DNA of 42,927 nt from Propionibacteriaceae bacterium. GTDB lineage: Bacteria > Actinomycetota > Actinomycetes > Propionibacteriales > Propionibacteriaceae. Position 1 is the first letter of the stretch, and each line of letters opens with the position of its first letter. Under the pieces are notes generated by a model. The model saw only the letters and a list, made by a program, of their open reading frames with translations, ran no database searches and had not been told where the DNA came from. Made by a program: the position numbers and the translations under genes. Of this stretch, positions 1-42,927 are shown piece after piece. The stretch covers positions 1 to 42,927 of the forward strand of contig JADLEH010000104.1 in assembly GCA_020846255.1 (NCBI GenBank). Direction: 5' to 3'.

Positions 1-225
1 AAGGTGATCGAGCCCGTCCTGGAAAGCGCCGGGGAAGTGCGCCGCATCCTGGTCGAGGACGGCAAGGGCCGTCCACTGGGCCGCTCGTACCGGGTGAAGC
101 TGTGGCCGACCCTGATCTTCCTCTCCGGCGGGGTGGAGGTGGCCCGGGTGGTCCGTCCGTGGGGCGAGGCGGCGGTGGTGGAGGCTGTTCGCAGCCTTGG
201 CAGCTCGCAAGGTGCAGCATCCTGA
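1..225 (+). CDS. thioredoxin-family protein, C-terminal part (5' truncated by window edge)
   Basis: Open frame from base 1; ...YRVKLWPTLIFLSGGVEVARVVRP resembles the thioredoxin cis-Pro/beta-sheet region. Confidence 0.65.
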   Translation, partial: KVIEPVLESAGEVRRILVEDGKGRPLGRSYRVKLWPTLIFLSGGVEVARVVRPWGEAAVVEAVRSLGSSQGAAS

Positions 226-359
226 GCCGAGTTCGGTACAGGATCCGGAGCACTGTTGCTGGAGCGCCGGGTTGGGCACCGGGTCGCCGCTGGCAAGGGC
301 GGCAGGGACTTTCCCGAATTGTGTTGCGAGGTCGGTAGGGGGGGTGTAACTTTCGGGAT

Positions 360-373
360 GTACAACGATGTAC
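360..373. promoter_or_regulatory. LacI-type operator, one mismatch (GTACAACGATGTAC)
   Basis: Near-palindrome upstream of the ABC transporter operon; matches the second operator at 381 and the one at 8760. Confidence 0.7.
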
Positions 374-380
374 CGCGAAA

Positions 381-394
381 GTACAACGTTGTAC
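381..394. promoter_or_regulatory. LacI-type operator (GTACAACGTTGTAC, perfect palindrome)
   Basis: 14-bp perfect palindrome, 21 bp from the first operator; core repeated upstream of the GH51 gene. Confidence 0.8.
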
Positions 395-429
395 ACCAGC
401 GACAATCGACCCTTTGATGGAGGTCAGAC

Positions 430-1707
430 ATGACAGCACAACGCCGAGCCCGCCGCTGGCGGGTTGCTGCCCTCGGGACGGCGGTGGGGATGGTTCTCCC
501 GCTCGCAGCGTGCGCAGGGACTGCGCAGGAGCAGGCATCGGGGCCGACCAAGATCACCTTCTGGAACTGGTACCAGGGATCAGACGGCCCGACCGTCGAG
601 GCCCTGGTGAAGAAGTTCAACGAGTCGCAGTCCAAGGTGGTCGTCGACATGACGATCATGCCGAAGGACACGATGATCCAGAAGCTGCTCCCCGCCTTCG
701 CCTCCGGTGACGGCCCCACCCTGATCGCGGTCGGCCACGAGATGACCACCCAGTACATCACCAAGAAGGTCGTCCAGCCGATCGACGACTTCTACGGCGA
801 GGGCAAGCTGGACAAGGCCGTGCTGCCGAAGGCGACGATCGAGGCAACCACCTACGAGGGCAAGGTCTACGGTGCGCCGATGAGCACCGCGCCGCTGATG
901 CTCTACTACAACAAGACGCTGTTCCAGAAGGCCGGCGTCGAGCCCCCGACCACGCTGGTCGAGCTCGCCGCGGCAGCGAAGGCGATCACCAGCTACAAGG
1001 AGGGCGAGAACACCACCAACGTCTACGGCATCGCCCAGGGCATGTTCAGTGGCATCCACTCCTGGACCGCCTACTTCCGCAACGACGGTGGCGGCTACGT
1101 CAGCGAGGACCGCAAGACCTCGATCCTCGACTCGGCCGAGAACATCAAGACCCTGAACTACTGGACCGGGCTGTTCCGCAATGACCACATCTCGCCCATC
1201 GGGGTTTCCGTCCCCGATGCCCAGGCCCTGTTCGCAGCCGGCCGCGCCGGCATGGTGATCGACGGCCCCTGGGGCGCCGGCACCTACGCGAAGGGCGGGG
1301 TCGACTTCGGGGTCATCCCCTTCCCCGCTGGCACGACGACCCAGACCACGATGATCGTGGGCACGCCGATCCTCGTCGCTGCCGGAATCCCGGACGCGCA
1401 ACGGGCGGCATCCCTGGAGTTCCTGAAGTTCTGGAACAGCACGGAGTCCCAGACCACCTGGGCGATCAAGAGCGGCTACCCTCCCACCCGGAGCGACATC
1501 CCCATGGCTGACCTGGCCGAGAACCCGGTTCCCGAACTGTTCACCAAGGCTGTTGGCGCCGAGTCGCACATGCGTGGCGTGGTGAACTTCCAGACGATCC
1601 TTGACGACGTCGTCAACCCGGCCATCCAGAAGGTGATGAACGGCGAGGGCACCGCTGAGGAAGTCCTGCCGGAAGCCTCGAAGCAGCTTCAGGAGCTCCT
1701 GGGCTGA
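430..1707 (+). CDS. ABC transporter extracellular sugar-binding lipoprotein
   Basis: Signal peptide with lipobox (LPLAAC), WNWYQGSDGPTVEALVKKFNES... typical of family 1 solute-binding proteins; followed by two permeases. Confidence 0.92.
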   Translation: MTAQRRARRWRVAALGTAVGMVLPLAACAGTAQEQASGPTKITFWNWYQGSDGPTVEALVKKFNESQSKVVVDMTIMPKDTMIQKLLPAFASGDGPTLIAVGHEMTTQYITKKVVQPIDDFYGEGKLDKAVLPKATIEATTYEGKVYGAPMSTAPLMLYYNKTLFQKAGVEPPTTLVELAAAAKAITSYKEGENTTNVYGIAQGMFSGIHSWTAYFRNDGGGYVSEDRKTSILDSAENIKTLNYWTGLFRNDHISPIGVSVPDAQALFAAGRAGMVIDGPWGAGTYAKGGVDFGVIPFPAGTTTQTTMIVGTPILVAAGIPDAQRAASLEFLKFWNSTESQTTWAIKSGYPPTRSDIPMADLAENPVPELFTKAVGAESHMRGVVNFQTILDDVVNPAIQKVMNGEGTAEEVLPEASKQLQELLG

Positions 1708-1746
1708 CGGCAGACCGTCCGCTAACCACATTCGGAAGTAAGGGAT

Positions 1747-2700
1747 ATGGCCACAAGAGTCCTGAAGGCGGAGTCCAGGTCGTCTGGTCCGCTCAACGGA
1801 ACCTCGGGCAGGAAGACCTGGCGGGTCACCTCGAAGACCCGCCAGGCCTTCACAGCCTGGATGTTCATCGCGCCGGCGGGGATGGTGATCGCAGTCTTCG
1901 TGTTCTGGACGTTGTTCGAGTCCCTGCGCACCTCCTTCACCGATGACTCCGGGTTCGGCTCGGCGGCGTGGGTCGGCCTGGAGAACTACGGCCGGCTCTT
2001 CACCGACGTCAGGTTCACCAACGCCCTCGGCAACACGCTGGTGTACTCCGCCGTCGTGGTGCCGGTCTCGATCGCCATCGCGCTCGGGCTGGCACTCCTG
2101 CTCAACCGGCCCCTGCCGTTCCGGGGCTTCTTCCGGGTGGCGGTGTTCATGCCGTTCGTCACCTCGCTGGGGATCTCGTCGATGGCCTGGTGGGCCATGC
2201 TGAACCCCCATGCCGGGATCATCCCGGCCTGGTTCGAGATCGTCGGCCTCAACCTCGGCAACGGGATCCAGGACCCGGCCCTTGCCATGCCGTTCGTGAT
2301 GATGGTCGGGGTCTGGCGCGACGTCGGCTTCTTCATGGTGATGTACCTGGGCGGCCTCCAGTCCATTCCGAAGGAACTCAAGGAGAGCGCCCAGATCGAC
2401 GGCGCCGGGCCGTGGCGGTCGTTCTGGAACCTCACCTGGCCGCTGCTGTCCAACACGACGATGTTCGTCGGGATCATGGCGCTGGTCTTCGCCTTCCAGG
2501 CCTTCGACCAGATCTACATCATGACCGGCGGCGGTCCCTACTTCCGCACCGAGACCCTGGTCCTCTACATCTTCACCACCGCGGTGGAGCGGTACGAGCT
2601 CGGGTACGCCTCGGCCATCTCCTGGGTGCTGGTACTGCTGGTCTTCGCTGTGAGCCTCATCCAGGTCGGCTACTTCTCCAAGAAGGCGGTGCAGTACTGA
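1747..2700 (+). CDS. carbohydrate ABC transporter permease (MalF/UgpA-like)
   Basis: Multiple TM segments and EAA-like loop (LKESAQIDGAGPWRSFWNLTWPLL). Confidence 0.92.
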   Translation: MATRVLKAESRSSGPLNGTSGRKTWRVTSKTRQAFTAWMFIAPAGMVIAVFVFWTLFESLRTSFTDDSGFGSAAWVGLENYGRLFTDVRFTNALGNTLVYSAVVVPVSIAIALGLALLLNRPLPFRGFFRVAVFMPFVTSLGISSMAWWAMLNPHAGIIPAWFEIVGLNLGNGIQDPALAMPFVMMVGVWRDVGFFMVMYLGGLQSIPKELKESAQIDGAGPWRSFWNLTWPLLSNTTMFVGIMALVFAFQAFDQIYIMTGGGPYFRTETLVLYIFTTAVERYELGYASAISWVLVLLVFAVSLIQVGYFSKKAVQY

Positions 2701-3575
2701 TGGCCTCGACCACGGCCTCCGCTGCCGACTTCGCCACCATGGTCAGGACCAGGACGCAGCGTCAGAAGCGGCTCTCGATCATCATCGTGATCGTCATGTT
2801 CGCGGTGTCGGCACTCTTCCTGCTGCCGTTCGGCTGGATGCTGACGGCATCGTTCCGGACCCAGGGCTCGCTGCTCGCCGACCCGGCGACCCTCTGGCCG
2901 ACGGTGTTCACCCTCGAGAACTACTCCGAGATCTGGCGGCGGATCCCGTTCGGACGGCAACTGCTGAACACCGTCGTGTTCGCCGGCGTGGTCACGGTCG
3001 TCTCGGTGACGCTCAACTCGATGGCCGGCTACGCGCTCGCCCGGTTCGACTTCCGCGGGAAGAACCTCGCCTTCCTTGTGCTCATCCTCACCCTGATGGT
3101 CCCCATCGAGGTGACCTTCGTGCCCCTGTACAACATCATCAGCAACTTCGGGTGGATCGACACCTACCAGGGGCTCATCGTGCCGAGGCTGGCCAGCGCC
3201 TTCGGGATCTTCCTGATGCGGCAGTTCTTCATCTCCCTGCCGAAGGACCTCGAGGACGCGGCCCGGATCGACGGTGCCTCCGAGCTGCGGATCTTCCTGA
3301 GGATCATGTGGCCGCTCGCGAAGCCGGCGGTCCTGACGCTGGCGATGTTCAGCCTGCTCCGCAACTGGAATGACCTGCTCTGGCCGCTGATGGTGATCAC
3401 GGACCAGCAGATGCTCACCCTGCCGCCGGGGTTGGCGATGTTCAAGGGCGAGAACCTCACCGAGTACGGACTGCTGATGGCCGGATCGGTGATCGCCCTG
3501 ATCCCGATGATCGTGGCCTTCCTGTTCGTGCAGCGGAGCTTCATCGAGGGCGTCGCGACCACCGGAATGAAGTAG
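2700..3575 (+). CDS. carbohydrate ABC transporter permease (MalG/UgpE-like)
   Basis: ATGA overlap with previous gene; EAA loop LEDAARIDGASELRIFLRIMWPLAKPA. Confidence 0.93.
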   Translation: MASTTASAADFATMVRTRTQRQKRLSIIIVIVMFAVSALFLLPFGWMLTASFRTQGSLLADPATLWPTVFTLENYSEIWRRIPFGRQLLNTVVFAGVVTVVSVTLNSMAGYALARFDFRGKNLAFLVLILTLMVPIEVTFVPLYNIISNFGWIDTYQGLIVPRLASAFGIFLMRQFFISLPKDLEDAARIDGASELRIFLRIMWPLAKPAVLTLAMFSLLRNWNDLLWPLMVITDQQMLTLPPGLAMFKGENLTEYGLLMAGSVIALIPMIVAFLFVQRSFIEGVATTGMK

Positions 3576-3620
3576 CGAAGTGCGCCTGGCTCTGACCACC
3601 CGAAACCGAGGAACCTACTG

Positions 3621-5204
3621 ATGGCAACATTCGTGACCGTCCCCACCGCGGCCGGACTGGTGCGCGGACTCGACTCCTGCGGGGTCACCCGCTTCCTCGC
3701 CGTCCCCTACGGGGAGTCGACCGGGGGTCAGCGGCGGTTCCGCCCGCCGGTACCCAAGGAGCCCTGGACCGGGGTGCTGGACGCCCTGGAGTTCGGCCCG
3801 GTAGCGCCGCAGAACGACTTCCGGATCGGCGGCAGCAGTCGCGGCGACCGGATGATCGGAAGCCTCAATCCTCGCGGCGGTTCCCCCACCGAAGCCGGCC
3901 CGACCAGCGAGGACTGCCTCTCGCTGAACATCTGGGCACCATCGGAGAACGGGCGGTCGAGGCCGGTCCCGGTGATGGTCTGGCTGCACGGCGGGGCCTA
4001 CCTGACCGGCTCGGGGAACGAAACCGCGTTCCACGCCGACGTGCTCGCCGAGCGGGAGAACGTCGTCGTGGTGGCCGTCAACCACCGGCTCGGCCTGCTC
4101 GGCTTCTGTCCCTGGGAGGACTACGACCCGACCGGCTACGCCGGGGCCGGGGTCGCCGGCATGCTCGACATCGTCCTCGCGCTCGAGTGGGTACGGGACA
4201 ACATCGCAGCCTTCGGTGGTGACCCGGGGAACGTGACCGTCTTCGGGCAGTCCGGCGGCGGCGCCAAGACCGCCAACCTGCTGGCCATGCCGAACGCGCG
4301 CGGCCTCTTCCACAAGATCATCATGCAGTCGCCGTCCTCGCCGAGCCTGCCGCTGAAGGAGGACCACTCCCGGATCGCTGCCCTCGCCGCCGAGGAGCTG
4401 GGCATCGATGCCGGGAACCTCGAGCGCCTCGCGGAACTGCCCGTCGGGCAGATCCTCCAGGCCCAGCGCACGGTCGAGCAGCTCGTCGATCCGGGCCGGG
4501 TGCTGTTCAGCCGCGGACGTCCGCAGCTGCGGATCGGCCCCTACCGGGACGGGGTCCACATCGCCGGTGACTTCTACTCCGCCGACATCCAGCCCTGGGC
4601 CGCAGGCATCCCGGCCATCGTCGGTTCCGCTGCACACGAGTACTCGATGAAGCTGTGCAGCCGCGACGACTACCCGGACGCGACCGACGAGCTCGTCGCA
4701 GCCGAGCTGGCTGCAGAACTTGGCGACCAGGCCGCGGCCATCGTCGCCGACTATGCCGCTCGTCACGACGAGCCGCCCCGGCTCCGCTGGGCGAGGATCT
4801 GTGCGGACATCAGCTTCCGGGGAGTCGCCATCCGGACCGCTGACCACCTGGCCGCGTGCGGCCTGACGGTGTTCGAGTACGTGTTCAACCAGCCGACAGA
4901 CATCCTCGACGGGATGCTCGGTTCCTGCCACAGCCTCGACCTGGCCTACACCTTCGGAACGGTCGATCGGATTCCGATGACCGGCCGGGTGCCTGGCCGA
5001 CACCAGGTCTCGGAGCACATCATGGACGCCTGGGCTCGCTTCGCGCGCACCGGGGATCCCAATGGTGGCTCCCTTCCGGCCTGGCCCGCTTGGTCGCCGG
5101 CGGAGGCCCGACTGCTGCTCATGGAAACCGCCCCTGCCATTGTGTCAGCCGTCGATTACGCCCCGCTGGCGACCGAGCGGGGAGCGATGGCGATCCTGCC
5201 ATGA
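3621..5204 (+). CDS. type-B carboxylesterase, no signal peptide
   Basis: EDCLSLNIWAP, WLHGGAYLTGSG oxyanion region, nucleophile elbow FGQSGGG; alpha/beta hydrolase COesterase family. Confidence 0.9.
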   Translation: MATFVTVPTAAGLVRGLDSCGVTRFLAVPYGESTGGQRRFRPPVPKEPWTGVLDALEFGPVAPQNDFRIGGSSRGDRMIGSLNPRGGSPTEAGPTSEDCLSLNIWAPSENGRSRPVPVMVWLHGGAYLTGSGNETAFHADVLAERENVVVVAVNHRLGLLGFCPWEDYDPTGYAGAGVAGMLDIVLALEWVRDNIAAFGGDPGNVTVFGQSGGGAKTANLLAMPNARGLFHKIIMQSPSSPSLPLKEDHSRIAALAAEELGIDAGNLERLAELPVGQILQAQRTVEQLVDPGRVLFSRGRPQLRIGPYRDGVHIAGDFYSADIQPWAAGIPAIVGSAAHEYSMKLCSRDDYPDATDELVAAELAAELGDQAAAIVADYAARHDEPPRLRWARICADISFRGVAIRTADHLAACGLTVFEYVFNQPTDILDGMLGSCHSLDLAYTFGTVDRIPMTGRVPGRHQVSEHIMDAWARFARTGDPNGGSLPAWPAWSPAEARLLLMETAPAIVSAVDYAPLATERGAMAILP

Positions 5205-5245
5205 CCACCACCCGATACACCCTCAACCACAGAAGGACCCCAGCC

Positions 5246-6739
5246 ATGGACTCCCGACCGCATCACCTGCTCGTGGACGGGTGCGATGAAGCCGGCGGCG
5301 GGCCCCTGCTCCAGCTGGTGAACCCGGCCACGGCCGAGGTGTTCGCCACCTGCCACAGCGCCGACGCCAGCGACATCGACCGGGCGGTCCACTCCGGTCG
5401 TGAGGTCTTCCGCCGGGGCGAGTGGAGCGAGCTCTCCATCCACCGGCGGGCCCGCGTCCTCAATCGGTTCGCCGACCTGATCGAGGCCGAGATGGGGGAG
5501 CTCTACCACCTGGAGACCCAGAACAACGGTCGCCCCCTCACCGAGACCAGGGCCCAGGTCACCCGGCTCCCGGAGTGGTACCGGTACAACGCCGCGCTGC
5601 TGCTGGCCAGCCGGGATTCGGTGGTGCCGATGGCCGGGGAGTACCACTCCTACACCTCCCGGTTCCCGCTCGGCGTCGTCGGCATCCTCTCCTCCTTCAA
5701 CCATCCGCTGATGATCGCCTCGAAGAGTCTCGCCCCGGCGCTGGCAACCGGGAACAGCGTCGTGCTGAAGCCTTCGGAGCTGACGCCGCTGACCGCGCTG
5801 ATCATTGGTCGCCTTGCGCTTGAGGCAGGCATCCCCCCCGGCGTCCTCAACGTCGTGCCGGGCCTCGGTCCGGTGGCCGGAGCGGCCCTGGTCGAGCATC
5901 CGGACGTGGCCAAGGTGGTGTTCACCGGCGGCACCGAGCCCGGCCGCGGGGTGGCCGTCGCTGCGGCCCGACGTTTCGCCAAGGCGACGGTTGAGCTCGG
6001 CGGGAAGACCCCGGTTCTCGTGTTCGACGACATCGACCCGGAGGTGTCCGCACGCGGGGCGGCCTTCGGCGGCTTCATCGGGGCCGGGCAGACCTGCATC
6101 GCCGGCACCCGCATCCTGGTCAAGGAGACGGTCTACGACCAGTTCGTGGCGGCCCTGGTGGCGCAGGCGCAGCAGATCCGGGTCGGCGATCCCACCAGCG
6201 CAGCCACCCAGCTCGGCCCGGTGATCTCGGCCGCTGCCCGGCAACGCATCCTCGACTTCGTCAAGACCGGGGTGGCCGAAGGGGCCCGGCTCGCCACCGG
6301 CGGGGTCCCGGTCCCGGTGCCCGGACTGAGCGGCTTCTTCGTCGCCCCGACCGTCCTGGCCGACGTCAGCAACGACATGCGGGTGGCGCGGGAGGAGATC
6401 TTCGGTCCGGTGGTGGTGGTGATCCCGTTCAAGGACGAGGCCGACGCCATCCGGAAGGCCAACGACTCCCGCTACGGCCTCGGGTCGTCGGTCTGGACCA
6501 GGGACGTCGCCAGGGCGCACCGCGTCGCCGGCCGGCTCGAGCACGGGATCGTCTGGATCAACGACCACCACCGGCTCGATCCGTCGTCGCCCTGGGGTGG
6601 TGTCCGGGAGAGCGGCTATGGCCGCGAGGGGGGCGTGGAGTCGTTCAACGACTTCACCCACATTCGCAGCATCACTGTGAGGACCGCGGACTCCGACATC
6701 GACTGGTACGGCGGCGTCGCCGTCGACCGACTCAACTAG
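5246..6739 (+). CDS. NAD(P)-dependent aldehyde dehydrogenase (alternative start 5201 overlapping the esterase stop)
   Basis: VELGGKTPVLVF, GAGQTCIAGTRILV catalytic Cys, EEIFGPVVVV motifs. Confidence 0.92.
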   Translation: MDSRPHHLLVDGCDEAGGGPLLQLVNPATAEVFATCHSADASDIDRAVHSGREVFRRGEWSELSIHRRARVLNRFADLIEAEMGELYHLETQNNGRPLTETRAQVTRLPEWYRYNAALLLASRDSVVPMAGEYHSYTSRFPLGVVGILSSFNHPLMIASKSLAPALATGNSVVLKPSELTPLTALIIGRLALEAGIPPGVLNVVPGLGPVAGAALVEHPDVAKVVFTGGTEPGRGVAVAAARRFAKATVELGGKTPVLVFDDIDPEVSARGAAFGGFIGAGQTCIAGTRILVKETVYDQFVAALVAQAQQIRVGDPTSAATQLGPVISAAARQRILDFVKTGVAEGARLATGGVPVPVPGLSGFFVAPTVLADVSNDMRVAREEIFGPVVVVIPFKDEADAIRKANDSRYGLGSSVWTRDVARAHRVAGRLEHGIVWINDHHRLDPSSPWGGVRESGYGREGGVESFNDFTHIRSITVRTADSDIDWYGGVAVDRLN

Positions 6740-6744
6740 GACGG

Positions 6745-7470
6745 GTGACGATGACGACCAACACGGCGGTGGAAGGTCTCCGGCTGCGGGCCCAGGGGCC
6801 GTTGCTGGTGGCCACGCTGGAAGCTCCGGGCGGCAACCAGATGACAGCCGCGATGTGTGACGCGCTGGTCGCTGTCCTGCGCGACCCGCCGGAGGAAGCG
6901 CACGTCCTGCTCCTCGAGGCGCGGGGCGAGGCCTTCTGCCTCGGCCGGGAGCGGTCCGCGGCCACCCCTGAGGCGCTGCCGGCGGAAGTCGCCCGGCTGG
7001 TCGAGGTGAACTCCGCCCTTGCCGGCACGCGGCTGGTGACCGTGGCCAGGGTCCAGGGTGATGCAGCCGGCTTCGGAGCCGGGTTGGCGGCCCTGGCCGA
7101 TGTGTCGGTCGCGGTCGAGACCGCCAGCTTCTGGTTCCCGGAGATCGGCCTTGGGCTGGCCCCGACCCTTGTGCTCGCCTGGCTCGGACGCATGGTCGGA
7201 CGCCGGGAGGCGTTCTGGCTCACGGCCACCGGCGAGCACTTCTCCGCAGCGCGAGCGGCGCAGTTGGGCCTGCTCAACGAGGTGGTGGCTGACCTGCCTG
7301 CCCTCGACCGGGCGGTGGAGCGGCGGATCGAGCTGCTGCTGGGGCAGCCGGCACGCGTCCACTCCGAGATCCGCGCGATGTTGCGCTCGGCGACGGCGTT
7401 GTCACCGGACCAGGCCAATGAGCTGGCTGCGGACCGGTTGGTGATCGGGAGCCTCCGCCTGTCGCGATGA
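6745..7470 (+). CDS. enoyl-CoA hydratase/isomerase (crotonase-fold) family protein
   Basis: VQGDAAGFGAGLAALADVSVAVETASFWFPEIGLGLAP typical crotonase core; GRREAFWLTATGEHFSAARAAQLGLLNEVV. Confidence 0.85.
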   Translation: MTMTTNTAVEGLRLRAQGPLLVATLEAPGGNQMTAAMCDALVAVLRDPPEEAHVLLLEARGEAFCLGRERSAATPEALPAEVARLVEVNSALAGTRLVTVARVQGDAAGFGAGLAALADVSVAVETASFWFPEIGLGLAPTLVLAWLGRMVGRREAFWLTATGEHFSAARAAQLGLLNEVVADLPALDRAVERRIELLLGQPARVHSEIRAMLRSATALSPDQANELAADRLVIGSLRLSR

Positions 7471-7501
7471 GGACGGCCGACTGACTACGCCCTGGCCGGA
7501 G

Positions 7502-8548
7502 TCACCGGACGGTTATCGCAGCGGACCTGGCTCCGGTGGATTCCCTGGCGACGATCCGGAACTCCGGCTTGATCAGCCTCGGTGGGATCCGGTGATCGCC
7601 CTTCTCGTTGATGCGCTCGACGAGCAGGTCCACAGCTGTTGCCGCGATCGCCTCGCGTCCGGGGTCGACGCTGCTCAGGGACGGCACGGAGAAGCGGCTC
7701 TCGTCGATGTTGTCGAAGCCGATCACGGCCACATCGTCGGGGACGCGCAGCCCCGCCTCACCCAGGGCGCGCAGGGCGCCCAGAGCGAGGGTGTCGTTCA
7801 GGGCGAACAGCCCGTCGAAGGGGATCTCGTCGGCCAGCAGCCCCCGCATCGCGTCGGCGCCGTTCTCCCGGTGCCAGGGCGCGGCAACACGCACCAACCG
7901 CGGGTCCAGCGGGATCCCGGCGGCCTCGAGGGCTGCCCGGTAGCCCCGCACCCGGAGGTCAGCGGAGCGGACCTCCTCCTTGCCGTCGGGGTGGGCGCCG
8001 ATCACGGCTATCCGCCTGCGGCCGATCGAGATCAGGTGTTCGACAGCTGCGCGCGCCGAGGACCCGTTGTGCATGGTGACGTGGTCGGTGGGCCCCCCGA
8101 AGATCCGCTCCCCGAGCAGGACAACGGGGAAGGGGGTGTCCAGCAGCCCGCGGTCCTCCTGGCCCAATGCCATCGGGCTGAACAGCAGGCCATCGGTCAG
8201 GCGTACCCGCCCCCCGGTGAGGACCTCGATCTCCCTGGCCCGGTCGCCGCTGGTCTGCTCGACCACCACGCCCAGCTGCCGGCGCTCGGCGGCCCGGATC
8301 ACCGCGTCCGCAAGCTCAGCGAAGTAGTTCTGGCGCAGCTCGGGCACGGCCAGGCCGATCACGCCGGTGCGTCCAGAGCGCAGGCCCCGGGCGGAGAGGT
8401 TCGGCCGGTACTCGAGTTCCTCGATGGCCGTCAGCACCTTGCGGCGGGTCTCCGGCCGGACATGCGGATAGTCGTTGATGACGTTCGAAACCGTCTTGAT
8501 CGAGACGCCCGCGATCCGTGCCACATCGTGAATGGTCGGACTGCCCAT
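7502..8548 (-). CDS. LacI-family transcriptional regulator
   Basis: N-terminal HTH PTIHDVARIAGVSIKTVSNVINDYPHVRPETR plus periplasmic-binding-like effector domain. Confidence 0.95.
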   Translation of the reverse strand: MGSPTIHDVARIAGVSIKTVSNVINDYPHVRPETRRKVLTAIEELEYRPNLSARGLRSGRTGVIGLAVPELRQNYFAELADAVIRAAERRQLGVVVEQTSGDRAREIEVLTGGRVRLTDGLLFSPMALGQEDRGLLDTPFPVVLLGERIFGGPTDHVTMHNGSSARAAVEHLISIGRRRIAVIGAHPDGKEEVRSADLRVRGYRAALEAAGIPLDPRLVRVAAPWHRENGADAMRGLLADEIPFDGLFALNDTLALGALRALGEAGLRVPDDVAVIGFDNIDESRFSVPSLSSVDPGREAIAATAVDLLVERINEKGDHRIPPRLIKPEFRIVARESTGARSAAITVR

Positions 8549-8759
8549 GGTCCTCCATCTGGAATCTGGCTGGATCGGTCACCCCGAATCGCTTTCACCT
8601 TACAGCCGACCCTGCCACCGGGGTGCACGCTGGTTGCGGCCGGGTGGCCGCCACCAGCGGCGCGTCCGGGCACCGGGTGGGAGCAGCTCAGCGCAGCCGG
8701 GCGCGCGCGACCCGGAGCATCCGGCGAACCTGCATGCGATGTTGCTTTCCGACCCGGGC

Positions 8760-8771
8760 TACAACGTTGTA
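8760..8771. promoter_or_regulatory. LacI-type operator (TACAACGTTGTA, perfect palindrome)
   Basis: Same palindrome core as at 360/381; in the lacI-abfA divergent intergenic region. Confidence 0.75.
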
Positions 8772-8842
8772 AAGTGAGGACTGTCGATCACCCACCACCA
8801 GTCGGGGCCGACCCCGTCGCTCGCTCAACCCAGGAAGGCGCC

Positions 8843-10390
8843 ATGATCCGAGCCCACCTAACCGTCGACCCGCACTTCGTGGTCGGGCCGATCGATCGAA
8901 GGCTGTTCGGATCGTTCGTGGAGCATCTGGGCCGGTGCGTCTATGACGGCATCCATGAGCCGGGGCATCCGGCAGCCGACGGGGACGGCTGGCGCACGGA
9001 TGTCCTGGAGCTGGTCCGCGAGCTCGGCGTCACGACGATCAGGTACCCGGGCGGCAACTTCGTCTCCGGCTACCGCTGGGAGGACGGGGTCGGTCCGGTG
9101 GCGCAGCGCCCGCGTCGGCTCGACCTGGCCTGGCACTCGACGGAGGCCAACCTGGTCGGGCTGGATGAGTTCGCCTGCTGGACCCGGAAGGTCGGCGCTG
9201 AATTGATGTACGCGGTCAACCTCGGCACCCGCGGGCTGCAGGAGGCCCTTGACGTCCTCGAGTACGCCAACATCGGGTCCGGGACCGCGCTGTCGGACCA
9301 GCGGATCCGGAACGGGGCAACCGATCCGCACGGGATCCGGATGTGGTGCCTCGGCAATGAGATGGACGGTCCCTGGCAGCTCGGCCAAGGCAGCGCCGAG
9401 GACTACGGCCGGCTGGCAGCCAAGACCGCCCGCGCGATGCGGCAGATCGACCCGGGTCTCGAACTGGTTGCCTGTGGCAGCTCGAGCGCCGAGATGCCCA
9501 CCTTCGGCAGCTGGGACCGCACGGTCCTTGAGGAGACCTACGACGAGGTGGACTACCTCTCCTGCCACGCCTACTACGAGCCGGTCGACGGCGACCTCGG
9601 CAGCTTCCTCGCCTCAGCCGTGAGCATGGACCGGTTCATCGACTCGGTGGTCGCGACCGCCGACCACGTCAAGGCCGCGCGTCGCAGCGAGAAGTCCATG
9701 GCCATCTCCTTCGACGAGTGGAACGTCTGGTACAAGTCGCGCTACGACCAGGTCGACCGGATAACCGATCCGGCCGACTGGCCGGTGGCGCCTCGCCTGC
9801 TCGAGGACACCTACTCGGTGCTGGACGCCGTGGTGTTCGGCAACCTCCTGATCTCCCTGATCCGGCACGCCGACCGGGTGAAGGCTGCGAGCCTTGCGCA
9901 ACTGGTCAACGTCATCGCGCCGATCATGACCGAGCCGGGGGGGCCGGCGTGGCGACAGACCACGTTCCACCCGTTCGCGCTGGCGTCCAGGCTGGCACAA
10001 GGGGTCGCCCTGGAGCTCAAGCTCGACTGCCCCACCTACCGAACCGCCGCCTACGGCGAGGTCCCGGTCGTCGACGCCGTGGCCACCTACGAGGAGAGTG
10101 ACGGGTCAACAGCGATCTTCCTCGTGAACCGGAGCCAGGACGGCCCGGCGACCGTGGAACTGGACACCCGCGCCCTCGGGCCGGTGAGCCCGGGACTGGC
10201 ACGCACGCTGAGTGACCCAGACATCCACGCCGCCAACACTCTTGCCGATCCGCTCCGGGTCGGCCTGCAGGACAACACCTCGCTCGAAGTCCGCAACGGG
10301 CAGCTCCAGATCACCCTGCCGGCGGTGTCCTGGACGGCGCTGACGCTGCACCCGTACGGGACCGTCACTGATCTACCTGAGAGGAACTGA
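8843..10390 (+). CDS. abfA: alpha-L-arabinofuranosidase, GH51, cytosolic
   Basis: GGNFVSGYRWEDGVGP, MWCLGNEMDGPWQLG acid/base region, SFDEWNVWY nucleophile region; no signal peptide. Confidence 0.93.
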   Translation: MIRAHLTVDPHFVVGPIDRRLFGSFVEHLGRCVYDGIHEPGHPAADGDGWRTDVLELVRELGVTTIRYPGGNFVSGYRWEDGVGPVAQRPRRLDLAWHSTEANLVGLDEFACWTRKVGAELMYAVNLGTRGLQEALDVLEYANIGSGTALSDQRIRNGATDPHGIRMWCLGNEMDGPWQLGQGSAEDYGRLAAKTARAMRQIDPGLELVACGSSSAEMPTFGSWDRTVLEETYDEVDYLSCHAYYEPVDGDLGSFLASAVSMDRFIDSVVATADHVKAARRSEKSMAISFDEWNVWYKSRYDQVDRITDPADWPVAPRLLEDTYSVLDAVVFGNLLISLIRHADRVKAASLAQLVNVIAPIMTEPGGPAWRQTTFHPFALASRLAQGVALELKLDCPTYRTAAYGEVPVVDAVATYEESDGSTAIFLVNRSQDGPATVELDTRALGPVSPGLARTLSDPDIHAANTLADPLRVGLQDNTSLEVRNGQLQITLPAVSWTALTLHPYGTVTDLPERN

Positions 10391-10391
10391 C

Positions 10392-11948
10392 ATGGCCTTC
10401 ACCGAACCGGCTGCCCCGGCTGCCCAGAGCGCTGCCCGGCTGCGGCGGCTGCGCTACCTGGTGGACAACGAGTGGCGGGAGTCGAGGACGGCGACGTACA
10501 TGCCGGTGATGAACCCGTCGACGGGGGAGCAGATCGCGGAAGCGCCGTGCTGTACCCAGGGCGAGGTGGACTCGGCTGTGGCGGCGGCCGCTCGTGCGTT
10601 CCCGGCCTGGGCGGCGACTCCGCTGCCGCAGCGGATCCAGTTGATGTTCCGGTTCAAGCAGCTTCTCGACGAGCACCTGGACGAGTTGAGCGTCCTGCTC
10701 GCCACCGAGATGGGGAAGGTGCTGGCAGAGGCCCGCGGTGACGTGTTGAAGGCGATCGAGGTCGTCGAGTGCGCCTGCTCGACGCACTACCTGATGCAGG
10801 GCGACACCACGATGAACATCTCCCGTGGGTACGACACCACGACCTATCGGGAGCCGTTGGGTGTGTTCGCCGGCATTGCGCCGTACAACTTCCCGGCGAT
10901 GATCCCGATGGGCTGGATGCTGCCGTTCTGCATCACGACCGGCAACACGTTCGTGCTGAAGGCCGCTTCGATGGTGCCGCAGACGTCGATGCGGATGATG
11001 GAGTTGCTGATCGAGGCCGGCCTGCCGAAGGGTGTGGCGAACCTGGTCACCTGTTCCCGGGTGGAGGCGGACAGCCTGCTGGTGAACCCGGCCGTGAGGG
11101 GGATCACGTTCGTTGGTTCGACCGCTGTGGGCAAGCACATCTACCAGACCGCCGCCGGTGCCGGTAAGCGGGTGCAGGCGCTCACCGAGGCCAAGAACCA
11201 CGCGCTGATCCTGGAGGACGCGGTGCTGGAGCGTTCGGTGGCCGGCATCATCAACTCCACCTACGGCTGCGCCGGTCAGCGCTGCATGGCCCTGCCGGTG
11301 GTCTGCGTGCAGGATTCCATCGCAGACGAGGTCGTGGAAATGCTCGCCGGCATGGCGGCCAGGTTGAAGCTCGGCCCGGCCTACCTGCCCGACAGCCAGC
11401 TCGGGCCGGTGATCACGGCCAAGCACCGCGACTTCGTGACCTCAGGGATCGAGCGTGGCGTCGCCGAGGGTGGCGAGCTGGTGCTCGACGGCCGCGGTGC
11501 CAGCGTCGCCGGCTACGAGGGTGGCTACTGGATGGGCCCGTCGATCATCGACCACGTCGGACCCGACAACTGGGCCGGCACCTACGAGATCTTCGGCCCG
11601 GTGACCTCGATCAAGCGGGTTGCCGACTTCGAGGAGGGGATCAACGTGATGAACGCCAACCCCTTCGCCAACGGCTCCTGCATCTACACCAGCTCCGGCT
11701 ACTACGCCCGCGAGTTCGCCAGCCGATCCCACGCCGGCATGGTCGGCATCAACGTCGGCATCCCGGTGCCGTTCTCCACCTTCCCGTTCACCGGCCACAA
11801 GGAGTCCTTCTTCGGCGACCTGCACGCCATGGGCAAGGACGGCGTCGCGTTCTTCACCGAGACCAAGGCAGTCACCGCCACCTGGTTCACCGACGAGCAC
11901 CGCCACCAGAAGGTCGGCACCTGGGACGGCATGACCACCCGTCACTGA
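10392..11948 (+). CDS. mmsA: CoA-acylating methylmalonate-semialdehyde dehydrogenase
   Basis: ALDH fold with YGCAGQRCMALPVVV, MNISRGYDTTTYREPLGVFAGIAPYNFPAMIPMGW and FPFTGHKESFFGDLHAMGKDGVAFFTETK, typical of MMSDH/IolA. Confidence 0.93.
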   Translation: MAFTEPAAPAAQSAARLRRLRYLVDNEWRESRTATYMPVMNPSTGEQIAEAPCCTQGEVDSAVAAAARAFPAWAATPLPQRIQLMFRFKQLLDEHLDELSVLLATEMGKVLAEARGDVLKAIEVVECACSTHYLMQGDTTMNISRGYDTTTYREPLGVFAGIAPYNFPAMIPMGWMLPFCITTGNTFVLKAASMVPQTSMRMMELLIEAGLPKGVANLVTCSRVEADSLLVNPAVRGITFVGSTAVGKHIYQTAAGAGKRVQALTEAKNHALILEDAVLERSVAGIINSTYGCAGQRCMALPVVCVQDSIADEVVEMLAGMAARLKLGPAYLPDSQLGPVITAKHRDFVTSGIERGVAEGGELVLDGRGASVAGYEGGYWMGPSIIDHVGPDNWAGTYEIFGPVTSIKRVADFEEGINVMNANPFANGSCIYTSSGYYAREFASRSHAGMVGINVGIPVPFSTFPFTGHKESFFGDLHAMGKDGVAFFTETKAVTATWFTDEHRHQKVGTWDGMTTRH

Positions 11949-11958
11949 ACTGTGCCGT

Positions 11959-11980
11959 GGCCCGGCTGGATCGCCGGGCC
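11959..11980. terminator. hairpin terminator candidate after mmsA
   Basis: GGCCCGGC-TGGATC-GCCGGGCC, 8-bp perfect stem 11 nt after the stop codon; no T-tract. Confidence 0.55.
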
Positions 11981-12192
11981 GCGGTTCCCGGGTCGCAGTG
12001 GTCGCCGAGCCCGGTGCCCAGCTGCGCGAGGATCGCGTCCAGGTCGTCCCCGGTCAGCGATCCCGGCGACGTCAGGGCCGGGCTTGCGCCGCAATGGAGA
12101 TCATTTGGTTGAATGCCCGTCCCAGAGGTCCGCCGGACCCCGTGCGCGCCTACCCTGATCGGATCCAGATCCGCCCGTCGGAGGGGAATGCC

Positions 12193-13083
12193 ATGAGAAG
12201 CCGTCTCGCAGCTTTCGCAGTCACAGCGCTGGTCCTGACCCTCGGCCTGCCGGCCGCCGGGGCCCAGGCCAGACCGTTCCCTCCCGCTCCACCCAACTAC
12301 CTGGCGGCGGGGGACTCGATCACCCAGGGCCTCGGGGTGACGCCGGTCCACAGCTACCCGAGCCTCGTGGACGCCCGGAGCCGGCACCTCACCCTGGCGG
12401 CCAACCTGGCCGTCAAGGGAGCGACCGTCGCCGACGTGGCCACCCAGCTGGGCACCTTCGCCGCCGCCGATCCGGCAGCCGCGGCGAGGATCACCAGGAT
12501 CTCCCTCACCGTCGGGGCCAATGACGTCGGCTGGGTGCAGGCCCTGCTGACCTGCCTCAATCTCCCGGTCGGCGTCCAGTGCGCCGAGCTGGTCGATCCC
12601 GCCAGCCAGCTGAAGGTCAAGGACCTCGTCGACGCCGGCCTCGGCGGGCTGGCCGTGAGCCTGCCGGCACTGCTGGACGGCATCGGGACGATGTTCCCCA
12701 ACGCCAGGGTCTATGTGGGCAGCTACTACGAGCTGTTCGGCTCAAGGCATCGGGAGTGCGTGGTCGTGCCGGCATCCGGGGTATCGCCCGGCTACTCGAT
12801 CAGCCTGGTCAACAAGACCTGGTACAACCAGACGACCCGCCGCCTCAACGCCGTCATCAGGGACGCCGTCCGGGCTGCCGACGCCACCCCGGTTGGAACA
12901 CCGGTCCGGTTCGTCAACGTCGCGCCAAGGTTCAACGGGCACGGCTTCTGCGATTCCGCGCGTCGGTGGGTGATCGGCCCGCAGGACCTCCTGACCGGGA
13001 GCTCCCTGGATGCGGTGGCCCACCCCAACGCCAGGGGACAGCGCGCCTACGCGACGGCGTTCGCAGCCAAGGGCGTGCGCTGA
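12193..13083 (+). CDS. secreted SGNH/GDSL-type hydrolase
   Basis: Signal peptide; AAGDSITQG block, TVGANDVGW block, DAVAHPNARGQRAYA catalytic D..H block. Confidence 0.85.
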   Translation: MRSRLAAFAVTALVLTLGLPAAGAQARPFPPAPPNYLAAGDSITQGLGVTPVHSYPSLVDARSRHLTLAANLAVKGATVADVATQLGTFAAADPAAAARITRISLTVGANDVGWVQALLTCLNLPVGVQCAELVDPASQLKVKDLVDAGLGGLAVSLPALLDGIGTMFPNARVYVGSYYELFGSRHRECVVVPASGVSPGYSISLVNKTWYNQTTRRLNAVIRDAVRAADATPVGTPVRFVNVAPRFNGHGFCDSARRWVIGPQDLLTGSSLDAVAHPNARGQRAYATAFAAKGVR

Positions 13084-13089
13084 CCGGGT

Positions 13090-13126
13090 GGCCGCAAGAA
13101 AGGGGACAGTCCCCTTTCCTGCGGCC
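13090..13126. repeat. long hairpin / REP-like element or terminator
   Basis: GGCCGCAAGAAAGGGGAC-A-GTCCCCTTTCCTGCGGCC, 18-bp arms with one mismatch. Confidence 0.6.
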
Positions 13127-13192
13127 TGGCTGGTGACATGAAAAGGCGTCTGTCCCCGTGCTTGCGGCTTCGCTCGCGTCAGCGAGCGCGCC

Positions 13193-13489
13193 TCAGATGT
13201 TGCGGGGCGGCTGGCCCTCGGTCGGTGAACCGAGCGCGCTCGACATCGGATCGGTCTGGTCGCTATCGATCAGGCTGTCGTCGCGGTACCCGGTGCCGGT
13301 GAGGCCGTGCTCCAGCCGGTTCTGGTTTCCGCCCTCGGGAAGGTCCTCGCCGTCGAACTCGTCGTCGGCCACGTCCCGGTCGCCGAGGCCGTGGGCCAGC
13401 GGGTCGCGGTAGACCTCTTCGCGGTCCGTGGTCTGGTCCTCCTGCGTGTTCGGGGCGCCAAGTCCGTAATCGTTCACTGAGTCTGACAT
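13193..13489 (-). CDS. small acidic DUF5709-like protein
   Basis: MSDSVNDYGLGAPNTQEDQTTDREEVYRDPLAHGLGDRDVADDEFDGEDLPEGGNQNRLEHGLTGTGYRDDSL...; RBS aaggagg upstream. Confidence 0.65.
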   Translation of the reverse strand: MSDSVNDYGLGAPNTQEDQTTDREEVYRDPLAHGLGDRDVADDEFDGEDLPEGGNQNRLEHGLTGTGYRDDSLIDSDQTDPMSSALGSPTEGQPPRNI

Positions 13490-13525
13490 TTCGTCCTCCT
13501 TCACTTCCTGGCCTGACTCAAACAA

Positions 13526-13550
13526 GTACCCGGAAGTGGACGGCCAAAAC
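13526..13550 (-). promoter_or_regulatory. putative SigB/SigF-type promoter (GTTT-N15-GGGTAC)
   Basis: Minus-strand GGGTTTTGGCCGTCCACTTCCGGGTAC, 37 bp upstream of the DUF5709 start. Confidence 0.6.
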
Positions 13551-13564
13551 CCGTGCGGTTCGGC

Positions 13565-15025
13565 TCAGGGGACGTCGGTCGCGACCTCGACCGGCGCCGG
13601 TGGCGTCCAGGCATCGGCCTTGGCAACGTCGGCATCCAGCGCGCCGACCCCGTCGCCGGGGATCCCGGCGTTGCTGGTGTACTGCCAGATCGACCAGCCG
13701 CCGTGGTCCACCCAGGGGCCGACCTTCGGCAGCGAGTCCGGGATGCGTCCGTTGTTGGTTCCCCACGAAGCCACCCAGAGCCGGGCGATCCCGGCGACGT
13801 CGGTCCAGACGAACCGGCCGGCGGACTCCCGCGCCGCGGCATTCGCGCTCATGTAGACGTACAGGTTGGGCTGGTAGCCGTCGCTGGTCAGCAGGTCCTT
13901 CACTGTGGTGAGGAACTCGGTCGCCTCGGTCGGGTTCCAGGCCCGCAGCGTCCGCTTGTACGTCTTGCCCTTGTAGGTCTTGGTCCAGGCGCGACCGGCC
14001 TCGATGTCGAGCACGAGCGGGTCGGTGCTGGCCCTGGTGTAGTTGCCGTAGCGCTTCAGCCACTTGACGAACTGCCGGGCGGAGTCGGCCGGCGTGTAGT
14101 CGCCGGAGAAGAGGTTCTTCGGCGTGGTGTCGATGGAGGTCACCCAGCCGTTGAACCAGTAGTGGCCCAGCGACAACCCGACGCCCTGCGCCGCGTCCGC
14201 GAAACCGCGGTAGGCGCAGTCCATGGTCACCGGCACACTGCCGGTCCTGCCCGACCGGTTGGTGCAGGCGCTGGTGTACAGCTGCTTGATCGGACGTGCG
14301 CCGCTGCCGTTGCGCAGCAGTGCGAACCCGTCGGCTCCGGCCCAGGCAGCGATCGCCTTCAGCTTCACCTTCTGGCTCGGGGTGTGCTGGTAGGCCGAGA
14401 GGTCGACGCCCTGGGTGAGGCCGGTGAGCGCGAAGGCCGCCTCGGCGTCCTTGGCCGGAGTCCGCGTCGGGGACAGCACGGTCAGCTTCGCCGTCGCTGA
14501 GACGACCTTGCCGCCCTCGCCGGTCACGATGACCCGGAACCTGGTCCCGTTGGCCCACTTGCTGGCCCGCGCGGTGTAGCGCGCCGACCTTGCGCCGGAA
14601 ATGGTCTTCCAGGACCCGGAAGCGGAGCGGTGCTGCCACACGTAGCGCAGCTTCGAGCCGTCCACCACCACGACGAACGTCTTGCTGGTGCGCGTCCCGA
14701 AACGGCCGATCGCTGCGTCCTCGAGGTCGGAGGTGATCAACGGCGGCGTGGCGGCTTCGCTGCGGGGAGCTGACGCGGCCGAGAACCGCTGTGACGTCCC
14801 GCTGCCCAGCTCGGCAGCCATGCCCGGCCGGCCGGACAAATCGACTGCGGCGACAGAAGCCGGGGCGCCCGCCGCCAGCGGCGCCCGATCAGGCACCGTG
14901 ACCAGGCCCACGACCAGGACCGCCGTCCCGATGGCCGCCAGGGACTTCGCCAGGAGCTTCGATGCTGCAGTCAACGTCTCGGTGCTTTCGTTCGGCTGGG
15001 TACTCAGCCCGCGGGCCGTGTTCAT
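13565..15025 (-). CDS. secreted/membrane-anchored GH25 lysozyme-like protein with N-terminal Ig-like domain
   Basis: N-terminal hydrophobic segment; QGVDLSAYQH, DPLVLDIEAGR, LWVASWG, WSIWQYTSNAGIPGDGVGALDADVA motifs. Confidence 0.8.
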   Translation of the reverse strand: MNTARGLSTQPNESTETLTAASKLLAKSLAAIGTAVLVVGLVTVPDRAPLAAGAPASVAAVDLSGRPGMAAELGSGTSQRFSAASAPRSEAATPPLITSDLEDAAIGRFGTRTSKTFVVVVDGSKLRYVWQHRSASGSWKTISGARSARYTARASKWANGTRFRVIVTGEGGKVVSATAKLTVLSPTRTPAKDAEAAFALTGLTQGVDLSAYQHTPSQKVKLKAIAAWAGADGFALLRNGSGARPIKQLYTSACTNRSGRTGSVPVTMDCAYRGFADAAQGVGLSLGHYWFNGWVTSIDTTPKNLFSGDYTPADSARQFVKWLKRYGNYTRASTDPLVLDIEAGRAWTKTYKGKTYKRTLRAWNPTEATEFLTTVKDLLTSDGYQPNLYVYMSANAAARESAGRFVWTDVAGIARLWVASWGTNNGRIPDSLPKVGPWVDHGGWSIWQYTSNAGIPGDGVGALDADVAKADAWTPPAPVEVATDVP

Positions 15026-15135
15026 GGTAACCCGGGGCCGCAGCGGGGGACCCGGCAGCAGCCGGGTTGCCGCTCGCCGGGCGCAGGACGAGACTTGGCC
15101 TGGCGGCGCCCGGCCGCAGAACCCGAGGAGCTTGA

Positions 15136-16164
15136 GTGGCTGACGTCGCCGACAACCGTGTGGCCGTGTACATCGACTTCGACAACATCGTGATCTCGAG
15201 GTACAACCAGTTGTACGGGCGCGGGGCCTTCCAGGCTGACCGGGTGCGGCAGGTGGTGACCACCGACGCGACGGCAGAGCCGGCGGTGGTCGAGCGGATC
15301 GCAGCAGCCACTGTCGACATCGGCGCGATCCTCGACTACGCCTCCTCCTTCGGCTCGATCGTGATCAGCCGCGCCTACGCCGACTGGTCGCAGCCCATCA
15401 ACGCCGGCTACCGCCGGCAGCTGATCGACCGCGCCATCGACCTCACCCAGATGTTCCCGCTGTCAGCCACCAAGAACGGTGCCGACATCCGGCTGGCGAT
15501 CGACGTAGTCGAGGACATGTTCCGCCTCGGCGATGTCACCCACGTCGTCCTCGTCGCCGGCGACTCCGACTACGTCGCCCTCGCCCAGCGCGTCAAGCGG
15601 CTCGGCCGCTTCATCGTCGCCGTCGGGGTGGCCGGCGCCACCAGCAAGTCCCTGCCGGCGGCCTGCAACGACTTCAGCCTCTACGACGACCTGCCCGGCA
15701 TCGGCGAGGACGGCGAGTCCGACCACGTCGAGGTGGCGCAGCCGGCCGCGGTGCTGGGCGCAACGGTGGGCGCCACCGGGGCGGCAAGGGCGAAGGCGAC
15801 CGAGAAGAAGAAGGCGACCTCCCGGCGGGCGCCGGTGAAGGAGCAGCAGGCGGCGATCGAAGCGGACGGCCAGGGCGCAGCTGAGGAGCCCGGCGCCGGG
15901 GAGCCTGCCGTGAAGCTGTCGCCCCGCGCCGCCACCACCCTCCTGCGGCGTGCCCTCGAACTGGGCCACGACAAGTCCGGTGACGACGACTGGCTGAACG
16001 CCTCGGTCGTGAAGCAGCAGATCAAGCGGCTCGACCCGTCCTTCCACGAGAAGACCCTCGGCTACAGCTCGTTCAGCGACTTCCTGAAGTCACGCTCCAA
16101 CGTCGCCGAACTCGAGAAGGCCTCCAACGGGCAGAAGGTGCGGTTGCGGCCGAAGACCGGCTAG
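15136..16164 (+). CDS. NYN-domain (LabA/PIN-like) ribonuclease-type protein with C-terminal OST-HTH/LOTUS domain
   Basis: VAVYIDFDNIVISRYNQLYG, LIDRAIDLTQMFPLSATKNGADIRLAIDVVEDMFRLGDVTHVVLVAGDSDYVALAQRVKRLGRFIVAVG; C-terminal DDDWLNASVVKQQIKRLDPSFHEKTLGYSSFSDFLKS. Confidence 0.85.
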   Translation: MADVADNRVAVYIDFDNIVISRYNQLYGRGAFQADRVRQVVTTDATAEPAVVERIAAATVDIGAILDYASSFGSIVISRAYADWSQPINAGYRRQLIDRAIDLTQMFPLSATKNGADIRLAIDVVEDMFRLGDVTHVVLVAGDSDYVALAQRVKRLGRFIVAVGVAGATSKSLPAACNDFSLYDDLPGIGEDGESDHVEVAQPAAVLGATVGATGAARAKATEKKKATSRRAPVKEQQAAIEADGQGAAEEPGAGEPAVKLSPRAATTLLRRALELGHDKSGDDDWLNASVVKQQIKRLDPSFHEKTLGYSSFSDFLKSRSNVAELEKASNGQKVRLRPKTG

Positions 16165-16174
16165 CGGAGGCTGC

Positions 16175-16414
16175 TCAGCCGGCCCGGGCCTGCGGGTCCG
16201 GACCCGTTCCCGGGAGCAGGGTGCGCGTGAGTTCGCCGATCAGCGCGGCGACGTCCTCTGGGGCCAGCCGGACGGTGGCGAGGCAGGTGCTGTCCTGCCA
16301 GACCGACAGGACCACGCGTCGCGTCTCCGGGTGCCGGGCAATCCGGAGGGTGCGACCGGCCCGGTCCTTCCCGGCCAGGGTCGCGCCGTCCCGCGGCAAC
16401 GGCGACACCGTCAT
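16175..16414 (-). CDS. hypothetical protein
   Basis: 79-aa ORF MTVSPLPRDGATLAGKDRAGRTLRIARHPETRRVVLSVWQDSTCLATVRLAPEDVAALIGEL...; coding-like composition, fits gap. Confidence 0.5.
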   Translation of the reverse strand: MTVSPLPRDGATLAGKDRAGRTLRIARHPETRRVVLSVWQDSTCLATVRLAPEDVAALIGELTRTLLPGTGPDPQARAG

Positions 16415-16451
16415 GTCTTCAGCATGGCACCGGCCGCGGCGACAGGGAACC

Positions 16452-17396
16452 TCAGCTGGTGACCAGTACGTAGCCGACGAAGACGGCCACCGAGGCCAGG
16501 GCGTACACCGAGACCACGTTGGTGGCGTAGGTGGCGTCGTCCGGACGCGACCGCGGGATGAACAGCGGGATGATGAACGGCGGCGGGAGCACCATCAGGG
16601 TGAACAAGGCGTGGCTGTAGATCGGGGCGAGGCCGAGCAGCCCGTCGAACACCAGCCGGCCAAGGGCCAGCGCGAGGGCGACCGAAACGACGAGCCGGGT
16701 GAGCACCAGCGGCAGCGCCGAGCGCACCTCGCTCCAGCTGAGCCGGGCCCCGTAGCCGACGATCAGCAGCACCAGCGGCACGATCACCGCGGCCAGATAC
16801 TTCAGGGTGACCAGCACGGCCCCGCCGACCGGCCCCTCGCCGAGCTGGACGCCGAGGCCGGCGAAGTTGAGCGCAAGGCCGGCGACGATGGCGATGATGG
16901 TCGGCGAGGTGGCGAGGCTGCGGGCCGTCCGGGCCGCACTGCTGCGCTGCGAGCCCGCCGCCCGCAGCAGGGTGACGAAGATGAACCAGATGAAGACCTC
17001 GTGGCCGAGCGCGAGCACGCCGAGGGCCGGCAGTTCGCCCGCCCCGTACACGGCGGTGAACAGCGCGAAACCGATCATGCCCAGCTCGAACCCGGTGAAC
17101 AGGAACGGGGTGTAGACCGAGCCGCCGGTGAACCTGGCGTACAGGTGGCCGAGGCCGAGCATCCCGAGGCAGACCGCGAACACGATCCCGATCACCCACA
17201 GGTGCTGGGGCTCGAACCTCGTGCCGAGAAAGGTGGTGAACAGCACGGCCGGCAGGGAGACCGAGACGACCAGCTGCTTCAGCCCGGCCACCCCGGCGTC
17301 GTCCAGCACGCGGATGCGGCGCAGCAGCATGCCGAGCGCGATCAGCAGCAGGATCGGTACGACGCTGGTCACGACAGCGCTCAGGTCGGTCGGCAT
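16452..17396 (-). CDS. AEC (auxin efflux carrier) family transporter
   Basis: About 10 TM segments; LIALGMLLRRIRVLDDAGVAGLKQLVVSVSLPAVLFTTFLG. Confidence 0.85.
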   Translation of the reverse strand: MPTDLSAVVTSVVPILLLIALGMLLRRIRVLDDAGVAGLKQLVVSVSLPAVLFTTFLGTRFEPQHLWVIGIVFAVCLGMLGLGHLYARFTGGSVYTPFLFTGFELGMIGFALFTAVYGAGELPALGVLALGHEVFIWFIFVTLLRAAGSQRSSAARTARSLATSPTIIAIVAGLALNFAGLGVQLGEGPVGGAVLVTLKYLAAVIVPLVLLIVGYGARLSWSEVRSALPLVLTRLVVSVALALALGRLVFDGLLGLAPIYSHALFTLMVLPPPFIIPLFIPRSRPDDATYATNVVSVYALASVAVFVGYVLVTS

Positions 17397-17536
17397 CCGG
17401 TTCCCTCACTCGAACCGCTGGCCACCGGCTGGCGCGGCCGTCGTAGCTTAGCGATCCTGCGCCGCAGGCCTGGTCCGGAATCGCCTCCGGACACCGCACG
17501 GGATGACTAGCCTGCAGTCGAGGAGAGGAGACCCGG

Positions 17537-18187
17537 ATGCGCTACCGGAACCTGATCGCCGCGGCTGCCGTGGGAGTCGCCGGCTACCAGCTCAACCGCT
17601 GGATGAGCGGCTGGGGTGCCAGCGAGGACGAGATCGATGCCGGCTACCCGGGTGACGAGCTGATCGACGGGCCGGCCGGGCAGACCACCATGGCGGTCAC
17701 CATCGCAGCCCCGGCTGAACGGATCTGGGCGTGGCTGGTGCAGATCGGCCAGGACCGCGGCGGCATGTACAGCTACGACCGGCTCGAGCAGGCGATCGGC
17801 CTCGACATCCGGTCAGCGGAGCGGATCAACCCCGACTGGCAGCACCTGGAGCCCGGCGACCGGGTCCGCCTGGTGCCGCCCGGCTGGGGACCGCTGCCGG
17901 ACGGCTACGCCTTCAAGGTCTCGATGGTCGATCCGCCGAACACCCTCGTCCTGCGCCAGGGCCCGCCGGAGGATCCCTGGGACGGCGTCTGGACGTTCGC
18001 GATCCGGCCCATCGGGCCCGGCCTGTGCCGGCTGATCTCCAGGACCCGCACCCACCGGGATCCCGGACCGGCGGCGGCCGTCCTGCGGGCAGTCACCACT
18101 CTCGGCGCCCCGATCACGTGGCTGATGACCAGGAAGATGCTCCTCACCCTGAAGGAACGGGCCGAACGACCCGGCCAGGAGGCCTGA
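17537..18187 (+). CDS. SRPBCC (START-like) family protein
   Basis: TTMAVTIAAPAERIWAWLVQIGQDRGGMYSYDRLEQAIGLDIRSAERINPDWQ. Confidence 0.75.
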   Translation: MRYRNLIAAAAVGVAGYQLNRWMSGWGASEDEIDAGYPGDELIDGPAGQTTMAVTIAAPAERIWAWLVQIGQDRGGMYSYDRLEQAIGLDIRSAERINPDWQHLEPGDRVRLVPPGWGPLPDGYAFKVSMVDPPNTLVLRQGPPEDPWDGVWTFAIRPIGPGLCRLISRTRTHRDPGPAAAVLRAVTTLGAPITWLMTRKMLLTLKERAERPGQEA

Positions 18188-18231
18188 CCAGAAGGGAAGC
18201 CGCCCAGCGGCGCTCCGGCCCGGCAGGTAGC

Positions 18232-18771
18232 ATGCCGGACGTGTCCAACCTCGTCCTCACTGTCGTCGGCGACGATCGCGCCGGCCTGGTCGCAGCCCTC
18301 GCCGATGTGGTCACCGCCCACGGCGGCAACTGGGAGCACAGCCAGCTGGCTGAGCTGGCCGGCACCTTCGCCGGGATCGTCGTGGTCTCCGTGCCGGACG
18401 AACGGGTGGCAGCCCTCACCGAGTCCCTCGGCAGCCTCGACGGGCTCCTGAAGGTCACGGTGCACCCGGGGACGGCCTCGACGGCTGCGGACGCGCGGCC
18501 CGAGCTCACCCTCAACGTGCTCGGCAACGACCACCCCGGCATCGTCCGGGACATCTCGGCCGTCCTCAGCCGGCACGCCATCAGCATCGAGTACCTGACC
18601 AGCGAGACCAGGGAGGCGCCGATGGCCGGCGGGAGGCTGTTCGAGGCCCGCGTCGTCGCCCGGCTCCCGAAGGATGCCGACCTCGCAGCCGTCCGCTCCG
18701 ACCTGGAGCAACTGGCGGCCGAGATCCTGGTCGACATCGCGTTGGGCGACCGTCCCGACGCTGCCGGCTGA
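18232..18771 (+). CDS. tandem ACT-domain protein (glycine cleavage system repressor-like)
   Basis: LVLTVVGDDRAGLVAALADVVTAHGGNWEHSQLAELAGTFAGIVVV and LTLNVLGNDHPGIVRDISAVLSRHAISIEYLTSETREAPMAGGRLFEA. Confidence 0.85.
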   Translation: MPDVSNLVLTVVGDDRAGLVAALADVVTAHGGNWEHSQLAELAGTFAGIVVVSVPDERVAALTESLGSLDGLLKVTVHPGTASTAADARPELTLNVLGNDHPGIVRDISAVLSRHAISIEYLTSETREAPMAGGRLFEARVVARLPKDADLAAVRSDLEQLAAEILVDIALGDRPDAAG

Positions 18772-18789
18772 GAGCCGGCGGAATTGGAG

Positions 18790-18825
18790 CACCCGCCGCC
18801 CGGACCGGAGTCCGAACGGCGGGTG
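18790..18825. terminator. bipartite hairpin terminator candidate
   Basis: CACCCGCCG...CGGCGGGTG outer 9-bp stem enclosing CGGAC-CGGA-GTCCG, directly after the ACT gene. Confidence 0.6.
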
Positions 18826-18859
18826 TCGCTTACAGTCCTGGTGCGATCAGGATTGCTGG

Positions 18860-19003
18860 TCAGGTGAAGACGCTCACTCCACCCGGACCGACAAGCAGAC
18901 CGACCACGATGAGCACGATGCCCCAGAGCATCTGCCCCCTGACCAGCGAGAAGATTCCGGAGACCACCAGGATGGCGGCCAGGATCCACAGCAGGGTGGC
19001 CAT
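18860..19003 (-). CDS. GPGG-motif small membrane protein (47 aa; below the ORF-track length cut-off)
   Basis: MATLLWILAAILVVSGIFSLVRGQMLWGIVLIVVGLLVGPGGVSVFT*, RBS GGAAAGGAGTGACCC, two TM segments. Confidence 0.82.
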   Translation of the reverse strand: MATLLWILAAILVVSGIFSLVRGQMLWGIVLIVVGLLVGPGGVSVFT

Positions 19004-19044
19004 GGGTCACTCCTTTCCTACAACCGACGTGAGGGCGAAACCGA

Positions 19045-19215
19045 CTACTTGAAGGCGTCCTTGACGTCTTCGCCCGCCTGCTTCACGTTGGCGGCGGCCT
19101 GGTCGGCCTTGCCCTCGGCCTCGAGGCGCTCGTTGTCGGTCATGTCACCGACGCCTTCCTTGATCTTGCCCTTGGCCTCCTGGGCGGCGTTCTTGATCTT
19201 GTCGTCGATACCCAT
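19045..19215 (-). CDS. CsbD family general stress protein
   Basis: MGIDDKIKNAAQEAKGKIKEGVGDMTDNERLEAEGKADQAAANVKQAGEDVKDAFK*; RBS AGGAGGATCAA. Confidence 0.93.
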   Translation of the reverse strand: MGIDDKIKNAAQEAKGKIKEGVGDMTDNERLEAEGKADQAAANVKQAGEDVKDAFK

Positions 19216-19253
19216 TTGATCCTCCTGCTCTGATAGGGATGTACCAGCATCAA

Positions 19254-19279
19254 CTACCCGCACCGAAGGAGCAGCAAAC
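19254..19279 (-). promoter_or_regulatory. putative SigB/SigF-type promoter (GTTT-N16-GGGTAG)
   Basis: Minus-strand GTTTGCTGCTCCTTCGGTGCGGGTAG 39 bp upstream of csbD. Confidence 0.6.
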
Positions 19280-19311
19280 GTGGCGAGGAAGCAGCCGGAT
19301 AGGGGTGGTGG

Positions 19312-22029
19312 ATGAGCGAACAGCGCGCGACCGAGACCGCTGCCGTGCGGCTGGGAATCCTTGCCCGGCTGGCCGACGCGATGGCCCTGGCCGAGGATCC
19401 CGAGCAGGTGGGGGTGCGGGCGGCTGCCGTGCTGCGACAGAACGACGCCGACCATGCCCAGGTGTGGCTGCTGGAGGTGCAGACGCCCGGACACGGGGAG
19501 GTGGCCCCGGGGGTCTCGAGCGCGGGACCGGTGCTCGACCCCGCCGGCAACACCCCAGAGGCGCATGCCCTTGCTGTCGCCGCTGCCCGCTCGGGACGGC
19601 ACGAGGTGCAGGCCCTCTACCGGCCCGGCGACAGCGCCGAGCTGCACGCCCGGCCGATCGTCGAACCGGGCCAGGCCGCACCTTCGCTGGTGCTGGTGGT
19701 GGCGACCCCGGGCAGCCCAGGGGTGGATGCGGAGTTCGCCGACTACCTGGAACTCGCCGCATCCCTGATCGGCGCCGGGCTGAGCGGCCTGCGCGAACTG
19801 GCGGTGGAGCGGCAGCACTCCGAAACCCTCCGCGAGCTGGACGCCGCCAAGTCGGCCTTCCTCGCCAATGTCAGCCACGAGCTGCGCACCCCGCTCGCCC
19901 TGATCGTCGCCCCCCTGCAGGAGGTGCTTGGCGGTGAAGAGGAACTCGGCGGCCGGCTCCGGGAGCGGCTCTCGCTGGTGCGCAACAACGTCGTCCGCCT
20001 GCGGCGGATGGTGGACGCAATGCTGGACTTCAGCCGGCTGGAGGCGGGACGGATCGTCCCCAACCTCGTCGAGGTGGATGTGGCGGCCCTGCTGAGGTCG
20101 CTCGCCGCCGGGTTCGGGCCGGCGATCGAGCGGGCCGGGCTGGAGTTCGTCGTGGACGTGCCCGACCTGCCCCGGCAGGCCCAGCTGGATCGCGACATCA
20201 TCGAGCGGATCGTGCTGAACCTGCTCTCCAACGCACTCAAGTACACCCCGCGAGGCTCGGTGACCCTGCAACTGCGGCCCGTGGCGGACGGCTTCCAGGT
20301 CGCCGTGGACGACACCGGGATCGGGATCGGCGTGCGGGACCAGGACCGGGTGTTCGCCCGGTTCGAACAGTTGCCCCGCCGCTCCCAGGCCCGCAGCTCC
20401 GAGGGTGCCGGGATCGGACTCGCCATGGTCAAGGAACTCACCGAGCTGCTCGGGGGCTCGGTCGACCTGCGGTCCGCGCCGGGCCGGGGGAGCCGGTTCA
20501 CCATCCGGTTGCCGTACCTGCCCCCGGTCGCCACGGAGGGCGAAGCTGGGGCCCGGTCGATCACGCCGCGCGGTGTCGCGGCCTTCCTCGCCGAGGCGGA
20601 CGGCTGGGAGGAGGCGACCCAGCAGCCTGCGGTCCCGCCGCAGGCCCCGGTCGACCGCCCCCGGCTGCTGGTGGCCGAGGACAGCGCCGACATGGGCCGC
20701 TACCTCGCAGAGGTGCTGTCCGACGCGTACGAGGTGGAAGTGGTCGGCGACGGGTTGCAGGCCCTTGCCGCCGCCCGCGCCCGACGTCCGGACGCGATTC
20801 TGTCCGACGTGATGATGCCCGGCCTCGGCGGGTTCTCCCTTGTCGGCGAGATCCGGGCGGACCCGGTGCTGAAGGACTTGCCGGTGCTGCTGCTCTCGGC
20901 GCGGGCCGGCCAGGAGGCCTCGGCGGCCGGGCTCGAGCACGGCGCGGACGACTACCTGGTGAAGCCGTTCGAGGTGGCCGACCTCAGGGCCCGGCTCGCC
21001 AGCAACATCCGGCGGGCCGCCGACCGGAGCCTGGACGCCAGCTGGCGCCGTGCCGTGGTGGACTCGATGCAGGAGGCTGTGATCATCGCCGACAAGGACG
21101 GTCTGGTGACGGGACTGAACGATGCCTTCACCCAGCTCCTCGGTTGGCGGCTGGTCGACGGTCCCTTCCGTCCGCCGTACCCGTGGTGGCCAGACGCTGA
21201 GGCCGAGCCGGAAGCTTTCGCCCGGATCAGCGAGGCCCACGACTCGATCGTGCCCGGCCACATCCTGCAGGGCGACTTCCAGCTCCGCGACCGCCTCGGG
21301 CGAACCGTCTGGGCCTCCTATCACGGTGGTGTGGTCGAAGTGCCGGGCCGGGGACGGACGGCGATCCTGAAGACCCTGCGGGACGCCACCCGCGACCACC
21401 TGGCCCTGGAGCGGCGGCAGGCGGCGGCCCGGGTGGTCGCCGACCTGGCTGCTGTCGAACACCTCGACCAGCTGGTCGGAATCGCCGTCCACGGGCTGCA
21501 TGCGCTGTTCGACGGCGATTCGACGGTGCAGGTAGCCGGCGCCGGTGAGTCGCAGACGTTCACGGCCACCGGGCCGGTCGAGCCGGGCAAGCTGCCCGAC
21601 GCGATCGCCGTGCGCCTCGCCGGCGTACCGCTCGGGGAGGCCGACCACCCGGCGCGGCCGGTGGACGGCATCCTGCTGGTGCCGCAGAGCCTCTCCACCG
21701 GCACCAGGGCCTGGGTGCAGTTCGACAACCCGCGCGTGGTCAGCTCCGACGAGCAGATCGTGGCCGATCTGATCGCGCAGGCCTTCGCCCTCGCCGTCGA
21801 CCGGGTGCTGACCGTCGGTGAGCTCGCCGACCGGCAGGCGAACCTTGAGAAGGCCGTGGAGAGCCACCGCGCCATCGGACAGGCTGTCGGGATCCTGGTC
21901 GAGCGCCACCGGATCACCCCCGGGCAGGCCTTCCAGCAACTCCGCCGGGCTTCACAGGACCGCAATGTCAGGTTGCGGGAGGTCGCCCAGCGGGTGATCG
22001 ACACCGGGCTGGACCCGAGCGAGGCCTGA
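19312..22029 (+). CDS. hybrid sensor histidine kinase: GAF-like / HisKA-HATPase / receiver / PAS / GAF-like / ANTAR
   Basis: FLANVSHELRTPLALI H-box, NLLSNALKYTP N-box, DDTGIGI, GAGIGLAMV; REC AEDSADMGRYL...SDVMMPG...VKPF; C-terminal LEKAVESHRAIGQAVGILVERHRITPGQAFQQLRRASQDRNVRLREVAQRVIDTG (ANTAR). Confidence 0.9.
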   Translation: MSEQRATETAAVRLGILARLADAMALAEDPEQVGVRAAAVLRQNDADHAQVWLLEVQTPGHGEVAPGVSSAGPVLDPAGNTPEAHALAVAAARSGRHEVQALYRPGDSAELHARPIVEPGQAAPSLVLVVATPGSPGVDAEFADYLELAASLIGAGLSGLRELAVERQHSETLRELDAAKSAFLANVSHELRTPLALIVAPLQEVLGGEEELGGRLRERLSLVRNNVVRLRRMVDAMLDFSRLEAGRIVPNLVEVDVAALLRSLAAGFGPAIERAGLEFVVDVPDLPRQAQLDRDIIERIVLNLLSNALKYTPRGSVTLQLRPVADGFQVAVDDTGIGIGVRDQDRVFARFEQLPRRSQARSSEGAGIGLAMVKELTELLGGSVDLRSAPGRGSRFTIRLPYLPPVATEGEAGARSITPRGVAAFLAEADGWEEATQQPAVPPQAPVDRPRLLVAEDSADMGRYLAEVLSDAYEVEVVGDGLQALAAARARRPDAILSDVMMPGLGGFSLVGEIRADPVLKDLPVLLLSARAGQEASAAGLEHGADDYLVKPFEVADLRARLASNIRRAADRSLDASWRRAVVDSMQEAVIIADKDGLVTGLNDAFTQLLGWRLVDGPFRPPYPWWPDAEAEPEAFARISEAHDSIVPGHILQGDFQLRDRLGRTVWASYHGGVVEVPGRGRTAILKTLRDATRDHLALERRQAAARVVADLAAVEHLDQLVGIAVHGLHALFDGDSTVQVAGAGESQTFTATGPVEPGKLPDAIAVRLAGVPLGEADHPARPVDGILLVPQSLSTGTRAWVQFDNPRVVSSDEQIVADLIAQAFALAVDRVLTVGELADRQANLEKAVESHRAIGQAVGILVERHRITPGQAFQQLRRASQDRNVRLREVAQRVIDTGLDPSEA

Positions 22030-22042
22030 GCCCGGACAGACG

Positions 22043-22075
22043 CCTGGCCGGGCCCGTAGGACGGGCCCGGCCAGG
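22043..22075. terminator. bidirectional intrinsic terminator candidate
   Basis: CCTGGCCGGGCCCG-TAGGA-CGGGCCCGGCCAGG, 14-bp perfect stem between convergent genes. Confidence 0.8.
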
Positions 22076-22087
22076 TCGGTCGTTCGC

Positions 22088-22885
22088 TCAGCCGGCCAGC
22101 GGCTCGGGCTCGGACAGTGCGCGACGCGCCTGGTCGAGGATCCGGCGGATGATCCGGGACACCTGCATCTGGGAGATGCCGAGCCGGCGCCCGATCTCAC
22201 CCTGGGTGCAGCCTTCCTCGAAGCGCCACCGCAGCACCTGCCGGTCGCGACCACTGATTCCGGCCAGCGCCCGCTGCAGCGACAACCGGTCGGCGATACG
22301 ATCCAGCGCGGGGTCGTCGTCGGCAAGGGTCGAGCCGAGGGTCGCCTCCCCGTCGGCGTCGAAGGGTGCGTCCAGCGACCAGGGCCGGAAGCTGCCGTCG
22401 GCAACCCGCGACTCGCGCAGCAGCACCTCGTCGACCTCCAGCTCCTCCACGAGTTCGGCTGTGGTTGCCGACCGGCCGAGGGCCTGTTCGAGCTGCTGGC
22501 CCTGCCGGCTGGCCCGGGCGCGGAGCTCCTGGATCCGACGCGGCGGCCGGACCACCCAGCAGTGGTCCCGGAAGTACCGCTTGAGTTCCCCGGTGATGGT
22601 CGGGACGGCGAAGGCGGCGAACGAGCGACCGGCCTCCGGCCGGAAGCGGCGCACCGCCATGAACAGCGCCAGCCGGGCGACCTGGACCAGGTCGTCGCGA
22701 TCGGCGCCACGGTTGGCGTAACGGTGGGCAAGGGCGTCGCAAAGGCCGAGGTTCAGCTCGACCAGTTCGGCGGTGACGGCCTCACGCTCGGATTCCGAGG
22801 TGGTTTCGGCCAGTGTGGCGAGGAGCTCATCAGTGCGCTGCTCGCGGGTGGAGACGTCGGTAACGAGGGAGGACCCACGTGCCAT
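22088..22885 (-). CDS. SigB/SigF/SigG-type RNA polymerase sigma factor
   Basis: LVELNLGLCDALAHRYANRGADRDDLVQVARLALFMAVRRFRPEAGRSFAAFAVPTITGELKRYFRDHCWVVRPPRRIQEL; region 4 QGEIGRRLGISQMQVSRIIRRIL. Confidence 0.93.
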   Translation of the reverse strand: MARGSSLVTDVSTREQRTDELLATLAETTSESEREAVTAELVELNLGLCDALAHRYANRGADRDDLVQVARLALFMAVRRFRPEAGRSFAAFAVPTITGELKRYFRDHCWVVRPPRRIQELRARASRQGQQLEQALGRSATTAELVEELEVDEVLLRESRVADGSFRPWSLDAPFDADGEATLGSTLADDDPALDRIADRLSLQRALAGISGRDRQVLRWRFEEGCTQGEIGRRLGISQMQVSRIIRRILDQARRALSEPEPLAG

Positions 22886-23072
22886 CGTCTTTCTCCTTTC
22901 GGAGGCAGATAGTCCGAGTCGGCACGTGGTTTGACCGCTCTGACAGTTCCGAGACTGACAGACACCTTGGTCCGAGCGCAACGTCTGGGCCGTCGCGACG
23001 CCGGTTTGAGCGTCACTTTCAGACTCTGGTGCTACGCAATTCGTCGCAGGCCGTCACCGGCGCCCCAGTAGG

Positions 23073-23933
23073 GTGCTGGCCATGCTCACCGCCGTCATCG
23101 GGACCGTCGCTGCCCTGGTCTTCGGGGCGGCGGACTTCATCGGCGGGATGGCATCGAAGCGCTCCCACCCGGTCCTGGTCACGGCCATCGTGGCCATCAC
23201 GGGCCTCGCTGCCCTGCTGGTCGTGCTGCCCTTCGTCCCGGGTCGCTGGTCGCCGGAGGCGGTGTTCTGGGGCGGCCTCTCCGGCATCGCCGGGGCGCTC
23301 GCGATCGGCCTGCTGTACGCCTGCCTCGCGATCGGGCCGATGAGCATCCTCTCCCCACTGACGGCTGTGGTCTCGGCGCTGGTTCCCCTGGCCTTCGGAC
23401 TCTCCCGGGGTGAGCAGTTCGGCGACTTCGGCTACCTGGGGCTGGCGCTCGCCCTGGTCGCCGTCGTGCTGGTCGGGTTCGTGCCTGAACGGGGGGCGGT
23501 GCGACCGACGCTGCCCGGGGTGCTGATGGCGATCGGCTCCGGGCTGATGATCGGTGCTTTCCTCGTGCTCATCGACCAGGCGCCGGACGACTCCGGCCTG
23601 GTGCCGCTGCTGCTGAACCGCGGCGTCAACGGCCTGCTGATGATCGCAGCCACGGCGCTCCTGGCGTTCCGGATCCGGGGCACGGGTGGAGGTCTCGGCA
23701 CCGGCGGGCTCCGGCTGGCCGTGCTTGGTGGGGTGGTGGACGCCACCGCGAACTCGCTGCTGCTGCTCGGCGTCCGGATCGGTGACCTTGCGGTCATCGG
23801 CGTGCTGACAGCGCTCTACCCTGCCGGCACGATCCTGTTGGCCGCCACCGTGCTGAAGGAGCGGATCGCCCCGGTGCAGTGGGCCGGCCTTGCGCTGGCG
23901 CTCGGGGCGACGGCCCTGCTCGCCATCCCCTGA
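23073..23933 (+). CDS. EamA/DMT-superfamily transporter
   Basis: Ten TM pattern; FGAADFIGGMASKR, YPAGTILLAATVLKERIAPVQWAGLALALGATALLAI. Confidence 0.88.
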   Translation: MLAMLTAVIGTVAALVFGAADFIGGMASKRSHPVLVTAIVAITGLAALLVVLPFVPGRWSPEAVFWGGLSGIAGALAIGLLYACLAIGPMSILSPLTAVVSALVPLAFGLSRGEQFGDFGYLGLALALVAVVLVGFVPERGAVRPTLPGVLMAIGSGLMIGAFLVLIDQAPDDSGLVPLLLNRGVNGLLMIAATALLAFRIRGTGGGLGTGGLRLAVLGGVVDATANSLLLLGVRIGDLAVIGVLTALYPAGTILLAATVLKERIAPVQWAGLALALGATALLAIP

Positions 23934-24003
23934 GGTCGCAGCAAGGAACTCCCACCAACGGCGGCCGCGAGGGGCATAGTGGCAATTACCGAGGTGAGGA
24001 ACC

Positions 24004-26826
24004 GTGGCAGCCGCGCCGACCCGAGCACCCGACTGGGATCCGACGACGATCCCCGCCGTCGCCGTGGCCGAGTTCCTCCGCACCGATCCCGACACCGGGC
24101 TCACCGGCGCCGAAGCCGCGCGGAGGCTCCTGGCGCGCGGACCGAACACGCTGGTCGGCCGGGACCGCCAGCCGTGGTGGCGGCGGCTCCTGCGCCAGTT
24201 CACCGACCCGCTGGTCTACCTGCTGCTGGTCGCGGTGGCCATCTCCGGGGTCGCCTGGGCTGCTGAGGGTGCGGCCGGGCTGCCGGTCGACGTGCTGGTG
24301 ATCGTCGCCGTCCTCGTGCTCAACGCAACGATCGGCTTCGCGCAGGAGGCCAGGGCCGAGGGCGCCGTGGCAGCGCTCGCCAGGCTGACCGCCGCCACGG
24401 CGAGCGTCGTGCGCGACGGGCGACTCGTCGTGGTCCCGGCGGCAGAGCTCGTGCCGGGTGACCTGCTGCACCTCAGTGAGGGGGACGCCGTCGGGGCTGA
24501 CGCCCGGCTGGTCAGGACCAGCGGGCTGCGGGTCCTTGAAGCCGCGCTCACCGGCGAGAGCGAGGCGGTCAGCAAGGACCCGGCACCCCTCGCTGCGCCG
24601 GCGGGGATCGGTGACCGCCTGGATATGGTGCACCGCGGGACGGCGGTGGTGCAGGGCTCCGGCGAGGCCATCGTCACGGCCACCGGGATGGCGACCGAGG
24701 TCGGCACGATCGCTGAACTCCTCCAGAACACGGTCGCAGAACCTACCCCCCTGGAGCGGGACCTGGCCGCCGTGTCCCGGCTCCTCGGGCTCACCGTCGT
24801 GGCCATCGCCGTCCTGGTGATGGCCGTGATCGCCCTCACCAACCACCTCCGGACCCTCGCCGACGTTGTGGCGGTGCTGCTCCTCGGGGTGTCGCTGGCT
24901 GTGGCAGCCGTGCCGGAGGGGCTGCTGGCGATCCTCTCCGTGGTCCTTGCCATCGGCGTCCAGCGGATGGCCGGCCGCGGGGCTGTGGTCAAGCGGCTGC
25001 ACTCGGTGGAGACCCTCGGCTGCGCCACCGTGATCGCCTCGGACAAGACCGGCACGCTCACGCGGAACGAGATGACCGTCCAGCGCGTCCTCACCGCCTC
25101 TGGGGAGGTGCGGCTCACCGGCACCGGTTACCGGGCCGAGGGCGAGCCGGTCGCCGTCACCGGTTCCCTCGCCGACCCGGACCTGGTCGCGGAGGTGGAG
25201 CTGGTGTTGCTCGGCGGTGCGCTGGCGAACAACGCCGTCGTCAACGAGGGCGCCGACGGGGTGGAGGTGCACGGCGACCCGACCGAGGCTGCCTTCCTGG
25301 TCGCGGCCCGCAAGCTCGCCGGCCTGGAGGAGCGGCTGGCGGGGATGGACCGGCGGGGCGAGATCCCGTTCACCCCGGAGCGCAGGTTGATGTCCGCCGT
25401 CCACTGGAACCGTCCCCTTGCCCGGCTGGACATCATCACCAAGGGCGCTGCCGACGTGCTGCTCGGACGGTGCGTCGCCGTCCAGCACGGCGAGGAGGTG
25501 GTGGGGCTCACCCCTGGCGAGCGGGCCCGGATCCTTGCCGGCATCGAGCGGCTGTCCGCCGACGCCTACCGGACCCTCGGTGTCGGCTACGCCTGGTTCG
25601 ACCCTGCCGAACACAGCTCGGTGCTGGACCGGCTCGGCACGGCAGCGGCCGACGGGCTCGAGCACGGGCTCGTCTACGCCGGAGCTGTCGGGATCATCGA
25701 CCCGCCGCGCGGCGAGGTGCTCGCCGCGATCAGCCAGGCGCAGCGCGCCGGCGTCCGGGTACTGATGATCACCGGCGACCACCCCGCAACGGCGGCCCGG
25801 ATCGCCGACGACCTGGGGATCACCACGTCCGGCGCCCCGGTAACCACCGGGGCGGCTCTCCAGGCGGCCACCCCGGAGTGGTTGGCCGCGCGGGTCGCTG
25901 TCGGCTCGGTCTACGCCCGGGTCGCTCCGGCCCAGAAGCTGGCCCTGGTGCGGGCCCTGCAGGCCGGCGGCCAGGTGGTGGCCATGACCGGGGACGGCGT
26001 CAACGACGCCCCGGCACTGAAGGCGGCCGACATCGGGGTCGCGATGGGCAGGTCGGGCACCGAGGTGAGCAAGGAGGCCGCCGACCTGGTGCTGGCCGAC
26101 GACAACTTCGCCACCATCGTCGCTGCGATCCGGGAAGGCCGGCTGATCTTCGACAACATCGGCAAGTTCCTGCGCTACCTGCTCTCCTCGAACCTCGGCG
26201 AGGTGTGCACCGTCTTCGGCGGGGTGGTGCTGGCCGGCTGGCTGGGTCTCGCCGCCGGCGCCGGCGAAGGGATCGCCCTGCCGTTGCTGGCGACCCAGAT
26301 CCTGTGGATCAACCTCGTCACGGACTCGGGGCCGGCCCTGGCGATGGGCGTCGACCCCGAGGTGGGTGAGGTGATGGCCAGGCCGCCCCGGCGTCCGGGC
26401 GCGCCGTTGATCGATGCCCGGATGTGGGCCTGGGTGCTGTGGATCGGCCTGCTGATGGGCGTGGTCACCCTGTTCAGCATCGACTTCTTCCTGCCCGGCG
26501 GGTTGGTGCCGGGGGAGTCGACGCTGGCGGTCGGGCGGACGGTCGGCTTCACCACCCTCGTGCTGGCCCAGCTGTTCAACGCCTTCAACTCCCGCTCGGC
26601 GACCGCGTCGGCCTTCACCGGCCTGTTCGCCAACCCCTGGCTCTGGGCGGCCGTCGCGCTCGCCGTCGTGCTCCAGGTGGCCATCACCGAGGTCGGCTGG
26701 CTCCAGGTCGCCTTCGGTACCGCTGCGCTGGACCCGGTGCACTGGCTGGTCAGCGCGACGGCGGCCTCCGTGGTGCTGTGGGCGGAGGAGGCCCGCAAGC
26801 TGGTGCTCCGCCTCCTCCGCCGCTGA
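24004..26826 (+). CDS. cation-translocating P-type (P2) ATPase
   Basis: PEGLLAILSVVLAIGVQRMAGRGAVVKRLHSVETLGCATVIASDKTGTLTRNEMT; TGDGVNDAPALKAADIGVAMG. Confidence 0.95.
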   Translation: MAAAPTRAPDWDPTTIPAVAVAEFLRTDPDTGLTGAEAARRLLARGPNTLVGRDRQPWWRRLLRQFTDPLVYLLLVAVAISGVAWAAEGAAGLPVDVLVIVAVLVLNATIGFAQEARAEGAVAALARLTAATASVVRDGRLVVVPAAELVPGDLLHLSEGDAVGADARLVRTSGLRVLEAALTGESEAVSKDPAPLAAPAGIGDRLDMVHRGTAVVQGSGEAIVTATGMATEVGTIAELLQNTVAEPTPLERDLAAVSRLLGLTVVAIAVLVMAVIALTNHLRTLADVVAVLLLGVSLAVAAVPEGLLAILSVVLAIGVQRMAGRGAVVKRLHSVETLGCATVIASDKTGTLTRNEMTVQRVLTASGEVRLTGTGYRAEGEPVAVTGSLADPDLVAEVELVLLGGALANNAVVNEGADGVEVHGDPTEAAFLVAARKLAGLEERLAGMDRRGEIPFTPERRLMSAVHWNRPLARLDIITKGAADVLLGRCVAVQHGEEVVGLTPGERARILAGIERLSADAYRTLGVGYAWFDPAEHSSVLDRLGTAAADGLEHGLVYAGAVGIIDPPRGEVLAAISQAQRAGVRVLMITGDHPATAARIADDLGITTSGAPVTTGAALQAATPEWLAARVAVGSVYARVAPAQKLALVRALQAGGQVVAMTGDGVNDAPALKAADIGVAMGRSGTEVSKEAADLVLADDNFATIVAAIREGRLIFDNIGKFLRYLLSSNLGEVCTVFGGVVLAGWLGLAAGAGEGIALPLLATQILWINLVTDSGPALAMGVDPEVGEVMARPPRRPGAPLIDARMWAWVLWIGLLMGVVTLFSIDFFLPGGLVPGESTLAVGRTVGFTTLVLAQLFNAFNSRSATASAFTGLFANPWLWAAVALAVVLQVAITEVGWLQVAFGTAALDPVHWLVSATAASVVLWAEEARKLVLRLLRR

Positions 26827-26829
26827 TCG

Positions 26830-27339
26830 TCAGGCCGGGATGGTGCCGGCTGCGTTCTCCAGGTGGGCGCGGACGAACCACTGGAACTTCTCCAGCTCGG
26901 CCGTCTGCCCGATCAGGAGGTCCTGGGTGACCAGGTCGAGCTCCTCCAGGTCGTCCAGCGCCTTGCGGTTGGAGGCCACGACGCCGTCGTAGACCTTGTC
27001 GAGCGCCTCGAGGTGGGTCTGGACCAGGGCCCGGCCCAGCGGGTAGTCGTCCCAGGTGCGGGTGGAGACGATCGCGCCGGGGGTGCCGTTGGGCGATGCG
27101 CCCAGGGCCGCGATCCGCTCGGCGACGGCGTCCGCGTACAGCCGGACCAGCTCAACCTGGGGATCGATCATCTCGTGCACCCCGATGAAGTTGGGGCCGA
27201 CGACGTTCCAGTGCACGTGCTTCAAGGTCAGGTGCAGGTCGTTGTAGCAGGCGAGTCGCTCCTGCAGGATCGCGACGACCTGGGTGGCCTCGTCGCTGGA
27301 CAACCCCGGCAGGGTGAACTTGCTCTTGGTTGTGGCCAT
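26830..27339 (-). CDS. dps: Dps family DNA-binding/ferritin-like protein
   Basis: LHLTLKHVHWNVVGPNFIGVHEMIDPQVELVRLYADAVAERIAALG ferroxidase motif. Confidence 0.93.
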   Translation of the reverse strand: MATTKSKFTLPGLSSDEATQVVAILQERLACYNDLHLTLKHVHWNVVGPNFIGVHEMIDPQVELVRLYADAVAERIAALGASPNGTPGAIVSTRTWDDYPLGRALVQTHLEALDKVYDGVVASNRKALDDLEELDLVTQDLLIGQTAELEKFQWFVRAHLENAAGTIPA

Positions 27340-27441
27340 GGCATCTCCTTCGGTTACTGGTGACCGCGCGGGTACTCCGGTCCTGTACCCGGATGATTCG
27401 ACGCCAGACCAAACCGGTCCAGCTGCGGCGGCATTCCCGGA

Positions 27442-27918
27442 TCAGGCGCCGCCCAACACGGCCACCAGCCACACCCCGGCGGACGCGAGCGCCAGCGCGA
27501 GCTCGATCAGCATGCCGAGGCCGGTCGCCTTCAGGCCGACCACGGCAGAGGCCCAGGCCCGTCGCGGTTCCCGCAGCCGCAGGTACTCGGCGAGGAACAG
27601 CCCGAGCGGGAAGAAGAGCAGCAGCCCGACCACCGGGATGACGAAGAAGCCGACGATGCCGGCCAGCCCGGCCAAGACGAGGGAACGCCCGGGCACTCCG
27701 GCGGCACGGGTGTGCCGGGCCGTGATGAACCAGGTGATGGTCGCCCCGACCGCCAGCAGTAGCACGCAACCGGCGAAGACCAGCCAGGCCTGGGTGGTGC
27801 CGGTGAGCACGGCCCAGACGAGTACAGCGAGGGCGATCAGGATCGAGCCCGGCAGGACCGGGATCACGATGCCGACCAGCCCGATCAGGATGGCCAGCCC
27901 GACCAGTACCTCCAGCAT
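27442..27918 (-). CDS. DUF456 domain membrane protein
   Basis: MLEVLVGLAILIGLVGIVIPVLPGSILIALAVLVWAVLTG...; typical DUF456 IPVLPG pattern. Confidence 0.85.
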   Translation of the reverse strand: MLEVLVGLAILIGLVGIVIPVLPGSILIALAVLVWAVLTGTTQAWLVFAGCVLLLAVGATITWFITARHTRAAGVPGRSLVLAGLAGIVGFFVIPVVGLLLFFPLGLFLAEYLRLREPRRAWASAVVGLKATGLGMLIELALALASAGVWLVAVLGGA

Positions 27919-28051
27919 CGCGAACCTCCAGATCAGGGGAGCCGTTCGGCGTCCCTGCCGAATAGTGTGCCAAGGCCATCCGAACCGGCCGTCGTGGCTA
28001 GGGTGTTCGCGTCGGGAGCCACTGCGGCCCCCACGCTCAGGAGAAGTACCC

Positions 28052-29095
28052 ATGAACCCAGTCGTGCAGTCCACTCCGGTCAGGGCGCCGAGCAACCCGG
28101 CCTATGCCGCAGCCCGCGAGCTCAGCGACGGTCAGGCCAAGCCGCTGGGCGCCCTCGGTGACCTGGAGACCCTTGCCGCCTGGGTTGCCGCCTGTCAGGG
28201 ACACTGCCCGCCGCGGCAGCTGGACGACGTCCGGGTGGTCGTCTTCGCCGGCGACCACGGGGTCGCGCAGGACGGCGTCTCGGCCTATCCGGCCGAGATC
28301 ACCCCGGCCATGGTCTACGGCATCGCCGCCGGTCACGCCGGGGTGTCAGCCCTTGCCGCGGCCAACGACGTGCGGGTCTCGATCTACGACCTCGGCGTGG
28401 CCGTCGACTTCCCGGACCTGCCGCCGGAGATCAGCCGGTTCAAGGTCCGCAGGTCCAGTGGCGCGATCCACCTCACCGACGCGCTGACCCGGGAGGAGGC
28501 CGAGCAGGCGATCGCTGCCGGCGACCGGATCGCCGCCGAACAGGTGGCCGACGGCGCCCAGCTGCTGATCGCCGGGGACCTCGGCATCGGCAACACCACC
28601 ATCGCGGCAGCGCTGATCGCGGCCAGCCTCGGTGTGCCGGCAGCAGCTGTCACCGGCCGCGGCACCGGGATCGACGAAGGCACCCTCGTGCACAAGACCG
28701 CTCTGGTGGAGGCAGCGCTCGCCCGGGCCGGTGAACGGGTGGCCGATCCGGTGGAGCGGCTCGCGGCGATCGGCTCGGCGGACTTCGCGGCGGCGGCCGG
28801 CTTCATCGCCGGGGCAGCGCGCCGCGGCGTGCCGGTGCTCCTGGACGGGGTGATCGCCGCGGCGGAGGCGCTGGTCGCCGAGGACCTGGCGCCCGGGACC
28901 AGGGGCTGGCTGCAGGCCGGGCACCGCTCCACCGAGCCGGGCCAGGCGCTCGCCCTCGACCGGTTGGGCCTCAAGCCGTTGGTGGACTTCTCGATGCGGC
29001 TGGGGGAGGGCAGCGGCGCCGTGCTCGCCGTGCCGATGGTCCGCTCGGCGGTGGCTGCCCTCACCGGCATCGCCCAGCTGGCCGACCTGACATGA
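28052..29095 (+). CDS. cobT: nicotinate-nucleotide-dimethylbenzimidazole phosphoribosyltransferase
   Basis: VVVFAGDHGVAQDGVSAYPAEIT, LIAGDLGIGNTTIAAALIAA, GHRSTEPGQALALDRLGLKPLVDFSMRLGEGSGAVLAVPM. Confidence 0.96.
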   Translation: MNPVVQSTPVRAPSNPAYAAARELSDGQAKPLGALGDLETLAAWVAACQGHCPPRQLDDVRVVVFAGDHGVAQDGVSAYPAEITPAMVYGIAAGHAGVSALAAANDVRVSIYDLGVAVDFPDLPPEISRFKVRRSSGAIHLTDALTREEAEQAIAAGDRIAAEQVADGAQLLIAGDLGIGNTTIAAALIAASLGVPAAAVTGRGTGIDEGTLVHKTALVEAALARAGERVADPVERLAAIGSADFAAAAGFIAGAARRGVPVLLDGVIAAAEALVAEDLAPGTRGWLQAGHRSTEPGQALALDRLGLKPLVDFSMRLGEGSGAVLAVPMVRSAVAALTGIAQLADLT

Positions 29096-29859
29096 ACCGG
29101 CTCGCCGGCTTTCGGCTGGCGGTCGGCCTGCTGACGGTCGTCCCGGTCCGGCCACCGGCGGAGATCGGCCGTCCGCAGGCCCGGACGGCGATGCTCGTCG
29201 CGCCGCTGGCGGTGCTGCCGGTTGCGCTCGCAGCCGGCGTGGCCGGCTGGGGAGCCGTCTGGGTCGGGCTGCCGGGGCTGCTGGCCGGGTTGCTGGCAGT
29301 TGCGGTGCTCGCGCTGGGCACGCGGGCCATGCACCTGGACGGTCTCGCCGACACCACCGACGGCCTCGGCAGCGGCAAGGACGCCGCCCGTGCGCTTGAG
29401 ATCATGCGTCGCGGCGACATCGGCCCGATGGGGACGGTCGCGCTCATCCTCGCCCTCGCGCTGCAGGCCGTCGCAGCCGGCGCCGTGCTCGAACTCCGGC
29501 ACGGCTGGCTGCTGCTGGTGGTGCTGGTCTGTCTCTCCCGGGCCGCGCTGTTGTTCGGTTGTGCCACCGGTGTGCCGTCGGCCCGGCCGGACGGGTTGGG
29601 CGCCCTGGTGGCAGGGAGCGTGCCCGCGCCCTGGGCCGTCCTCGCCGGCCTGCTCTGGTTCGGGCTCGCCGGTGGCGTCGGCCTGCTCGTCGGCCAGGCC
29701 TGGTGGCTGCCGCTGGTCGGGGCGGCGCTGGCAGCTGCAGCCTGCATCCTGCTGCTGCGGCGGTGCGTCCGCAGGTTCGGCGGAATCACCGGCGACGTGC
29801 TCGGCGCCCTGGTCGAGGTCGCCGCGACGGTCCTGCTGGTGGTCGCAGCCGCCGGCTGA
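29092..29859 (+). CDS. cobS: adenosylcobinamide-GDP ribazoletransferase
   Basis: ATGA overlap with cobT; RAMHLDGLADTTDGLGSGKDAARALEIMRRGDIGPMGTVALILAL, GGITGDVLGALVEVAATVLLV. Confidence 0.95.
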   Translation: MNRLAGFRLAVGLLTVVPVRPPAEIGRPQARTAMLVAPLAVLPVALAAGVAGWGAVWVGLPGLLAGLLAVAVLALGTRAMHLDGLADTTDGLGSGKDAARALEIMRRGDIGPMGTVALILALALQAVAAGAVLELRHGWLLLVVLVCLSRAALLFGCATGVPSARPDGLGALVAGSVPAPWAVLAGLLWFGLAGGVGLLVGQAWWLPLVGAALAAAACILLLRRCVRRFGGITGDVLGALVEVAATVLLVVAAAG

Positions 29860-29864
29860 GGCCG

Positions 29865-29892
29865 GGCCTTCACCGGCCGGCCTTCACCGGCC
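29865..29892. repeat. 14-bp tandem duplication GGCCTTCACCGGCC x2
   Basis: Exact tandem copies 29865-29878 and 29879-29892 between convergent cobS and cobU. Confidence 0.85.
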
Positions 29893-29904
29893 GGAGGTCC
29901 CTGC

Positions 29905-30438
29905 TCAGAGCAGGAGTGGGCGGCCGGAAACCATGAGCACGACCCGGTCGCAGGCCTCCCCCAGTTGCTGGTTGATCCGGCCGAGGTGGTCGGCGAAGAG
30001 CCGGCCGGCGCGGTACTCCGACACCAGTCCCCAGCCGACCTCGTTGGTCACGACCACCACTTCGCCGGGATGGTTCCGGACGGCCTCGGCGAGGGCAGCC
30101 ACCTCCACGGCGAGCCGCTGCGCCCACTCGGGCTCCTCGGCGTCCCAGGCCTTCCAGGAGTCGAGGAGCCGGGTGAGCCAGGTGCCCAGGCAGTCGATCA
30201 GCACCGGACCGGGTGCATCGGCCACGGCATCGGCGATGGCGAGGGTCTCCACCGTCCGCCACGCCGCCGGACGGCGCAGGCGGTGGGCAGCGACCCGGGC
30301 AGCCCACTCCGGGTCGCCGGCCGGATCGGCGGGATAGCCGGGTGCGACATAGGTGACCGGATCATCGGGGGACAGCAGAGCCTCGGCGTAGCGGGACTTG
30401 CCGCTGCGCACCCCACCGGTGACCAGGACGTGAGCCAT
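29905..30438 (-). CDS. cobU: bifunctional adenosylcobinamide kinase / adenosylcobinamide-phosphate guanylyltransferase
   Basis: MAHVLVTGGVRSGKSRYAEALL P-loop, VLIDCLGTWLTRLLD, VVVVTNEVGWGLV. Confidence 0.95.
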   Translation of the reverse strand: MAHVLVTGGVRSGKSRYAEALLSPDDPVTYVAPGYPADPAGDPEWAARVAAHRLRRPAAWRTVETLAIADAVADAPGPVLIDCLGTWLTRLLDSWKAWDAEEPEWAQRLAVEVAALAEAVRNHPGEVVVVTNEVGWGLVSEYRAGRLFADHLGRINQQLGEACDRVVLMVSGRPLLL

Positions 30439-30465
30439 GGCCCGAACCCTACTAACCTCACCGGG

Positions 30466-31443
30466 GTGAGTGACTCCGAAGCGTTCGTCTCCACCGGCCG
30501 GCTTGCCCCAGCAGCTGAGGTGCGGCGACTCCTGCAGGCCGTCCACGCCGAGGTGGCAGCACTCAGCGAGGGTGAGAACTCGCAGGTCTACCCGACGCTG
30601 GCGCAGGCGGACCCGCAGCGGTTCGGGCTCTGCATGGTCGCCACCGACGGTCAGGTCTTCGAGTGCGGTGACGCCCTGGCCGGGTTCTCCCTGATGAGTG
30701 TTGCCAAGCCGTTCACCTTCGCCCTGGTGTGCGCCCACCTCGGCGCCGACCGGGCCCGCAGCGAACTCGGGGTGAATGCGACCGGGCAGGCGTTCAACGC
30801 GGTCGGGCCGGTGCTGGCGGCGCCCGGTGGCCGCACCAACCCGATGGTCAACGCCGGCGCCATCGCCACCTGCAGCCGCCTTCCGGGCGCCGGCGTCGAG
30901 GAGCAGTGGCTGCACCTGCTGGCCGGGTTGTCGGCCTTCGCCGGCCGCGACCTGGCGCTGGACGAGGAGGTCTACGCGAACGTGACGGCCACCAACTTCC
31001 GCAACCGGGAGATCACGGCTGCCCTCGACCGGCAGGGTGCCCTCGCCGGCGATCCGGACGCCGCGCTCGAGCTGTACACCCGGCAGAGCAGCCTGCTGGT
31101 GACGGCACACGACCTGGCGGTGATGGGGGCGACGCTGGCCGATGGCGGGGTGAACCCCGTGACTCGCAGCCGGGTCATCGCCCAGCCGTTGTGCCAGCCG
31201 GTGCTGGCCGTGATGGCCACGGCCGGCATGTACGAGCGGTCCGGGGACTGGCTCTACGACGTCGGGCTGCCCGGCAAGTCCGGGATCGGCGGCGGCGTGG
31301 TGACCGTCTCCCCCGGCAAGGGCGGGCTGGGGAGCTTCTCGCCGCGCCTGGATGCGGCCGGCAACAGCGTCCGCGGCGTGCGCGCGGCCATGCGGCTGGC
31401 TGCCGAACTCGGCCTCGGGCTGTTCGCCTCCCGCCCCTCCTGA
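30466..31443 (+). CDS. glsA: glutaminase A
   Basis: GTG start; FSLMSVAKPFTFALV SxxK motif, GRTNPMVNAGAIAT, PGKSGIGGGVVTVSPGKGGLGSFSPRLD. Confidence 0.94.
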   Translation: MSDSEAFVSTGRLAPAAEVRRLLQAVHAEVAALSEGENSQVYPTLAQADPQRFGLCMVATDGQVFECGDALAGFSLMSVAKPFTFALVCAHLGADRARSELGVNATGQAFNAVGPVLAAPGGRTNPMVNAGAIATCSRLPGAGVEEQWLHLLAGLSAFAGRDLALDEEVYANVTATNFRNREITAALDRQGALAGDPDAALELYTRQSSLLVTAHDLAVMGATLADGGVNPVTRSRVIAQPLCQPVLAVMATAGMYERSGDWLYDVGLPGKSGIGGGVVTVSPGKGGLGSFSPRLDAAGNSVRGVRAAMRLAAELGLGLFASRPS

Positions 31444-31444
31444 C

Positions 31445-32185
31445 CTAACGCAGCCGGCCGCGGGCCAGCCGGTCGGCGTCGACGCGGTACCCGGCGGCGT
31501 GCCGGGCCAGTTCCGGGTTGCCCAGCTCTGCCGCAGCGGCCTCGCTGAAATCGGCCAGGGCCTGGAGGCGGAGCACGGCTGTCGAAACCAGCGCTGCCGG
31601 GGTCGCGGCGGAACGGTAGGCGGCGAGCAGGCGACCCAGCCGGCCCGCACGCTCGGCCGCAGTGAACGGGCCGCTCTCCAGGGCGCCGGTCAGCGGCACC
31701 AGCCGGTAGGCCAGGTAGGCCAGATCCCAGGCCCGCGGTCCGGGAGAGCTGTGGTCGAAGTCGATCACCCCGGTGAGCCTGCCGGCGGTGAAGACCAGGT
31801 TGTAGGGCGCGAAGTCGTTGTGGCAGACCACCTCCGCCGGCTCCCGGACGGGTGAGCGCCAGCCGGAGGCGACCACGGCGAGCGGCACCGAGGCGTCGTG
31901 GAGCCGGCGCAGGAGCACCGCAGCAGCGCCGAGCACCGACTCGGCCCAGACCCATTCCGGCATCGGGTACGCCGGCACCGTTCCGGGAAGGAAACTCAGT
32001 CGCTCCCGGCCGTCAGCGGTCAGCCCGAGCCGGCGCGGAGTCTCGGGAATGCCGGCCTCCGCGTAGAGGTCGAGCAACCGGTGGACCTGGGGCGTCCACC
32101 GCCCGGCCGGGCGGAGCACCTCGTCGCCGAGACGGCTGACGGCCCCCATGTTGCCGCCGGCCAGCGGCTGCTCAGCTGCGTCCAC
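31445..32185 (-). CDS. aminoglycoside phosphotransferase (APH)-family protein
   Basis: VVCHNDFAPYNLVFTAGRLTGVIDFDHSSPGPRAWDLAYLAYRLVPL catalytic loop and DFD. Confidence 0.85.
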   Translation of the reverse strand: MDAAEQPLAGGNMGAVSRLGDEVLRPAGRWTPQVHRLLDLYAEAGIPETPRRLGLTADGRERLSFLPGTVPAYPMPEWVWAESVLGAAAVLLRRLHDASVPLAVVASGWRSPVREPAEVVCHNDFAPYNLVFTAGRLTGVIDFDHSSPGPRAWDLAYLAYRLVPLTGALESGPFTAAERAGRLGRLLAAYRSAATPAALVSTAVLRLQALADFSEAAAAELGNPELARHAAGYRVDADRLARGRLR

Positions 32186-32212
32186 GGCCCCATTCGACCA
32201 CCCCGAACCCGC

Positions 32213-32280
32213 CGAGAGCCAGCCTTGGCGTCGAGGGCCAGCGCCCAGGGCATGGCGCTCGACGCCAAGGCTGGCCCTCG
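32213..32280. repeat. large imperfect hairpin, terminator candidate downstream of ldh
   Basis: CGAGAGCCAGCCTTGGCGTCGAG ... CTCGACGCCAAGGCTGGCCCTCG, 23-bp arms with one mismatch; nested AGCGCC/GGCGCT. Confidence 0.75.
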
Positions 32281-32303
32281 GTGATGGGGCGGACGGAGCA
32301 GGG

Positions 32304-33287
32304 TCAGTAGCCGATGGCGTTCAGGGTGGACCTGATGGCGGCGGCCGACTTGTTCAGCATGCCGATCTCGTGGGCGTCCATCGGGAACTCGAAGGTGCGC
32401 TGGATGCCGCCCGGGCCGACGAGGCTCGGGACGGAGAGGGCGACGCCGGAGACGCCGCGGTAGTCGGTGAGCACGCTCGAGAGCGGCCAGATCTTGCGCT
32501 GGTCGTTGAGGATCGCCTCGACGAGCCGGGCGCCGGCCAGGCCGATCGCGTAGTTGGTCGCACCCTTGCCCTCGATGATCGAGTAGGCGGCGTGGACGGT
32601 GTCGTGGGCGATCCCGGCCAGCGCCTCCTCGGTGAAGATGCGGCGGCCGTCGGGGTCCTGCCACTCCCGGATCGGGATCTGCGCGATCGAGGCTGACGAC
32701 CAGATCGGGAACTCGGTGTCGCCGTGCTCGCCGAACATCGCGGCGTGCACGTTCGACAGCGAGACGCCGGCACGCTGGGCGATCGCCCAGCGCAGCCTCG
32801 AGGTGTCCAGCAGGGTGCCGGTGGACAGCACCCGGTTCACCGGGAGGCCGCTGACCTTCTGCGCGACGACGGTGAGGACGTCGCAGGGGTTGGTCACCAG
32901 TACCAGGACGGCGTTCGGAGCCTGTTCGAGCAGGTCGGGGACCAGCTTCGTCATGATCCCGGCGTTGACCCCGGCGAGGTCGAGCCGGGTCTGGCCGGGC
33001 TTCTGGCGGGCACCGGCGGTGATGATGATCACCGAGGAGTCCTTGACAACGGAGATGTCGGCGCCGCCGGTGACCACGGAGGTGGGGGTGAACTGCGTGC
33101 CGTGGGCAAGGTCGTGCACCTCAGCTTCGACCTTCTTGGCGTCGATGTCGTAGAGGGCGATCTGGCGGGCCGAACCGCGGATCAGGGAGGCGTAGGCGAT
33201 CGAGGTTCCGACCGACCCGGCGCCGACGACGGACAGCTTCGAGTTGGCGAGATTGGCGTTTTCGACGGTGACTGAGGTCATGGTCAA
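32304..33287 (-). CDS. ldh: L-lactate dehydrogenase
   Basis: [57 protein letters not shown]. Confidence 0.94.
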
Positions 33288-33290
33288 AGC

Positions 33291-33929
33291 CTATCCAGCC
33301 GGGCGTTCCTCGGTGACCAGCGACCGCAGCACCGCTGCCAGCTGCTGGCGCCGCGGGCCGTCGTCGGGTTCGAGGCCGTGCAGCAGCGCTGAACTGCCGC
33401 TGTGGGCATAAACGGCATGGAGCAGGTCGATCGCCTGTTCGATGGGCACGAGGAGCCGGGCCCCGACGCGCTCGACAGCACTCTGGAGCAGTTCGCCGAT
33501 CTGGACGATCATCTCGTCGTTCAGGTTGAGGAAGGCCGGCCGGATGGCGGGGTTCCGGATCGCGTAGAGCCGCAGCTCGAGACCGGTGACGAGGTCCTCT
33601 GTGGTTCGCGGCTGGACGGCCATGAAGACGCTCAGGGCCGAGTCGACGAGTTCCTCGATGCACGAGGCCCCCAGCACCCCCGAGCGCAGGGCCTCGACAG
33701 CCTGCTGCGTCGCCGACAACTCGCGGGCGGCCTGGCGGTTGAGCACGGCGAGGCAGAGTTCGTCCTTGTCGGCGAAGTTCGAGTAGAACGCGCCCCTGGT
33801 GAACTCGGCGCGCTCACAGATCTCCTCGACGCTGGCGCCGAGGACTCCCTTCGCCGCGAACAGCGCGACCGCCGCGTCCATCAGCTTCTCGCGGGTCTGC
33901 GTGCGCCGAGGCGTCAGCGTGTGGGCCAT
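33291..33929 (-). CDS. TetR-family transcriptional regulator
   Basis: TREKLMDAAVALFAAKGVLGASVEEICERAEFTRGAFYSNFADKDELCLAVL. Confidence 0.94.
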   Translation of the reverse strand: MAHTLTPRRTQTREKLMDAAVALFAAKGVLGASVEEICERAEFTRGAFYSNFADKDELCLAVLNRQAARELSATQQAVEALRSGVLGASCIEELVDSALSVFMAVQPRTTEDLVTGLELRLYAIRNPAIRPAFLNLNDEMIVQIGELLQSAVERVGARLLVPIEQAIDLLHAVYAHSGSSALLHGLEPDDGPRRQQLAAVLRSLVTEERPAG

Positions 33930-33944
33930 GGCGCCTCCTTCGGG

Positions 33945-33979
33945 TTGAATACGACTGTGTATTGAATACGATACTGTAT
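33945..33979. promoter_or_regulatory. tandem TetR operator candidate (TTGAATACGAnnnTGTAT x2)
   Basis: Two copies with 17-bp period, the second containing palindrome CGATAC-T-GTATCG, in the tetR/MMPL divergent intergenic region. Confidence 0.7.
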
Positions 33980-34016
33980 CGAGTCTTCCTCACCTGGCTT
34001 GGCCGAAAGGTTGCCC

Positions 34017-36713
34017 GTGTCTGCTTTCCTGTACCGAATCGGTCGAGCCTGCTACCGGGCCCGTGGCCGGGTGCTGGTCGCCTGGGCCGTGCTGCTGGTG
34101 GTGTTCGGTGGCCTGGCCGTGGCAGTGGGCGGCACCTTCGACGACGTCTTCGAGGTGCCCGGCGCCAGCTCCACGCAGGCGCTCAGCCAGCTCAAGGTCA
34201 CCTTCCCCGAGGCTGCGGACGCGTCCGCGACCGTCCTCATCAACGCACCTGTCGGCACCCGGCTCGAGGACGCGGACGTGCGGAGAGCCGTCACGGCCTG
34301 GGTGCAGCACGTCGAGCGGGTGCCCTTTGTGCGCGGCGTGATCGACCCCTACAACGAGAATGTGGACGGCCTGATCAGCTCCGACGGCGCCAGCGGCCGG
34401 GCGATGATCCGGGTGCAGGGCAGCGCTTCCACCATGACCGACGCCCAGCGTGAGGAACTCACCGAGGCCGCGGAGACACTCGAGGAGACGCTGCCCGGCT
34501 CGCAGGTACTGATCGGCGGCGAGATCTTCTCCATCCACGTGCCGCGCATCACCGTCGTCGAGGCGCTGGGCCTCGGGGTCGCGATCGTCGTGCTGGTGTT
34601 GACCCTCGGCTCGCTGGTCGCATCAATGATCCCGGTGGGCACGGCCATCGCCGGCGTGGGCATCGGCGTGCTGAGTGTGCAGATCGCCGCTGGCGTGATC
34701 TCGGTCAGCTCCACCACGCTGATGCTGGCGATCATGCTCGGCCTGGCGGTGGGCATCGACTACGCCCTGTTCATCATCTCCCGGCACCGCGACCAGCTGG
34801 CCACCGGCATGGAGCTCGAGGAGTCGGCGGCGCGGGCGGTGGGGACCGCGGGCTCTGCCGTCGTGTTCGCCGGCCTCACCGTGGTCATCGCCCTGGTCGG
34901 GCTGAGCATCGCCGGGCTGCCGTTCCTGACCGTGATGGGTGTCTTCGGAGCCCTCACCGTTGCGTTCGAGGTCATGCTGGCACTCACCCTGCTGCCGGCG
35001 CTGATGGGCTTCGCCGGTGAACGCCTTCGCCCCCGGCCTCGCAAGGTGCGTGCCGGCCGCGCCCCGAAGGCGCCCGGCGGGTTCAGCTTCGGTGCCTGGT
35101 GGGTGAAGCTGGTCACGGCCTGGCCCCTGGTCACGATCGTCATCGTCCTGGCCGGACTCGGCGGCCTCGCCTACCCGGCGAAGGACCTGCAGATGGCCCT
35201 GCCCACCTCCGGCCACTCGCTGCCCGGCACCCAGGACCGGGAGACCTTCGACGAGATCACGAAGAAGTTCGGCATCGGGTTCAACGGTCCGCTGATCATG
35301 ACCGTCGGCATCGTCGAGCTCGACGACCCGGTTGAGGCCCTTGACGGGATCAAGGCCGACGTCGAGGCGATGCCCGGCGTCCGGATGGTCGCCGCAGCCA
35401 CCCCGAACGCCAACGTCGACACCGGCATGGTGCAGATCATCCCGACCACCGGGCCCGACGACCCGGCCACCGCCGACCTGGTCGAACGCCTCCGCGAACG
35501 CCAGGACGAGTGGCAGCAGCGCTACGACGTGGTCACGGCTGTGACCGGCTTCACCGCCATCCAGATCGACGTGACCAACCAGCTCGAGGCCGCCCTGGTG
35601 CCGTTCGGCATCTTCGTCGTCGGGCTGTCGCTGGTGTTGCTGACCATCGTGTTCCGCTCGATCTGGGTGCCGCTCAAGGCGGCGCTGGGATACCTGCTGA
35701 GCGTGGCGGCAGCCTTCGGCGCCACGACCCTCGTGTTCAACCAGGGCTGGGCCAAGCAGGCGATCAACCTGCCCGAGACCGGCCCGGTGATCAGCTTCCT
35801 GCCGATCATCCTGATGGGCATCCTGTTCGGCCTCGCCATGGACTATGAGGTGTTCCTGGTCTCGCGGATGCGCGAGGAGTTCGTGCACGGCAACACCGAG
35901 CGCTCCGTCGAGGACGGTTTCGTCCACTCCGCGAAGGTCGTGGTTGCCGCCGGCCTGATCATGTTCGCGGTGTTCGCCTTCTTCGTGCCCAACGGAGAGG
36001 GCGCCATCAAGCCGATCGCCTTCAGCCTTGCCGTCGGGGTACTGCTGGACGCCTTCGTGGTGCGGATGACCCTTGTGCCAGCCGTGATGAAGCTGCTGGG
36101 CCGGCACGCCTGGTGGCTGCCCAGGTGGCTGGACGCCCGGCTGCCCGCCCTTGACATCGAGGGCGAAGCGCTCACCCGCCAGGTGCACCTGGCCGACTGG
36201 CCGGCGCCCGGGGACACGTCGGCGATCGTCGCTGCGGGCCTCACCGCTACCGCGGCCGGCCGGACCGTGTTCAGTGGGATCGACCTCAGCGTCCGGCCCG
36301 GTGAGGTGCTGGTCATCGAGGGTGAGCACGCCCAGCGCCGGGCCCTGCTGCTCGCCCTTGCCGGCCGGCTGAAACTCACCGATGGCAGGCTGAAGGTGCT
36401 CGGCCGGGTCCTCCCGGAGGAGGCCCCGGTCGTCCGCGGGCTCGCCCCGGTGCTCGGCCCGTCGGTGGCCCACTTCGGCCGCGTCCTGAGCCGGCAGCGC
36501 GGCGGGCTGGTCTGCGTCGACCGCGCGGACGAGCTCGGCGACGTCCAGGACCGCTCGCTGCGCCGTGCCCTCGGCGAACCCGCCGACCCAGACAACCCGA
36601 TCACCTGGGTGCTCGGCGTCATGCCCGGCTCCGATCTCGAGGCCATGCTGCCGGTGCCCTACCAGGTGCTCCGGCTGCCCTCGCACCTCGTTCTGGAAGG
36701 AGCGACCCGATGA
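34017..36713 (+). CDS. MMPL/RND-family transporter with C-terminal degenerate ABC-ATPase-like domain
   Basis: GTG start after GAAAGG RBS; two MMPL modules (LGLAVGIDYALFIISRHRDQL; GILFGLAMDYEVFLVSRMREE); C-terminal AAGLTATAAGRTVFSGIDLSVRPGEVLVIEGEHAQRRALLLALAGRLKLTDGRLKVLGRVLP. Confidence 0.92.
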   Translation: MSAFLYRIGRACYRARGRVLVAWAVLLVVFGGLAVAVGGTFDDVFEVPGASSTQALSQLKVTFPEAADASATVLINAPVGTRLEDADVRRAVTAWVQHVERVPFVRGVIDPYNENVDGLISSDGASGRAMIRVQGSASTMTDAQREELTEAAETLEETLPGSQVLIGGEIFSIHVPRITVVEALGLGVAIVVLVLTLGSLVASMIPVGTAIAGVGIGVLSVQIAAGVISVSSTTLMLAIMLGLAVGIDYALFIISRHRDQLATGMELEESAARAVGTAGSAVVFAGLTVVIALVGLSIAGLPFLTVMGVFGALTVAFEVMLALTLLPALMGFAGERLRPRPRKVRAGRAPKAPGGFSFGAWWVKLVTAWPLVTIVIVLAGLGGLAYPAKDLQMALPTSGHSLPGTQDRETFDEITKKFGIGFNGPLIMTVGIVELDDPVEALDGIKADVEAMPGVRMVAAATPNANVDTGMVQIIPTTGPDDPATADLVERLRERQDEWQQRYDVVTAVTGFTAIQIDVTNQLEAALVPFGIFVVGLSLVLLTIVFRSIWVPLKAALGYLLSVAAAFGATTLVFNQGWAKQAINLPETGPVISFLPIILMGILFGLAMDYEVFLVSRMREEFVHGNTERSVEDGFVHSAKVVVAAGLIMFAVFAFFVPNGEGAIKPIAFSLAVGVLLDAFVVRMTLVPAVMKLLGRHAWWLPRWLDARLPALDIEGEALTRQVHLADWPAPGDTSAIVAAGLTATAAGRTVFSGIDLSVRPGEVLVIEGEHAQRRALLLALAGRLKLTDGRLKVLGRVLPEEAPVVRGLAPVLGPSVAHFGRVLSRQRGGLVCVDRADELGDVQDRSLRRALGEPADPDNPITWVLGVMPGSDLEAMLPVPYQVLRLPSHLVLEGATR

Positions 36714-38737
36714 ACGTCGAGCACGTCAACTCCACTCCCGCCCGCTGGTACACCCTGCTGGGCCTGCTGCTGGTGCCGCTGCTCGTCGCCGGCGGCTTCC
36801 TGCTTGCCGGCGTGAACGCCGACACGCGGACGCACACCGTGAAGGCTGCCGTGGTCAACCTCGACGAGCCGGTGACCATCGAGGGCCAGTACACCCCGCT
36901 CGGCCGCCAGTTGACCGCCAACCTGGTCGACTCCGATCGCCAGGAGAACCTCACCTGGGTGCTCGAGAACGAGGAGGACGCCCGCGCCGGCCTTGCCACC
37001 GGCAGCTACGCAGCGATGGTCGTCATCCCGGAGAACTTCTCTGCCGCCGCCACCTCCTTCGCCAAGGAGGCGGACGAGGCGGAGCAGGCGACCATCCAGC
37101 TGCACACCTCCCCGGTGGCCGGGGTGGCTGACGCCACCTTGGGCAAGCTGGTGGCCAGCGAGGCCGCGATGATGCTGAACCAGACCCTCACCGAGGGCTA
37201 CCTCAAGCAGATCTACATCGGCTTCAACGACATGGGTGACCAGTTCGTCACCCTCGCTGACGGTTCCGGGGAGCTGGCGGACGGGGCCGAGGACCTCGCG
37301 AGCGGGCTTCGGGAAGCCAACGCCGGGGCATACCAGTTGGCAGACGGCACCCGGCAGCTCGCCGACGGGCTCGGCACGCTGGCCGGCAAGACGAAGTCGC
37401 TGCCCAAGGACGTCCGCAAGCTGGCAAACGGCACTGGGGACTACGTGCAGGGGGTGAACCAGCTGGTGACCCAGTCGGCCGAGGGCCAACAGACGCTGAT
37501 CGCGACCGTCAGGCAGTTCGAGGGCGGCGCGGGCCAGATGGCTGCCCAGTTCGGCGACCTGGGCTCCAACACCCAGCTCGTCCAGGGCGCGACCGCGGCC
37601 GCCGAGGGTGCAGCCGGCCAGGTCCCCTGCCCCGACTTCGGCGATCCCGTCACCCAGGCAGCGATGTGCCAGGCGTTCAAGGCCGGGCTGGCCGGCGGCG
37701 CGCAGGTGGGGGCGAGTGTCGGCATCGGGGCGGCCGGCGCGGCCGCCGAGCAGGGCACCCTCCAGTTCCAGGACGGCCTCACCCAGTTCCGCGCGGGCCT
37801 GGAGGCCGCGGCGACGGACAAGGACACAGCGGCCCAGCTCAAGCAGCTCGTCGCCGGGGGCAACAAGCTGGCCGACGGCACAGACGAGCTCGCCGACGGC
37901 ATGCCCGCCCTTGTGGACGGGATCGCGAAGGTGGCCGACGGCTCTGCCGGGCTGGCCACCGGGATGACGCAGTTCAGCGACGGCCTGAATGACGCCGCCG
38001 GTGGCAGCTCCCAGCTGGCCGACGGGATGCGCAAGCTCGCCGACGGCATCGCCGAGGGCAAGGACAAGCTGCCGAGCTACTCCAGGTCCGACCGGGAGAG
38101 CCTTGCCACAGTGGTGGCCGCCCCGATCGACACCGGCGCCCTCCAGGGGCTCGCCGATCCCGACCTGGGCTGGATCAGCCTGGTCCTGGTCCTTGCCCTC
38201 TGGCTGGGTGCACTTGCGACCTATGCCGTGGTCAAGGCGATCGGCTCCGGGTTGCTCAGTTCTGCCGAACCGACGGCGCTGCTGATCGCACGCTCGTTGC
38301 TGCCGGGGGTGGTCGTGGTCGGCGCCCAGGCGCTCGTTGTGGCCGGCCTCGGCCAGTTCGGGCTCGACCTGACAGCGCAGAAGTGGTTCGCGGTCGCCGG
38401 CGTGCTGCTGGTCGCCGGGATCACCTTCGTCGTGATCAACCACGCCCTGGTCGCCTGGCTGGGCGGTATCGGCCGGGTGGTCTCGGTGCTCCTCGCCGTG
38501 CTCACCGCGGCGGCTGCGCTGATCGGGACGGCGCCGGGAGTCTTCGCCGCGCTGCGCCCGTTCTCGCCGCTCACCCCGGCGCTGGACGCAGTGCGGGCCA
38601 TCGTGACCGAGTCGGCCGGGGCCACCACCTCGACCCTGACTTTGGTCGGCTGGCTACTGCTGGCGCTACTGGCCAGCTCGATCGCCGTCGCCCGCCGCCG
38701 GACGACGACGCTGACCGCAGTCCTTGCCGCCGCCTGA
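36710..38737 (+). CDS. YhgE/Pip family (ABC-2-like) membrane protein
   Basis: ATGA overlap with MMPL; N-terminal TM, VVNLDEPVTIEGQYTPLGRQLTANLV, repeated LADG segments, C-terminal TM cluster. Confidence 0.88.
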   Translation: MNVEHVNSTPARWYTLLGLLLVPLLVAGGFLLAGVNADTRTHTVKAAVVNLDEPVTIEGQYTPLGRQLTANLVDSDRQENLTWVLENEEDARAGLATGSYAAMVVIPENFSAAATSFAKEADEAEQATIQLHTSPVAGVADATLGKLVASEAAMMLNQTLTEGYLKQIYIGFNDMGDQFVTLADGSGELADGAEDLASGLREANAGAYQLADGTRQLADGLGTLAGKTKSLPKDVRKLANGTGDYVQGVNQLVTQSAEGQQTLIATVRQFEGGAGQMAAQFGDLGSNTQLVQGATAAAEGAAGQVPCPDFGDPVTQAAMCQAFKAGLAGGAQVGASVGIGAAGAAAEQGTLQFQDGLTQFRAGLEAAATDKDTAAQLKQLVAGGNKLADGTDELADGMPALVDGIAKVADGSAGLATGMTQFSDGLNDAAGGSSQLADGMRKLADGIAEGKDKLPSYSRSDRESLATVVAAPIDTGALQGLADPDLGWISLVLVLALWLGALATYAVVKAIGSGLLSSAEPTALLIARSLLPGVVVVGAQALVVAGLGQFGLDLTAQKWFAVAGVLLVAGITFVVINHALVAWLGGIGRVVSVLLAVLTAAAALIGTAPGVFAALRPFSPLTPALDAVRAIVTESAGATTSTLTLVGWLLLALLASSIAVARRRTTTLTAVLAAA

Positions 38738-38775
38738 CCCAACCGACGACCACAGCTCGCCGCGGGTTCTCTGGC

Positions 38776-39651
38776 CTAGCTGGCCTGGGCGTGGCCGCCG
38801 TCGGCCGCGTCCGGCCGGCTGTCGGTTTGCGGCATCGGGTCGGGCGGCAGCAGCGGCGGCCGGGGCTCATCGTTGGTCGAGTACTCGAGCTCAGCCGACT
38901 GGTCGGCAGCCAGCTGGGCCTGGGCTGCTGCTGCCCGGAGTGCGACCGCCCGGGCGAAGTCGGCCTGGGTCGGCATGCCGTAGGCGCGGGCGGTGGTGTC
39001 GTGCATCTCGACGACGTAGCGGTGCAGGCGCTCGGAGAACTGGTGCGCGATCTCCCCGGGCGCTGCCCGGAGCGGACGGCCGAAGACCACGTGCACGTGG
39101 GGGCGCCCCGGCACGGGCACCGTGGCCCCGTAGGGCATCGCGGCGTACGCGCCGACCAGGGCGATCGGCAGCACCGGCACGTTGCGGGAGATGCTGAGGG
39201 CAGCGGCGCCGGGCTTGAAACTCGCCATCGCCCCGGTGCGCGACCGGGTGCCCTCTGGGAACAGCAGCAGCGGGATGCCCTCGTTGAGCAGGACGCCGGC
39301 CATGCCGCGGCGGCCGCGCAGCCCCTGCCGCTCGACCGGGAACGAGTTGAAGAACAGGGCCGTGGGCAACGCCTTGTACCAGGAGTCGAAGAAGTAGTCC
39401 GAGGCAGCCCCGGCAGCGAGGTTCTTCGACAGCCGGCGCGGCAGCGAGCCGTAGATCAGCGGCGCGTCGAGGTGGCTGGAGTGGTTGGCGACCACGACGT
39501 ACGGCGGCTTCAGGCCGTCGAGGTTTCGCATCCCGTGGGTGTGCACGCTCAACGCGGACCAGATGTACGGCTTCATGACCAGGTGCTGCGCGACCAGGCG
39601 TGCCGCCGCCGGTCCGGCGGCCGAATACCTGCTCGTTCCCGGCTCAGTCAC
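38776..39651 (-). CDS. 1-acyl-sn-glycerol-3-phosphate acyltransferase (PlsC-like)
   Basis: VVANHSSHLDAPLIYG (HX4D) and LLLFPEGTRSRTGAMASFKPGAAALS. Confidence 0.92.
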   Translation of the reverse strand: MTEPGTSRYSAAGPAAARLVAQHLVMKPYIWSALSVHTHGMRNLDGLKPPYVVVANHSSHLDAPLIYGSLPRRLSKNLAAGAASDYFFDSWYKALPTALFFNSFPVERQGLRGRRGMAGVLLNEGIPLLLFPEGTRSRTGAMASFKPGAAALSISRNVPVLPIALVGAYAAMPYGATVPVPGRPHVHVVFGRPLRAAPGEIAHQFSERLHRYVVEMHDTTARAYGMPTQADFARAVALRAAAAQAQLAADQSAELEYSTNDEPRPPLLPPDPMPQTDSRPDAADGGHAQAS

Positions 39652-39764
39652 CCGAGTCCTCTCCGTTGGCTCCGTCCGCCATTGTGACGCACCTTGGCCG
39701 GAACGGGGACTACTCGCCGGTCTTGGTCAGGATTCGGGCGGCTCCGCCGGACGTGGTTGCGGAC

Positions 39765-40421
39765 TCAGGCGGAGAGCAGTTCGGCACTCCTGGCGAGCCG
39801 GCGGAGGGCGTGGCTGCAGCGCCACCGGATGGCCTCGGGGGTGGCGCCGAGAACCGCTGCGGCCTGGCCGCTGGTGAGCCCGGCGACGTAGACGGTCCAT
39901 AGGGTGCGGTGGGTCCGTTCGTCGATCAGTCCGAGCCGGCGCGCGTCGGCCAGCACGGCAGCGGCCTCCGGCTCCGGCGGCGGTTCGGGGAGTGGCATCG
40001 CTGGAGCCGAAGCCGGATGCAGCCGCCGGCGCACCGTCCAGGCCAGGTTGGCGGCGATCGACCGGGGGCGCCGGTCGACGGGGTAGCCGACGATCGCCAA
40101 CCAGAGCTCGGACACCGCCTCGGGCAGCGTCCCGGGGCGGCCGGCGCACACCAGCACCAGCTTGCCGAGCATGGTCTGCAGCACCACCCGGTGTGCCAGG
40201 GGATCCTGGGCACCGAGCCGCAGCAGGGCTGCCAGCACCGGGTCGGGCCGGGCCCGGATCATGGCGAGGACACCACCCAGCTCGGTGGCGCCGGCCAGGG
40301 CCGGCTCCGCCAGCGCCCAGGCCTCGACCCTCGCTGTGGAGCCGGGCAACAGCGCTTGCCACTCACGGTTCAGCGCCACCAGCGCCGGTTCAGTTGCAGC
40401 CATGGCAGGCACTCTCGCCAC
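39765..40421 (-). CDS. sigma-factor-like regulator with sigma-70 region-4-type HTH
   Basis: LIDERTHRTLWTVYVAGLTSGQAAAVLGATPEAIRWRCSHALRRLAR; AVSELWLAIVGYPVDRRPRSIAANLAWTVRRRL. Confidence 0.65.
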   Translation of the reverse strand: MARVPAMAATEPALVALNREWQALLPGSTARVEAWALAEPALAGATELGGVLAMIRARPDPVLAALLRLGAQDPLAHRVVLQTMLGKLVLVCAGRPGTLPEAVSELWLAIVGYPVDRRPRSIAANLAWTVRRRLHPASAPAMPLPEPPPEPEAAAVLADARRLGLIDERTHRTLWTVYVAGLTSGQAAAVLGATPEAIRWRCSHALRRLARSAELLSA

Positions 40422-40603
40422 CCGATGTTGCCGGGGGTGTTGCCCGGCTCTGGTGCACTGTTGCCAACTGGGACCGGAATCGATTGCACGTTTCTAACAA
40501 TTCGGCATCGAAGACGTGGACATCGGTTTCGAAGGGGCGCGTTCTCCTACGATGGGAGCGTACTCATCAAGGGGGTTGACGGCCGATCCGTCATCTAGTT
40601 CGC

Positions 40604-40638
40604 CCAGGGGGACGCTCGGATATCCAGCGGCCCCCTGG
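40604..40638. terminator. hairpin terminator candidate
   Basis: CCAGGGGG...CCCCCTGG 8-bp stem enclosing CGCT/AGCG, downstream of the minus-strand ORF at 40681. Confidence 0.5.
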
Positions 40639-40680
40639 TGCCATTTCCGGACACCTCGGGTTCCGGCCCCCTCTTCCCGG

Positions 40681-41091
40681 TCAGTTGCCGGTGTAGCTCG
40701 CTTCGGCGCGAGCGAGGAAGTCGGCCAGGTCGCCGGTCTCACCGTCGCGGCCACCCCTTCCGATCACGAGGGTCGGCGCGCTCGGGCTCAGCTTCACCCC
40801 GGTGAACCGCGCCAGGGCAGAACCGGCTGTGACGAGCTGGAAGTAGGTGCCGTCGGGCCCGACAGCCAGGGTGCGGGCGCGGTTCAGGTACCAACCCAGC
40901 TTGTCGGAGCGCACCCGGGAACCGTTCAGCAAGGTTGCCTGCAATGGTTCGGGGGCCACTCCCAGCCCCTTCAGCCGGGCGACGAAGGCGTCCAGCTGGG
41001 CCTGGGCCGCCACGGCTTCGGCCTGGGCTGCGGCAGCGGCCAATTCGTGCCGTCGTCGGGCATCCGACTGGCGCTGGCTCTCCTCCGACAT
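40681..41091 (-). CDS. hypothetical protein with N-terminal Ala-rich helix
   Basis: MSEESQRQSDARRRHELAAAAAQAEAVAAQAQLDAFVARLKGLGVAPEPLQATLLNGSRVRSDKLGWYLNRARTLAVGPDGTYFQL...; exact start uncertain. Confidence 0.65.
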   Translation of the reverse strand: MSEESQRQSDARRRHELAAAAAQAEAVAAQAQLDAFVARLKGLGVAPEPLQATLLNGSRVRSDKLGWYLNRARTLAVGPDGTYFQLVTAGSALARFTGVKLSPSAPTLVIGRGGRDGETGDLADFLARAEASYTGN

Positions 41092-41267
41092 GAACTCAGG
41101 GTAGAGGACGAGTGGCTTCGCCGGCGGCAGCCGCTGGACCCGGGGGGAGCGCTGGACGACTGGTCGGCGCGGACCGGGAGGGGCAGCGACCAGCCTCCCG
41201 ACGGCCCGGGTAGCCACGGGCCTTGGCTGGGCCTCCTACGCTGGGCGCTGGTAATCAAGGGGGTGGG

Positions 41268-42188
41268 ATGCAGCCGATCACGGAACCGCCGGCCAGCAAG
41301 CGTGGCCTGGTCGACCGGATGGCGATCGTCCTGTTCGTCGGCGTCGTCGCCGTCACCGTTGGCGGAGCAGCGGTCCTCACCACCTACCTGAACCGGATCG
41401 GGGACGTGGCCGAGGGGCTGCAGCGGGTGGAGGCGCTCGGCGCCTACGACGGCCGCCCCGAAGCTGTCGTGATCGACGGGGCGGAAGCGGTCAACTACCT
41501 GCTGATGACCACTGACAGCTTCGGCGAGCTGCAGTCGGTGCTGATCGCGCACCTGTCCGCATCCCGACGCAACCTGACCCTGATCGCCCTGCCGCCGGAC
41601 CTGCTGCCGGTCGACGGCTCCGGCAGGACGCTCGCGGAGAGCTACCCGCTCGACCCGCTGCGGACGGCCCGGGATGTCGAGGCGTTGACCGGCTCCCGGA
41701 TGGACCACCAGATCCACCTGGACGTCGACCGGTTTGCGCTGGTCGTCGACACCCTCGGCGGCCTCGAGTTGGCGGGCGGCCGGCTCACCGGGCCCCAGGT
41801 GGCCAGGTACCTTGCCGGCACCGGCGACACCCTGGACCGGTCCGAGCGCACCGCGGAACTGCTCCGGGTCGCACTGTCCCGGGCATCGATGGGCTCAGCA
41901 CTCACCGACCCGAACCGCTTCGACAAGGTGATGAACGCCCTGACGCCCTGTGTGATCGTCGACGAGGGCCTCACAGCTGACGTGATCCGCGACACCATGG
42001 TGGAGTCGCGAGTACAGGCCAGGGAGATCGTCACCTGGCCGCTGCTGGCCGACAGCACCCCGGAGGGCGCCCAGGCCGCACCGGACAGCCTGCGCAACCT
42101 GCGGACAGCCCTCGCGAACGACAGCTTCCCGGTGTCCACCCTCACCGGCAAGCAGGCGCAGCAGCCGTCCCCCGAACCCACCCGCTGA
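41268..42188 (+). CDS. LCP (LytR-CpsA-Psr)-like membrane protein, degenerate
   Basis: N-terminal TM; YLLMTTDSFGELQSVLIAHLSASRRNLTLIALPPDLL...ALTGSRMDHQIHLDVDRFALVVDTLGGLELAGGRLTGPQVARYLAG. Confidence 0.72.
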   Translation: MQPITEPPASKRGLVDRMAIVLFVGVVAVTVGGAAVLTTYLNRIGDVAEGLQRVEALGAYDGRPEAVVIDGAEAVNYLLMTTDSFGELQSVLIAHLSASRRNLTLIALPPDLLPVDGSGRTLAESYPLDPLRTARDVEALTGSRMDHQIHLDVDRFALVVDTLGGLELAGGRLTGPQVARYLAGTGDTLDRSERTAELLRVALSRASMGSALTDPNRFDKVMNALTPCVIVDEGLTADVIRDTMVESRVQAREIVTWPLLADSTPEGAQAAPDSLRNLRTALANDSFPVSTLTGKQAQQPSPEPTR

Positions 42189-42207
42189 GCGCGGCTAGGC
42201 TTCGGGT

Positions 42208-42333
42208 GTGAAGAACCTGCTCGGAGTCACAGTGCTGCTGGCCGGAGCGGCTTGGGCCGCCTGGTGGTACTGGCAGTCGGCGAACCAGGCCAACGCCGAG
42301 GCCTGGGCAGCGGGCACGGACCGCATCGACTGA
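42208..42333 (+). CDS. DLW-39-like microprotein (41 aa; below the ORF-track length cut-off)
   Basis: GTG start; MKNLLGVTVLLAGAAWAAWWYWQSANQANAEAWAAGTDRID*; single TM plus C-terminal EAWAAGTD, near a tRNA. Confidence 0.65.
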   Translation: MKNLLGVTVLLAGAAWAAWWYWQSANQANAEAWAAGTDRID

Positions 42334-42367
42334 GCCCAGCAGGCCGGGAGCACGCCACGGCTGCCGC

Positions 42368-42775
42368 CTACTCCAGGAAGTCGTCGATCGGCTGTTCGGT
42401 GCTCAGGACTGCTCCTAAGGCCTCGCCCACCGCAACCGCCTGGTCGAGCGGGTCGGCCATCGTGTTGAGCCGGTCGTGCAGCCCGGGGTCGGCGGATGCC
42501 GCCCAGGCGAGCAGGTCGATGGTCTCGAAGTCGACCTGGATCGGGTCCCCGTGCCGGTCGAAGCTCACGATCAGTCGCAGGCTGGCCGGCGGCCAGGCCG
42601 AACCGTAGGACTCCTCGATGCCGAGTTCGGGGTTGGCGCGGACGAAGGACTCCGGCTCGGCCTCGAACAGCACGGCTGTCTCGCCGTCCTCACCCTCGGT
42701 TGTCGAGGCGAAGGCGAAGCCGTAGGGCGCAAGCTCGTCGGTCAGGACGTCGGGGTACTCGTCCGGGATCTCCAT
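42368..42775 (-). CDS. hypothetical acidic protein
   Basis: 135-aa ORF MEIPDEYPDVLTDELAPYGFAFASTTEGEDGETAVLFEAEPESF... Confidence 0.6.
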   Translation of the reverse strand: MEIPDEYPDVLTDELAPYGFAFASTTEGEDGETAVLFEAEPESFVRANPELGIEESYGSAWPPASLRLIVSFDRHGDPIQVDFETIDLLAWAASADPGLHDRLNTMADPLDQAVAVGEALGAVLSTEQPIDDFLE

Positions 42776-42806
42776 GGAAAGACGTTAGCCGCCCTCGGCG
42801 ACGGAG

Positions 42807-42879
42807 TGGAGCATAGGGGACTCGAACCCCTGACATCAGCCTTGCAAAGGCTGCGCTCTACCAACTGAGCTAATGCCCC
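42807..42879 (-). tRNA. tRNA-Ala (anticodon TGC), CCA not encoded
   Basis: Minus strand GGGGCATTAGCTCAGTTGGTAGAGCGCAGCCTTTGCAAGGCTGATGTCAGGGGTTCGAACCCCTATGCTCCA folds into a cloverleaf with TGC anticodon. Confidence 0.97.
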
Positions 42880-42927
42880 GCGCTGCGACATTCTCGCACC
42901 AGCCGCGCGCCCGGCCAAAACCGGAGG

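Follow-up and report, generated by a model that had tools for sequence, protein, structure and literature searches.

An MMPL-family exporter gene of a Propionibacteriaceae bacterium, located in the window analysed here (the whole 42,927-nucleotide stretch of contig JADLEH010000104.1, assembly GCA_020846255.1), encodes a protein whose C-terminal tail is, according to profile matches and structure prediction, an ABC nucleotide-binding domain (NBD) fold. This domain no longer carries the catalytic motifs of an ATPase, is, as codon comparisons show, kept under purifying selection and is followed by the gene for a YhgE/Pip protein. Sequence comparisons suggest as the probable history that an MMPL pump recruited an NBD–YhgE pair by fusion and that the ATPase motifs were then lost repeatedly.

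The fusion protein, its YhgE neighbour and the upstream region

The 34017–36713 open reading frame (ORF) starts with GTG, with the sequence GAAAGG 6 nt upstream; an alternative TTG start at 33999 is possible, although less likely. Two MMPL modules were recognized in the 898-aa product, with the Pfam MMPL model matching over two stretches at 285.8 bits against a cut-off of 20.5, and alignment with MmpL3 placed an Asp-Tyr pair in each half of the pump, the equivalent pair in MmpL3 having a proton-relay role (PMC10171966). By these tested features, the Pfam domain and the Asp-Tyr pairs, the protein is classed as a member of the MMPL family for which proton-driven transport is predicted. The same genome encodes a second large MMPL protein (G000:C223; L002, L003) whose similarity to the window protein stops before the NBD.

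The extension following the MMPL modules comprises about 160 residues, the sequence quoted in the original prediction corresponding to residues 739–898. Searched alone, this tail gave no match in Pfam, and with Pfam, PHROGs and single-sequence searches being empty or too weak, profiles and structure were used instead. NCBIfam gave weak but consistent ABC-ATPase matches over the first half of the tail (best 1.3e-5), and a profile built from 39 relatives matched solved ABC NBDs, namely EcfA1 (1.8e-6), CFTR and HmuV. The EcfA1 alignment was split into two pieces by a gap of some 55 residues at the expected place of the helical/signature subdomain. An AlphaFold2 model of the domain computed from the family alignment reached a pLDDT of 91.3 and a pTM of 0.87, and in a Foldseek search of the PDB it gave 927 matches at E ≤ 0.001, the top matches listed all being ABC NBDs, including FtsE, CbiO, MlaF and NosF, with a TM-score of about 0.6 on the query. 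In the wider family, the Pfam ABC_tran cut-off was passed by three members, a split NBD from the window's own genome, a Streptomyces-type split NBD and a Nocardioidaceae-type fused domain. The original claim of an ABC nucleotide-binding fold after the second MMPL module was thus upheld by the profile, AlphaFold2 and Foldseek, and the HMMER/Foldseek check proposed with it for residues of about 720–898 returned ABC NBDs by both routes.

The following gene (36710–38737), originally described as encoding a YhgE/Pip ABC-2-like protein that overlaps the pump gene by ATGA, bore out that description. Its product exceeded the cut-offs of the NCBIfam model pip_yhgE_Nterm (TIGR03061; 110.1 bits, cut-off 96.15) and of ABC2_membrane_3 (PF12698; 48.9 bits, cut-off 31.6), and fell below that of the C-terminal YhgE/Pip model (TIGR03062; E 3.5e-19, 69.2 bits, cut-off 102.2), so that on these scores it is a divergent family member in its C-terminal half. 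The NCBIfam EsaA N-terminal model also matched weakly. The predicted structure, a moderate model dominated by the coiled coil (pLDDT 70.9, pTM 0.49), begins with one helix, continues into an ectodomain that contains a long coiled coil and ends in an ABC-2-like membrane bundle; it resembles KpsM and ABCG25 weakly, both being among its structural matches at E values of 0.24–0.86, which are not significant. Convergent with yhgE lies a gene for a PlsC-like acyltransferase (38776–39651, minus strand), which several relatives (L038, L039, L044, L065, L068, L071 and L076) have in the corresponding position.

A divergent gene for a TetR-family regulator lies upstream of the pump gene, separated from it by tandem dyads (Table 1). 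The pattern ATAC-N6-GTAT matched exactly once in the genome as a whole, with two weaker matches within the same stretch, and shuffling gave an expectation of 0.01 matches in the window. A looser form of the dyad preceded 45 of the 73 fused pumps and none of the seven unfused ones, and was absent from the 20 standalone NBD–YhgE loci, where the plus strand only was searched. This distribution supports one dedicated transcription unit, and its conservation points to the tandem dyads as a candidate autoregulated operator to which TetR may bind.

Table 1. Features of the fusion locus, in window coordinates.
Feature	Position	Strand	Basis or remark
Divergent TetR-family regulator	33291..33929	-	Pfam TetR_N
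Tandem ATAC-N6-GTAT dyads, candidate TetR operator	33948..33981	.	Between tetR and pump gene
GAAAGG, likely ribosome-binding site of pump gene	34005..34010	+	Sequence
MMPL (RND) exporter with C-terminal pseudo-NBD	34017..36713	+	ORF, 898 aa
Membrane and porter portion of the MMPL protein (residues 1-706), ending at MmpL3 TM12 boundary	34017..36134	+	phmmer alignment to MmpL3, E 6.3e-42
Asp248-Tyr249, first proton-relay-like pair	34758..34763	+	Aligned to MmpL3 Asp-Tyr pair
Asp609-Tyr610, second proton-relay-like pair	35841..35846	+	Aligned to MmpL3 Asp-Tyr pair
ABC NBD-like domain, residues 737-898, without helical subdomain	36225..36710	+	Profile, AlphaFold2, Foldseek
Walker A remnant GEHAQRRALLLALAGR, residues 769-784, Arg774 on Lys column	36321..36368	+	Joint alignment
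Walker B remnant LVCVDRADEL, residues 831-840	36507..36536	+	Asp retained; Arg in place of catalytic Glu
YhgE/Pip protein, 675 aa	36710..38737	+	ATGA overlap with pump stop codon

Distribution of the fusion and origin of its C-terminal domain

Of 198 Propionibacteriaceae genomes searched with the tail, 184 gave a match, and the weakest of these matches could be ordinary ABC proteins; most of the best matches listed begin inside the linker of ORFs of about 850–1200 aa and are thus fusions. Among the related loci that were fetched, 42 of 43 were of the fusion type. YhgE was found downstream of the fusion in all relatives with sufficient flank and a divergent TetR gene upstream in nearly all, and the distance from the pump stop to the YhgE start had a median of -4 nt over 33 loci, exceeding 13 nt in one. 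Searches at the order and class level extended the arrangement of fusion and YhgE to Nocardioidaceae-type, Kribbella-like and further families, the first two labels being inferred from kinship. Motif losses, fusion and gene order alike recur in dozens of relatives, which indicates more than chance, and no description of an MMPL–NBD–YhgE system was found in the open-access papers searched. A single ORF joining all three parts in Nigerium massiliense (L039, 1876 aa) was rejected as a frameshift or sequencing error because, in the region 8569–8743, the frame is shifted by a short duplication and the normal NBD tail, with its stop overlapping the YhgE start, runs on in another frame.

YhgE genes without a fused MMPL were sampled at 20 actinobacterial loci (L141–L160), one of them from the window's own genome, and at two plasmid loci. 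A homologous standalone NBD was encoded directly upstream of YhgE in all 20, the last one being recognized by profile, and no MMPL was detected near any of them; the plasmid loci, from Rhodococcus and Arthrobacter, agreed, giving 22 out of 22. In a search of a small database, the profile of the standalone NBDs matched the window protein (54.9 bits, E 3.8e-17); by sequence, the fused domain and the standalone YhgE-linked NBDs share ancestry. The standalone proteins form a family of atypical ABC ATPases in which the signature column never held LSGGQ and no LSGGQ-like motif was found at the expected spacing from Walker A. The pair from the window's own genome (L157, contig C144) consists of an NBD at 7608–8375 on the minus strand, with an intact GxxGxGKT loop and without LSGGQ, and a YhgE at about 5070–7517. 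Beyond the actinobacteria, neither an NBD nor an MMPL adjoined YhgE in four annotated loci of Bacillota and Deinococcota, those of Deinococcus (L163), Roseburia (L164), Latilactobacillus (L165) and Listeria (L166), which suggests that YhgE is not always in need of either and that the NBD–YhgE partnership may be specific to actinobacteria.

Some fused domains retain an intact Walker A. These include five Nocardioidaceae-type loci (e.g. GPSGSGKT) in which the helical region is present, two Kribbella-like fusions (GYGSVGKS/T) in which it is deleted and one further fused lineage (GPPGTGKT). Their existence implies that much of the decay came after the fusion, while LSGGQ is missing from every family member seen, whether split or fused, and its absence probably predates the fusion. 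The seven unfused pumps grouped together (100/100) in a phylogeny of the MMPL part, whose root is not established, as a single fusion would allow, and the fusions with an intact Walker A required three changes of state. The original prediction that the pump had simply acquired a non-catalytic NBD is therefore corrected: with a standalone NBD beside YhgE in every sampled actinobacterial locus without an MMPL, the pump appears to have captured the NBD of an NBD–YhgE pair. The link that it drew between the domain and YhgE was borne out at the evolutionary level as well, the standalone homologues being the upstream neighbours of YhgE in actinobacteria.

Loss of the ATPase motifs and possible roles of the domain

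In the window domain, the Walker A consensus GxxGxGK(S/T) is replaced by GEHAQRRA in a loop that is one residue short, and the joint alignment places an Arg on the Lys column. The Walker B-like remnant LVCVDRADEL retains its Asp and has an Arg in place of the catalytic Glu, and the region bearing the LSGGQ signature, the helical subdomain, is absent in both the EcfA1 profile alignment and the joint alignment. These results agree with the original reading of the motifs (Walker A replaced by GEHAQRRAL, no LSGGQ, a remnant of Walker B). Judged by Walker A, LSGGQ and the catalytic Glu, all three of which are lost, the domain would not be classed as an active ABC ATPase, and ATP binding has probably been lost. 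None of the 38 Propionibacteriaceae fusions in the alignment retained the catalytic motifs; LSGGQ-like strings in two fused proteins (L039 and L053) lay outside the signature column and were taken as chance.

We give about an even chance to a TetR-controlled exporter in which an MMPL pump carries a pseudo-ATPase NBD that tethers the ABC-2-like YhgE. The pseudo-NBD would sit on the cytoplasmic side, after the last transmembrane helix of the pump, and would dock YhgE, the product of the next and probably translationally coupled gene, in the way that its standalone relatives presumably dock on YhgE. Descended, as proposed, from the partner in the actinobacterial NBD–YhgE pairs, the domain would have retained its partner-binding surface. 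Proton flow through the MMPL part could have replaced ATP hydrolysis after the fusion as the energy source of the complex, so that the catalytic motifs could be lost while the fold was kept. The coiled-coil ectodomain of YhgE would, if transport is outward, extend the export path or pass the substrate into the cell wall, and by analogy with MMPL proteins this substrate would most likely be a lipid, a glycolipid or a toxic amphiphile. The reading is weakened by the YhgE loci of Bacillota and Deinococcota that have neither neighbour, by the moderate YhgE model with its non-significant ABC-2 matches and by the near-invariant Walker A Arg discussed below. A true RND/ABC hybrid, in which the proton-driven MMPL part drives YhgE and the captured NBD passes on force or position and no longer hydrolyses ATP, is doubtful.

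The Lys column of Walker A bears on whether the domain, instead of being a tether, senses a ligand and so regulates the pump. Arg occupies this column in 37 of the 38 Propionibacteriaceae fusions (R774 in the window; Val in one) and in 14 of 19 aligned standalone relatives (Lys in four and Gln in one), and such near-invariance suggests that the site may still do something, possibly the binding of a nucleotide or another phosphate ligand by the conserved Arg; the cytoplasmic C-terminal domain of MmpL3 is a site of regulation (PMC10171966). However, G, A, V, L, D, E or P is found on the same column in other fused lineages, and the shortened P-loop together with the lost catalytic Glu makes ordinary ATP use unlikely, so that we regard a sensor as unlikely. 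The domain could also serve the MMPL part only, as a scaffold for stability, localisation or oligomerisation, with YhgE a co-regulated neighbour that it does not contact. Its position indeed matches that of the C-terminal domain which MmpL3 uses for localisation and protein contacts (PMC10171966). The unfused homologues, however, adjoin YhgE and not an MMPL in 22 loci, which makes YhgE the older association and a purely MMPL-directed role quite improbable.

Asymmetric ABC transporters are heterodimers with one working ATP site, and the pseudo-NBD might pair in trans with an intact NBD such as the standalone protein of its own genome, whose GxxGxGKT loop is preserved. Such pairing has little likelihood, as the window domain has no helical subdomain to provide the opposite half-site, the standalone NBD also lacks LSGGQ and the two pairs lie on different contigs. 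In ten pairs of sequences, the domain gave dN/dS values of 0.07–0.36 (Nei-Gojobori), with several G, P and R positions invariant or nearly so, and in most pairs it has changed more quickly than the pump. A decaying relic without function, as the faster evolution and the catalytic motifs eroded in many lineages might suggest, is already disfavoured to the point of being barely credible by these dN/dS values and invariant positions, by the high-confidence predicted fold and by the retention of the domain throughout one bacterial family.

Significance and relation to known systems

RND and ABC transporters are commonly viewed as distinct solutions, each with its own energy source. A fusion conserved among relatives that joins an ABC motor stripped of its catalytic motifs to a proton-driven pump with an ABC-2-like partner would constitute a natural experiment in the swapping of energy sources, of which intermediates of decay with an intact Walker A are still alive in relatives. 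The tether proposed above suggests that one type of pump re-used the motor of another as a connector; if the hybrid reading were true, an ABC-like module would have exchanged ATP for the proton motive force as its source of energy. The locus also offers a lead to the role of YhgE/Pip, with an NBD as its partner in actinobacteria and, in the fused form, a named transporter beside which YhgE probably works.

The closest solved relatives by sequence are MmpL3 and the cluster II MmpL exporters of the RND superfamily (MmpL3, E 6.3e-42), which have the Asp-Tyr pairs in common with the window pump. MmpL3 also carries a cytoplasmic C-terminal domain after TM12, which is predicted to be disordered (PMC10171966), whereas that of the window pump is predicted to be a folded ABC NBD. 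The window pump is not an MmpL3 equivalog, scoring 156.5 bits against a cut-off of 1400, and has YhgE as its partner in place of the mycobacterial partners. Canonical ABC NBDs (FtsE, EcfA, CbiO, MlaF and NosF) share with the window domain the core fold, the Walker B strand with its Asp and the position of the P-loop helix, but the window domain lacks the Walker A Lys, the helical/signature subdomain and the catalytic Glu and is fused to an RND pump. The actinobacterial standalone NBDs, which carry no annotation beyond “ATP-binding cassette domain-containing protein” (e.g. on Rhodococcus pLRE138), belong to the same profile family, have the same YhgE neighbour, likewise lack LSGGQ and mostly have Arg in Walker A; they differ in being encoded by a separate gene, in their full length with the helical region and in having no MMPL nearby. 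The YhgE/Pip, YueB and EsaA proteins of Bacillota share the YhgE/Pip N-terminal domain with the window YhgE, a domain described as having no known function (PMC4999554), but belong to phage receptor or type VII secretion settings, and the YhgE loci examined there have no NBD neighbour.
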